Assembly (NCBI RefSeq): GCF_025399195.1
Contig: NW_026252122.1
Coordinates: 62,001 to 126,000 of the forward strand
Length of the DNA: 64,000 nt
Reading direction: 5' to 3'
Origin: Umbelopsis ramanniana AG
Taxonomy: Eukaryota > Mucoromycota > Umbelopsidomycetes > Umbelopsidales > Umbelopsidaceae
Each line of letters starts with the position of its first letter. Position 1 is the first letter of the stretch. The notes beneath the pieces are model-generated. The model was not told where the DNA came from. It did no database searches and saw only the letters and a list, made by a program, of their open reading frames with translations. The position numbers and the translations under genes were made by a program. Shown in pieces: positions 1 to 64,000 of the stretch.

Positions 1-1008
1 GTCATTTTGTGCACAATATTGAAACAGTTCTCCTCATAAATCGACTTCCACACACGTGCAGCAGATACTCCAGCGTAACCCGTAAATCGTTCTGGATTCT
101 GTTGGAGATCAACATAGACGCCATCTGAAAAAAAAGTGGAATACGTCAGTTGAGAAGAGGGGTAAAATAGGACCAATATTGATCAAGCCAGTTGTTCATG
201 CATACCTGTGTCAGCCTCATTCTCTACCAGACAAAAATCTTGATCTTTGTATTGGCAGGTATCACTAACTCCAAATAGCTAAGGATAGCAGTGATCAGCA
301 ACGCTAGACATATCCATAGCCATAATACGGTATAGACTTACATCTGATGAGGAAGAAACGGTATGAACCTTTCCCAAAGCATCTTGTCTCCAAGCAAGTG
401 GAATGGCGGCCTAACGACATAAGAAAGGATTAGTCAGAGAGTGGAAAAATAGGAGTCATGCTGAAGAGGAATAGGACTGACCTCATCGATAGTTGCTACA
501 GAACAATCTCTGTTCATGCAGAGACCATCATCCGGCCAAAAGGGACAATCCTTCCACAAGTTGAGCTATAAAAAAAAAACCTCGCATGTTTAATTGACAA
601 GCACGAAAATGAAACAGTTGTCAAGCAAGCACAAGCCTACTTTATAATACCGAAAGAATCTGGATGATACAAGTTTCTTTAGTATTGGTGTAATGGCTTG
701 GTTGACCCCTTCTACGGTTTGCACGTCGCAACAGGAGTCTCTAATGGCTCCAGTAGGCTGACAAAGAAAACAATGGTATTAAGCATCCAAATCGAAGTAA
801 AGATATTGTGACCTCAAGCATACAATTCTCAACTAACGTTGCAATAATCCTGTTGTTCAGTTATGTCTAGAACGTCTTCTACAAATTTCACGCCGGTAGA
901 ATCTTGAGCAACTGGTGACATCGATGACGGGGGATTGGCGGAGCATTGCAGACTCCACAATAAGCTGATTGCTGAAAGCAATAGAATATATCGCTGCCAC
1001 TTGAACAT
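1..1008 (-). CDS. ERO1: Endoplasmic reticulum oxidoreductin 1, N-terminal part (runs off left edge)
   Basis: ERO1 is the ER thiol oxidase that re-oxidises protein disulfide isomerase and passes electrons to oxygen through FAD. Six exons are visible: 838-1008, 641-757, 482-565, 342-410, 206-278 and 1-124, all with GT-AG introns. The first exon starts with a hydrophobic signal peptide of about 24 residues. Family blocks follow in order: [10 protein letters not shown], then [21 protein letters not shown], with the shuttle cysteine pair in CMNRDC (CxxxxC), then [16 protein letters not shown] and [12 protein letters not shown]. The active-site CxxCxxC and FAD-binding helices lie beyond the window. 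The ATG at 1008 is chosen because a signal peptide follows at once. Identity is firm; only the 5' part of the gene can be judged. Confidence 0.93.
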
Positions 1009-1477
1009 GGTCTATGAAAGAACGAGAAGGGATTGTTGGAGGTCAACAGAATTCGGCAGGTCAAAGCCAATAAAAAGCAAGTAATAATAGGCTCAGACAA
1101 TTGCTTCGTTGAGTACGTGTTGCAACAGCATTGATTCACCGTGACTTGGGATTCGGCTCAAAGATTTGTCATACCAAAATTTTTTTTTTCCATTGATTTG
1201 TAAAGAGGTAGAGAGATAGCTGTATTGCTCGTATAGGAACAGGCATTCTAGCTATCTACAAAGGATTCAAAAATGACATAAAGGGTTCGTATGAAATAAA
1301 AGTACATTGATGGTCATGAAATACATCTCCCAATATCTCCGTTTTCTCAAAAAATGAAGAATAAGTGAGGGGATGATAACATTTAGGATTACAAGGAATA
1401 ACCTATATAATTGGGTTGGGGGGGGGATTTTTTCTTTTGATCGGCATACAGTGCTCAGTACCGTCATGTATTTGCTA
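1009..1477. other. Intergenic, ERO1 5' side to bHLH 3' side
   Basis: No supported gene. The stretch holds the ERO1 promoter, with a T-run near 1180, and the 3' flank of the bHLH gene, with a short G-run near 1417. Open frames here show no family resemblance. Confidence 0.5.
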
Positions 1478-2467
1478 TCAAAAGAGGGTACTTAGTGGTC
1501 CGTATAGCATATCGGTCATATCGTCACCACACACTGCCTTACGTGGGTATTCTGGATATGGGGAAAAGTCGGCGCCCATGAGTGGGGACATGGCGGGATA
1601 ATTTTGCCAATACATGGGATGGAACTCGGTGGTATCTAAAATGGACAGTGTTCCCAAACTCCAATTAGCACAAGGATCGAAGGGTGACAGTGAGTTGAAG
1701 AAACCTACCTGGTAATTGGGGAGGTTGGCAAACAGGCACGGCAAAAGGCATATTGTCACCAGCGGTTTCGGCCATGAAGCGTTCAGCATGCTCGCTCATA
1801 CGACGTGAGTGGCCGACATCGTCAATATCCACTTCGTTGCTCCCAGAAAGCGAGCTCTCGGGTGTGGGTGGAGGTGATTCTTTGGTAATGAATGGTACTT
1901 TACTTGCTTTTATGGCAGCAGCTTGGTCTGACGGATTTTTGAAAGATCGTGCTTCTAGCAGTTGATTTTCACTGGACAGTAACTTTTGCTGTTGCTTGTA
2001 AAGTTGAGTGAGATGATGTTGAAATTTCATTTCCCTGTATTTCGCTTGCGAAACTGAGACAATTGGTTCCGATTTATTTTTTAAAAAGATTGATGGATGT
2101 AATCAATACATATGAAACCAAATATGCAGCAGACAAGGTGAATCTGTCAGGATGACTTACCAAACTCCAACGACTTGCTGACAATCATGCTCTTACTAGG
2201 TCGTCTCACCGTCTGTAGTCCAGGCAAAGTATGAGCCAGCTCCTGAAACTTTGTGTTGAGATTTTCGCGTCTTTGTCGTTCTAATGCGTTATGCGCGGTT
2301 CGTTTATCAGCAATCATTTGTCTGTGGAGCCAAAATTAGCCAAAAGTGATGAAGGAAAGAAGATGAAAAAATTGGCGGGAAGAACCATCTTTTTTATACA
2401 ACATAACCGAATAAAAAGCGTACCCATCGTCTTCCAAATATGTTCCATCCAGTGCAGTGTCTATCAT
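1478..2467 (-). CDS. bHLH transcription factor
   Basis: Exons 2424-2467, 2161-2321, then one starting at 2053, and a last exon ending in the stop at 1478. The join of exons 1-3 gives a complete bHLH domain: basic region HNALERQRRENLN carries the His-Glu-Arg pattern expected for CACGTG-type E-box binding, a loop with RRPSKSMIV, and helix 2 SKSLEFVSQAKYRE, continuing into a Gln-rich coiled stretch. The domain begins about 18 residues from the N-terminus. The C-terminal junction is uncertain. A donor at 1759 (intron 1705-1759, 241 aa) and one at 1801 (intron 1705-1801, 227 aa) both join acceptor 1705 in frame to a Tyr/Pro-rich tail. Nuclear function is inferred from the domain; targets are unknown. 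Confidence 0.8.
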
Positions 2468-4568
2468 GCCTATTTTCCATAAAAAAATGGCATATCGTTA
2501 CGACTTCTGTTTTTGGGGTGTGGGATAATGTGGAAAGTAAACATACACTGCTGTTGCTTCACCGTGCCGTTCAATGAGGCGGCGCTACGTCTAGCCTGCC
2601 GAAGTGAGCCGTTTAATTTCACTCTATCAGATGGCATTGTGGATGAAACGATTGGCGAAAATTCTAGTGAGAAACAAGCGAATTGTTCTCCTCCAGATGG
2701 ATCGATGAAGAAAAAAGTGAGTGAGAAAAATATAATATGTAAAAATCCTACAGGATCCAGAAGAAAAATAAATAATAAAGTGGGAAATTTCGACTTGTCT
2801 TTTATACGGGATTGTGTGGGGGGTAAAGATGGCACCTTAGGCTGGGCCAAGCAATACCCGACTCATAAAGTTTCAAGAAACTTCAACCCCTTCTTTCCAA
2901 CTACAGATGGCGGCTTTACTGTAAATAGCAATAGGGATATACTACCATCGCCGTAGCAACATGTCTAATCGTTTTCAATCGTCTAGCGATCGACAGCTTG
3001 CCTGATAAGGAGAGGGGAACACAACACGAATGGGTTGAAGTCTATCGAAAATACATGTGCTACAGTGGAAATTAGAGAGTACAGTATGAAAAAAGTAGTT
3101 TAAGTCTTGACATGTCAAGCAAGCGATGACAGGGTCATGCAAATTTGTGGAAGCATAGTACTTGTCAATATGTAGCCAATGGGATTTGGTGTTATTTCTA
3201 TCCTGTGTTCTCCCCTTCATTTTCTAATGTTCTCCCAAGGCACATAAGAGATGTTCTGGTATCATCGAAACTTTTTTATAAACTAACCCCTCGGACCAAG
3301 AGATCGAAATTTTTTGGTTGCTCTTCGATTTCCGCATTCAGATTGGGTAGTGCAGTGCAGGACGTACCCTGGCCACCAAACCTAACCATTGGAAACACTT
3401 TCACAGTGGGTTTCGGTGCTACGCTTTCAAATAGCAAAGATCTCATTACTGCTATCCCCCCCCCATTTGTTTCAACTGACTTCTTGTGTTTACAGCCGTT
3501 TACTAGGTTAGAGACCCCGTGGCTGACTCATTGTAAAGGATGAACGCGTTTATTTAGACAAAGGGTCTACAGTATTTTATTTCTTTTTTCACATAGCTTT
3601 TCTTTTATTACTCCCACTCTACCTTCTGATATAAAAATGTCGGGGATGGCGTAAACATGCTTGTTGTAGTACGACGTAATACTGGTGTCCGTGAACTGAG
3701 ACTGCGCAGACTGGCGCGGCGATGTTGTTTATTTACAAGCAACGTCTGTTTCAAGTGGCCTCATCGTCCATGATATCGTTCTTTCAATGCTCTATTGCAT
3801 ACCGACAACACAACACTTCATTTGGATAATGCCTTTGACAGGGAGGGGTGATTTTGTCGATACTTCTAAATATGGGCGTTGCAACGCGATATTTGCATGT
3901 TGAGCGCATGATAAAAAGCGATGGTCCAATTTTTTTTTTTTTTTTTTTCCTCCTGGGCGCAACGTCAACAAATTTGGTACAACCAGTGTCGTGTTGTCTG
4001 TTATCATAAATTGGTCAGAGCGCCTGCTCACGAGGACCCTTCGGTCTCAGTACGTGCGCGCCCGCCTTTGCAAATGTTTACGTTACTGAACGTCCCCTTT
4101 TTTCGGTATCGAAACAAAGGCCTCATTTTTATCATTCCTCCACCGAACACATCATAAATGTAGCTTGTCATTGAAGGGGGGGGGGCAGCTATTAACACAC
4201 TCCGTTGCCTGATTTTGGTGGGCGATCTTGTCGATCCTTCAGCATGACAAGTTTGCGGAACTGCACAACGGTAGATGACAAGTACGGTCAGTCGCTCGAT
4301 CAAAACAAGAATTACAAATCGATTTTGTTTGTTTCTTTTTAATGATGTGGGGGCTATCTTTTTTATTTTGTGTTTGGGTTGGGGAGAGTGTTAATGGTAC
4401 ATCAAATGATAGCCCCACCTTGTTTTTCTACAGGATAACGGAAAGTGCCAAAATGAGAAGAAGGTGCTTTTGCGAAAGGGTATGAAAGGGTACTGTAAAC
4501 AAGTATAGCCCAGAGGAGAGAGAGAGGCAATGCAAAATGCCATGCTTTCCCTGTGGCTTCTCGCATCA
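2468..4568. other. Intergenic, no supported gene
   Basis: About 2.1 kb upstream of the bHLH gene and downstream of SWR1. Open frames on the plus strand at 2513-2956 and 3145-3543 lack introns, conserved motifs or coding-like composition. The stretch is marked by homopolymers: a C-run near 3460, a T-run at about 3930-3949, a G-run near 4175. Two imperfect copies of a GAT(T/C)TTGTCGAT core occur near 3851 and 4225 in the same orientation, too short to name a transposon. Confidence 0.5.
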
Positions 4569-7500
4569 TTATTGTACACTCTCGGGAGCAGGAAGTCCGC
4601 CAAATCCGAGGTATTGGCCAAACATCTCTCTCTCCCAAAATCGAAGCATATATTGATCAACATGCCCAACCTCAATTTGCATCTCCTGCTCGGAGATCTC
4701 TTCATCGATTTGATCAGTATCCATGGGGTTGCCATCGTCCACTTCCATGGCGTCTGAAGGAAACGTAGTACCAGTTTCTCGTGGACCAGGTGAATTGGTA
4801 GCTGACCGAGAAGAGATGGCCGTACCGACCACTTTATCTTGATTAGGTGTGTCTGCGAACTCTCGCTCATCCATTCTCATCTCTCGGCGTGCAGCGATGG
4901 CAGCCTTAGCATCTGTTTCGTCGTCCTCTGCTTCCAGTAAAGCTTGTTCGATATCCACATTGGATGTCGCGGTGACGAGGTTGTTTTTACCCACTTGCTG
5001 AGATCCTGCAACCTCCGGTAAATCTTTCCACCAATCCATCTTCTCGAAATATTCAGTGGTGAAGTCTCCTTCTTGAATGACGACATTGTCAAGCATTCTG
5101 ATAGAAACCCCGTTAGTCATCGCGATTTGGGGGATAGTCCAATGGACACGTTCGACTTACCTCTTTTGGTTTGCTTTCTTGAAAATGTTTTCTTCAATCG
5201 TGAACTCGGTCACAAAACGATATATATGTACATCCCGAGTTTGACCAATTCGATGTGTTCTGTCTTGACATTGTTTGTCCTAAGTGAAATAAATGAAGGT
5301 ACAGTGGATTAGTCTGCTGCTTGATGCAACGATGCTCCTATTGTCAAAAATAGACATACCATAGATGGATTCCAATCCGAATCATAGAAGATGACAGTAT
5401 CAGCACCTGTTAGATTGATACCAAGACCTCCACTTCTCGTCGAGAGAATAAAGGCTAAAATTCGGTTATCGTTGTTGAATCGCTCGGTCAGAATTTGTCT
5501 CTGTTCAACTTTGGTGGCGCCATCAAGACGTAAATAACGGTGGCCATGAATATTTAAAAATATCTCTAGAACATCCAAAACACGGGTCATTTGAGTAAAA
5601 ATCAGAGCACGGTGACCACCAGCCTTAAGGTCGCGCAATAGGGTATCAAGCTTTTGAAGTTTTCCGCAATCGTATTGCAGAAGTCGCTTATCGGGAAATG
5701 CGATCGACAGACAGGTTCGGAGTCCATGGAACATATCATAGCGAGCCAGCTGGTGTAATGATTCTTGTACATCCAAAGAAAGATCGACTAGAACTAAAGC
5801 TTTCCAGTCGCGTACTAACACGCTAGGGGTGACAAATGCGTATCGTTTCCAAATATCACTGCCACTCGTCACTCTAGTGTCGTAGGGAACCACCATACTT
5901 TCAATAGCATCGGGTCGTTCAAGATATAACCGTGGACTAGCAGTCTCGTGAACTCGATCCACACTGTTCGCTGTGGCCGTTCGGCAAAAGTCGATGAACG
6001 CCGTACCAAACATAGGTCGATGTGCGCAACGCCACTTGTTGATGTAAAGCATCTGTTCTAACCTTTCAACCTTGTTTTGAGCTCGTTGAAGGCGCATGGC
6101 TCTTGCATGTTGCTTCAAATCGTAATAGGTTCGTCGGTTGACATGTCGTGCTTCGAACGTGGCAATTTGCTGACGTCGCTGACATATCCGTGCCTCAAAC
6201 AATGTGTCGGCTCGTAAGTCATCCATACATTGTCCAGCTGTAGCTGACATACAAGACTCGTTTTTCATGAGATCAAAGTTAAAAAACTCCAGGTTAAACC
6301 GCTCTCTCAGCATATCGACATCAGAGATCAAATTACGGCGAACAAGCAATTCTGTGATGCTTCCAGTAATTTGTACACTGTCGTTCATGGCGAAACTCGT
6401 CACGATGGGTCGCACTTCAAACAGATCCGGGTGGTTACAAACCTTTCGCAGTTGCATTAAGCAGTTGATAATACTCAAGAAGTTGCCACTGGCTAGGGTT
6501 TCTTTGGTTTTTCCTCGACTCATGAAATCGTCATAAAGATAGCGTTGACGTTTGGAAAGTCGACAATATACAACGTGCTCATATTTTGCAGGCATCTGCT
6601 TTTCCACATCTATCTTCAATCGTCGTAGCAGGTAAGGCCGTAGTACAGTATGTAATTTTTGAATGGCAGCTCTGGAAGCCTCATCCATTTGTGGTTGCTC
6701 GTTTTCAATCATTCGATCAACGGGATGTGAAAACCATTCTTGAAACTCTTTCTGGTTAGCAAAGCCCATGGGCATAGACTGAGAGGCACCATTCGGCATA
6801 AGAAAGTACAGCAGAGACCACAGTTCCATCAGATTGTTTTGCAACGGTGTACCAGTCAATAACAAACGACGTTCTGCGTTGAAGTTGAGAAGAACCTGCC
6901 ATCGTTGAGATCGAAAGTTCTTGATGTGATGCGCTTCGTCCAAAATGAGATATTGCCACGCTTTTCGACGGAATGAAGTTTGGTCATGGCAAACGAGTTG
7001 ATACGAAGTGATGCAAACATGAAACGCATTCTCTTTGGACCATCCTAGTCTTTTCTCCTTTCGTTCCTTGGGGTTACCATAGTACGTCAAGATTTTGAAT
7101 CCAGGTAGCCACTTCTTGAATTCCATTTCCCAGTTGAGCATGACACTGGTAGGGACGACGACCAGATGCGGGCCCCATATGCCCTTTTCGCATGCCAGGT
7201 ACGCCAACAGAGCAATAGTTTGAATTGTTTTACCAAGACCCATCTCATCCGCCAGGATGCCATTTAGTCCATTAGCATACAAGCTTGCCATCCAGTCCAG
7301 GCCAACGTGCTGGTATTCACGAAGGGTGCCACGAAGTAAAAAGGGAACTTTGGTGCTCACAGTGGTAGTTGAGAGAGTTGTGCCAGTCGGTTGAACAGAG
7401 GTTGATGATGGATTAGACTGAACAAGTGCTTGAGAAGGCTGTTCGGTGGATTTCTTCTCCTCCATTGTGGGTTGCGCTGGAGATGGTGGTGAGTTGGGGT

Positions 7501-10315
7501 CAGCTTCTTTGCCATCATTGGCTTTATCTAGATCTTGATAGTCATCATCGTCGCTGACTTCAGTTACTTCGTCACCCATTTCGGTTTCTGTTCCATCACT
7601 GTCTTCCTCGCCAGCATCGCCAGGATGACTGTCGTCCAACATCTCAATGTCTTTGTTAGCTCCCATCGCTTCATCATCATCTGGTCCTGGGATGTCTTCG
7701 TCTACACCGATAATGTCAATGTCATCGTCAGGATCGTGAGGTCGTCGTGCTGGTGCTCGGTCTTTCGAAACCTCGGCCGCTAGTTTCAATTCTGGGTCAG
7801 GGTGATCAGCAACTGGCATTGTGATTTCACCGTTGTCTGCGGTTTGTTCTGTGACCTCAACATCAGACACGTCCATGGCGTCCGACGCTGCATCAGATCC
7901 TTCTGCCTCTGATACGCCATCTTCTTCCTCTTCGTCGTCGGCGTCTTCATCTGTCGATATATGGCTACCGTACCCATAGCGCTTTAGCAATTCCTCAATA
8001 GGGACATTGGCATCGTCCTCCAATCCGTTGATCTCGACATCATCATCTTCACTATCGCCATCTTGCTCAATCAAAATATCTTCATCAGATGCTAGCGCTG
8101 AAAATTCGGCGTCCTGGTCTTCAGTCGTTGCGTCAGGTATAGCGGTTGGAATCTTTGTCTCCGTACTGGTAAACACATGGCCAGATGACCCTTGTTCAGA
8201 AGCCGATTGAACGTCTTCTTCTTCAGGGGTGCCGTCCTCACGCACAATCTGTACCACGCTGGTATCTATTGATTCGTCCACATCTGTATTCGAACCATGT
8301 TGGCTATCATCATCCAGAGAACCGTCATCGACGACTTGACCCGGGTAGTTATATTTCTTCAACAGTTCTTCAATTGGCAAATCTTGATCTGCCTCTAAAC
8401 CACCAAGTTCCTCATCATCTGAGCTGGACTGATCGTCAATGAAATGATCCGCCTCGTCTTCGCCGTTTTGCCAGGTATAGGGATCTTCCAAGTCACTGTC
8501 GTCCTCTTCGGTAGCAGAAGGTGCTTCCTTGCTACCCGCACCATTGACATATGTACTTGGTGTGTCGATATCTGAGCCGAGAGGAGTCTCCGTAGTCTGC
8601 TTCGAAGCCAACTCGCCCATTCTTACGCCTAACATTTGCTCGGAATGTTCCAGAATCATGTCCAAATGCCGTTTGCCTCGTTGTGCTTGCTCCTCTTGAA
8701 TCATTTCTTTGTATCGAGCTTCGCAAACGCGCTCAACAACTTTCCACTTTTTCTTGACCTCTTGCGCTGTCCATTTTGCTAACCGTTGCAACCGGCGCGC
8801 TTCTTCCTTCACCAATCGCTCATCCTGCGTTCGTAGTGACTCCCAATAACGCTCTACTGCTTTTGCAACTTTCTTTGCACTAGCTTTGCGATACTTTGAG
8901 TTGTTGTGGAAAAGCTTGGATGTTGAAACAACTTGCGTCATCAACATATCGTGATGCGATTCTCCTCTTGCTGGCTCCACTTGACGTCGTAAGGCAGTCT
9001 GTAGACTTTTATTCAATCCACCTTTGGCTTTGACGTTATCTATACGATCACGAAGACTTGCTTCATTGACAATGATGTCGTTTGCCTGCTCGACCGTGAT
9101 GTCTTCGTTTTCCTCCATCGATACAAAAGACGCCAGGTATTCTTCTAACGTTGGATACTCTCGAACAGGTCGTCGATATGCCGTAATGCCAGGAAATTTT
9201 GTGATTCGTCTCGTTGGATCTAATATACCTTTGGCTCCCGGTTGAGCTGTTGATATACCCACTGAATCCTGAAGCATGTTCAGCAACGAGTCGCGGCGCT
9301 GACTCAATGTTCTTCGAGTGCTGATTCCTTTTGATCCCGAAGTCGTCTTGCTTATAAGTTGCTCAGTGACAGTTGACCACAGATCAAAATTTTGCATGTA
9401 CTTTGAAAAATACATAGAGTCTAGTGTTAGATTTGAACATGGACCTTGGTATGATTTTTGACACCTCGTCCTACTCACCTGCATAAGTCGGTCTTCTCTA
9501 TTCAACTTCCATTTTGCAGGGTCGTAATCGAGCATATTTTGATGAACTTCGAGGAAAAACATTTCACGTACGGTTGAATCATGATGAGAAACAACGGATT
9601 GCAAATCCTTTTCACGTTGAGCGATGATTTCCTGTCGTTTCATTTCCAAAGGCGTTAACGGCTTTTGGACACTTTGGCCACCTTTCCGGGAATTAGCAAC
9701 CTTTGCGTTCAGTTGACGCTTTTCCGTCGCTTTCATTTTGACTGATGGTTCGTTTGCCTGTTTGACAGCAGGTTTGTGTTCCATGGGCGAGGTGCGCCTT
9801 CGTTTTGACCATGTAGATGGAAGTGCAGGGACCAGTATTTCAGGGGACTGCACAGGTTCATCTTTTCGTCTCTTTTTACGTTGCAAAGATTGCTCTGGCG
9901 GCGCTGTTCGAGATTTGGCGACATCCAGCTTTTTAATCGGTTGCTTGGACGTGACGATAGGGGATCTATTTGGGGTGTCGCCTCGGGTCCCTAGCTGTCG
10001 TACACTGTTAGGTGAACTTTGCTTGGAAGAAGAGCTACTGTCATTGTCCGATGTTCTACGATGTCTTCTGGTAGATGCAGCGGGCGACAAGTTCGGATTT
10101 ATGATATTGAGGGATGTGAGGTTGCCGTCACTGTCAAAGAGAGATCGCGGTCGGGACGTGGATGCCAGTGCCTGCGCTGTTGTGCCACTTGCCCCACGAG
10201 TCCTAGTAAGCGATCCAGTCGATCGTGCTGATGACCTACGACTGGTAGTGTTTGGACTATTGCTCTCGCTGCGTGTAACTTCTGTCGGCGGTTGTTGATC
10301 GGCTTGATCAGCCAT
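4569..10315 (-). CDS. SWR1: SWR1-type chromatin remodeling ATPase
   Basis: Catalytic subunit of the SWR1 complex, which exchanges H2A for H2A.Z. Exons 9479-10315, 5360-9400, 5161-5279 and 4569-5097 give about 1841 aa. Order: low-complexity basic N-terminus; HSA region at about 455-535 (actin/Arp binding) ending KKKWKVVERVCEARYKEM; a long Asp/Glu-rich segment with two copies of PIEELLK(K/R)Y; split SNF2 helicase. Motif I is DEMGLGKT (about 1000), motif II LDEAHH (about 1100), motif III LLTGTPLQNN, and the C-terminal lobe has LRLDGAT, the STRSGGLGINL block and CQDRTHRIGQTRDV, restored by the third exon. The long spacer between lobes is the Swr1/INO80-class insertion; with the PIEELLK motifs it favours Swr1 over Ino80. 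ATG 10315 (MADQAD) is preferred; another in-frame ATG lies at 10372. Confidence 0.95.
9401..9478 (-). other. Probable 78-nt in-frame intron inside SWR1
   Basis: The segment begins GTGAGTAGG after ...CTTATGCAG, contains a CTAAC branch-like motif, and ends ...TTTTCAAAG before TACATGCAA. It has 78 nt and no stop codon, so it reads through as 26 Cys/Ser-rich residues that interrupt the conserved N-terminal block. Splicing it out joins REDRLMQ to YMQNFDLW. Confidence 0.65.
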
Positions 10316-10606
10316 TTTCTTCTCGAATTCCAGCTTTTGCCACCAATGTGAGAATGACACCAGGCGTACCAAAGGTTTTAGTAATTTATATGTGGCTGCC
10401 TGTAAACCTTTTCGCCCCTTTTGCCAGTTGGTTTGAACAGGTTGCTACGGTAATCAACGGTTATGGGATGGCAAGTGAATGTTATCCTTTGTCTTTGCGC
10501 TTTTTTGGCTGCGTAAATTCAATTTATTACATAGCCACGTCATATTTGGACTGTTAAAAGTGAGGATGAGAGAGGTTCCTGCTTGAATATCGTCTTTCAC
10601 TCAGCA
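10316..10606. promoter_or_regulatory. Divergent promoter region SWR1 / PRP28
   Basis: 291 bp between the chosen ATGs of two head-to-head nuclear genes. No clear TATA box. The region must hold both 5' UTRs and both start sites. Confidence 0.5.
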
Positions 10607-13434
10607 ATGCCAGCATACAATTCTTCGGATCGACGTCCCCATCACAGGTCGTCGCGAGACCATGGTGACTACCGACAGAGAGATAATCGAGACAGTCGAA
10701 ATAGTCGACGTGATCGGTATGACAGCCCAGAAAGATATTCTCGAAACGACAGAGATTCATACAGCTCTCACTCGAAGCCTGCTGCGGTCGACAATTCGAA
10801 AGCAAAGATAACTGAAGACGTAAATATGACAACGGAGGATGCTCAACCAAAGGAGAAGAAAGTTCCCATTTCCTTAGAAGAACTCCTTGCAAAGAAAGAA
10901 GAAGAGAAAAGAGCTGCTAATAGAGTATGTGTATTGATACATCATCAGACGTCTCCTTCATCTAAACTAACAACTATTACTTCCCATTAGCCAACTTTTC
11001 TGACGAAAGAAGAACGAGCAAAATTGGCATTGGAACGTAGACAAAAAGAGGTGGAAGAACAACGAGCGCGAAGAATGCGTGATGCGCAGGACAAGATGGA
11101 ATTTGATCAAAAAGCAGAAGATGAAGCTCGTCGCATGGACGATGAATCGAGATATGGTGGAGGTCGATCGGATCGCAGGTGGGGCCGTGATGATCGAGAC
11201 CGCGGTGACCGTGGAGATCGTGGACGACGTAGAGACAACCGTAGACGTGAGCGAAGTCCAAGTCCTGAGGAATTGGAAATACCAGAAGGCCTGACTGAGA
11301 AAGAAATAGAAGCTGTCAAGGTATTTATCGCATGGTAAATCACAATTGCAAATAATGGCACCTCTAATTTATTTCATAATGTAGGCACGATATATGGGTG
11401 AAGAGCGAAAGAAGCGAAAAATCAGAAGAATGAACGAAAAGAAGTTTGTCTTCGACTGGGATGCCGGTGAAGATACCTCTCAAGACTTCAACCCTCTTTA
11501 TGCTAAGCGACATACTGTCCAAATGTTTGGCAGAGGTCATATGGCGGGTATAGATGAAAAGGAACAAAAGAAGCAGCGTTCAGGATTTTATGACAAACTC
11601 CTCGATAACCGCCGTACGGAAGAAGAGAGAGGAAGAGCAAGGTATGTCAGACCGCGCATCGAGTTACTGTGTTCTGGTATGAAGTGAATTGACTGTTTTT
11701 GGCATTCCAGTGAACTGATTGATATGGATAAGAAGAGGGAAGAAAAACTCAAATGGGATGATCGCCATTGGTCAGACAAGCCATTGACACAGATGAAAGA
11801 AAGAGATTGGCGTATCTTCAAGGAAGATTTCAATATTTCCTGCAAAGGAGGAGGTATACCCAATCCCATTCGATCATGGCCAGAATCAGGCTTACCGGAA
11901 AAGATCTTGGCCGTCATCGACCAGGTTGGATACAAAGATCCCACTCCAATTCAGCGTCAAACAATTCCCATTGGGCTTCAGAACAGAGATATTATTGGTA
12001 TTGCTGAGACAGGTAAGACTATTTTGTATTTAAATTTTAAACATCCTTTGGGTGGCAGATCACTAAACATGTTTTCTAGGTTCCGGTAAAACGGCTTCCT
12101 TCGTCATCCCAATGCTTGTCTACATTAACGACCTACCCAGGCTTGACGAATCCAACATGGCAGATGGTCCATATTCACTGATCTTAGCACCAACTCGTGA
12201 ACTAGCGCAACAAATTGAACAGGAAGCCCTCAAGTTTGCTACGCCGCTTGGATACAACTGTGTTTCTATCGTTGGTGGTGTAAGTAAATTCTATGTATCT
12301 ATGTGGGCTGCAGGTCAGACAATTAACATACGTTTATTTTCGTAGCACGCCATCGAAGAACAAGCGTTCAATTTACGTAACGGTGCAGAGATTATCATTG
12401 CCACACCAGGTCGATTGAGAGATTGTTTGGAACGACGAATTCTTGTTCTCAATCAATGTACATATGTGGTTATGGATGAAGCTGATCGCATGATTGATAT
12501 GGGTTTCGAAGCCGATGTCAATTTCATTCTCGACGCTCTTCCAGTTTCCAATGTCAAGCCAGATTCTGTAGAGGCGGAAGACGGTGATGCCATGCAAGTC
12601 TCCCTTGAGGATGGTCATAAATATAGACAAACTACTATGTTTTCAGCCACCATGCCGACAGCTGTCGAACGACTTGCCAAGAAATACTTACGCCGTCCGG
12701 CTGTTGTTACCATTGGTACTGCTGGTCAAGCTGTCGAAACTGTGGAACAGAAGGTCGAAATGGTCAATGGAGATGAGAAGAAAAAGTAAGCATCCAAAAG
12801 CTTTAAAGATAGAGAGATACTCGAGAGACAGATCATTAATGAACTTGCTTTGCAGGAATCGACTCTTGGAGCTTCTCAATTCTGGCAGCTACCCTGCCCC
12901 CGTCATTGTGTTTGTCAACCAAAAGAAAAATGTTGACCTTTTGGCAAGAACCATCAACAAATCTGGTTATCACGCTGTTACGTTGCATGGTAGCAAATCA
13001 CAAGAGCAAAGGTAGGTAGAAGGTAGCTGGTCAATATGCATGAGCAATGTTTATTAACCTAGTGATACATCGATTACAGAGAACTGGCTCTTGCGCAGCT
13101 CAAGGAAGGAAATGCGGATGTGTTGGTAGCCACTGACGTGGCTGGTAGAGGTATCGATGTCAAGAACGTTTCACTGGTCGTCAATTATGATATGGCCAAA
13201 AACATCGAGGATTATACCCATCGTATTGGTCGTACGGGTCGTGCTGGTCAATCTGGTACTGCCATTACGTTCTTGACCAACAATGACACAGATGTTATGT
13301 ACGACTTGAAGCAAATGCTCTCTAAATCCACCATATCCAAGGTTCCTCCGGAATTGGCAAATCATGAAGCAGCACAGAACAAGCCAGGAGGATTTAGACC
13401 TAGGAAGAAGCATGAGGAGACTATCTTTCAATAA
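10607..13434 (+). CDS. PRP28: Pre-mRNA-splicing DEAD-box ATPase Prp28 / DDX23
   Basis: DEAD-box helicase that helps swap U1 for U6 at the 5' splice site in the U5 snRNP. Eight exons: 10607-10924, 10991-11320, 11385-11641, 11711-12012, 12080-12279, 12346-12785, 12856-13011, 13080-13434; 785 aa. An N-terminal RS/RD-rich tail (about 1-75) and charged coiled region precede the family block [15 protein letters not shown]. Then Q-motif [14 protein letters not shown], motif I AETGSGKT (the codon for Gly is split by an intron), [41 protein letters not shown], and [24 protein letters not shown]. The insert after DEAD and the N-terminal block identify Prp28/DDX23 rather than other DEAD-box proteins. 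AATAAA lies at 13529-13534. Confidence 0.97.
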
Positions 13435-13859
13435 GGTGGCGTAGTTCAGACGAACAGATCAGATATTATGTGTTTCTATTTCTGAAAAAATGGCGAAGAA
13501 ACCATTAAGATGCACACTGTCATAAGCTAATAAATCATATTGAGCGCAAGCTGTTCTCATTGTACTATTCGTTGTCCAGCGCACGCCAATCCAATATCTC
13601 CTCAAGCTATTCGTAGTTAAAAGAAAAGAACTGCGGACCGTCTCACGTTCACGTGGTGTCCATCTGGCCAGGAGTAGGATAATGCGATATTCATGTCATG
13701 ACTTGAAACACACTTTGTCTCGCAGCAACTTTCACAGAGAAGTGGGCGGGCCTCGCGGGGTTAACAGCCAATTGTTCTGGCCAATCATAGGTCGCCGTTT
13801 CAATTCAGTATATCTTGAACGCAGGTGAGGGCAATGAGTTGGTTCCTTCCTTCACGAAA
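13435..13859. promoter_or_regulatory. PRP28 3' flank and eL42 promoter
   Basis: Contains AATAAA at 13529-13534 for the upstream gene. A CACGTG palindrome lies at 13650-13655 and two CCAAT pentamers at 13768-13772 and 13781-13785, upstream of the ribosomal protein start. These are sequence matches; factor binding is not shown. Confidence 0.45.
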
Positions 13860-14549
13860 ATGGTGAGTTTGGACATCCATACATATGCAATCCCATCCAT
13901 CCGACCCACATACGGCATGATCCACACCTTAGATGCACCCATCAATCGAACAAAGTACTATGGATACCCATTTTTCGGCGCTGTACTTCACCATTCACCC
14001 TACATTCATCTAAAGTAGTTTTAAAAAGATTCTCACCACCAAAATGGAACATTACTTTGATTCGACATTTCTCACTCAAATACTTCACGACCGCCAATTA
14101 CATAACCCTTAAGCTATTATTGATGAGCTAACATAACTCATCTCAATCGCTGCTCCACTAGGTCAACATTCCCAAGACCCGTAACACTTACTGCAAGGGC
14201 AAGACCTGCAAGAAGCACACTCCTCACAAGGTCACCCAGTACAAGACCGGCAAGGCTTCCTTGTTCGCTCAGGGTAAGAGACGTTATGACCGGTATGTAT
14301 CTATTTCTACGTGCACAAACGTGTTTGCCCCAAAACTGAAATTCAATCTTACCCGTCTACAGTAAGCAATCCGGTTATGGTGGTCAGACCAAGCCCGTCT
14401 TCCACAAGAAGGCCAAGACTACCAAGAAGGTTGTCCTTCGTCTCGAATGCACTGTCTGCAAGTACAAGATGCAAATGGCTCTCAAGCGTTGCAAGCACTT
14501 CGAACTCGGTGGTGACAAGAAGACCAAGGGTGCTGCTCTTGTCTTCTAA
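13860..14549 (+). CDS. RPL42: 60S ribosomal protein eL42 (L36A/L44)
   Basis: Component of the large ribosomal subunit near the E site. Exons 13860-13862 (only the ATG), 14162-14292 and 14363-14549 give 106 aa, the normal fungal length. Sequence blocks: [59 protein letters not shown] and [13 protein letters not shown]. Four cysteines form the zinc-binding set (C12, C17, and the LECTVCK pair). Residue 56 is Pro in GGQTKP. The first intron (13863-14161, 299 nt) starts directly after ATG, common in fungal ribosomal protein genes. Function and identity are secure. Confidence 0.98.
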
Positions 14550-14703
14550 GCGAATCGATCATTTGCGCATTACTATACTCTCCAGTTTTTTTTTGTTCAT
14601 GAGTCATCAATATAGTATGTGGATGGCAACTGTAAAACTTTTTTGTGGGTTTCGATCATGATGTGTGTGATATGAGGAATTTTATTATGGGGATGAGATC
14701 TGT

Positions 14704-15087
14704 TTAACTTTGTGTGCGCTGGGGCATAGACACCATAGGCAATTTTTGATCTCGTAACTTAGCCAAGGATGTCGATATTATTTCCAGATTATTCAGGGTA
14801 TCTTTTGTACAGGTTTGAGTTTCCTGCGGGTAATTGAGCTTTAGAAAAGCAGGCAGGATGCAGGTTCATTAGATATGTATATCATACCTCGGCATACTTG
14901 CTCACGGACTGAGCAGTCGATCGCAGTGCTTGGAACGACTTGGCCGTATGGTCTGGAATGGCCGTCATTAGCGCTGTGAAATCTTGGTCTAACCGGCCAC
15001 CTAAAGATTCTTTTGACCATGGTGAGCTAAAGCCAATGCGGACATGACAGTGGCGAGTGCCTTACCTAGACCTGGCATAGGGCTCAT
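14704..15087 (-). CDS. Small helical protein, unknown (weak BORCS7-like pattern)
   Basis: Three exons give 89 aa: 15066-15087, 14888-15000 and 14704-14838. The junctions (GTAAGG...TTTAG and GTATGA...AAAG) keep one frame. The product is mostly predicted helix: RLDQDFTALMTAIPDH, then AKSFQALRSTAQSVSKY and a second helix LNNLEIISTSLAKLRDQ. Two alternative acceptors exist in each intron that also keep frame, so a few residues are unsure. The pattern of amphipathic helices recalls small BORC/BLOC or Mediator subunits, but I cannot assign it. It diverges from the next gene with only 116 bp between the starts. Confidence 0.55.
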
Positions 15088-15203
15088 GTGCAAATGGTCA
15101 AGTGAGAGCGGTAATGAGTTTGTGACTGAGCTGCTGGTAACCAAAATTTATAGCAGACGGGCTGTCACCATCGGTCGCGCTCACCCTCTAGTGATAGTTT
15201 ATT

Positions 15204-15991
15204 ATGGCAGGGCGCTCAACACAGGTAAAAATTACGACAAAATGGAACAAGGGAACGCAATAATGTCCATCGCTAAACCACCTATATGTTCATAGAACCG
15301 AAAACTATGTCAGAATATATTCGATGTGCATCGCTTTGATCTGCTGAATGTGCTGGAGACTCTTCGGGAAGCATTCTATTTGCCTGTAGACGCAGAAAAG
15401 ATCAAAGACGAAACGGAGGACACTGTCACAACAGCAGCACCACCATTGAATCCTGTAGCAACGAGCGTTAGCCTTATACCGGACGATGTGCCAACGCCTA
15501 CCCTCACTCCTCCTGCTCCACGTATCTCAACGCCATCTTTGCGGGCAAAGACCGCTACTCCTCCACCAAGCACTCCAGATACTCAAAGATCAGCCACACC
15601 TCAAACTCATGCGATAACGACTCACCAGAGACGGTTTAGCACGCCGAGACCATCTAGTCTCCCTCCATCTTCCGTTAAAGCGATACCCATAGTTCATATC
15701 CAGCGAAATTTGATTCGCATGATCAAGAAAGAACCAACAAGTAAGCCTGATGTGATACGATTGCTTTGCTATTCCTCTAAAACATACTGACGCAAAAGAC
15801 TTTTGTTTTAAGAATATAACGAGTCTGAAATTATGAAGATATTGTCGCAGGTGTTTCGTATCGATTCACATTATACCCGTATGGAACAACTTGGCTTGGT
15901 CGGTACGCTAGCCATTGTTGCTAAAGGAATGAGAAAGAAGAGGGTAGCTGATCGGCTATCTCAACTGAGAGCTGGACTCTTGCAAAGTTAG
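15204..15991 (+). CDS. Unknown Pro/Thr-rich protein with a possible TFIIS-N/LW-like C-terminal helix bundle
   Basis: Exons 15204-15224 (seven codons), 15314-15740 and 15813-15991 give 208 aa. The N-terminal 30 residues look helical (DVHRFDLLNVLETLREAFYL). A disordered Pro/Thr/Ser-rich stretch follows, at about residues 45-125. The last 75 residues are helical and basic: SEIMKILSQVFRIDSHYTR, then LGLVGTLAIVAKGMRKKRV, then ADRLSQLRAGLL. This resembles the spacing of LW/TFIIS N-terminal or LEDGF-type domains, which bind elongation factors, but the match is only by eye. AATAAA lies at 16016-16021. Function unassigned. Confidence 0.6.
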
Positions 15992-16328
15992 CAAAATCAA
16001 GCACAACGGTATGGCAATAAAGTAAAATAATAATAGAGACTCTATGCGAGGTTGGGATATCTTATTATAGTGGGGGTAAAGAAAATAGAGGTTTTAGAGA
16101 GAGAGAGAAAAAAAAATTGAGTGACAATACTCTAGCGGTTGGACATGGAATGAGAGTAAAGTGGACCAAGAGACTGAAACGACATACTAATTCATTACGA
16201 GGAGGGAGGTTAAAGATACTGCTGAAAAAGGGGGTTAGAGGAAGAAAAACGGCGGGAGGAAGGAAGGACAATGTACGCACAAACGAACGAAAGGAGGGAC
16301 GGGAGAAAAAGGGAAAGGAATATCATGG
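15992..16328. other. Convergent intergenic region
   Basis: Contains the 3' flank of both neighbours with AATAAA at 16016-16021 on the plus strand. Purine-rich on the plus strand. No gene seen. Confidence 0.5.
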
Positions 16329-17596
16329 CTAAACAGCACCTGCCGGGGTCTGATCATGTTGCTTGAAGGACTTTAATATATTCTTCACAGAAGGTCTGTG
16401 AGCCTTTGCCGTGGCAGGCAATTTGTATCGGTCTTTAGTGTCCTTTGCTGTGGTAGTAGTAGGATAATCAGGAATCGAAAAGTTGAGCTGGTCGTGAGGA
16501 AAATCAATCGAATCATCATCGTACTTTGCCTGCGTTTGTCCAGCTTTCTCTGCACCGAATCCATTTGCGGATTCCAGGTCATACTTGCCATCTACGGGAG
16601 CAGCTACGGGGATTTGACTAATGTGGGAAGGGACAGGGCTGTGAGGAGCACTGTTTTCCACGTTGGAAGCATTGTTGATGGAGTTTCCACGTTGAGGTTG
16701 CTCTCCGACCAAAAAGTCGCGAAGTTTTTCACGATCTTCACTAGCACTGACTTGATTTGACACCTCAGAAACATCATCGCTTGCACCAGCAGCAGCCTGA
16801 GCTTCTTCATTGGTTGCATGATAATCAGTCAGTTGATAAGTGGGTCCATTGGCATGTACCTGATCGAAACCTGTCTCCCATTCCCGCTGCTTTCGTCGAG
16901 CTTCCTCAAACATACTGAACCAGTTGGGAGGGATGTCGGTGTTCAACAGTCTTTGCCAGATATAGACTGGGGGATTGCCCGCTTCATCAAACGCCTCATA
17001 AGCATAGAAATCACCTGGAAGATAACGGGCTTCCGACCAACGCATGGGCTTGGATTCGTCGCCTAAATGAGAAAGGCAAATGGTGAGGCCCCGATAGATG
17101 GTTTCATCATACATATCTTCTTCGTTCGCTCAAAATGCTGATACCCCCCGTCCGTCATGTTGGATGAAAAGAAAAAATTATCCTTACGCAATACACTCCA
17201 ACAACACATATCATCTTGCCAGCCTAGTGATGAACAAAAAGGAGTTGGCCAATTTAGTAAATGTCAGTTTAGCTATCCTTGCTCCATAAATCGAACTTTG
17301 TTTTGGACATGCATCCACAGTCGCAAAAAAAAAAAGTTTGACATGGTGGTGCCATAAAGCTTATTGACCAGTTGCAGCTAAAACATACCTTCAAACAAAG
17401 CCAACTTGACAAGCGAGATCTTGACAATGTACAACTGTCCTTGCTTCAAATCTTCGGGATCCAGGGGTTCGACGAGAGTGAGAGGTTGATTGGCAGCAGC
17501 ATGAGCGCCTCCACCTGTGCGAGTACTGCTACCGCTGTTAGACGCGCTTCCCCATCGAGTGATCTTATGAAGCGTTTTTGTTTTGCCGTCGCCCAT
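16329..17596 (-). CDS. Unknown protein, conserved-looking N-terminal half
   Basis: Exons 17389-17596 and 16329-17128 (intron 260 nt, long for this window) give 335 aa. After a Gly/Ser/Ala-rich start, the region at about residues 50-150 looks folded and conserved: GQLYIVKISLVKLALFE, then MYDETIYRGLTICLSHLGD, RWSEARYLPGDFYAYEAFDE and VYIWQRLLNTDIPPNWFSMF. The second half is low complexity (Ser/Asn/Asp) with a basic tail KAHRPSVKNILKSFKQHDQ. No signal peptide or membrane segment. I do not recognise the family. The long intron could hide a missed short exon, although the frame is intact without one. Confidence 0.65.
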
Positions 17597-20389
17597 GTTT
17601 CTTTAAAATGACTGGAGGTGGAAAAAATCGATACTCAAAGAATAAAGAAGGAAAAAGGAGATCTTTGGAAAAGGGAAAACACAAAAAAATTAAATTGAAC
17701 AGAGACGAAATATAAAAACCTTACCCAGGCCCACTACTTTGGTTACACACACTATACGCAACCAGGGAGGATGACAGCACCAGGTATACTGACCTGACGT
17801 CAGAAAGGTAGATCTAAACCATGGGTCCTCCGTCTATCACTCGGCATGTCGTCTGCTTGCAGCGTAGGCATATTGCTACAACCTACGCTTCTGGCTAATC
17901 TTAGGCTCCACTTTCAAGACTCATTCACTTCGCTGTTTCAATCCCAGGAGGGGCAAATGTAATACATTTGTTATGTGCGACGTGGATCATCCGGGGACCA
18001 CCTGTTACGTATTTCGGTTGACCCAACGTCAATGCTGGCAGGATGCATACCAAGAACTCGACACCATAGTCCGTGCCAAATTAAAGGCTGCTATAGAGTG
18101 TTCATATGTGATGTGCCTTTCGTTGAGACGACGTCGATCCCAAGTGGCTGAGATAGTGTGCCTGAATACAGTACAACTGGGAAATCGCGGTTTGATTGTG
18201 GTCTGCATAACGTATTGATGACATATCCCAAAACGTGTTTGCACGGCTAAAGTGGTATAGTCATTGGGTTTCACTTGTGAAAGTACCATGTTGTAGGCCG
18301 ATTTGCCACTGTTCCTATTTTTAGTGAGCCTGCCCTCTCTAAGTTGGGACCATGGCGAAAGAGAGTATAGTGAGGGCGGTATTGTATAGGACTGTGTTTG
18401 TGTGAAGTCATTGATGCCTCATCTATACCTCAGCAAAGGATACAGTGCAGATTCATATGATCATGGAAGGTCGATGGCTGTCTTGCCTAGGGAACAACTA
18501 TGGACAGTGCGTTGCCCACTGAGTATCGAGATGAGCATAGGAAGAGTATTTCTTTGACCAGAATGACTCTGCTGGTAGTCAAGTGAAATAGAAGAGAGTA
18601 GGTACGATGGGTGTGGAAAAGCGAAGCAGGTGTGCCTGATTTAATTTTTTTGAGACTGAGTGGAAATTTGTAATATGAGCTCATTGGCAGGCAGGTCCGC
18701 AAAGCCAATAAAAAATTCTCCTCAGTAGAAACAGGCAGGCACCTACTCAAACGCACCATGAAAGAAAAGGGACGTGAAATCGAATTGCTTACTATTCTTT
18801 TTAAGATCCATCTTTCTCTAGTCATTATGATCTGACTAGCTTGCCGTCGACACCCGCTCCCGCTTTCTTCATCATTAAGGAAATGCATATCTTGATCGCT
18901 GCTGACCATGGGAAGAACGGTTATATTTAGTCCAACTTCAGGAGATTCGGAAATGAAAATAGAATACACATGGGTTGTAAGGTTTTAGTGGCAAGATGTT
19001 GTACGCAGGGACATTGGGTTGTTGTTTCTTTCAGTGAACGTGGGATGTTATTTGCTCACAATTTTACAACAACACGCGTTCGTATGCGATGATCTTTTAA
19101 TATATATGAATAAGACAGGAGCTGAGAGGGGGTTCATACCAGCAATCCGATAGCACAAAGAGCGATGGCCAAGTGGACGAGCGAGCCACAATGCCGTATT
19201 GTTTACCCGCAAACCAAGACGATACTAGGAAGTTCTGCAGACGATCAGATGAGTGAGAAATTTCTTATCCTACATTTCTGTGAACGAGGCTGCTTGCTTT
19301 TGGTAGAAAGGTGGTTGTGATCAACAAAATCATGGCGTTTTGTTTAATAGGGTTTATCTTTGAATGTTGACAAAAGGACATTTAACTCCACACCATGGTT
19401 AGAACAATGAGTTCTCAAAAGTGGATAGTGGCTCTGGGGCCAGGCTGGCTGCCTGACATGGTTTAGAACGAGAGACCCTGGTGTTGCTGAAATGCTATCA
19501 TTTTGGCTTATAATATATATAAATACATTTCCTTTTGGTTAAGCTCCGTACAACATGGAACTCGTATCAAAACGAAGGTTGACAAGAATGGTCATAAAGT
19601 TAATGTGGCGTCTCTACGGAATCTGGTAGGTTGACTTTGAGTATCTAGGATTAAACAACACACTGGGGAAGTTGCAGAAGGATAAAAGCGATGGAAAACA
19701 TAAACCTGTTTGTATATGCACGATGGGTCATGAAACGTGGCCGCAGAGACCCATTTTTCTATGAAAATTTGATGCAACGGAAAGCAAGGTCTTGGCTCTT
19801 GAACGTAATTGAAACATGGCTAAGGAGGTACGGGTCGCTTTTGGCTTAGCGAGGTTCGGATCGGCGTTGTGATGATGTCGTGTGTGTTCAAACTAATCAA
19901 GTTGACGCTGCCAAAACGAGCAATGATATTCAAAAGTGAGTCTCACGCGCGCTCAAGGACGAGTAAATTTTCGAAGGAGAGGTAGATTATTTTGGGGTCG
20001 AACGAAGGAGGAGAACCCTAAATTGTACTTTGAAAGTAGGGGGCAGTCAGTGAACAAGAACGAATGAAAGGAGTTGAAAGGGATCTGTGTCCATACATCA
20101 TTTGAAGCAGAGAGCGATAATGATATCTAGAATGTCATGGCATAGCAGCACATGGGAATGAAATATATCTCAGACAAAGCATGTTAGCGATCAGCCGGTT
20201 TCTATTCATTTACCTTGGCGATATATTTAAATTGATTGCTGTTCAACTATTTTCCGTTCCAACGTATATATTGCGCATAAAAATTTCTGCCTTGCCATTT
20301 CTCTTCAAAGCTCTTCCTTTCCTTTTTCTCTCTTCAGTATTGAAAACTACCATCCAGTTTTTGGCATTTTTTCAACACATCCTACTCCC
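17597..20389. other. Long intergenic region, no supported gene
   Basis: About 2.8 kb. The longest open frame (18487-18969, minus, 160 codons) has no recognisable motif or introns and looks like chance. A palindromic CRE-type site TGACGTCA is at 17795-17802, about 200 bp upstream of the 17596 start. An A/T-rich TATA-like element (about 20220-20229) precedes the small secreted peptide gene. A non-coding RNA cannot be excluded. Confidence 0.5.
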
Positions 20390-20533
20390 ATGCATCGCTC
20401 TTTAAGCCTGATCGCTGTCTTACTCTTGGTCATTGCCACAATTGCTTCCGCTGCTCCCGTCAATGTCGAATTAGACAAACGTGGTGCAGCATCCTGCCAG
20501 AGTGAAGACAGAAGTCCTTTCTGCCATCCTTGA
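20390..20533 (+). CDS. Small secreted prepropeptide with Kex2 site
   Basis: A 47-codon open frame. Residues 1-21 form a classic signal peptide: MHRS, then a Leu/Ile/Val-rich core, ending in ASAAPV. A short acidic spacer, VNVELDKR, ends with a Lys-Arg pair of Kex2 type. The remaining 16 residues, GAASCQSEDRSPFCHP, hold exactly two cysteines nine residues apart, so a single disulfide loop is possible. The frame ends at TGA 20531-20533. No intron is needed. No family is recognised; a secreted signal, mating-type peptide or defence peptide are all guesses. The signal peptide plus cleavage site in such a short frame is the reason to call it. Confidence 0.6.
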   Translation: MHRSLSLIAVLLLVIATIASAAPVNVELDKRGAASCQSEDRSPFCHP

Positions 20534-21182
20534 TACAACAAGTAGATATTCACTAAAATCTCTCATTGTGTATCATCTGCTCCACTACGAACCCTCGCCA
20601 CTTTATTACTGCAATGTTATTATTCGATCGTCAATGTTTTCCTCATTGAAAGAAAATATAAAACCAGGCAAAAACTTCAAAATTTGGCAACCACATTCCC
20701 TTCCTTTTCCTGACGGCAACAAATGGATCGCCTCCTATTCCACGTACTCACCGGTCGGATCGACATCGGTGAATTGATTGCTGTTGTTGCAAATCGTTTT
20801 TGCCTCGTCAATTAAAAAAAACACCCAAAAAAAAATTTCCTGATCATTCCTTGCCCTCTATCAGTATTCGTAGCAATTTTCAAATCTGTGTCAACTTGTT
20901 TCTATGTGTACTTTTCTCCGTCATTATTGTCCGTCCAACCAATATAAAATCATCCAAATGACATTGCAGCCAATTACTATAGATCGCTGTACTTCCAAAT
21001 CCGAGTATAATGAATGAAAAATGGGTCACTTGCGTGAATGATGGGTAGGGGGACAAGACGAGGAAGGCATGTTCGTGACTGATTGCTTTGGAATTTCGGG
21101 CAGGCCAAATTCCGTGACTGCGACTCTCTCCAGCCAAAAGGGGTCGGTGTTAAGCCTGTAATTCCTCTATCAACCGTCAGTC
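20534..21182. other. Intergenic / 3' UTR of the small peptide gene and CCDC174 promoter
   Basis: A/T-rich with A-runs near 20813-20837. No coding frame with support on either strand. Confidence 0.45.
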
Positions 21183-22255
21183 ATGCCTAAACCTATAGAT
21201 GTTAGTTCAGCTACAGTAAGTAACAGATTGATTAACGTTGGCGAGCATCGCTGTGGATTATACTGGTTACGAGGGTTGTACTTTCCTTGCATTAACGCAT
21301 TTCATCCTAGGCCCTGGATCTGCGGGCGCAGCTAGTAAGTCAAAGGGAATCCTTTGATTTAGATCGGCAAAAGGGAAAACAGATAGCAGCTAGTGAGCGA
21401 AGACAAACCAAGGTAATACTCTCAGTGCAATCAGCATTGTTCCATTTTGTTCTTCACTCTAGTTCTTGCACTCACTCTGAATTATTTCTCTAGAAACCAA
21501 CGGTATGGGCGAGACGGAACAAAGGAGTCGAACAACGAGCGAAAAATGATCAAAGGATGGAAGAAGAAACCGGTGCCCCAACTTTAGAAGCTAGCCGAGC
21601 AGCATTGCAGCGAAAAGCCAAGATCTATGAAGAGATGAGAAAACGAAGACGATACAATAATAGCGACGACGACGACGAGAACCAACTCATTGACTTTGAA
21701 AGTAGACCGTTTTCTGACTCGGATGGAGAAGATGATGAAGAAAAGAGCGACGGAGATGATCCCTGGGTGGATTATGAGGATGAATTTGGCCGCTCGAGAA
21801 CCATACGACAAAGCCAGGTACCTCGATCACGACCACGATCCCCATCGCCCCAACTGACGAGCGAGCCCGCCTATCCTGTATTTACCACAGCGGACTATGA
21901 AGCACGCAAACGCGAAGGAAGCGAGGAACGAGAAACACAACGATACGATGCGGAACGAGAAATTCGAACCAAAGGTGTAGGATTTTATACGTTTTCAAAA
22001 GACGAAGATGAGCGAAAGGCGCAAATGGAAGAACTCAAGCGATTACGAGAGCAAACAGAAACGGCTCGAGCGCATACCATGAGTGTATCGGCAAAACGAA
22101 AACAAGCACTGGAACGGAACGCAGCCAAAATCAATGCTCGCAGATTACTGTTACAGCAAAAAACCGCTGCTCCAGCCTCTTCTCACCCACAGAAGGCTAA
22201 CATTGATGACGAATCCATTTCTTCCTTTCTCAGCAGCATACGCAACAAGAAGTGA
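21183..22255 (+). CDS. CCDC174 homolog
   Basis: Exons 21183-21215 (eleven codons), 21311-21412 and 21494-22255 give 298 aa. The start MPKPIDVSSATALDLRAQL, then KKPTVWARRNKGVEQRAKND, then RKAKIYEEMRKRRR match the N-terminus of CCDC174. A central acidic stretch leads to DPWVDYEDEFGRSRT, equivalent to the WVDYxDxLGRSR block, and GVGFYTFSKDEDERKAQME matches the GVGYFAFARD block, followed by LKRLREQTETAR. CCDC174 proteins are nuclear and are linked to the exon junction complex and spliceosome in animals; the fungal role is inferred. The protein is shorter at the C-terminus than the human one. Convergent with TAF4, 248 bp apart. Confidence 0.85.
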
Positions 22256-22503
22256 AAATGGCTGTGATACCCGCCGCCCATCTCTCATAGGCTTCTGTAC
22301 ATACATAAATACTACGTTTGAGCCAGTGGGGTTTTGCACACAAAAAGAAAACCATGTTGTGTTGATTTTCTTTTTGTTTTAAAAATTTATATAAAAGTGG
22401 GGTGTACAAGTTTAAACTATGCAGAGACAACAAGTGATGAAAGAATGTTACGGTCTTGACATTTTTCTTCTTTTTTAAAAAGTTTTAATGTGAGGGATGT
22501 CAC

Positions 22504-24983
22504 TCATTTGAGTAGCTTTGTATACACTTTAAGAAGGATGCGTTCTTCGCCACTTGAGCCAATGCCTTCATCCCGCTCACGTTCTAAGGCAAATATGGCA
22601 TCTCTAACTGTGACTTTTCGTGAACTTGCATCTCCAGCTCGTAGAGGTCGCGTCACGGTCGAAGGGGGTAGGAAGAGATTGACGTTACTGCTGGGAGCAG
22701 CTGCTTCTCCTCGAGAGCTACCTGATCTTCCACCCACACCACTTCCTCGTGGTCGACCTCTTTTTCCCTTGGTTTTGGTAGCTTGCGTAGTTTCACCCCC
22801 ATCGTTCGTGGCAGATGGAGTGCTGGGTTGACTGCTAACGGATTTGGCAGGGGAAGAAGGTGTGTCTGCGGTGGAGGTCATCCAACTCATTCGTTTGCCA
22901 CCAGCGCTCATTAATGCCGTCTCGTTCGCCTTCTTGTTACGCATGTCTTCGCTCATGGTACGAGCGGTTACACCAGGTCCCATGGCCTTTTGTTTCTTCT
23001 TCTTAGGCTTGTCATCGTCCTCGCCACCTCCACTTTCACCTTGCTGCGCTCGTCGTTCTCGCTCAGACATGGCTTCTTTTCGCCGCCGTTCTTCTTCTCG
23101 TTCAACTCGTTCAATTGCCAGCAATTGCTTTCTGATATCTTGCTGCACGACGATCTTATATAGTGGTTGTCCTGTGGCTTCGTCTATGGGGGGTGCATCA
23201 AACGTTTGGGAGAATACTCGATGCTTGGAGGCCTTGACCATTTGTTCCGCCAACCCTCGTATACGGTCTTGCGTGGCAAGTGCCAAATACGACAAGAAAT
23301 CAGGGGAAATATCTTTGACCGATGCTTTAGTAGCTGCATTCCCCATCACAGAACATAATGTTAATACGGGGAAGATCGAACCAACCAAAAAAAAAAGAAG
23401 GGCTTTTTTTTTTTACCAATTTTGCCAACAACAACTTTCAACATGGCCATGTTGATAAAATTTTGCAGCTTCGTTCGATCAATACCGTCTGTCATGGTTG
23501 AGCCTGCTGAATCTCCGTGACTTAAACTTTGCTCTGCCTCCTCCTGCATGATGACCATTCGTTTAGACACTATTTCATTTTACATAGTTGGAGACGGCTG
23601 CTGCCCCAAAAATGTGAAGAGCTCATCCTCCTTACCTTCAAGTCCACACCAGCGTATCCCATAACGTCCGTCAGCGTGTCATAGTCCACTCTTTCATCTG
23701 CAGCATTTGACGAAGTACCCGTATTGCCTAACGGTGGTCTACCAGGTGTACCTGGGGGCCGTGGGGTCTGCATGCCTACATACACATAGTGTTAATCAAT
23801 GGGTGTGAACGTCAGAGGAAAGCATGGTGTTAATACATTACCTGGTATATTTGGAGTGGATATAGGAGTATTGGTCCGATAGGGTGTGGGGGTCGCAGAG
23901 GGAGGTCCCATGACCATGCCTTGCTGTGCATTTTCAGCTTTGAATCGTTTGGGTTGGGTACTGATATACCAGGTTAACATGACGCGGGAATAGCGCGCAG
24001 TTGATGGGAGACCACTTACGTTTGTGGAGGGGTTTCATTTCCAAATCCACCTCGTTTTCGACCATCCGTGTTATCCGCCATGACGTTTTGTGGTTGCATT
24101 CTGACGGGCTGTGGCTGTTGCGGCTGGACAGGTCTGTTTTTCAAATCTTGCAATTGCTGATATTGTTGGTTTCCCAACAGGGTCCGTGATTCAGCCAAAA
24201 AGTCCTCCGCAGTCATTTGTCCCACCTAAAGTTGGAGCAAAAAATGAGACACTGGATAAGCCAAAGGCGGCACACCTCCCTCTCGCCCCATAGAATTGGG
24301 AAGCCATTTACCTTCAGCCGTTCGAATAACTCTTCCCATCTCACTCTACGCTCTGGCGTCAACCTCGCTCTGATATTATCCAATAATGACGGGACTTGAG
24401 CAGACGCATCAGCGGGACTCATATCTGGCGTGTTTCCAGACGCAGACAAGGTAGGGGTGCCCGTCCTAGGCGTGGATATGACTGGCACACTTAATTCAGG
24501 TCGAGACGGCGACATATTGGAGGGAGAGTGATGTGGCGACATGTTGACGTCCTCATGCTTGATCCTGACAGGTGTGGAAGGGGCTGCAGGTGACGCAGAA
24601 GGTGTTCGAATATTGGTTTGTGATGTTGAAACTAGGCGGTTGTTGCCATTGGTTTGATTACCGTCCGATACAGGTGACTGCATGTTGGAGAGATTGACAC
24701 CTTCCACTGTATGACTTGGTGTCGTGTTTCCACTACCACCCATGCCTTGCATAGTAGGATCATGGTGGTGGTGGTGGCCTAGAAGATCATTGAGGTTCAT
24801 TGGTTCGCCCTGTCCCATCATTCCCTGTGCTATTGATTGTAATGAATGCGGTCCATCGCCTGACGCGGCGTCCGGAGGAAACGTTGTGTCATCTAAAATG
24901 CTTTGAATATCGGATGGAATATCTGAGAAATCAAAATCTGCAAGGTTGGTAGGGAGTGGCTTGCCACCAGACTTATCCGACAT
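22504..24983 (-). CDS. TAF4: Transcription initiation factor TFIID subunit 4
   Basis: TFIID subunit that pairs with TAF12 through a histone fold. Exons 24312-24983, 24020-24225, 23842-23960, 23636-23775, 23417-23543 and 22504-23333 give 697 aa. The N-terminal third is disordered and includes a His-rich tract near 24750-24770. A conserved block follows, SLLDNIRARLTPERRVRWEE to FLAESRTLLG. Joining exons 4-6 rebuilds the TAF4 C-terminal core: DVMGYAGVDLKEEAEQSL, TKLQNFINMAMLKVVVGKI, then ISPDFLSYLALATQDRIRGL and KASKHR. The acceptor at 23544 (after CATGCAG) was chosen because it alone gives GVDLKEEAE in frame. A basic linker with a GKRGRPRG AT-hook-like motif precedes the C-terminal end. Confidence 0.93.
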
Positions 24984-25956
24984 TGCTGTGTGACGAGAAG
25001 AGTGGGGAGAACAACAGAACGGTGAATAGGTCCTCGCCTTTTTTTTTTTTCCTCCCTTCGACCACCGTGTTGGCACTGACGGACAAAGAAAACCTGAGGA
25101 AATCGAGACGTCATCATTTTTATGATGAAAGTTGAACTTTTTTGCCATTCACAATTCCCTGGAGACAAAGTATGAGAGAGGGAGGGTGTTTATTCATTAG
25201 AATGAAAGACGATTCAATTTCCTCTAGGGTGTTATCAAAACTTTCTCTAATGAATGGTTTCGGTATTGGCTCAGGCGCGCCGCCAGGTCAAACATAAAAA
25301 AAGGGCTCACTTCGGCGTTAATTACCTCGAGGAAGTGTATGCGAAACCAAAACCTCGGCCGTGTTCACGTCGAAAACCTTAATGTCAAGCAACACCGAAC
25401 GTTTCGACCTACGATGAACTGGGTTTAAACATGAGCATACCTACCGTTTCGAGTGAATCAGGGATCGGCCGTATAGCAAGTAGCCCATGCAACTCGCATG
25501 AACTTTTTACGTGACGTACGATGGAAGACGGGGAGATTCGGGGTCTACTTTTTCACTTTATTCGAGTTCATCAAACTGTATAGATACGTGAGGAAGAGAA
25601 CCAATACGTAGAGAAGGTAACCAGCGGAGGCATTAATGGATATAACGAAAAAAGAGAGCAAGGGAGCGCAAAAGGGAAAAAAAAAAAAAAGGAAAAAAAA
25701 AAAACTGAGGAATAAATATATACACAGAGAGTGGAGTCAAACCACACAAAGGAAGAAGGTAGTGTTTCTAACTGAAGGAGAGTGTAAAAGCGAGCAAGCG
25801 AGCAATGGAGACAACGAAAGGACGACAATAGTAAAACAGACAGAACGATGTAAAAGACGAGGTACTTTTTGCAGGTTAGTTGCAAACAGGTAAAGGGAAT
25901 GGGAAGTGAAAGAGCACGCTCATTTCACATCCATCACAAGGGGAGGGGATTTTTTT
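24984..25956. other. Intergenic, TAF4 promoter and APSES 3' flank
   Basis: About 970 bp. Purine-rich on the plus strand with long A-runs at about 25679-25704. No supported gene. TAF4 is the only gene whose 5' end faces this region. Confidence 0.45.
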
Positions 25957-27682
25957 TTAGTCCCAGCATATCTTGAATTCTTGATTATCGACAATGACTT
26001 TACTGGGAACATTGTCAGGCTTACGAGGACGGAAAGGTCGAGCCCCATCGTCTTGTGATAGGCGCTGGAGTAGTATGGTTGCGTTGATGGTTTCAATGAT
26101 GTCCTCAGATGGAACGGACGGCTGAGGTGACGAGGCTACTTTCCCATTCTGGTGACAATAAGAGTAAGCGGAGCCAGTACGCAGAATTCGTGGCTCAGAC
26201 GGGCGTCTCATAGCGCCATATCCACCAGCTTGTCGAACAGCAGCGTAATGGTCCCGAATCTCCTGAGAATAGGTTGAGTGTGGATGCATTTCCGTATTAG
26301 GCTGGAGTGGTGCCGCCGATGCATTGACGGGAAGGGGCGAAAGCAGTGGCAGAGAGTACGATCGTGAGGGTGGAATGTAATGCCTCTCGTTGATCATGGG
26401 AGGAGGATAATTGGGTCGGGTGTAATCATCGTCGGCCATGGTGAGACCTCCCCGAGACTTGTAAAATGGAAACGTGGGAACGACTCGAAACGTAGGAGAA
26501 GGGGTCGTTGCTGTACTATTGGTATACGAGCTTGGTGAAGTGTTATCATTGTCACTGACAGCGTCGTCTTCTTCCCGAGCACGATCCATCATGGACACAT
26601 CTGAGTTATTATCCTCCTCCTCCTCCATACCGGCATCGGGCTGATTCAAGAGATGGGCGAGAGACATGCTGGAGGATGACGTTCTGTCTGACTTTTGCGA
26701 TCGCTCGGCCATGGAGGGTCGGCGTTGATCCCGAGAACCCCGTCGCATGTAATCACGTTTGTAGGGTGATCGGACTTGTCTCAACGTCGTGAAGCTATTC
26801 CTTCGCTGCAGCATGGCGGATTTCAAATGAGATGCATTGGATGGGTCCAACAGGAGGCAGCCATATTCCGGGTGTGACGTATCCAAGGCTTCCATAGGAA
26901 ATCGTGGGCCGAAGATGGGGACGAGCTCTTTGCGAACATTCCAAGCTGTCCGACGACACAAAGTATAAGCAAACTCATATGGAATCCTAAATGGAAGGGA
27001 GGTATCAGTCAGTCAGCGTGGTGCCAAACAAAAAGAGATCGCCCATAGCCATGACCGAGGCAAATATTGAACGGTCATGGGAAATGGTCAATTTGGTGGA
27101 TGACATTCCGAGCCAAAAAGTCATCAGCACCCCATCCAAATATAATATTTTACAATGGTGGGGGCATAACATAAAATAATAGAGTATTACTTACCAAGTG
27201 CCTTGTATCTTTAAGAACCCTCCACGAATTTTCTTGACTTTCAAATCTGGATTTGAATCGACCATCTTGACAATATCTGCTTTTGAATTGCCGAGCGATT
27301 TCCAGATACCGGTGAAATGAACATAGCCTATTTGGAGTGAAGCAGATGATTGAGGTCAGCCCGCAGGTCATTATTTTCTCTGTCTGTCTGTGAGCAGGTG
27401 GTTTACCTGATTCCCGATCCCACATGATGGGTTGGTTGTTGATAGTATATTCGTAGACTGTTCAAATAATTTATTATATATAGTGAGCTTAACAGTGATT
27501 GTCATGTGGGTATGATTCTTGTGCTCCCAGCGCATTTAGGTCGACTCCGAAGAAAGCTTACCGGGAATGTAGCCGCGTGGATCGAGTGAGGTGGAGTATT
27601 TCGCTTTCTTGACCTTGATGAGTTTATGGCTCGGCGAGGCGAAGGGGCGGAACCTGGGTGAATCATTGTCGACGGTATCCAT
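25957..27682 (-). CDS. APSES/KilA-N transcription factor, Xbp1-like
   Basis: Exons 27562-27682, 27407-27457, 27195-27327 and 25957-26986 give 444 aa. The APSES domain lies at about residues 40-150 and spans four exons: VYEYTINNQPIMWDRESGYV, HFTGIWKSLGNSKADIVKMV, then RGGFLKIQGTWIPYEFAYTL, then CRRTAWNVRKELVPIFGPRF. The RGGFLKIQGTWIP and LVPIFGPRFP strings resemble yeast Xbp1, a stress-induced repressor, more than Swi4/Mbp1 or StuA types. No ankyrin repeats are present. The C-terminal half is disordered with Ser/Pro and acidic stretches. A strong TATA element sits about 75 bp upstream of the ATG, which fits an inducible gene. Confidence 0.85.
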
Positions 27683-29248
27683 GATGAGTGGCGAGTGAAG
27701 GGTAAGTGGCAACCGAATTGATTGAGCGGGAGATCAAGGCACCAAGTTGTTGCTTTTATATATAGAACGATGATTGGAAAGGAGGAGAGAAAAGAGAGTC
27801 TTTCAGGTTTGAAAAAGAGAGAAAGGGGATCTTAAACGTAGAGCTCCGCCCCCCTTGGGACTCGAGAATTTTCAATTTATGCGCTTTTGGCAGGCGAGGT
27901 TGCCGATTCCAAGTGTGACTGTGTGCCTCCTTCCCATTTCCGGTTGTTTTGCAACTGACCGACCTGACCCCTCTTTACTCCAGTGAAATAGGAGAGAATG
28001 CCTCAACAATATCAGCGAACGATACACATCATGGTAGGCCATTTCACATAGTTTAAGTTGGATGGAATCGGCGATCATGCAGCCGGAGAGAAGGGCTAAC
28101 CACAGCGGCCGGCCCCGATGATAGCATAAATGTTAATATTAATGTTGGGAAATACAATAGCTACATTCCCGAACAATAATAAAGGTCGATCACACCTCTC
28201 TCTCTTAACATCCTTCTGCTCGGTCGAACCTTCTGAAATAAGAAAGCGTTCTATTCTGTTCGCAGTAATCAATATATCCAAATCCTTCCAGGGTCGCGCC
28301 TTGCCCGAAGTTTATTCAAGCAAAAGTCCACCACCAGGGTTCTTGTGTAGGAGGTCTTTTTTGATTATTTTTATCTTCCTGCGTCTTTTTCCTCTCGTCT
28401 GTCTCCTCTGCCCCCCTTCCTCGACAGGTCAGCTGAAAGGGTAGGGGGGCCATTGCTTTCACCATGAAGCATTTGCAATCGACTTGATCTAGTAACTCGA
28501 GTTGTGCCGTTCATCGCTTTACTCGGCTGGATTTTCACTGCTTCGATCGCATTGTATGACCGCCGTAATTTACGTGAGGGATGATGAAATTCTTGTCTAA
28601 AAAAAAAGGGGGTCCGAATGTACCGGATGTATTCATGCATCGAGGTCAAAGTGAAACTATTTTATTTTTTTGGGCCAGCGAACCAATGAACACGACATCT
28701 GGTGATCGTTGACGACTTCTCGATGAAAGACTCTGGAGAAGAGGTGAAATTGTGTGTGTATGTTTGTTAGTCAGCCCCCCCCCCCCCTTATTTTCGATGA
28801 TGTATATCAAAGGGTTTTAATGATTACCGAAACGAAGAATATTTGTACGCAATGAGTTTAGTAGTATGTCTTTCATTGGGGCATGATGGGTTTCGCATAT
28901 TCCTATCAATCTATCTCTTTTCCAAATGACACAATGCATGCATACAGATTTGATCAAGACCCCAATGAAAATACTCCCAACGGTTTTTTCTCTATGACCT
29001 TTAAACTCGGTTGGTGGGGATCTCGGTCAATCAGTATCTTCACCAAAGGAGTGGCTGAAAATGCAGGAGAAGACGATCGCCAGTTCATCCATAACCAAAT
29101 GGAATAGCAAGAGCTAAGGTGTGATAAGGTGTGACATCCACCATTCTTTTGGCATCGATCGCTGTTTGTGTTGATAACGTGTGCAGAAAAACGACAGGCA
29201 CCTACGATTAAAAAAAGTCTTTATTTCAAAATTGCTTTACAATCCATA
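27683..29248. other. Intergenic, no supported gene
   Basis: About 1.6 kb between the APSES promoter and the 3' end of the GST gene. It holds a CT-rich tract near 28370-28430 and a C-run near 28777. Frames at 28130-28444 and 28883-29107 lack motifs. Confidence 0.45.
27754..27764 (-). promoter_or_regulatory. TATA-like element of the APSES gene
   Basis: Reads TATATATAAAA on the minus strand, about 72-82 bp upstream of the ATG at 27682. Confidence 0.5.
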
Positions 29249-30239
29249 TTATTTCTTAGCGGCAGCAGCGAATCTCTCACGAGCCTTTTCGTATGCTTGT
29301 GCCAAATACTCCTCACTGGCGATAGTGGCCTTGAACGAATCTCGTTCGGTAATGCCCGCCAAGAACTCCTTAACTCGAGGGTACTTTGCAAAGTCAATAA
29401 GCTCAATCTCGTCCTTGAAGAAATGGGATACCAAGACCTTCAAGCGGTATGCGAATGGAGCGACATTCACATCAGCAATGGAATATTCCTTGCCCAAGAA
29501 GTAAGGTCCTTCTTGAGATTGCTCAAGCAACAATTCATTAATCTAGATTAGGAAGAAGTGTTACCTCAGGGTAAGGGTTCACTGTCACCACCGGGCCTCC
29601 TCACCCCGCACTACACACTTACTCTGACCAAAGCAGCATTAATATCATTATAAGCAGTTTGACGCCCTTCCTTATCCTCAAGGTTGCCGATGATCTTCCA
29701 TTGCTGAGGGCTGATTTTGCTGCTCCAGTATTCGACGAAGAATCGGATTTGAGCACGCTTCAAAGCGTTGTCAGGTAGCAACCTTATAAACACGTCAATA
29801 TGTCAATATTTGTCCCATTAAACCAGAACATCTACTTCATACATACTTCTTCTCCGGGAACAAGTCGTTCACAAGCTCTACAAGGACAAGGGACTCGGCA
29901 ATGTTGTAATCATCCACGGTGAGAGCTGGGACCTTGGTTTCAGGGTTAACATCCTTGTACCTAATCGGGTAAAAGGGAGAGCCCGTTCAGCAACATGTTG
30001 TTGTGTAGAGGCAGGGACCTATTCTCATTGTCCTTACCAGGCAGGTTTGTTCTGGAGGTCGATTTCAACCTTTTCGTACTCTGCGCCAACTTCGTTGAGA
30101 GCAATAGCAGCTCGCTGTGCGTAAGGGCAGACAACGCTGGTGTAGAAGGTTAATTTGGCTAATCGGCATTGAACGGTTAGAAAGGGTTATGAGTGTAGTG
30201 AAAGCGTATAGTCGGGTACCACTTACGTTGGGCGACCAT
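29249..30239 (-). CDS. Glutathione S-transferase, omega-like
   Basis: Five exons (30227-30239, 30038-30158, 29847-29960, 29623-29782, 29249-29542) give 233 aa, normal for cytosolic GSTs. The first exon has only 13 nt. The thioredoxin-fold domain starts KLTFYTSVVCPYAQRAAI; the CPYA motif puts a cysteine at the active site, as in omega and related thiol-transferase classes rather than Tyr/Ser classes. The cis-Pro motif is KVPALTVDDY, followed by the ESLVLVELV helix. The C-terminal all-helical domain has YFLGKEYSIADVNVAPFAYR, with the conserved Asp N-cap (SIAD). Likely glutathione-dependent reduction or dehydroascorbate-type activity; the substrate cannot be told. TATA about 44 bp upstream. Confidence 0.9.
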
Positions 30240-31548
30240 GATGGATGTGAGTATGGAAAATGATCGAAGGTGCTGGTTTCTCTTATATAGTCATTTTAAA
30301 ACCCCATTTTGGAGTGGCGACATCGGATTTAGGAATGACGCTGTTGGTGGACTATGATTTCGAATAACCCCAACTCGCCAGAAGAGCACAGTATATCTTT
30401 TGAAAAACCCATTTGCCTAGCGGTACACGCATCTTAGAATATCAATGTCTCAATTAGCCGTCTTCAAATATGTGTTTCTATTGGAAAATGAATTGTATTG
30501 TGAATGTTTTATCGTGTTAATAATGCGAGCATTTAGCTCAATATTCAGTACGCCACAACGGAAAATTGCTTTCCGTGGTTTGTAAGAATTTACCACAGCG
30601 CTATCTTCTATGATCAAAAATTGCATTCCAAGGCATATATAGGTCAGCCAACACAGTTTTCTCGGGGCAGTCGTCTTCAAATAGATTTAAATTCACATTG
30701 AATTCGTTTCCATGATTTTTTTTTTGGAGATGAGCACATCATATTCACGAAAATAATGTCACGCGTCACCAATTTTATATGCATTGCACGAAAGTGAGCT
30801 GGACTTACTGAATTTCGCCTGCTTTCTTTTCATCATTCCATAGCAATTCGTCATGAAGTATTGTACTAAGAAGTAATTCACATTTCACATATTGCAACAG
30901 TGGCTAATAGTCGTGCTATTTCCCGCTTTTCAAGTTTAATTTGATAATTCAGCTGGGTTACCTAGCAATTGTGTTGCTGACTAAACGTCTGTATATGGCG
31001 ACAGTCCCAGGAAGGACAAAGACATGCAAAACGTATAGTTGCAACATCTGACTGCGCAGCATGTACGAAAGTTGAATAATTCTTGTTGGTGTTACTGTAG
31101 CGAGTCAGTCAAGGCGAGATTTGTTCACCAAAATCGTGTTGAATAAAAAGTTGTATTGATCGACTTTTCTACAATCTGTAAAGCACTGTAGACAAATTCA
31201 TGCACATCACTTGGCATTTGCCTTTGACTGACACAGTGAAAACAATAAAGGCACCAATACTTCATAATTTACATTTTATGACGTTGAAAAACCACAAATG
31301 CGACACGTAGCGCATGAGTAGAGAGGGTTGCGCAAGACGGGAACACCTACCGATTCACAGATTGGTTTATGGTGCGAATTGTAATACCCGAGATCTTGGT
31401 ACCTAGTATTGAAAGGCTGGTCATAATGAAAAGATTAGGAGCTTGGTTAATAATTTTTTATTCAGTTTGTTCCATAGGAGAGTGCTTTCGTTCTCGGAGG
31501 TTTTAGCAATTTACACTCTTTCGCCTCACTCGTACCGAGACAGCAGTA
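30240..31548. other. Intergenic, A/T-rich, no supported gene
   Basis: About 1.3 kb between the divergent GST gene and the 31549 gene. Notably A/T-rich compared with flanking genes. Only short frames without motifs. Confidence 0.45.
30283..30289 (-). promoter_or_regulatory. TATA box of the GST gene
   Basis: TATATAA on the minus strand, about 44 bp upstream of the ATG at 30239. Confidence 0.55.
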
Positions 31549-32277
31549 ATGGGGCTTTTGATCAACCGTCCACGCCCGACTACGGAGCAGGCGACTACCG
31601 CAATGGATGGAGAAACGGGTGGTGTAAATGAAAGTGCACGGAGCTCTGTCGCTGAACCTGAAGGAAATCATCTTCGCCTTTTCAATGGCAGACGCTCAGG
31701 ACATCCTCACCTTAATCTTAACATAGACCACAGCGCAGGTGCGCTGCTCGCCAGTACTGATCCAGGAACCATGACCCATCCTGGCATGACCAGGAGCAGG
31801 AGTATAGGGTTATTGCAGAGCGATCGCGAATCTCGCATTCGAACTTTGTACCTAGAGAAAGAGCACTTACTTCACCGCTTGTCACTGACAAACGCCGAGT
31901 TGGAACAGCTGCTGGGTGCAGCTGCTATGCCGAGCTCTGTAATGATGGAGAGAGGTAAGGAACATTTTTCTTTGACCACGCTGAACTTGAAATGGCCAAA
32001 GTCAAACATTAAGCACTACCCATAAGCGGGCGGCTACGACACGTCAAGGATAGACTATCCAAACCCAGCGTTAGCTACACGCTACGTTCAAGTTCCACCG
32101 CACCGGAGATCGCCATTGTGGACGGAACACGAGGAACTTCAAACCACCGCGCAGAGTACTTTTCAGTCGATAGTCCATACAAGACATTCAGCTAGCACGA
32201 CACCATTGACCTTATCAGAAGTATCAGCCTCCGTACTGAATGCTGCGTCTCGGTCTCCTATTATGCCACCTATATAA
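31549..32277 (+). CDS. Unknown protein with short coiled coil; two possible C-termini
   Basis: Exon 1 is 31549-31954, ending at a GTAAGG donor in phase 1. Two acceptors 13 nt apart both keep an open frame. With 32027 the gene ends at 32277 (218 aa, tail starting AGGYDTSRIDYPNP). With 32014 it ends at 32195 (195 aa, tail starting ALPISGRLRHVKDR). Exon 1 is polar and disordered apart from a helix RIRTLYLEKEHLLHRLSLTN, then AELEQLLG, likely a coiled coil. The longer form reads more like protein, so it is given here. No family recognised, no signal peptide. Confidence 0.5.
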
Positions 32278-32667
32278 TGCATATAATTACAGTTGCTTTC
32301 GAAAATACATCATGCTAGGCTGACGGAAATCTGTAATAACAACATAAAGATAGAGCTCCTTTAGGGGTGAATAAAAAGCCAAGGCCATGACATGTGCCCA
32401 GTTTGCTGGGATGTTTATTTCAAATCAATATTTACATTCATTCGACGACTGAAGGGTCACTGTAATATTATAAATGGGGTGTCGTCGTGAGAGAGTAGCT
32501 GCAAGCGACCATGCATTCAGATAAAAAGGAGGTGAGGGATTCCTTGTCGTGGTGGTGGTGTGATTTTAAGGATAAAATGAGGAGGAGGGCTAGTATATTA
32601 CATCTTTAAATGGAGGATCTCCTGGAATTTACGGTTCATTTGGGCACTGTTCTCAACCGTTTTTGTT
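32278..32667. other. Convergent intergenic region
   Basis: 390 bp between two 3' ends. A/T-rich, with AATAAA-like strings near 32370. No gene. Confidence 0.45.
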
Positions 32668-33923
32668 CTATAGCTGCTTCTTTTCTTCCACAGAAGACGG
32701 TATATCCTCAACCAAAGTCGTATTGGTTTTGCCCAAGAACGCCTTCAGTGTCGTGATCTTCCTGATCAACAGATCCTGTTCCACCAGTACTTTGAATTCC
32801 TTGAATTTGCTTTCGAATTCCATCACCGTCAGCCGAGGTTGCTCATGCGACATCCAAAACTCATTAAATGAATAAAAGAGGTAACCTGCAAATCAATAGG
32901 GTTCAGATGAATAATGTTCATGGCATAACCCACTTCCCGAAAAAAAAACCTGGGCTTACAGTAAAACTCGTTGTACATTTCTCGGGTGGATCCATATTGG
33001 AAAAGATAATATTGCAATTTTCGAGTCAAGAGAATTTGGACGGCATATTGAGTTATGTTGATACCGACAATGGCAAAGGGGTACCAGGAGACAGGATGCA
33101 AGGAACACTGAAGTGTCCTTCTCGCAGATTCTGGGTGGGTCTTGGCATAGTAGAGCAAATCATCAAGACCCTGCATACCCATTCCTCGAAAGTCCGTGGC
33201 AGGATCTGAACCTTGAAAACCAATTTGCCCCCATTGTCGAGTGATTCGACCTTCCAGAGGCGTATCCACCATCAATGTACGCCACAACTCCATCAACTTT
33301 GCTTCATGTGCCTTGTTATCCGAATCATACTTTGTATGTGTTCTCGTATTGATTTCTGCCACAAGTCGATGGGTTTCAGCAATCCGCTGGAGGCAAAATT
33401 GCAGCACTTTGGCTTCTGGGGTATCTTTGGCTCCGCCAGAAGGGAATTGTTTTTTGGAAAGGATCGCTTGGCTGACTTGATCTAGGCTGAACGTTGATAG
33501 CTCCAGCTCCCTTCGTTCTATGGCTAGCTGCTTGGAGTATAAAATGGATCTATCAATGCGGTAGAGAATATCGGCTGTGACGCCGTTCTGTACATTGTTG
33601 ATAAGTTGATTCAACCCTTTGTTCACTTGCACTGTGCGGATGTGTCTCAACGGCACGCGTTCATTCACCACTTCGTCTGAGTCTTGCGAGTCTACATCAG
33701 TTTCCCAGTGCTGATCATAAACGACTCGCGCAACTGCAGATGAACAGAGCCTTGAGATTTCCGTTGAATTGGTGGCTAGTCGTAGAATCAGTTTGTATAT
33801 TTTGTAGAGGGATAGAAGGATAGGAGACTGGTATATTTTGTTGATCACCAAGTACGACAGCCAATCGAGTACAGGAATAAGTCCTTCGAAAGGCAGCATG
33901 GCCATTCTGTTGAACGTGGACAT
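32668..33923 (-). CDS. ELMO/CED-12 domain protein (ELMOD-type Arf/Arl GAP)
   Basis: Exons 32960-33923 and 32668-32885 give 393 aa. The ELMO domain is at about residues 215-360: KLMELWRTLMVDTP, then TRQWGQIGFQGSDPATDFRG. This is the ELMOD signature WxxxGFQGxDPxTDFRGxG, whose Arg is the proposed GAP finger. Next come MGMQGLDDLLYYAKTHPE, HPVSWYPFAIVGINITQYAV and, after the intron, YLFYSFNEFWMSHEQPRL. The N-terminus has a hydrophobic segment LIPVLDWLSYLVINKI that could be membrane-associated. ELMODs are GAPs for Arl2/Arf-type GTPases. ATG 33923 is the first in-frame ATG; the frame stays open upstream to about 33986, so a short 5' exon is possible. Confidence 0.87.
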
Positions 33924-34330
33924 AAGGTACTGTGCTCCACGTGAAAGACGCACTTGAAGTGAAATAGTGCCGGCGCTGGCTGACAATCAAAAAATTCAAA
34001 AAGTGCTGATGATTTCCCTTTCGCGGTTACATGCGAACGGTATTTCATGTGGTTGTTCTCAAAGTGTGTAATTACCCTCTCGTAATTAAGACGACGTGTC
34101 GTTTAGTTGAAAGAAGTGGGGGAGATGTTGGTATTTCTTTGACTAAGCACTGTTCCAACCTTGCACAATGCCATACTTAAATAATAGCCTTCTTTCGCTC
34201 CGTTTCCTTCGATATCATCTTATTTTTTTTTCACGCTCGTTTCTTTAGAATACTACCATACGTCGAGGTCAGATTAACAAGGTGGAGTCATAATTGAGTT
34301 TTTATCAAAGTACGATTTTTCTCGGCCCCT
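33924..34330. other. Intergenic, no gene seen
   Basis: About 400 bp between tandem minus-strand genes: ELMO promoter and RBBP9-like 3' flank. T-run near 34224. Confidence 0.45.
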
Positions 34331-35165
34331 TCACATCTTTTGAAGCAACGCAGCTATCAGTTCATCAAATGTGTGATCATCAATGCAATGGCCACGATTG
34401 CTTATTTCGTGGTATTCGGGTTTCAGTTGTTCAGCAACATATCTTTGTTCCGCTATGGGTACAAATTCGTCATTGGGTGAAGCATATTGAATGATAAAGG
34501 TGCAGTTGTCACGAATGGCTGCATAATTAAATGGCTGGCGAAAGTACTCTGCCTCCACTTCATCCGGGTCTCCCAGATCGGTGTGGTACGCACCGACAAG
34601 AACAATCCCTTTCACCTGATGCTTTTCCGCGTACCTGCATAGTCTGTGTTGGTGACAAAATTATGAAGTATTGTTCATTGAGTATGGACTCACGTACCGT
34701 AATGCTGCGATGGCACCAGTGCTAGTACAACAGAAAGTGATACAGATTAGCCGATTTGTTCTTGCATCCAACTTTCTTATGGTAACGAAACTGTACCTGT
34801 GCCCGATAATAACATCGTTCACGCCGACCTGCAGCTCGTTGCGCAGAAATGGTATCCATACCTGGATCGACGATGGATTAGAATGAAACCTAACCTGCTC
34901 GTTTTTCTCACACCAAGGGTGGTCGTTCCTATCTTACCGACTCCCTTCCTATATACCAATCCGGGAACTGGCGCAATACCACCTGCGAGAACACAGGTTC
35001 CCCGTCCTTGGTCGCTTCTCGCAAACCGTCCGCCACTGCTGGATACCTATACTGGACGTCAGCTACAGAGTTGACCAATGGATAATCGACTCTGTCTTAC
35101 CATATCTCCCGCTCGGGATATTCAGTGTGATTCCCTGGAGCCATGATGCACCTTCCTTTTGCCAT
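34331..35165 (-). CDS. RBBP9/YdeN-like serine hydrolase
   Basis: Five small exons (35101-35165, 34938-35046, 34797-34861, 34698-34721 with only 24 nt, 34331-34634) give 188 aa, the normal size for this compact alpha/beta-hydrolase family. The start MAKGRCIMAPGN is followed by VWIPFLRNELQVGVNDVIIG. The nucleophile motif GHSTGAIAALRYAEKH is split over three exons. The acid and base are in ASPNDEFVP and NRGHCIDD, and GAYHTDLGDPDEVEAEYF matches the family's lid region. Human RBBP9 is a serine hydrolase; its fungal substrates are unknown. The gene lies in a minus-strand run between the ELMO and PC-esterase-like genes. Confidence 0.92.
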
Positions 35166-35461
35166 GGTGGAATGAGATCGCGTATTAGCGCAGGCGGACA
35201 GTTGGCTTCGAGTCAATAAAATTTCTGAAGGATCTTTCACCTGACCTCCAGTGATTCATTATGCAGGTTGTCTATAACAATATCACTGCAAACATAACGA
35301 GACACAACGCACTATCCAATAGCTAAGCAGCACAGCCAAACGGTTTAATTCGCACATTTACAGCAAAATATATATATATGTAAAAAAAAAAAAATCAATC
35401 ACAAGTCTAGCCGTTTCCTTTGAACGAAAAAGGATAAAGTGAAAATCATAGGCTTTTACGA
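35166..35461. other. Intergenic
   Basis: 296 bp; contains a TA-repeat and A-run at about 35369-35395 on the side of the PC-esterase 3' end. Confidence 0.45.
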
Positions 35462-37088
35462 TCAAGAAGTAGTGGTGTCCTTGTAACAAACGGCGTTCCA
35501 AAGCAGTAGATTCTCAACACTAACAAGCTGACGATGGGCATAGTTATTGTTGGAGGCTTGTAGACATGTGTAGTCTGCAACGCCTAATTTTGCCACATCC
35601 CAAAACACGATATTGGGCAAGTCTTGCAATTCATCCTTGATCAATTCAGCAAACAGTTGACTGCGTCCAGCGCTCCAGCCAGTTCCTTGCAACACCGCAC
35701 CTGCGAATTGTCGAGGTGTTCGAATGACGATACGTTGCGTTGGATAAGCTTCCTTCAGCGCCTTGGCGAAAGGGATAAGGGCGTCTTTGAAAGCTTGTGG
35801 CTCAACATGAAGGGACGCAATATCAAGATTACCAAGTGAGAAGATCACCAGATCAGCTTGAGGTAGTTTTTCTGTCGATTCTGCAAAACGAGTAGTCCAA
35901 TCTGATCCAGTGATAGTGCCGGCTTGCAAGATATGTAATTGGGTATCAACTTGCCAAGAGCTGTTAAAGTGAACAGGGACTAGGGGATCTTGCATCCAGT
36001 TAAACGTGTCAAAGGCTTCTCCATCATCATTGCAAATGCATTCGCCTTTTTCTGCGTCGCACCATCTATCGGCTGTAGCAATAGATTTGAGGTTACGTCG
36101 AACATGACCGTCTCCCCATACATGAACGGTCTTCTTATCAAGGCAGCGGGTTCCCTGGCCAATGCTGGTATATTCCAGACGACACCAATCCGGCACAAAT
36201 AGATAATCATGTAAAGCATGATCTTCTTGGATTTCATCAAACATGCCATAAAAATCAAATGGATAGAGGGTTTGATATTTCGTCTTTTTGATCCATCTTC
36301 CGTTCAATGACTCGGGGTTCGCAGGATTACAGGTAGGTAACTTTGTAACGTTGAAATCGGGAGCGGTGACATGAACACGGTTTGAGGATTCAAAATTGAT
36401 GGGTTTATATGGATGGCGAGATGGTTGTAACCAAAAGTGAGATCGATGTTCGACCGTATGCTTGAGGTGGTATATATCAGGATGGGGGAAGTAAGCTGAT
36501 CCATAGTATAAATTATTAGCTCTGTAATGTTGCTTCAGCTCGATAGGATATCGGATGGTGGTGCTAATAGCGTAGGTAAGGATGCTGTCAGGGGGGCTGA
36601 GATTAGAAGATACAAAGTGAGGGGTCAAGGCAGGTGTTAGAGGTAACTAGAAATTGAATGGGCTTGGTTTAGTATTAAGACCGATGGGTGCGCGCCATGT
36701 CCCCCTCATTGCTTACCAAAACAACCACACAAACAGAATCCCCAGCAGATATATCGAGCTCTGGTAACGTCAGCGAGCCATCCCTAGCTACTATGAAAGA
36801 TTTGTACGATGCACCATCCCATACTGCCCTATCGTCTCGTCTAATCGCCAGTATGAGTGTCTGATGCATTATTATCATATACAGGCTGTTTATGGTCACT
36901 TACATGGAATCAAAGTTCACCCCATCGCAAGCAGATCGGAAGCTGATTTCGTCAGATGACAAGAGAGAGTTGGATTGATTCAAACTGGGAGGAGTGGTTG
37001 ACCGCTTAGATAAGAAATATATGGATAGAATTAGGGTGATGGAAATGAGAGCCAGAGCTCGCGTGAGCGATCCTCTGGCCGCCAACAT
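35462..37088 (-). CDS. PC-esterase/Cas1-like type II membrane protein
   Basis: Exons 36904-37088, 36717-36840 and 35462-36646 give 497 aa. An N-terminal signal anchor (ALALISITLILSIYFL) precedes a luminal domain. Blocks: CRLEYTSIGQGTRCLDKKTV, then VWGDGHVRRNLKSI. The last string lines up with block I of the PC-esterase/NXPE/Cas1 families, usually GDSxxR, but here the Ser position is Gly. ADLVIFSLGNLDIASLHVEP is the family's middle block. The C-terminus ends in ENLLLWNAVCYKD and shows no DxxH. Members acylate or de-acylate cell-surface glycans in the Golgi. The missing catalytic residues suggest a divergent or non-catalytic protein. Confidence 0.78.
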
Positions 37089-38145
37089 AGTACTTGTGGA
37101 TATCAGGGAGTAAAACGGGAACAAGCTCTGCTGCTCTATCGATCCACACCATTTTTTCCAAGACAGCACTAAAAGCTTATCTGTCAAGTCAGAGTCACGT
37201 GCACGAATCAAGAACCACCCAATTTTTAGGGCCATCCATTCGGCTGTGTGTAACATTACATTTTTTCACCTTCAGTCGAAGCGGATATTGCACGTTTTTT
37301 ATTGCAACCTTTGGGGAAATTTTACCCGCTGCAGCGACGGCATCCAAAGGTAAATCACAGTGGGGTAAAGTTGCAATATAATAGATAGATTGTAGTTGTA
37401 GCAAGAGAATGTCCAAGTTGCTGGCATTAAGGATATACTCTATAATCAATGTCCGAATGTATAGTGAACGAAATAAATATTCGACGGATGAACATAGCAC
37501 CGATTGAGGACCAAGATAAAATGAAGCAATACAGATGCGTTCACATCGTTGGATGGTCGTTGTCCAAACTTGTTATTGATTTGAATGAACACACCAGCAT
37601 GTAAGCGTCAATACAACAACACAACCTTTATAAGTATCAATTAAACCACTGGTAGATCAAAAGTATCGCTGCTGTTATTTTTCAGTATAATTTTGTTCTT
37701 TTATCATATCTATTTATTAGTACACGGGCATGCCTCAGGTTGATGATATCCCACTAATTTCATATCAACATCGCAAGCTTTCGTTTGGCAAAGATTTGGC
37801 TTAGGGTAGGTGCAGTGTAAAAATAGCAGGTAATAAAGAAGAGTTATGTGACCGCCAACCAAAGTGCTTTTAGTATGAATTTACCATAGATCGAGGGAGT
37901 CTCTTTCTTGACTGTACCCTTCAATGTCCTCTACCTTCTTTCTGCTGTATGGCTCATCAGCCATGGCTTCAAGCAAAGAGTGATTTCATGAGGCTGGGGA
38001 TGGGTTCAATGAAGCTGTGCAACAGCAATGATTTAAAAATAGGCAGGCTGGCGGGATTCAAAGTCCGAGTAGCAGGACTCAATATCAATTTGGTCAAGGT
38101 TTTCGCCTCTCTTTTTCATACTCTCTCCATCTTGTTATTAGGCAA
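37089..38145. other. Divergent intergenic region
   Basis: About 1.06 kb between the PC-esterase-like gene (-) and the repeat protein gene (+), so it carries two promoters. CACGTG occurs near 37196. No supported gene. Confidence 0.45.
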
Positions 38146-40849
38146 ATGAAGTTTGGCACGTCAAAGTTGCTCATCTCGGCAGCTGTTGCAATTGCCTTTC
38201 CCTCCTTGTCAAATGCTTCTCCCTTCTTTTCACATTTGAATGACGCATCTACTGACGACTTGTCTCAGAAATGCTCAGGTACTTTACCAGTTCCCGGTCT
38301 CATGTCCCCAGCCATTTATCCAACCACCGCCATTAACAACCTATCTTCCTCTAGATTTCCAAATCACGTCGCCTTCGTCCACTGCAGGTATATAGCACTA
38401 CGAATTTTATATGTCTATTACGCGTTGGAGAAAGCGATGGTTTTTTTTTAGGGTGTTTGTTTTCGATCCCTAATGCGCAGCTCCTTCGCTTCGCCACACT
38501 TGAGCCCGTTACGCTAACCGCCCGTCATTTATTATCTAGCCGTCGACTGGACACCGGGAAGCTTGCAAACGATCTCTTGGGAAGCACCCTCCTCCTATTC
38601 CTCTGTGTCCATTGCTCTCCTTGACTCTAATAACCAAACCATCTCGGACTTTGGAACTTATGGTAATGAAATTTTTTGCCAATCATAAATCCTGTGCACT
38701 CTGTCCCTTGCTAAAATTGGAAATCTAGATGCCTCTCAGGGTAATACAGGCCAGAAAGAAATTTCTCTTCAAGGTCATCCCAGTGGTCTTTATCACTTGA
38801 AGTTCACTGCCTTGAAAGCAGATGGCGAGTGTGAAATCGACTCCAATCCCATTCAAATCTCTGCTAGCAACAGTGCTCCCAGCACCAACGATTTGGACGA
38901 TATCTTCAGTAAATTAGATGGAAACCAGAATACAAACGATTCACCCACTACGCCTCCCTCCAACCAAGAGTTGGACGATATCTTCAACGACCTATACAAC
39001 CACGGCAACGACGAAGGTTGGCACGTCGATGAAGATGATATTGAAGACAACGACGTTCCTTCCACCGTCTCTGGTTGGCACTCAAATGAAGACGATGTCG
39101 AAGAGATTGATTTCTCTGGCTGGCACTCAAATGAGGACGATGTTGAAGAAAATGAAACACCTGCCTTCGGCCACAGTGACGCCATTACAGATCTTGTGAA
39201 TGACGTTGAAAACAGTGATCTCACCGGCTGGCACTCAAACGAAGACGATGTCGAAGAGAATGAACCCTCAGGCTGGCACTCAGACGATGCTGAAGAGAAT
39301 GGAACACCTACCTTCGGTCACAGCGACGCCATTTCAGATCTTGTCAATGATATTGAGAACAACGATGTCTCTGGATGGCACACCAACGAAGATGATGTTG
39401 AAAACGATACTAACAGCGGTGAACCTCAAACCTTTGAAGAATTGATTGAGGTAAGACATGGCAAGAAAAAATACTTTTTTTTTTTCCGCTTTTCGTGCAT
39501 AGACGCTTGCATCAACTTGAAGCTAATCAAATGCCGTTACCTCTTCATTATAGTCACTTGACCAGCCTTATGAGCAATACTTGGACAACAATAGCGCTAC
39601 TGAAAATCAACCTCTGACCACGCACAAGAATGATGCCGATGTTGGTGGTGACGACTGGACAACCGAAGATGATGACAACAGCGGTGACAGCGATATTTCT
39701 TCACAACTCGATGAAATCTTCAGCAAACTCGCCGGCAATGAGCAACCTACCACCGCCGACGACGTTCATACTGATCTTCACTGGAACTCTGAAGATGATA
39801 CATACTTTACTGACGAGTACAACGGCGTTCCCTCCGTTGAGGACACCAGTGACCATAGTGATGCTGGTTGGCATGAAGATGATGTCGAAACCCCCACCAC
39901 CGATATTCACAGCGACGATGATGCTCACTCCAAGTGGGTCGGCGATGGCACCGCCAATGCTGACCATAACGATGAAACTCCCAGCACATGGTTCACAGAA
40001 GATCACTCCGATGAGGTTCCTTCCACTGGCGAAAACGATGCTACTCCCAACAAGTGGTTCACTGATGTTCACAATGACGAAGTGGTCCCTCCTATCGTTG
40101 ACGATGTTCCCGGTGTCCACGCTGATGAAGTTGAAATTCCTAGTGCCGATGATGGTAACAGCAAGTGGTTTACTGATGTCCACAATGACGAAGTGGTCCC
40201 TCCTATCATTGATGACGTTCCCGGTATCCACGCTGATGAAGTTGAAATTCCTGGTGCCGATGCTGATAACAGCAAGTGGTTTACTGATGTCCACAATGAC
40301 GAAGTTGTTCCTCCTATCACGGATGACGTTCCTGGTGTCCACGCTGATGAAGTTGAAGTTCCTGGCTTCCATGCTGATGACGATAACAGCAAGTGGTTCA
40401 CCGACGATGTCCACAATGATGAAGTTCCTGGCTTCCATGCCGATGACGATAACAGCAAGTGGTTCACCGATGATGTCCACAACGATGAAGTTGAAGTTCC
40501 TGGTGCCGCTGACGATAACAGCAAGTGGTTCACTGATGCCCACAATGACGAAGTGGTCCCTCCTGTTGTCGATGATGTTCCTGGTATCCATGCCGACGAT
40601 ATTGAAGTTAACAACTGGTTCACCGATGTCCACAATGACGAAGTCGGTACTCCTGACACTGAAGTTCATGCTAATGATGATAGCAGCAAGTGGTTCACCG
40701 ATGTCCACAATGATGAAGTCGTTCCTCCTGTCACGGGTGAAATTCCTGGTGTTCATGCTGATGATGCCAAGTGGTTCACTGATGAACGTGTTGATGACGA
40801 AGTCCCACAAGCGCACGGTAACGATGCTGAGAGGTGGTTTTCAAACTAA
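38146..40849 (+). CDS. Secreted Kre9/Knh-like protein with long acidic Trp/His repeats
   Basis: Five exons (38146-38278, 38355-38387 of 33 nt, 38540-38662, 38729-39450, 39554-40849) give 768 aa. A signal peptide (about 1-24, ending SLSNA) is followed by a Kre9/Knh-type Ig-like domain: DFQITSPSSTAAVDWTPGSL, QTISWEAPSS, VSIALLDSNNQTI, and GLYHLKFTAL. The rest is acidic repeat sequence in two styles. Residues about 165-300 carry six copies of GWHSNEDDVEEN-like units; a seventh, shortened one follows the last intron. Residues about 480-768 carry ten units around KWFTDVHNDEVVPP. There is no C-terminal GPI signal (it ends ERWFSN). In yeast, Kre9/Knh1 act in beta-1,6-glucan assembly; the repeat part has no family known to me. 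Metal or wall binding is a guess from the Asp/Glu/His content. Confidence 0.85.
39016..39410 (+). repeat. Coding repeats of the GWHSNEDDVEE type
   Basis: Six units of roughly 10-12 codons at irregular spacing (GWHVDEDDIEDN, GWHSNEDDVEEI, GWHSNEDDVEEN twice, GWHSDDAEEN, GWHTNEDDVEN), with two interleaved copies of FGHSDAI(T/S)DLVND. Confidence 0.85.
39980..40846 (+). repeat. Coding tandem repeats of the KWFTDVHNDEV type
   Basis: About ten units, the full ones 37-39 codons: SKWFTDVHNDEVVPP, then a variable I/V-x-DDVPG, then HADEVE(I/V)PG. Middle units are shortened, and the last is degenerate. Neighbouring units are nearly identical in DNA, so recent duplication is likely. Confidence 0.88.
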
Positions 40850-41420
40850 GCATGTAACCCATCATAGAGCGCTCGTCACCGCATATCCTCACTAAACGGT
40901 TTCAGGTCCTTTCCCTTTTATAAAACGACGACATACCCATCATTGAACCTTTTGTATTTCTTGCTTACGGCAAGGTTTGACACATTCTGTTGTACTTTTC
41001 AACTCCCCCTCTGCTCTACCATATCTTTTTTCTTACAAAGAAAAAAAAAAGAAACCTATTTCTTCTCTTCTTTCTTAAGAATGCCCTATCACTTGTTTGA
41101 TTTTTGTATCAATAAATGTCTTGACAGGCTTTTGGCTCTGTTCAAAAAAAAAAAGGACGAAAATTCGGGTAGCTTTGATTTGGTCATTACAACGTATGAA
41201 GGTGGTACGGACGAAGTAGTGTCTGTCTGTAAAAGTGTTGATCTGGTTCGACCGTTGTGGCACAAACATGTCTACATCATCTTGGCAAGGCTCGAACCTG
41301 GCCCATGAAGTTGCGCTATATCCTCACATACTATCGAGGTATACCTGCCTGGCCCTCGCCTCTTTTTCCATTCGCCACCCCGATGTGTGTGCTACTTACA
41401 CCACACCACCACTGAATGGG

Positions 41421-41440
41421 GTGGAGTGGAGTGGAGTGGA
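41421..41440. repeat. (GTGGA)4 microsatellite
   Basis: Four perfect GTGGA units, in an intergenic stretch. Confidence 0.9.
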
Positions 41441-42893
41441 GAGCAAAGTGGCTGTGGCTGATCGTAGCGTACGGGTAGAACGCATTGCCGTTAACGGTTC
41501 GGCCTACGGATATCCCAATAAGGCGTGAACGGCGGTTTCGGGTTTGTAACCGAGTATGCGTTAGCGTGATGTGGTGTATATTTTTTTCTTTGTAAGACGT
41601 AAATGCTCGGCTCCAACCACTTTATACTCAAGCAATGCCAAATCAAACATCAACGACATTCAACTACGCAAAAGGGAATACCGCTATCTTTTGACCAGGG
41701 CCCCAGTCAATGAAAATCGTTTTTATGAAAAATGACTATGTCAATATGTCAAACGTCCATCCGTTTAGTAATTTGTGGCCGAACATCTTTGTTGAACAGT
41801 AGTAAAAATTTTCTTTGCTTTATTGATATTAAGTCGGCGACATGAATGGAGAGAGCGGTTGTTTTTTTTTTTTTTGACATCAGTGCGGAAATTTCTTCTG
41901 CTTACATCGTCTTGTCGTCGACTCTCGTCCGGCTCAGCCAAAAAAGTACAATGACTTCCCGTTTTCTTCGTTTCGCAAAATTGTACGACAGGCCATGGCA
42001 TGAGATCCCTGGTGAAGTCGGGTTCTTTCCATTTTAATGGTCAAGCGAATGGATGGAGTATGAAAATAAGGACAATCTTCTTCCGAATTATACACCTCTT
42101 TGCTGAGTCACGTACGCGAAATCGGCTGTCGCCCCTCAAGATTGCCAAGTTCAAGGAAACGTTGGTTGAGATATTGCCAAATGAAGTGGGCCTGCCTGCC
42201 CCTGACTCGGCTTAGGGTAAGCGAGGAGGCGGGCCACCAATCTCCTGGCCCTTGGAAATCCATTGCCATGCACACTGCAGGGACCGAGCATTTCATCGTA
42301 TTTCACAGACATCTTGTCTTTAGTCATGATAGATAAAAAGTAAATTGACGTCAGGTCAGTTCGTACGGTTTTTCCTCTTCAATAAAATAAAAGGCACGGC
42401 CATGCATGCATTTGGTTAAGTGCCTAGGTCATGTGAGAGCGACCTCAGGTAAAGAGAGTTATAGTGGTGGCGGTCCACGACTTTTAACTTTTCTGGCCCC
42501 TGCGCGCTCTCGAACGAAGCGGTGTGACAAGGTCATTCCGACATCTCATCTATCTCAGCCTTCCAAAAGCTAATGAGCACCGAGGCTCTTTTGCTGAGAC
42601 CCATGGAGTGCTTGACTCAAGCGACATGGATGAAAACGAACGAATAGCTATTGACCGCCACAAACATGAGTCCGTACACGTTTTTGATTGCCCAAAAGTT
42701 ATATGCAAGAATCGCCCATCAACAATGCAAAAAATACTGATTTGAGCCTCATTGCCGGAAATGAAAAAGAGCAACCGAAAGCAAAAAAAAAAAAAAAAAT
42801 TGGACATCAGCACACTTCCAAGGCCGTTGAGATGCCATGCCCCGCGTACAAAATTCTGATCAGTGTCCATCCCCATGCTCAAAAAAAAAAACC

Positions 42894-42900
42894 TATATAA
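42894..42900 (+). promoter_or_regulatory. TATA box of the DPBB protein gene
   Basis: TATATAA 44 bp upstream of the ATG at 42944, directly after an A-run. Confidence 0.6.
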
Positions 42901-42943
42901 CAAGCTCATCGGTCCTTCTTCCTTTTCATTCAGCACTCACACA

Positions 42944-43412
42944 ATGAACCGCATTGCTTTCCTTGCAGCTCTTTTGATCTTCACCATCATGGCTATTGCC
43001 GCACCGGTTCAAAAGCGTAGAACCACCTATTCTGGTCGTGGTACCTGGTTCACTCCTTCCGATCCTAAGCAAGGCGGCGACATGGGTGCTTGTGGTGGCC
43101 ATTTGGCAGATGATGCTATGATCATCGCTTTGGTAAGTTGAAATACAAGTAGCATGAATCGCTTGAGCCTTCTCCTAATTGACATTTGTACATCAGAACT
43201 TAAACCAGTACGGTAATCAAAACAAGAAGAGCAAGTACTGTGGCAAATATGTGACCATCACCGGTCCCCATGGCACTGCTAAAGCCAAGGTCGCCGATTG
43301 CTGTGCTTCATGTCCCAGCAAAGGCCAAATCGACATGACTCAGGCACTCTTTAACAAAGTCGTTGGAAAATCCTCCATTGGCGTAGGTACTGTCCACTGG
43401 TACTTTGACTAA
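42944..43412 (+). CDS. Secreted RlpA-like double-psi beta-barrel protein
   Basis: Exons 42944-43132 and 43197-43412 give 134 aa. A signal peptide (about 1-20) is followed by a pro-segment with Lys-Arg (PVQKR), a Kex2-type site. The mature domain begins with YSGRGTWFTPSDPKQGG, then GACGGHLADDAMIIALN, KYCGKYVTITGPHGTAKAKV, and ADCCASCPSKGQIDMTQALF, ending VHWYFD. This is the barwin/expansin-like double-psi barrel fold seen in small fungal secreted proteins, with the cysteine pairs and the D-(C)-C-x2-C...DMT/DLS motif. Such proteins bind cell-wall glycans or inhibit proteases; enzymatic activity is usually absent. A TATA box 44 bp upstream suggests strong or regulated expression. Confidence 0.92.
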
Positions 43413-44126
43413 GAAAGTGCTTGGATGGCTGTGCCATCCCTCACTGTGCACAACAGTCAATCTTTTAAGACGTCTCGGTTTTGCTGGCTCCTATCTCTCT
43501 GAGAGAGATTTTCAAACAAGACACGGTGCATTTGGCTTACTAGCTGGCTAATCTGGATAGTTCACCCACCCAAAAAAAAAAATTAAAAACATCTCAAGGA
43601 AAAAGATAAAGCTAGCCTCAATTTTTGCCGTTACTTGACTTGATCGTTCCATTCACTTCTATAACATATCGCCCTTGGTGTCCATTCCTTTTCCAAATGT
43701 AATATTATCTTATCCCCATTTTCTGTTCATACCATTTCACACAATACAGACCTCCTCTTTGCATCATTTGACATATTGTGGTAAACCGTACCTCGCGCGC
43801 AGAGGGATGGGTTTTCTGCTGTTTTTGGAGGATTGCCCCAATGATCCATACTACTGTTTCCAATCGCATGTGCCGATGAGTACCTTTTCAAGCAAATGTC
43901 ATGTCAATCGCATGCATCGCCCAAATTATTATTTGGTTACACATCAGCCTGTTTGAGTAGCGGGTGCTAATGATGACATATGGGTGTTGATGCCCCAGAC
44001 CAGGAACCTCATCGTCCTTTGAACAAGGTAGAGCGGTGCTATGCTGCGCTGTAACGATTTTTATTTTTCTATGTTTGTTAGATTACTACTTTTATTTTAA
44101 TGAGCCCTTAAATGTCTCTCCTCTAT
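43413..44126. other. Convergent intergenic region
   Basis: About 710 bp with two 3' flanks. A frame at 43675-43956 has no ATG start and no motif. No gene supported. Confidence 0.45.
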
Positions 44127-45639
44127 CTAAAAGCGACGCTTGCTGGAACGTCGGGCCATAGCAGCAGCTTGCTGTCGTTCACGAACAATGCGCTCCTTCT
44201 CCGTCTTCTGATATGAAGCAGTCTGTTCCTTAAAAGTTTGTACGAAACCCTTGCTGTTCTTCTGCAGCTCGGCTGCAGGCTTAACGAGCTGTGGAATATT
44301 GAGTGCACTTCGGACAGTTGGTGCCTTGAGCGCCAAAAACTGGCCCAAACTGAACATATTGTTGGTCACCCAGTATACGAAAACGGACTGCAATAGCAAA
44401 AAAAAAATTTTTTTTTTGTGAGTCAAAAATTTCATGGTAAGGAAAGTTCATATAGCACGGAGGACTTACACTGGGCATCCAAGCAGTGAATGGAATCATC
44501 AACACAGTCATACCACGGAAGAAATTCTTCATACCAGCAGCTTGTGGGTTGGCTGCTCCAGTCTCACTACCAGTTTCCAAGATGGCAAGCATACCAGCGG
44601 ATGAAAGCACGGGAAGAATGTAATAAGGGTCCTTGACGGACAAATCCGTGAACCAAGCTAAACCACCATCCAGGAATCCCGGAACAGGTAACTCAGCCAT
44701 AGCTCGGAGAGCCATGAAGAAAGAAATCATGACAGGAGCTTGAACAACAGGAAGCAAAAGTGACTTTGCAGGGTGACATCCATTATCTTTAAACAATTGT
44801 TGAGCTTGTTGTGAATATTTGGCAATGGCCATTTGGTCTCCTGCTTTCTTGGCCTCGCTGACGTTATTCATAATCCTTTGCAAATCCGGGTTGATATTGG
44901 ATACACGAGCATTGTTGCGTTGGACCTTAATGTTGAGTGGTATCATACAAACACGAATAGCCACAGTGGCAGCAGCAATAGCAGCCCACCAGGGAAGTCC
45001 CGTGCTGACATGAATAGCCTCCAATGCTGCCTCCAACGCGCCTACAGGTGTATAGTTGCACAGTCCCATAGCCTTAAAATCTCCAATCTGTGCTGCTGCT
45101 GCTGTAATCGCCTCGCTGGTAGGGGCGTTAGATACAACCTCGGCCACATTGGCGGTGACATCGGGAGAAGTGACAGGTGTGGCGGCGGACGAATCGATGG
45201 TAACAGGCGCGCTTGCAGTCTGTTCGGTAGGGGTGGTATAGAAGCGAATTGAGCTTTGATGGATCATGTGGACACCGAGTGCTGGAAGTACGGTACGCTT
45301 TGAGACGTTGCTCATATTGTCTCTTAACATCCATTGTTGTCTGCCGGTCATCAAAGTTGACATCTAATATGAGAGCTTTTTAGCCAAAAAAACAAACATC
45401 CACTTGGGTTCCGATATCATCCAGGTGACTGGAGACTTTGACCAAGGCTATAACTGCTTCATTGTAATTACCTGTCTGGCCCTGATAGGTGTAACCAGGT
45501 CAGAATGGAAAGGCATTCGACTGCTAGAGAAGAAGACGGTTTAGTGTTATGCAATTGGAAGCGTTCATTCCTCACATCAGCACTTCAGAATAGGTTCTTA
45601 CTTTTGGCGCAAAGCTGCGCGAGCGGTAGCAGCCAGCAT
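44127..45639 (-). CDS. OXA1: Mitochondrial inner membrane insertase Oxa1
   Basis: YidC/Oxa1 insertase that puts mitochondrially made proteins, including ATP synthase and oxidase subunits, into the inner membrane. Four exons: 45602-45639 (38 nt), 45472-45520 (49 nt), 44470-45363 and 44127-44387; 413 aa. The two tiny first exons encode a targeting sequence, MLAATARAALRQ, rich in Ala/Arg. The insertase core has ALEAIHVSTGLPWWAAI, IRVCMIPLNIKVQRNNAR, then a helical hairpin, SLLLPVVQAPVMISFFMALR, DPYYILPVLSSAGMLAI and VFVYWVTNNMFSLGQFLALK. The conserved Arg sits in IRVCMIPL. The basic C-terminal tail (KERIVRERQQ, MARRSSKRRF) fits ribosome binding. Without the upstream exons translation would begin at MSTLM (45363). 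Confidence 0.95.
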
Positions 45640-45788
45640 GTTGAGAATGGAATGGAAAGGTGCTGTGAATCTGGTCGAGGAAGTTGATGGTAGTTTTTTG
45701 AAATTTTGCCAGTCACATAAACCCAGGCACACTCGCCAGCCACCGGTTGTTGAGACAAGCGACTGTACAACTCCAATTCAATCAGAAA
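45640..45788. promoter_or_regulatory. Shared divergent promoter OXA1 / ATP11
   Basis: 149 bp separate the two start codons of two genes that both act in inner-membrane complex and ATP synthase biogenesis. No TATA box is obvious; a T-run is near 45694. Joint control is inferred from spacing and function. Confidence 0.6.
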
Positions 45789-47043
45789 ATGTCCACCATG
45801 CTAGCCAGGCGCTGCTTGGAAGCAGCTAGATTCTCTTCAAAGTCCATCCATGCTACCATTAGACAGCAAACCAGAAATGCTGAAGTGGTCTCGGGATTTT
45901 CTCCCATGATTTTCTCCCGCAATGGTCAAGGTAACATTCACTAGTCACCTACATTCCCTCCATAGCCACCCTTATTTACACTACTATAGCCTCTCTTAGA
46001 AGTATGGCCACTGAGGCAACAAAGAAGACCATCGACTACGACTCCAAATATGCTAACAAGCTGAAGGAAATCGCTGAAAAGTATGTGTTTCATACCGCTG
46101 GCTGGCTGACACGAAACCTGACAATTTACTCAGCATACTGATGTTCTCGAATGTTTATTGATATTTAGGAAGGGAGCCAACACCGTTCAAGATCTCAAAG
46201 CCCAGATGAAGGCAGAGGCTGATCGAGTCCGCATTCAGAGAAACAAGGCTGCCGAGAAGGCTTCCAAGGAGAAAGCTGAGCGATTGAAAGCTGAAGCTGC
46301 TGTTAAGGCCACTGCTCCATCTGCCACCTCCAAGCGCTCTCCAAGTCAAGTGGCTGCTGCTGCCAGTACGCCATATGATTCTTCAGCTCCCGTGAGTATA
46401 TTTAACCCTGTCTGATATTTTGTTGAGTGTCATACTAAATGCCTACGTTTTGGTCAGTCACTTGATAAAATCGTCAAGCTGGAACTGCTCGAGAAAGAAA
46501 ATGCTGAGACCATTCACAAGATTTGGACAGAATACCATGCTGACAAAGACTGCATCACTGCTAGTATTCCAGCACACGTTTATGGTACCTTGTACCAGAA
46601 CAGCTTAAAGTTCCCCATGGTAAGTGTACTTTTTTATATTCTATCTACATCGTCTGTCGGCAGGACTGACGTTCCTATTGTAGTTCATTGTACCAGTCCC
46701 TCGTGACGAAGGTGTGGAATTCTTTTTGCTTCAGTTCATTTACCACCAAGCCATGTTCACTTCTTTGCTCGAGTTCAAGACTAAAGGCGAAGAAGCTCGT
46801 CCCTATCTCACCATCACCCATTTCCCTGAACTCATTAGCTCCAAGGATATTGTTCTCATGAAGGGTGAAATCACCGATACCAAGTTGTTGAGTCCTGCTA
46901 ATGCTCAGTACCTTGCTTTTGCTCTCCAGCAATTCTATGTCACTGGAGGCGAGAGCAAGAGAAAGCTACTTGAGATATTCCACAGCAAACCTCAAGAGTT
47001 TGACTACAACCAGGTGATCAAGGAGATGGAAACGGTTATTTAA
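45789..47043 (+). CDS. ATP11: ATP synthase F1 assembly factor Atp11 (ATPAF1)
   Basis: Chaperone that holds free F1 beta subunits before F1 assembly in the matrix. Exons 45789-45930, 45990-46080, 46169-46391, 46458-46619 and 46684-47043 give 325 aa. The N-terminus is a mitochondrial presequence (MLARRCLEAARFSSKSIHAT). A charged coiled stretch (about 75-130) precedes the family domain: SLDKIVKLELLEKENAETIH, KIWTEYHADKDCITASIPAH, then FPMFIVPVPRDEGVEFFLLQ, YLTITHFPELISSKDIVLMK and NAQYLAFALQQFYV. All junctions keep frame. The gene is head-to-head with OXA1 and convergent with the two-TM gene. Confidence 0.95.
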
Positions 47044-47214
47044 AAGCTGGAGAGTCTTATTTATTTAGATAGACTGGACAGCAATTTCACATTGTAAAAT
47101 AGAATGGCTTGAAGCATAAAAAGTAGAGGGCAGGTTAGCACGAAACAAAAATTAAAAACAATAAATAAAAAAGAAATGTTTATAGCAGAATGACAGGAGG
47201 TGTGGCGCCACCCT

Positions 47215-47772
47215 TCAAATAATGGCACAGCATGAATCTCGGTAGCATAATGCACCGAAGCCCGGACACACGCGAATGCAAAGTGTGATCAACGTGGTCA
47301 TGACACCAGCGACAATAGTGCCGATGGACGCCAGCAAATATGTCTTTGCCTGCGCTGCTTGAGGGTTACATTGCGAATCACAGCTTTTCAGATCGCAATC
47401 ATCCAGCGTACGAGGGTACTGGCTGTAACAGGACTGCAGGCACTGAGAAGGGCAGTTGTCTGCGGAAGACAAGATAGACGATGCGTGCAAGTGGCAGTAT
47501 ACACCAATAGCGAACAGTATGATGATAAACAGCCACATCACACAATCGCACACACCGCATGATGAACGCTTAGAGTATGAACCAGCATACTGTTCTCGAC
47601 GACGTTGCGCTTTGGTTACGGAAGGAGAGGGCGATCGACTGTATCCATGTTCAGTCTTACGGTGAAAGTCGTGAGCCATGTTGGGAGAGGGATCATAGTA
47701 GGAGCCGGGCAAAAGCGAGTGGGCAGACTGGCCACTGTGTAAAGTTGAAAGCTGATGATATCCCTTTTCCAT
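47215..47772 (-). CDS. Unknown two-TM protein with Cys-rich loop
   Basis: A single exon of 185 aa from the ATG at 47772; the open frame extends upstream without an ATG, so a 5' exon is possible. A polar Ser/Tyr/His-rich N-terminal half (about 1-80) precedes a Cys-rich string SSCGVCDCVMW, a first membrane segment LFIIILFAIGVYCHL, and a loop of about 45 residues with six cysteines (DNCPSQCLQSC and DDCDLKSCDSQC). The second membrane segment is LASIGTIVAGVMTTLITLCI, followed by a short Cys-rich tail (CYRDSCCAII). The juxtamembrane cysteines could be palmitoylated. No family recognised. Ends 171 bp from the ATP11 stop, convergent. Confidence 0.65.
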   Translation of the reverse strand: MEKGYHQLSTLHSGQSAHSLLPGSYYDPSPNMAHDFHRKTEHGYSRSPSPSVTKAQRRREQYAGSYSKRSSCGVCDCVMWLFIIILFAIGVYCHLHASSILSSADNCPSQCLQSCYSQYPRTLDDCDLKSCDSQCNPQAAQAKTYLLASIGTIVAGVMTTLITLCIRVCPGFGALCYRDSCCAII

Positions 47773-48389
47773 GAAGCTGGGATGAAGTGAGCCTGGCAAA
47801 AAGGAAAGGATGGGAGCGAGCTAGAGGGACTCGGATCTACGATATCAAATTTCTGTTGTACAAATTGATTTGCTCCGCATCCTCCAACTGCAAATTAAAC
47901 CCATTATGGTTAATTTCGGCCATGGCCATTATTATCGTGCTATGCAATGAGTTATTATGTACCGTATAGCTTTAGCACACGCCTATTTTCAGGCACATAC
48001 ACATGCCGTCAGTATTGATATTAGGTATGAAAGATGTAAAACGGCACAGTCGGCTAAGGATGAGGGGCCAATCGAGACAAGTGTTAAAATGAATTAAATA
48101 GCTATTTCGGTTTTACTACGGGAACGAAAGAAGACTTGTAAATTTTCAATTATTTTATTTTTATTTTTTTGGTTACAAGGTCATACCAAACTCTGCTAGA
48201 AGCCGAAGAGTAATGCGCATTCAGCTGTTAACAACATGCTGCATGTCATGTCTTGTCAAAGGGGTTTCCGGGCAGGTAGTTCAATCATTCCCACTGTCCA
48301 AGACGATGGCTGCACACACCGCTGAGATAAAAAAATCAAGTATGAAACAATAAAAACGTTGTTTATGAGGTAATCTAGAGCATTGAAAA
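47773..48389. other. Intergenic, no gene seen
   Basis: About 620 bp between tandem minus-strand genes, A/T-rich in its middle part (48140-48175). Confidence 0.45.
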
Positions 48390-51202
48390 CTATACAATAG
48401 CATGCTGTGCATACAAAAGTGACCGAATTTTGTAATAATCAGGTGAAAGTAATCCTTCTAGAAGGAGTTGACCAGTGCCCATCTAAAAAATCATTTGGCG
48501 TTAACGCTATTTTGACTTTATCCAAACATCCATAGTGACAATTTGAACATTACCTTCCTAACCACGACATGGTCATTGCACACAAGAAGTAATTCGCCTT
48601 TGAATTCAGCGGTAATGCCTTCTGCTTGAAGGACTTTTCGGAACTCTCGAAGTCGCACGTCTCCCACCAAGACTGGTGGTTCAAAGGGTATCTGATCCTG
48701 ACTAGATGGAAGATCGAGCGTCGGCGTCCGATCACTTGAAAAGTGGATACGTCCAGATACACGCGCAAGGTCATAATCGTCCAACTATATGATGCGAAAA
48801 AGGAGAATTAATACGGCTTGCTTTTTACGGCAGAAGCAATGTATTTCTTACCTTTGAGAATCGCAAGGCGGTCACAAGAGCATCAGTAAGTCTGACACGG
48901 TAGATATTGGTAGCGGCTGACACGTTAAGAATTTCGCCAACATCAGGCGTATACACATCGTTGGTGAATTGTGTTACATTCTTGAGCGCAGCAGAGAGAT
49001 GCTCTGTTGCTTGCGGTGTGCCATGAACGATAATCTATCAAGATGAAAATAGGTTAGACGCTGCATGAACATCAAGTATTTCCATGCATCAAACTCTATA
49101 AAGCCCACATACCAATTTTCGGGGAGCAATCTTCGCCAGAATGTTTCGAATGGATCGTCCATCCGTTAGACCTTCAAAGTCAATATATTGCAGCATGCAT
49201 TTGATGGTAATGCTATCTTCAAACGAGATGTACTTTGTAGGCGTTTCATCCCGCGCTGGAAGAATTGGCTCAGCCAAATCCATGTCAACATCCTAGTAAA
49301 ACACCGTGGTCAGCAAAAAGCTTCACCTGCCTTCAACACTGTTCGATAACTTACCTCTCCTCCAAATTTGGCTCCTGTGCCTGCATTCATAGCCTCTTCA
49401 ATTTGCTCAATATCAGACGCTTGCTTGTAATGATCCACCATGATCGCTTCACCATAGTCATCAAACTTCTTTCGGCGCTCAACGTATGGGAACATGCGAT
49501 AACTATGGGTTTGCTTAAAGAAACCACCAGACTTGCCAGCATCTCGAACATAAAGATCAAACTGCGTAGTGAGCAAATCTTCCAGATTCACATCATCGGG
49601 TTCATCCGCATCAGATGCATCCGATTCATCCTCTTCCATAATGACTCGGCTTCTAGCCATAATAGCCGCTTGTTGAGCTTCTCGTTCTGCTTGATTGCGT
49701 TTCCTTGTCTCATACTCTTCCAGTTCTTCTCCTTCTAATGGCACCCTCTGATGAATGACTGTGTGAAGCTGTGTTTCGTATTCTATCGGTGATCGCACTT
49801 CAGGTCGGTCTGTGCCAGCAACAGCAGCTGCTTCGTCCGCACGATTTCTGCCGTACCATTCATTGTACAGATGGGCGGCCAAAGTACCTGGAGCAGCTCT
49901 GTCAGTGAGAATTAACGTATTGACAGCATCTGTTTCCGTTTGATTTTGTCGCATCCACCTCAAAAAGAGATCTCGGCCAAAGCCTGTCTCAAGTGATTGG
50001 TTGCTGGCCAAAACAACCTTGGGTCCTGGGTATTTTTCCAAGTCTTCGATACGATGACATAGTCGAAGATACTTGAAATCGAATGGATTCTCTCTGGTTT
50101 GCGAAAAAGTTCGAGTCATATCTTCACCCATCCATTCCAACATGACTTTTGCAAAATGGGCTGTGTGGTATGATGTATGGGTCAATAGAATGAGGGGGTA
50201 GGTGAATTGATTTTTCGCCCAATGCTGATCAAGCATAAGTGCCAATTCAAGGACACGGGTGGATGAGTCAGTTGGAAGCAGCACTGATCCAGCGTTTCGT
50301 AATGTCTCGGCCAAAGTGTCTACAATGATTGGGAACAGCACGTTAATAGCGGCCATGGAAAGTTGTGATGGCGTAAACATGGAAGGGAAATCACTTACTA
50401 AAGAGTGCAGTATCACGGCTTTTTCGTTTGGGTAAGGCAACATCGGCATTATTTGCATCTGTGATCATGAGTGTGGGCCGTCCTAGGGATTCCAGACCTT
50501 GACTGGTACCCACGTTAAGAACAGAATTTCCTAAATGTCTGTACATAATCATGTTAATGACTGAATATATTCTAGGGCAAAAGATTGTGCTCAAGTTACC
50601 TTTCTCGACTGTGATTGTAATCAACAGCGTACAAAATCTCATCGGTATCCTTCTTAATCTTCCAAACGGTACCACCAATTGTGTGCGCTGCCGAGTATGC
50701 CGTAATGGTAATGCCTTTGCATTTACCTTGAAGTGCTGTGGGTTGCGAATAACGAAGCGGGGTCATCTTATCAAATGCTGAATCGACATCTTCCAAAGTA
50801 AATACGTCGAATTCTTGTTCGTTGACCTTCGCTTGATGCAAATCATACATGCACATTCTTCCCATATTGACGACTGGAATAGTTGCAAACACAGGGCATG
50901 ACAGACCAAGGTGGCTTCTCGCATATGGATAAGCTCCCAAGTGCTGTACATCCGCATGGGATATCAAGAGTGCGTCGGCTTGCTTGGCTACCCTGTTTTT
51001 AAAAAAGGGTTAGCGACGTGTCAGGGTCTACGGAAACAATCGTCCAATCTTGCCTTCTAAATTGTTGTAGTTCTTCGACATCAAACTTGTCGGACCAGCC
51101 GCAATCTAATAGCAGTTTTACTTCATCGATCTCAAGTAGGTAGCAAAGTGGATCGCTGTTTTTCGCTCCAGATATTGGCGTGAATTTGAGATCGCTGCTC
51201 AT
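48390..51202 (-). CDS. CFT2: Cleavage and polyadenylation specificity factor subunit 2 (CPSF100/Cft2)
   Basis: Pseudo-nuclease partner of CPSF73 in mRNA 3' end processing. Eight exons: 51054-51202, 50600-50992, 50399-50538, 49355-50319, 49113-49292, 48852-49034, 48554-48784, 48390-48482; 777 aa. The metallo-beta-lactamase fold starts FTPISGAKNSDPLCYLLEID and LLLDCGWSDKF. ALLISHADVQHLGAYPYA replaces the HxHxDH zinc motif of active nucleases, as is usual for CPSF100. Beta-CASP blocks: GGTVWKIKKDTDEILYAVDY, RPTLMITDANN, KVVLASNQSLETGFGRDLF, TDRAAPGTLA. An acidic insert DESDASDADEPDD follows. The C-terminus LLLEGLLSPDYYKIRSLLYA, then QHAIV matches the family end exactly in style. Intron 1 uses a GC donor. 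Confidence 0.96.
50993..51053 (-). other. GC-AG intron in CFT2
   Basis: Exon 1 ends ...TTTAGAAG and the intron begins GCAAGA, ending AAAACAG before GGTAGCC. This join gives FRRVAKQADALLISH in frame. The downstream GT (in CCGTAGAC) would shift the frame. Confidence 0.8.
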
Positions 51203-52148
51203 TTTACTTCAAACAGAGCTATCTACGAGTCGAATCAAGCGTTTAAAGGCGTTAAATGGTACAACGCTCGTCCTCTCGGATGTTTCACGTTGTAATCGAC
51301 CAAGGCGCGAGAATTCAACACTCTTGCAAAAAGACTGGTGAGTTCATTTTTTGAGGTTTCATGGATCACGTGAATTGCTCGAAAGAAAGGAAGCGGAGCA
51401 AAAGCGTCCCAAGGAGGCAGGCATGGAAATAGAAAAATGTTATACCAGTAGTGTCGGCAGCAAAGAGGAGCTTCTGGAATAAACGATATGCATGATAGAA
51501 AAGAGCAAAAAATATATAAGCAGAAGTTTGTACTATCATGTAAACCCGGTCGTCACCATGGTGTTCTTTTGTTGTTGTGCTTTTGAGCAAGTGATCTGGT
51601 TTCTTATACACATTTCGACGCATACGCTTTTAACGCTTTCTAATACCATTTAGCAAAGCAGTATTCAGTGGAATGCTTTACTGACTAATTTGCATCGAAA
51701 TTCATTTCATGGGATGTCTACTATGTTCTTTGCGTTTGAAGTATACTTTACAGGAGACTCATTCCGGTAGACCTGACCTGACCAGACAACTTATCTCAAC
51801 AAATTAGCATGGCGTAGGGCAGTAATTCATAGATTTTCCCTGCGTTGCTTTACAGAGATTCAGATATAGGACAGTCAATAGCACAGGGAGCATAAGTAGG
51901 ATCAAACAACACATCAGGGGGTTTTGTTAACAAATCGAAGGGCTGGGGCTGTTCGAAGAATATGATGCCTTATCGTGTCGATGAGCGTGTGCAAATGGGC
52001 TATTTCAGGCACGGTAAAATGTGGTGCGGGCTAGTGTTTGCTTGGCTTGGAGACAACCGAGCCCGCTCGCAAATTTGGCAGTCTGCTTTTGTGCCACCAA
52101 AGTCACTTATCCATCTTGAAACATTCCAATTTACATCAGGAGCAAGCC
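51203..52148. other. Divergent intergenic region CFT2 / TBC gene
   Basis: About 950 bp. CACGTG at 51367-51372 lies about 165 bp upstream of the CFT2 start. Near 51773 CTGACCTGACC repeats. Frames here have no motifs. Confidence 0.45.
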
Positions 52149-55100
52149 ATGGCCACCAACTTGCCGCCTGAGCTTCCAAAGGATTGCTTCACGATCCCAA
52201 CACAGATAGACATTGCTATCAACCTGTTTTGGGAAACCCTCAAGGAAAATGACAGTTTCATTCTACAGCGGATAAAAGCCCGCAAGAACGCGCTTTTTCG
52301 AGGAATGATGGGTACTATTCAGAATGTGTAAGTTGAACAGAGTCACATTGTGAACGAGAGTGTTGCAACTCATCATACCTTGCTTACATGCCGATAGCTT
52401 CGATACAAAACAACCTCCCTACCGAATCCTTTATCGTCGTGGTGCGAGCACAATATGCATTCAGATAGCGGTTGCCGAAACAGAGAAGCAGATTGAAGCG
52501 GCTTGGGCCTGGGTTCAAGGTATGCGGTCCTACATGGCGCTACCTTTCATTGATTTACATATTTACCCTGCGATCCGTCATTTCAACAATAGAAAATTTG
52601 GCTCCTAAAGTTGTTGTCTTAGATACGGCGTCGGAGAAGGAAGAATGGGTCGCCACTAAGATTAACTCCATTGTGACGAGAATAGGTATGATTGTGGCCG
52701 AAAAGTGGGTTGATTTGCAGAAATCACATTCTAACGTGTGATCTAGATGCCGGAACGGATGAGATTTCCATTGACGAAAATGTTAGGAACGCTTCGAGAA
52801 GTTTCCGGCAAACATTTGAGATAGCTCCTACTGAACATTTGGTCAACTGTAAGTAGCATCCCGAGCTTTATGCGTGAAGAGGTTACATCGAGACATAACC
52901 TTTGCCGACATGGCCAATCAGATTACTCGGCTGCGTATCATACCAAGCGATTCACCAGTCAGGGGTGGCTTTACATCAGTGAAAATTATATCGCATTTTA
53001 TTCTTTCTTACTGGGCATCGAGACAAAGCTTTTGCTGGAGTTGAAGGATATCCAGGACATAAAGAAAGAAAAGTCTAAAAGAGGAGTTTTCTCGGACGCT
53101 ATCAAGCTTATAACCAAAGATAAACAAGAGGTACTAGTTGATCTCAGTAACACCATGTTTAAACTGTTATTAAACCACGTATTTCTTGCAGTACTTTTTC
53201 TCTAATCTGTTCAAGAGAGACGAAGTAAGTTGATAAAGTTCACACAGCTCATTTTGCTGCTGCCAGTACACCTTTTAAACTTATTACTTCTTATTTTTTC
53301 AATAGGTTTATGAAACGTTGATCCAATTGACAGGTTTAGCAATGCAAAGATTACTTAAAAATACATCGCTTGGGTCATCTCCCGGTGCAGAAATAATAAC
53401 TATAAGCGAAACAGAAGATATGGCGCCGACAGAAAAGGATATTGCGGCAATCAAATCACTGCCGACCACTGAAGTTCAAAAACTTGTCCAGCCGTTGAAA
53501 ATGAATCTTGCCATGCAGAAACAAAATGAGCTGTTTCGCATCCACTTCAGACTTCCTGCCTCCGAAAACCTCAACTATGAAGTTCCAGCCACATACTTGC
53601 CTGAGAAGAAGGAAAAGGAAGAGAAACCAGCCGCCAATGGAACTGAGCCAGCTGCTACTGACTTCACTGGAAGACTTTCGTTATCAGAGGCATACCTCAC
53701 ATTTCAATGTCTGGAAAAGCAAAAGACTTTGGAGTTTGTGTTGCCACTCTATACCGTTCGCCGCGTAGAGCGTCTTAACGGTAAATCTCAAATTTATTCA
53801 CTAAAGATGGTTACTTGGCATCAATCTGTTCATGTATTCAATCTAAGCGGGTAAGTCCTACATTATGTCACAAACAAATTAATGCCAGATTTACTAATTC
53901 TACATGCAGCCAAAAAGTTCAATGCGAGCAATTTTGTGAGGTACTTAAACACAATCTCAAAAACCAGATCAAGCATATGAAGGATTTGAAACAGTTTTTG
54001 GCAACTTGTGAATCGGAAGCATTGCTCTCGGACGACGAAGCCAAAGCCGAGGAATCAGTACCTGGTGGTCTTGGACTGGTTTTTGATTTCCCTGGCGATC
54101 CCAAGAAGCTCAAAGATCGTAGCAAGATGAAATTGTGGAAGCAATATTTGCAAGGTACATTAGAATCTTTTTATTTGACCAACCGCAACTACAAGGTACT
54201 AACCCAACTTGTTTGAAAGCAAATGGACGCAATCTGACCATGATGCACGCTGCAAACTTCCCCAAGCTTATTCGAGTTGGTTTGCCTAATCGCCTGCGTG
54301 GCGAAATATGGGAAGCATGCTCTGGTGCCATGTACCTTCGCTTTATGAATCAAGGACAGTTTCAGAACCTTTTGGAAACTTACAAGGATAAAATGTCTCT
54401 TAGTGTCGAAGAGATCGAAAAGGATTTGAATAGATCTTTACCGGAATACGCAGCTTACCAAACATCAGACGGCATTGACAGCCTACGACGGGTCCTGACA
54501 GCGTATTCATGGAAAGATCCTGAACTTGGTTATTGTCAAGCCATGAACATCGTGACTTCGGCGCTTCTGATTTACATGAGTGAGGAACAGGCCTTCTTCA
54601 CATTAAGCATCCTATGCGATGACTATCTGCCAGGCTATTATAGTACTTCCATGTATGGTGCTCTCCTCGATCAGCTTATTTTCGAACACCTTTTGGAGAC
54701 AACTATGCCCATGCTCCACGAGCATTTCAAGAAAGCAGATATACAACTTTCAGTGGCATGTCTTCCCTGGTTCCTTAGCTTATATATCAACTCTATGCCG
54801 CTCCTATTTGCCTTCCGAGTCTTGGATTGCTTTTTCATGGAGGGACCCAAGATTCTGTTCCAGATTGGTCTTGCCGTTTTGAAGATAAATGGTGCAGAGC
54901 TATTGCAGGCCACAGACGACGGGGCGTTTATGCATGTCCTCAAGAATTTCTTTGCCTCTCTAGATGACCCCATATACCCGAACGCAGAGACTGCTAAAGC
55001 CCGTAGTTTGACGAAATTCAATGAACTACTCTTGGTTGCATACCGCGATTTCCATATTGTCACCGACACAAGTATTCGTCAACTGCGTCAAACCCATCAG

Positions 55101-56222
55101 CTCAAGGTGGTGGCTGGCATTGAATCATTTACCAAACGATCCGCTATCCGAAATCTCGACGATAGTGCAAACTTGACCAAAGACGAATTAGGAGTCCTTT
55201 ACGATAAATACTACAACGCCATCTACTACGACCAAAAACGTGGTGAACGAAGCGATGCACGTATGAACTATGTGACTTACGAAAGATTCATGGGAAGTGT
55301 AGCCAACTGGGCCAAGTTTACAGCCAGAGATCGTACAGCAGAACGCGAAGTTCAACTAGGCATTGGACAAAATTTCATGACTCGACTGTTCGAATATATT
55401 GACACCAAAAAAATGAATGGCCTCACGTTCCAAGACGTCGTGACCGGCATTGGCCACATTGTGCGCAATGGTCTCATGGAACAGATTGAATTCTTTTTCA
55501 ATCTTCATGACAGTGACAAGGATGGCTATTTGAGCAAAGAGGAAGTGTTACAACTTTCGGAAACTCTATTATGGCTGTTCCGAGAAAAGGGCGAGGAAGG
55601 TGAACATCTCACAGGCGTCTCGGGATTTTTAAAGCGAGCCTACGAGTATCTGGAAGCCAAGCCGGATGAGGAAAGCTCCAACAACAAATACCTTTCATTA
55701 GGATCTTGCAGGTAAAGTCAAACATCGACGCTTTTACTTTTTTAAATGTTTATTTTTCTAACTGTGATCTGGTACGATAGAATGATTATATTGGCGGACG
55801 AGACGCTCGAAACGTTCTTTGATCATGAATTTGCGCAGTCTTTCCAGCTGACCGAAGCTCCGATAGAAAGGCAAAGCAGCCTTAGCCGCGAAATATTTGA
55901 CAGTCTGTTTGCGGCTGGTTCAAGGTTTGCCTCCGGTCGAGGATCAAGACGTCCAGGGTTATCAAGAACCAGTTCCAAAGCTCCTTCCTCAAGTACCATC
56001 TCCAGTATTGCACCAGACAATCAAGTCTCAGACCCCAAGTCCGACAAGATTGGTAGTCCGAGTGAGGACAGCCAGGTGGTCCAAGCGACACCAACGCCCT
56101 CTACCGGTACACAAGAGGCGGTCCAAAAGGAGGACGACGCTGATGACGACGAAGATGAAGAATATGGAGACGATGTTTTGGAGGAAGTCGATCGATTGCT
56201 GGATGAATTTGAGAAGTCATAG
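52149..56222 (+). CDS. GRAM-TBC-EF-hand Rab GTPase-activating protein (TBC1D8/9, Gyp2/Mdr1 type)
   Basis: Ten exons (52149-52327, 52398-52519, 52593-52685, 52747-52848, 52922-53130, 53192-53224, 53306-53850, 53910-54154, 54220-55711, 55781-56222) give 1153 aa. Two GRAM domains (about 165-260 and 320-450): FTSQGWLYISENYIAFYSFL and GRLSLSEAYLTFQCLE. The TBC domain is at about 525-735, starting GLPNRLRGEIWEACSGA. The Arg finger motif IxxDxxR is present (IEKDLNR), and the Gln finger is in LGYCQAMNI, so GAP activity is expected. An EF-hand near 937 (DSDKDGYLSKEE) has canonical calcium ligands. The C-terminus is Ser-rich, then acidic. The domain order matches yeast Gyp2/Mdr1 and animal TBC1D8/9, which act on Rabs in recycling traffic. 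Confidence 0.95.
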
Positions 56223-56772
56223 TCATAACCCGTTTTCTTATATAGCTTACACCGCACGCTGTGCCTAGTTTTCCTTATTGTACCAAATACCTCGCAAAAC
56301 TCCACACTATGGTTTTTTTTATGAAGCTTGACATCCCATATCTTTGTGGCAACCAAATAAAAAACAAAAATACAGTGGAATTTTGTTGCTAAGCGGTACA
56401 AACATCTCTTCACCGCACTGCGCAACCTGGTTTTTTGAGGATATCGCCTTATGCAATTTCTTGACGCTATCGAGTGCTGTAAGAAGAAGAATTTAAAGAG
56501 ATCCTTGTGTCCATTTGTTATAATATATATATATATATATTGGTAGAGCTCTGCTGTTGATAGCCATGTTCTTGACAGTCGACCATAGCTTTCTTTAGAA
56601 TGGAAGACTCCATGGAAAACAGTCCTTCCCGCAGTTTGCAATTTGTCGTTTTAGGGACACACGCACAAAAAGCTGGTTTTGGCAGGTTCAAACATTTTGT
56701 TGGCTACCTCAGCCTCAGCTTTGCTCTTTCCCAACTTCCCTTCCTCCACATTCTGAACACATTGAAGGGTTG
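56223..56772. other. TBC 3' flank and Rho GEF promoter
   Basis: About 550 bp between tandem genes. A (TA)n run occupies about 56523-56540. No gene. Confidence 0.5.
56523..56540. repeat. (TA)n dinucleotide run
   Basis: An uninterrupted TA/AT run in the intergenic region. Confidence 0.9.
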
Positions 56773-59700
56773 ATGAAAGCATCGCATTTGTCACCCAGGG
56801 TAGACCATCCTCACCCGGATTCCGTCCTCTTACCCCCCACCCCAACGTCACTTTACAACTACCCGTTATCCCCAGCTACCCCCGACCTACCGCCACCACT
56901 GCCACCTCCTCATGTGAATCTAAGCGCAAGCCAAAAGGAATCGTGGAATCGGTTGAATTCCAATTCCAATGCTGTGTATCATTCACCGCCAGTCCCTTCA
57001 AATAGAATCGAAAAATCACACTTTCCCGACTTCCGTTTACCGCCTCCTTCGCCCGTGCGGACAGGACAGGCCCCTTCACGTGGCCAGCAAGGTTGGGAAC
57101 AGCAGTATGGTTTATATACCCCTCAAACTACTCAGCAGCACAATGGGCATCGGCAGTCGGCACCTTCAAACTACTTCCCAAGACAGCAGCAGTATGAAGT
57201 TCGGGGCTCTTTGCCCTCCGAGCGCTATGATCGACGTTCCCTTGTCATGCCAGGCGATAGACAACCTCAACTACCCAAAACTCGATCACAGCCCTATATA
57301 GCCCCGCCATACGACCGATATCAGAACGACTCTCAACGATCCAGCCTACCCAGCACTACTAGAACCTACCCCATTGCCAGTGTCCCTGAGCTTAAGTATT
57401 CAGACGTGCCGGCCATGAAGCGTAAGTCATGACTGAAAAACGAAGGTCTCATTTTTTTTATTTTTTTTGAAACATGATGGAGACTAACACCTTTACCAAC
57501 TAGGCGATCATTCCCAGCATTTTGTGGATCAAAACCAAGTACTGATCAGTGTTCAGCCCAATAACCAAGAAAATACCTCACCGCCACCGCCCCTACCTCC
57601 ACCGCATGTGCATGCAAAAAGTGAGGACCAAGCCGCCTCATCTTTGGAAGTTCTTAATTTAGCACAGAGGTCACAGTCTATCTCATACGGAACCATGTTC
57701 AATCAAGCCAAGCAAGATCGTGATCGTCATAAGGAGCATGAGCTTTACTTCAGTAAAGGGACTCCTTTGGTTTATCCGGCCTTGTTATCCCTTGTCGCCC
57801 AAGAATTTAAGCGACAGATTGAAATTGGCACTAGAATCAAGAATGGCGTAGAATACAAGAGTGTTTTTGACGGTAGGCAGGCTGTTAGCAAGTTGGCACT
57901 TATCATTTGCTCGAATAATCGACAGCAAGCACTCCGGCTGGGCCGTGCACTGGGAGCTCAAAAATTATTCAACGACGTTAGTTATGAGCATCGATTACTG
58001 GACTCTGAAAATGAAATCTACCAATTTCACGACAACGTTCTACATTCCTATAGAATGGACGATCCCGAAGTCAGTGATAAAGAGGAGATAGCGGATGAAA
58101 AGTATGAGGAGTCCGAAGCCTCTTTTGAAGAAGAGCAGCAGGAATCGCATATCACTGGCGTGTTCACTGAATTGTCCACTTGCTATTCACCCACTTGCTC
58201 TGGTAACAAGCCTTGTTACAGTAGATCTTGTCCCAAGCGCTTTGCACAGCATCCTATCGCCGAATCTCAATCAAAGTCGGCGCTTGGCCGATCTGTTAGC
58301 GCTTCGTTAACTCATACACCTGTAAGTTCAGAATGAACCATGCATGCAGTACGTGCTGACATAATCGGCTAACCATGTACGATCACTTTGTATAGCAACC
58401 ACAGGAACTTTGGGTCAACCAAGTTTCCTCATACATTGTCGATAGCTTGACCAAACAAGATCGCAAGCGACAAGAAAACATTTTTGAACTAATCTATACT
58501 GAGAAAAATTTTGTGAACGATATTGAATATCTCTATCAGGTAAAATAGCCCTTTCCATCGCTATCGTTAGTCATTTCAAAGGTGGCCTGAACTCCTTTTC
58601 TGATTTATTTCTTTCTAGATGTGGATGGTACCGTTGTTGACCACCGAGGTCATTCCTACGTCTCGCCGAGTGAACTTTGTACAGTCCGTGTTTTCCAACA
58701 TCACTACGATTTATGAGGTGAATTCGAGGCTTTTGAACGCTCTGCAACGCAGACAAAGCGAACACCCAGTGGTTTCTCAAATTGGCGATGTCATGCTGGA
58801 CCATGTTGTCAATTTCGAGCCATTTGTGGAATACGGTGCTCGACAATATGGAGGGAAAATGGCATTTGAGCGGGAGAGAGCAACCAACTATGAGTTTGAT
58901 GCCTTTGTCAAAGTAAGTTTGTCTGGCCAAAGATCACATCCGGTTTGGTAAAAAAAAAAAAAAAAATTAATTGCTGGTGGCCCGTTGCAGGAAGTTGAAC
59001 GAAAGCCGGAATCTCGAAAGCTCGAAATCAACGGATACCTGACAAAGCCAACCACAAGGCTTGGTCGATATAATTTGCTATTGGGCGAGATCCTCAAGCA
59101 CACTCCTGAAGGTCACTCGGATTGCGAGTTAATTCGAAAAGCAATGGATACAATTACTGGTTATTTGCGCAGATTGAACAGCGAGTCGGGTAATGCTAAG
59201 AACAAATTTGACTTGAAACAATTACACGACAATTTGAGTTTTAAGAATAAGTCGGATGAAATGGTAAGCATCCTATCGCTTGCCGTGCCGTTGAACCAAG
59301 CTGAAGGCTAACTCTTTTGTAATAGGACCTTGACTTGCTAGCGGAAGAACGGTTCATCATCAAGCAGGGCCCGCTTAAGAAAACAGCCGCTCTTGATTCA
59401 TCGGATTATCAGCTTATACTCTTGGACAACTACCTCTTGATCACGAAACACAAAGTTTTGAGTTTTGAGGAGCATTATACTATTCAACGGCGGGTTCGTA
59501 TTGATGTCTCTTTATTTTTTTCCTAATTTATTTGCCTGCAGTCGACATCCATCTCTGTACAAATTAAAAAGTCATGACACTCATCTCTTCTCCCCCTCTA
59601 CAGCCCATTCCCTTGGACTTGCTTGTTGTAGGTGTTCCAGAGCAACTTAGGATTAGGCGGGCCAGTTCTATTTTGCCCTATGCACGGCCAGGATCGAATA

Positions 59701-61265
59701 TTCAGCATAATATGACTTACACAACTCCAGGGCGACCGCTTGCTGGCGATCTCAATACCTCCAATGGATGGACTGGAGGCAAAGGAGGGTACCCGATATC
59801 GTTCCATCATATTGGCCGAAAGGGATCCGGCCACTTCACTTTGTATGCTGCAACACTAGCTGCAAGGAGACCATGGATCGACAAGATTGAAAAGCAGCAA
59901 CTGGCTCTGACGAAAAATCGACAAATATTTGAACTAGTGACCATTTGTGATCGACTCTTTTCTCTCACCAACCGAGTGAACCATACTATCTCATTCGACA
60001 ATGGGCGCTACTTCCTCCTGGCCGCCGATCAGGGCGTTTATCTCGGTAGAACAGGCGACATTGCCCCGCCTAGACGAATCCTTCATCTTGATCATTGTAC
60101 CCAGATTCAAGTCATTGAAGAGACGTTTACCCTGCTGGTGGTGGCAGACAGAGTTCTCTGGGAATTTCCCTTTGATATTTTGCACACAAAGACAGGAGAA
60201 AAGCCCGACGCTGGCCATAAGCTCAGACAGCATACCCCTTTTATATTTGTTGGCGAATGTCTCAACAAAAAGCTTATCTGTATACCCAAATCATCGTCCC
60301 TTAATTCTTATGTCTCTACTTATGAACCAACTTTGCTTGGTGACACCAAAAAGAAATCTGCCTTTGGACGCAAAAAGGCTTACAACGAGATTGGCCTCAA
60401 GTTCTTCAAGGAAATCTATATTCCTGGTGAAGCTTGGTCGGTGGATCTGAGTGCAACCAAAATGTTTATCACCTGTCAACGCGGCGTTCAATTGGTCGAC
60501 ATGAGAACAACAAATACCCAAGGTACTACTCTCCGCTTATAGCTTGTTGATGGCTACTTGGATTTTTAACCGTTCTTTTCTGTTTAGCTCTACTGGATCC
60601 CAATGATCCTGACCTTGGCTTTATCATAGATCGCGAAATGCCCGACTCTGTGCTGAACATTCGCCAGGGTGTAAAGCATATCTGTACCTACAGAATTGAA
60701 TCAAATGAGCACCTTGTATGCTATGATGGTAAGTGGTGTTCTATGAAGTGTTTTGCTTGTAGAGGATCCGACTCACCAAACCGTGACTGTAGAATATGCC
60801 TTTTACATTGATGGAAAAGGTCGCAGAAAGAGGTCTGGTTTCCTTATAGAATGGGAAGGTCAACCAGAGTCTTTTGCTTTCTCGTACCCCTATGTCCTTG
60901 CCTTTGAACCGAATTTCATAGAGATACGTCACATGCTCACTGTAAGTATCATTTTTCTTTTTGATGACGCTATTTGGCTCATACACTAATTGCAATCAAA
61001 TCAGGGGGCATTGGAACAAATCATCTCTGGCATTGATATCCAATCCTTGTCACCGGCGTTGAAAAACGGAACTATCCGGGGAGCCATGACGGACGCTTCG
61101 AATGATGTTTATCAGGTCTTATTCGAGCTCAAGTGTCTCGTCCAACCTCAACCCAAACCTGCACCGTCTCATCTACATACACTGGCCTATCGACACCAAA
61201 ACCAATCTACTGAACAACCGCCAACGCATCATACTTGGCACCCCTCCCGTAATACGCATATGTAA
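56773..61265 (+). CDS. ROM2: Rho1 guanine nucleotide exchange factor (Rom1/Rom2 type)
   Basis: Ten exons (56773-57421, 57504-58321, 58396-58539, 58619-58912, 58991-59263, 59326-59493, 59604-60522, 60588-60728, 60793-60941, 61005-61265) give 1271 aa. The N-terminal quarter is disordered, Pro/Gln/Ser-rich, with two poly-Pro PPPLPPPHV motifs. The DEP domain is at about 295-390 (VYPALLSLVAQEFKRQIEIG). The DH domain is at about 515-705 (RQENIFELIYTEKNFVNDIE, then LLLGEILKHTPEGHSD). The PH domain is at about 745-900 (LAEERFIIKQGPLKK, ending RPWIDKIEKQ). The CNH domain runs about 925-1230 (YFLLAADQGVYLGRTGD). The DEP-DH-PH-CNH order is that of Rom2, which activates Rho1 in cell-wall integrity signalling at the plasma membrane. 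The extreme C-terminus may include a missed intron. Confidence 0.95.
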
Positions 61266-61705
61266 TAATTCGTCTCCCTTTTTTCGTAGAATTGTTTCCC
61301 ACGCTACCCTCGTCAATACTTGTAAAAAAAAAAATATAGTCATATATCATCACAGCTTGAACATAAATGATATGCTCGATATTTTATCCTTGTGGTGTCT
61401 AGGCATGTCATGTTTGGGGATTACTATGCGGTGGGTTTCAAGAGTGGACCAGTAAAAATTCAAGCGTACAGTATAAATAAAAACAGTATCTTGAGTGAGG
61501 GAACCAATCCTGGTGGGTGAATTTAAAGATCACACCATAAGCAGCTGATAAGTCTAAAGGGTGCTGAGAGATCGCCTCGCATGCAGTCCCGTGAGTCAGT
61601 CAGATGGCCAAAATTGGGGGAAGATAAGACTCATGACGGGCCAGGCAAGAACTCCTTTAAAAGCTCAGCGCACGTCTTCTCATACAAACAATTGTTCTTT
61701 TTATT
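61266..61705. promoter_or_regulatory. Rho GEF 3' flank and subtilase promoter
   Basis: A TATA-like TTTAAAA at about 61656-61662 lies about 45 bp upstream of the subtilase ATG. An A-run at about 61324 and AATAAA near 61475 belong to the 3' end of the GEF gene. Confidence 0.5.
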
Positions 61706-63224
61706 ATGAAGTTGTCTCTACTCACCTCAGCTCTTTTGTTGGCTGGATATGCCGCCGCCGCTCCTTTCCATACCACATCTCCCACCCTGGCTCCTTTGTA
61801 CACTAGCACAGAAACAGATACCATCCCAGAATCATATATTGTTGTATTGAAGGACCATGTTGACGAAGCAAGAGCTGCTGCCCATTGCGGCTGGGTCAAC
61901 TCTTTCCATAATGATGATGCTGTGGCTACTTCTCTCCTAGACCCAACCGTCGCAGCTGGTATCAAGCACACGTTTAATCTTCCCACCGTTGCTGGCTACA
62001 CCGGAAAGTTCAGCGACCTCACACTTGAACGCATTCGTTCGTCTCCTGATGTAGGTATCCTTTCTTTTACCGTACTATGGTGTTTTGGACCTTTTTCATT
62101 TACCTTGAGGTTCAATAGGTTGCCTATGTCGAGCGGGACTCTATGGTCTATGCCTCTGAGCTTCAACGAAATGCGCCATGGGGCTTGGCCCGTATCTCTC
62201 ACAGGGAACCTTTGAGTTTGAAAACATTCTCAAAGTACTCATATGACCCAGAGGGCGGTGAAGGAGTTAAGGTTTATGTTATCGACACCGGTATCAATGT
62301 GGAGCATGTTGACTTTAACGGTCGTGCTACATGGGGTGCCACTATTCCCGATAACGATGAGGACGAAGACGGTAATGGGCACGGTTCTCACTGCGCTGGT
62401 ACAATTGCTGGCAAACGGTACGGCGTTGCAAAGAAGGCTAACCCAGTGGCTGTCAAGGTGCTTCGCAGTAGTGGCTCAGGTACCATGTCTGACGTAGTCA
62501 AGGGCGTTGATTGGTCAGTGGAACAACATAAGCTGGATGAGTCTAAAGCCGCCAAGGCTGGTAAGAAATACAAGGGTGCTGTTGCCAACATGAGTCTTGG
62601 TGGTGGCAAGTCAAGAGCTTTGGATGCTGCCGTCGATGGGGTAAGTGATCATTCCTTCATCTCTCTCCAGTGTCTTATTTTATGTTTATGAACCAATTTC
62701 GTCGTCTTGTTAGGCTGTGGAAGAAGGCGTTTTCTTTGCCGTCGCTGCTGGTAATGATAACCGTGATGCCTGTGACTACTCTCCAGCTGCATCAGCAAAT
62801 GCTCTTACTGTGGGTGCTTCCACCGTGGATGACGATCGCGCGTACTTCTCAAACTACGGCAAGTGCGTTGACGTATTTGCTCCTGGTCTCAACATCCAAA
62901 GTATCTACAGAGGTAGTAAATACGCTACTGCCACTTTGAGTGGTACCTCCATGGCATCGTACGTATATTCACAGTAAAACCACCCCCACCCTGCTCCTAA
63001 GCCGAAACATGTGTTAACATCCTTCATCTCTTAGTCCTCATGTTGCCGGTCTTGCAGCTTACTTCCTCAGCTTGAGTGAGGTTGAGTTGACGGCCAAGGA
63101 ACTCAAGGAGAAGATTCTCGAATTAGCCACCGAGGGTGTGTTCGAATCACTTCCCAAGGACACTCCAAACTTGCTCATTTTCAATGATGCCACCACTGAC
63201 GAGGAAGATCAATTGTACAAGTAA
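61706..63224 (+). CDS. Cerevisin/proteinase B-like subtilisin (S8A)
   Basis: Exons 61706-62050, 62119-62640, 62714-62958 and 63035-63224 give 433 aa. A signal peptide (about 1-19, AGYAAAA) is followed by an I9 propeptide (ESYIVVLKDHVDEARAAAH and VAYVERDSMVYA). The mature S8A domain has its catalytic Asp in VYVIDTGIN (about 170), His in NGHGSHCAGTIAG (about 203) and Ser in LSGTSMASPHVAG (about 367). The Ser motif is split by intron 3. AVANMSLGGG carries the substrate-binding region and FAVAAGNDN the oxyanion Asn. Vacuolar or secreted; yeast Prb1 also serves as processing protease. All catalytic residues are present. The TATA-like promoter suggests regulated expression. Confidence 0.95.
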
Positions 63225-63462
63225 TAGAGAACCCGAACAAGTTGGCCTAATATTACCACAATACTGCTACTCGTACAAGTTACCCATATATAAAGAAAGA
63301 TGTTCCCATCCTATAAGCAAAGCCACCTTTTTCCTTTACTCAATCCACCCACCCTTTCTCGTATCTTTTGCAATGACCATTATCATGGTTTCCAATTTGT
63401 TTTTCTGAAATTGTTTATATATACAATGTTGTTCAAATAGCATTCACATGCCTATAAGTCTA
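63225..63462. other. Convergent 3' flanks
   Basis: 238 bp between the subtilase and RRP40 stops, with a TATATATA string near 63416. No gene. Confidence 0.45.
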
Positions 63463-64000
63463 TTACAGTTTGTCGACGAGAGAATCCACCATGGCTTTGC
63501 ATTGAGCCTCACTGAGATATTCAGAGTTTTTGATGGCATTGGCAAGAAGAATGGTATATTTTGGTCCTTCAGAGTTGACCCATATCCGTCCGTTCATACC
63601 GACTGCAGTTTCGAATGGAAAATGTTCTCCTAAGAAGCTAAGAATCGGTGTTTCAGGGTTGAGCAGCCTAGTTTGACAAAAGGGAGATGGTACGAATTAG
63701 TATGACATTCATGTTTGCCGTCAGAATAAAGTAGTAATATTACTGTACCTTCGGCAAAGTCCAAGTGAACATTTGATCACAAAACCACCTTTCAGCTCTC
63801 CATATCCGTCTGCTTTTCCTGTGGACGGGTTGAAGCATTGAAGCTCGGCTTCCATATCCTTGTTAGCGAGAATGACTCTGGCATAGACCAAAGTTCCAGG
63901 TATCAAATTTGGCTTGTTCTTCTTCGTTGCTCCTTCAAAAGCAAGAATAGGAAGAATGGCAGATTGGGCTGCTCCAATGTCCACACGATAGTACTCTGCA
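63463..64000 (-). CDS. RRP40: Exosome complex component Rrp40 (EXOSC3), C-terminal part, runs off right edge
   Basis: S1/KH cap subunit of the RNA exosome. Two exons are visible: 63749-64000 and 63463-63667, joined by a GTACAG...CTAG intron. The S1 part reads YYRVDIGAAQSAILPILAFE, then GATKKNKPNLIPGTLVYARV and ILANKDMEAELQCFNPSTGK, with LKGGFVIKCSLGLCRRLLNP at the junction. The KH part has FPFETAVGMNGRIWVNSEGP with the family's GMNGRIWV string, and ends SEAQCKAMVDSLVDKL. This matches Rrp40 rather than Rrp4 or Csl4. The N-terminus lies outside the window. Confidence 0.94.

Follow-up and report, generated by a model that had tools for sequence, protein, structure and literature searches.

The window, a 64,000-nucleotide stretch of DNA on a contig (C36) of a 22.8-Mb, 123-contig assembly that matches Umbelopsis ramanniana AG (Umbelopsidales, Mucoromycotina), carries at 38146–40849 on the forward strand a five-exon gene for a putatively secreted protein with an Ig-like head and a long, acidic, repetitive tail. 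All five exons share a single frame, giving 768 aa and a stop codon, and the four introns, of 76, 152, 66, and 103 bases, all have GT–AG boundaries. The gene is organized as follows:

38146–38278, forward: exon 1, with the start codon, the signal peptide, a short 'SHLNDAS' motif, and Cys43
38146–38217, forward: predicted signal peptide, approximately residues 1–24, within exon 1
38278–38865, forward: predicted Ig-like beta-sandwich head, residues 45–142, split by introns 1–3 (from AlphaFold2, fold comparison, and alignment)
38355–38387, forward: exon 2, 33 bases, encoding the first Ig-like strand, '..DFQITSPSSTA'
38540–38662, forward: exon 3, continuing the Ig-like domain
38729–39450, forward: exon 4, with the end of the Ig-like domain (at about 38865, with Cys131), a linker, the type A repeats, and the first part of the conserved linker motif
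39016–39405, forward: type A repeats (GWHSNEDDVE-like), residues 193–322
39430–39637, forward: conserved linker 'TFEELIESLDQPYEQYLDNNSATENQPLTTHKNDA', split by intron 4 (39451–39553)
39554–40849, forward: exon 5, with the remaining linker, mixed units, and the type B repeats; stop codon at 40847
39986–40804, forward: type B repeats, ten [KTN]WFT[DE] units with a KWFTDVHNDEV core, residues 482–754, predicted to be disordered

The five-exon structure proposed in a first-pass annotation of this DNA is borne out by the in-frame joins, by the GT–AG introns, and by the public model K450DRAFT_245903 (P0001), which coincides with it at all four exon junctions; the joining of the short exon 2 is further supported by the similar 'CxDFRITYP' carried by Mucorales relatives. 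P0001, annotated as a hypothetical protein, is identical to the window protein over residues 1–514. Within the repeats, a false intron in the public model joins one repeat to the equivalent place in the next, near-identical unit; the last common codon is at 40082, reading is out of frame by 40200, and the final 233 residues of P0001 are spurious. The protein of Umbelopsis sp. AD052 (P0002) retains the main frame to its end and has the same C-terminus, AERWFSN, as the window protein, and the main frame also runs through repeats of this same type in the protein of Umbelopsis sp. WA50703 (P0023). The start of P0002 seems to be wrong, as its N-terminus resembles an intron-spanning frame of the window (ISKSRRLRPLQVYSTTNF...). 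Two further open frames lie over the repeat DNA, one of 425 codons on the forward strand (39618–40895) and one of 379 codons on the reverse strand (39701–40840); because two Umbelopsis relatives keep the main frame, these are probably by-products of stop-free repeats.

The ends of the protein agree with the earlier proposal that it is secreted and lacks a GPI signal. The N-terminus is signal-peptide-like, with a maximum 15-residue hydropathy of 2.04, against a best 15-mer of −0.23 in the last 40 residues, where hydropathy reveals no GPI-type C-terminus; in seven relatives the best C-terminal values range from −1.38 to 0.08, by the same measure. An 'HLNDAS'-like motif occurs at the same place in most relatives with a complete start. 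The whole window protein contains just two cysteines, Cys43 directly before the head and Cys131 inside it.

The Ig-type fold that had been placed after the signal peptide is recovered by AlphaFold2, run on P0001, whose sequence here does not differ from that of the window protein, with block pLDDT values of 77–94 over residues 41–140, and the head is the sole part of the protein predicted to be stably folded. The Kre9/Knh label that the first-pass annotation gave to this domain is weakly supported. The beta-sandwich expected of PF10342 (Kre9_KNH) is present in the predicted head, but this fold is too common to prove membership. PF10342 matches three of ten trimmed family heads (best E 0.0023, presumably below the 24.6-bit cut-off), the largest number of heads matched by any Pfam family, and a profile–profile comparison of the family heads with nine Umbelopsis KNH domains gives a local match over 32 columns (E 0.0021, probability 13%) with a shared 'G...I.W..P....I.L' pattern. 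Against this, PF10342 is unmatched in the 768-aa protein and in its first 161 residues at E ≤ 10, and in ten full-length relatives at E ≤ 1; an exon-by-exon search of reduced sensitivity places it above cut-off at 11 other places in the assembly, not at this gene; and the KRE9 C-terminal domain (PF05390) is unmatched in the window protein at E ≤ 10. The N-terminal domain of Kre9/Knh proteins also sits after a signal peptide, but it is followed by a Ser/Thr-rich GPI stalk where the window protein has its acidic tail, and the family-wide Cys pair and 'KHxxAW' are not seen in the nine aligned Umbelopsis KNH domains. Elsewhere, the matches of the window head alone are all short or weak, with Ika8/Tako8 proteins at the top (approximately 31–35 residues); it reaches E 0.06 with Pfam CopC (14.8 bits, cut-off 23.3), and the head-family profile has no match among PDB sequences at E ≤ 10. 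A fold match to GbpA was rejected as a guide to function, as the match list is full of Ig-like folds.

The protein belongs to a family. Relatives at E ≤ 0.01 numbered 5 with the full protein, 22 with the repeats masked, and 20 in a third search, or 23 distinct proteins overall, from word-limited searches that each scored approximately 8000 candidates sharing the most words. All named relatives (all but P0021 and P0022) come from Umbelopsis (ramanniana, isabellina, AD052, and WA50703) or from the Mucorales, namely Rhizopus (microsporus, arrhizus, and delemar), Backusella (two, one of them partial), Radiomyces, Apophysomyces, Blakeslea, and Parasitella; being drawn from word-limited searches, this is weak evidence for a restriction to Mucoromycotina. 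The fuller models share a signal peptide, an HxNDAS-like motif, an Ig-like head with a Cys pair, a linker with the consensus 'FxxYIxSLDQDYxKYIxKNKETExxxVTHKNDA' (in short, 'SLDQxYxxY...HKNDA'), and an acidic Trp/His tail. All of the defining parts (signal peptide, Cys-pair head, linker, and H-x-[N/D] tail) are present in the window protein, and one or more are missing or shortened in P0002, P0003, P0016, P0020, P0021, P0022, and P0023. No paralogue was found in the genome with the head or with part of the tail as query. The Radiomyces spectabilis protein P0016 apparently has two tandem Ig-like heads and a helical-looking run, 'HLNDQELDxIxxxIKH', before the usual linker.

The proposal that the protein falls in no named family holds as far as Pfam and NCBIfam go, in which no credible family was found for the window protein and its relatives; the protein is no orphan, however, given its 23 relatives. 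PF25408 (AAA_lid_NAV1) scores well above cut-off on the window protein (E 1e-11, 45.1 bits against 27) and is also precomputed on P0002, yet it was rejected as a false match: of the 115 profile positions the best stretch spans 29, on type B residues 531–559, and no ATPase domain was found. In the Apophysomyces relative, Hydrolase_6 (PF13344) exceeds its cut-off at residues 416–446 and looks spurious. PF27079 is precomputed on the Radiomyces protein P0016 and was not listed by our own Pfam scan of the same protein, and the Rhizopus microsporus relative is labelled 'GOLD domain-containing' by one source, while the Pfam scan found no GOLD domain there. NCBIfam gave a single match among four relatives, at E 0.015 and far below cut-off. 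Over-threshold hits such as PF25408 and PF13344 could mislead automatic annotation, and together with the false intron between repeats they provide an example of annotation failing on repeat genes. No paper on the family was found in open-licence PMC text, judged by title or the start of the abstract. As far as could be searched, the family is undescribed and without an agreed name, with a new motif and architecture within the broad kind of secreted fungal repeat protein.

The tail comprises 618 aa from residue 151, with 29% Asp/Glu, 5.7% His, 3.4% Trp, 2.3% Lys/Arg, and no Cys, and its calculated charge is approximately −164 at pH 7.4, −133 at pH 5.5, and −90 at pH 4.5; eleven other tails range from −58 to −173 at pH 7.4. 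Seven GWH units, five of which fit GWHx[ND]EDD[VI]E, and ten [KTN]WFT[DE] units confirm the approximately 600 acidic residues in two styles of Trp/His repeat noted at first pass, and Tandem Repeats Finder places arrays at 39076–39402 and inside 40051–40554. The regular spacing of Trp and His that had also been described applies above all to His, which is highly regular as H-x-[N/D]; that of Trp is secondary. Asn or Asp stands at +2 of 34 of the 35 His residues of the window tail, where 9.8 were expected and 500 shuffles reached at most 17, so the pattern is not due to chance. These 34 residues comprise 25 Asp and 9 Asn, and in each of nine other tails Asn makes up at least half of the +2 N/D residues.

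The same coupling extends across the family. In ten tails, taken at approximately one per species from 24 sequences (the window protein and its 23 relatives; P0005, which has an odd end, was limited to 400 tail residues), 315 of 366 His residues have N/D at +2, compared with 88 expected (z 28, 200 shuffles), with a range per protein from 26/36 to 34/35. In the other open frames of at least 180 codons in the window, which are uncurated and serve as a rough control, the figure is 26 of 193. Also enriched after His are Ala at +4 (z 12), Trp at +4 (z 7) and +6 (z 11), and acidic residues at +3 (z 12), and acidic residues are depleted at +1 (z −4.4), +4 (z −5.7), and +6 (z −3.8). With H, N, A, and W falling on even positions, parts of this spacing would fit an amphipathic strand. 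The pattern is incomplete: acidic residues are avoided at +1, hardly enriched at +5 (z 1.8), and, after Trp, enriched at both +3 (z 12.4) and +4 (z 7.7). The tail itself is predicted to be intrinsically disordered. AlphaFold2 on exon 5 (12 sequences) gave a mean pLDDT of 42.8, with 368 of 431 residues below 50, two short helices, and no tail strand. In the run on P0001, two short helices are predicted in the linker, at residues 332–339 (block pLDDT 74) and 344–351 (block pLDDT 57). Umbelopsis type A GWHSNEDDVE has a look-alike in Backusella, EWHSNEIDVE; part of the repeat chemistry may predate the split of Umbelopsidales and Mucorales, or the two may have converged.

The cores of the units differ mainly at synonymous sites. 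Among eight of the ten type B cores, 85 synonymous and 14 nonsynonymous pairwise differences give a dN/dS of 0.017, and among five of the seven GWH (type A) cores, 35.5 and 19.5 differences give 0.034, with dS near saturation; the deviant type B units at residues 482 and 743 and two GWH units were excluded, and both values are biased low because the units were picked for resemblance in the core. With wider units the ratio is higher, at 0.31 (two units of 37 residues) and 0.20 (three pieces of 32 residues). When the tails of U. ramanniana and Umbelopsis sp. AD052 are aligned, identical residues amount to 18/19 Trp, 28/30 His, and 33/33 Pro, compared with 79/95 Asp and 7/19 Ile, leaving out gapped residues (2 Trp, 4 His, 2 Pro, 16 Asp, and 0 Ile). 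Ten Rhizopus arrhizus/delemar proteins vary in length from 510 to 592 aa and carry 7–10 H.[ND].AEW units, a variation that may be due in part to errors of assembly or gene model.

The HxNDA-coding pattern CAYNNNAAYGAYGCN occurs at 87 places in the 22.8-Mb genome, against 46 for a reversed control, and three of the 87 lie inside this gene. At 82 of the 84 other places no comparable array was found in frames read from stop to stop, mostly in 2.5-kb stretches with introns ignored, and the richest frames were one of 416 codons, counting 5 of 23 His, and one of 579 codons, counting 5 of 20. Arrays elsewhere do not account for the twofold excess relative to the control, and, since no similar array appeared among the frames read, nothing here suggests that the motif serves as a general signal for secretion or the wall.

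On the grounds of secretion, charge, disorder, and motif spacing, we tentatively favour a role as a polyanionic sticker tail that binds the chitosan-rich wall, with the Ig-like head as its folded end. We consider this possible, though short of probable; wall location, chitosan binding, and the geometry of a bound strand are what we infer. The protein would be a secreted, non-GPI component of the wall or extracellular matrix in Mucoromycotina, in which the H-x-[N/D]-[D/E] motifs, often followed by Ala (+4) and Trp (+4 or +6), could act as weak, multiple stickers. If the tail were drawn out as a strand, one face would carry positions 0, 2, 4, and 6 (His, Asn/Asp, Ala or Trp, and Trp) and the opposite face the +3 acid; the His/Asn/Trp face might stack against sugar rings while nearby acids pair with protonated glucosamine, and the tail could in this way hold and cross-bridge chitosan. 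The best fit would be expected under mildly acidic conditions, with chitosan positively charged and many carboxylates yet to lose their negative charge. It is a doubtful further step to regard the H-x-[N/D]-[D/E]-A-x-W array as a dedicated, undescribed chitosan-gripping motif that forms a pH-tuned complex, with the family being structural in the chitosan-rich walls of Mucoromycotina; if true, a disordered polyanion bearing dozens of copies would be comparable in principle to the chitin–protein coacervates of animal cuticle. In arthropod cuticle proteins with the Rebers–Riddiford consensus, alternating residues are thought to offer an aromatic face to chitin, and the histidine-rich proteins of squid beak coacervate in chitin; the likeness is in working, and no homology is claimed.

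Published work bears on chitosan binding from both sides. According to the passages of PMC11437000, Mucorales walls are built mainly on chitin and chitosan, and in R. delemar proteins are lodged in the chitin/chitosan layer; no such structural protein is named in these passages. The same passages give isoleucine, not Trp or His, as the contact residue and describe the chitosan amines of R. delemar as mainly unprotonated, which weakens the electrostatic model; if electrostatics were insufficient, Trp stacking or metal bridging would count for more. Cryptococcus has been grouped with Mucoromycotina as chitosan-rich (PMC5872309), and the lack of a Cryptococcus relative among the matches of the word-limited protein searches counts against chitosan binding. 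The protein, of which a single copy was found in this genome, belongs to a strongly acidic, secreted repeat family known from Umbelopsis and Mucorales and is a concrete wall-protein candidate; chitosan binding, if real, would partly explain the cohesion of a glucan-poor wall.

The main rival to chitosan binding is the binding of divalent metals, in which each H-x-[N/D]-[D/E] would offer one imidazole and one or two carboxylates and many Zn, Cu, Mn, or Ca ions would cross-link the tail as a binder or store at the wall; we rate it as unlikely, yet it would make the protein an unusual Cys-free metal sink. In its favour, N/D at +2 and acid at +3 follow His far more often than in shuffles, the His–Asn/Asp spacing could resemble a metal-binding motif, the tail is without Cys, and the head weakly matches CopC, though far under the cut-off. 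However, 225 of the 366 residues at +2 are Asn, which in general ligates metals poorly, metal binding leaves the Trp spacing unexplained, and we know of no metal motif that fits H-x-[N/D]-[D/E]. What keeps metal binding strong as a rival is BAD-1 of Blastomyces, a secreted fungal repeat protein held on chitin, whose repeats are stated in the passages of PMC3708853 to bind Ca, Zn, and Cu. By the description given there, BAD-1 resembles the window protein in being secreted with long tandem repeats, a conserved Trp, and a repeat number that varies from strain to strain; binding of divalent cations by the repeats, and retention of the released protein on chitin by another domain, are described for BAD-1 alone. 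Cys pairs, WxxWxxW, and a folded loop of 17 residues characterize the BAD-1 repeats, in contrast to the Cys-free, predicted disordered H-x-[N/D] tail, and the window protein has an N-terminal Ig-like head, unlike BAD-1, and no EGF match in the Pfam scan.

A role as an adhesin or surface coat, in which the tail would touch plant, bacterial, or mineral surfaces and change length by repeat slippage, is improbable: the protein lacks a GPI signal and any known adhesin domain, tandem-repeat genes commonly vary in repeat number, and the fold match reflects an Ig-like arrangement that is widespread, many unrelated rows lying within 1–2 Z units. Less credit still is due to a true Kre9/Knh relative working in beta-glucan assembly, for which the three matched heads and the 32-column profile match speak; the missing PF10342 and PF05390 matches weigh against it, as do the confinement of PF05390 homologues to Ascomycota among the fungi analysed in PMC5872309 and the statement there that Mucoromycotina are without many glucan-remodelling enzymes. 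The assembly nevertheless has 11 Kre9_KNH places. The least credible alternative, which we rejected, is a precursor of repeated secreted peptides cut by Kex2; the protein is secreted and its tandem units have near-identical cores, but dibasic sites are missing between the repeats (the window protein has none after residue 150, and the relatives have 0 to 5 apiece, out of step with the units), and a conserved Ig head and linker would be unexpected.

A gene-cluster reading was likewise rejected: 19 of 31 listed open reading frames were scanned, and the 13 with Pfam hits are all ordinary (SNF2, DUF4078, TAF4, ELMO, a weak GDSL lipase, 60KD_IMP, Beta-Casp, GRAM, TBC, DEP, PH/CNH, I9 inhibitor, and subtilase). 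The divergent upstream neighbour (35465–36646, reverse strand) matches GDSL lipase/acylhydrolase weakly (PF13472, 22.4 bits, under cut-off) and is a possible wall-polymer-modifying enzyme; a frame at 36900–37265 on the reverse strand is perhaps its membrane-anchor exon. At 61661–62688 on the forward strand, a subtilase with an I9 propeptide is spread over two overlapping open reading frames.
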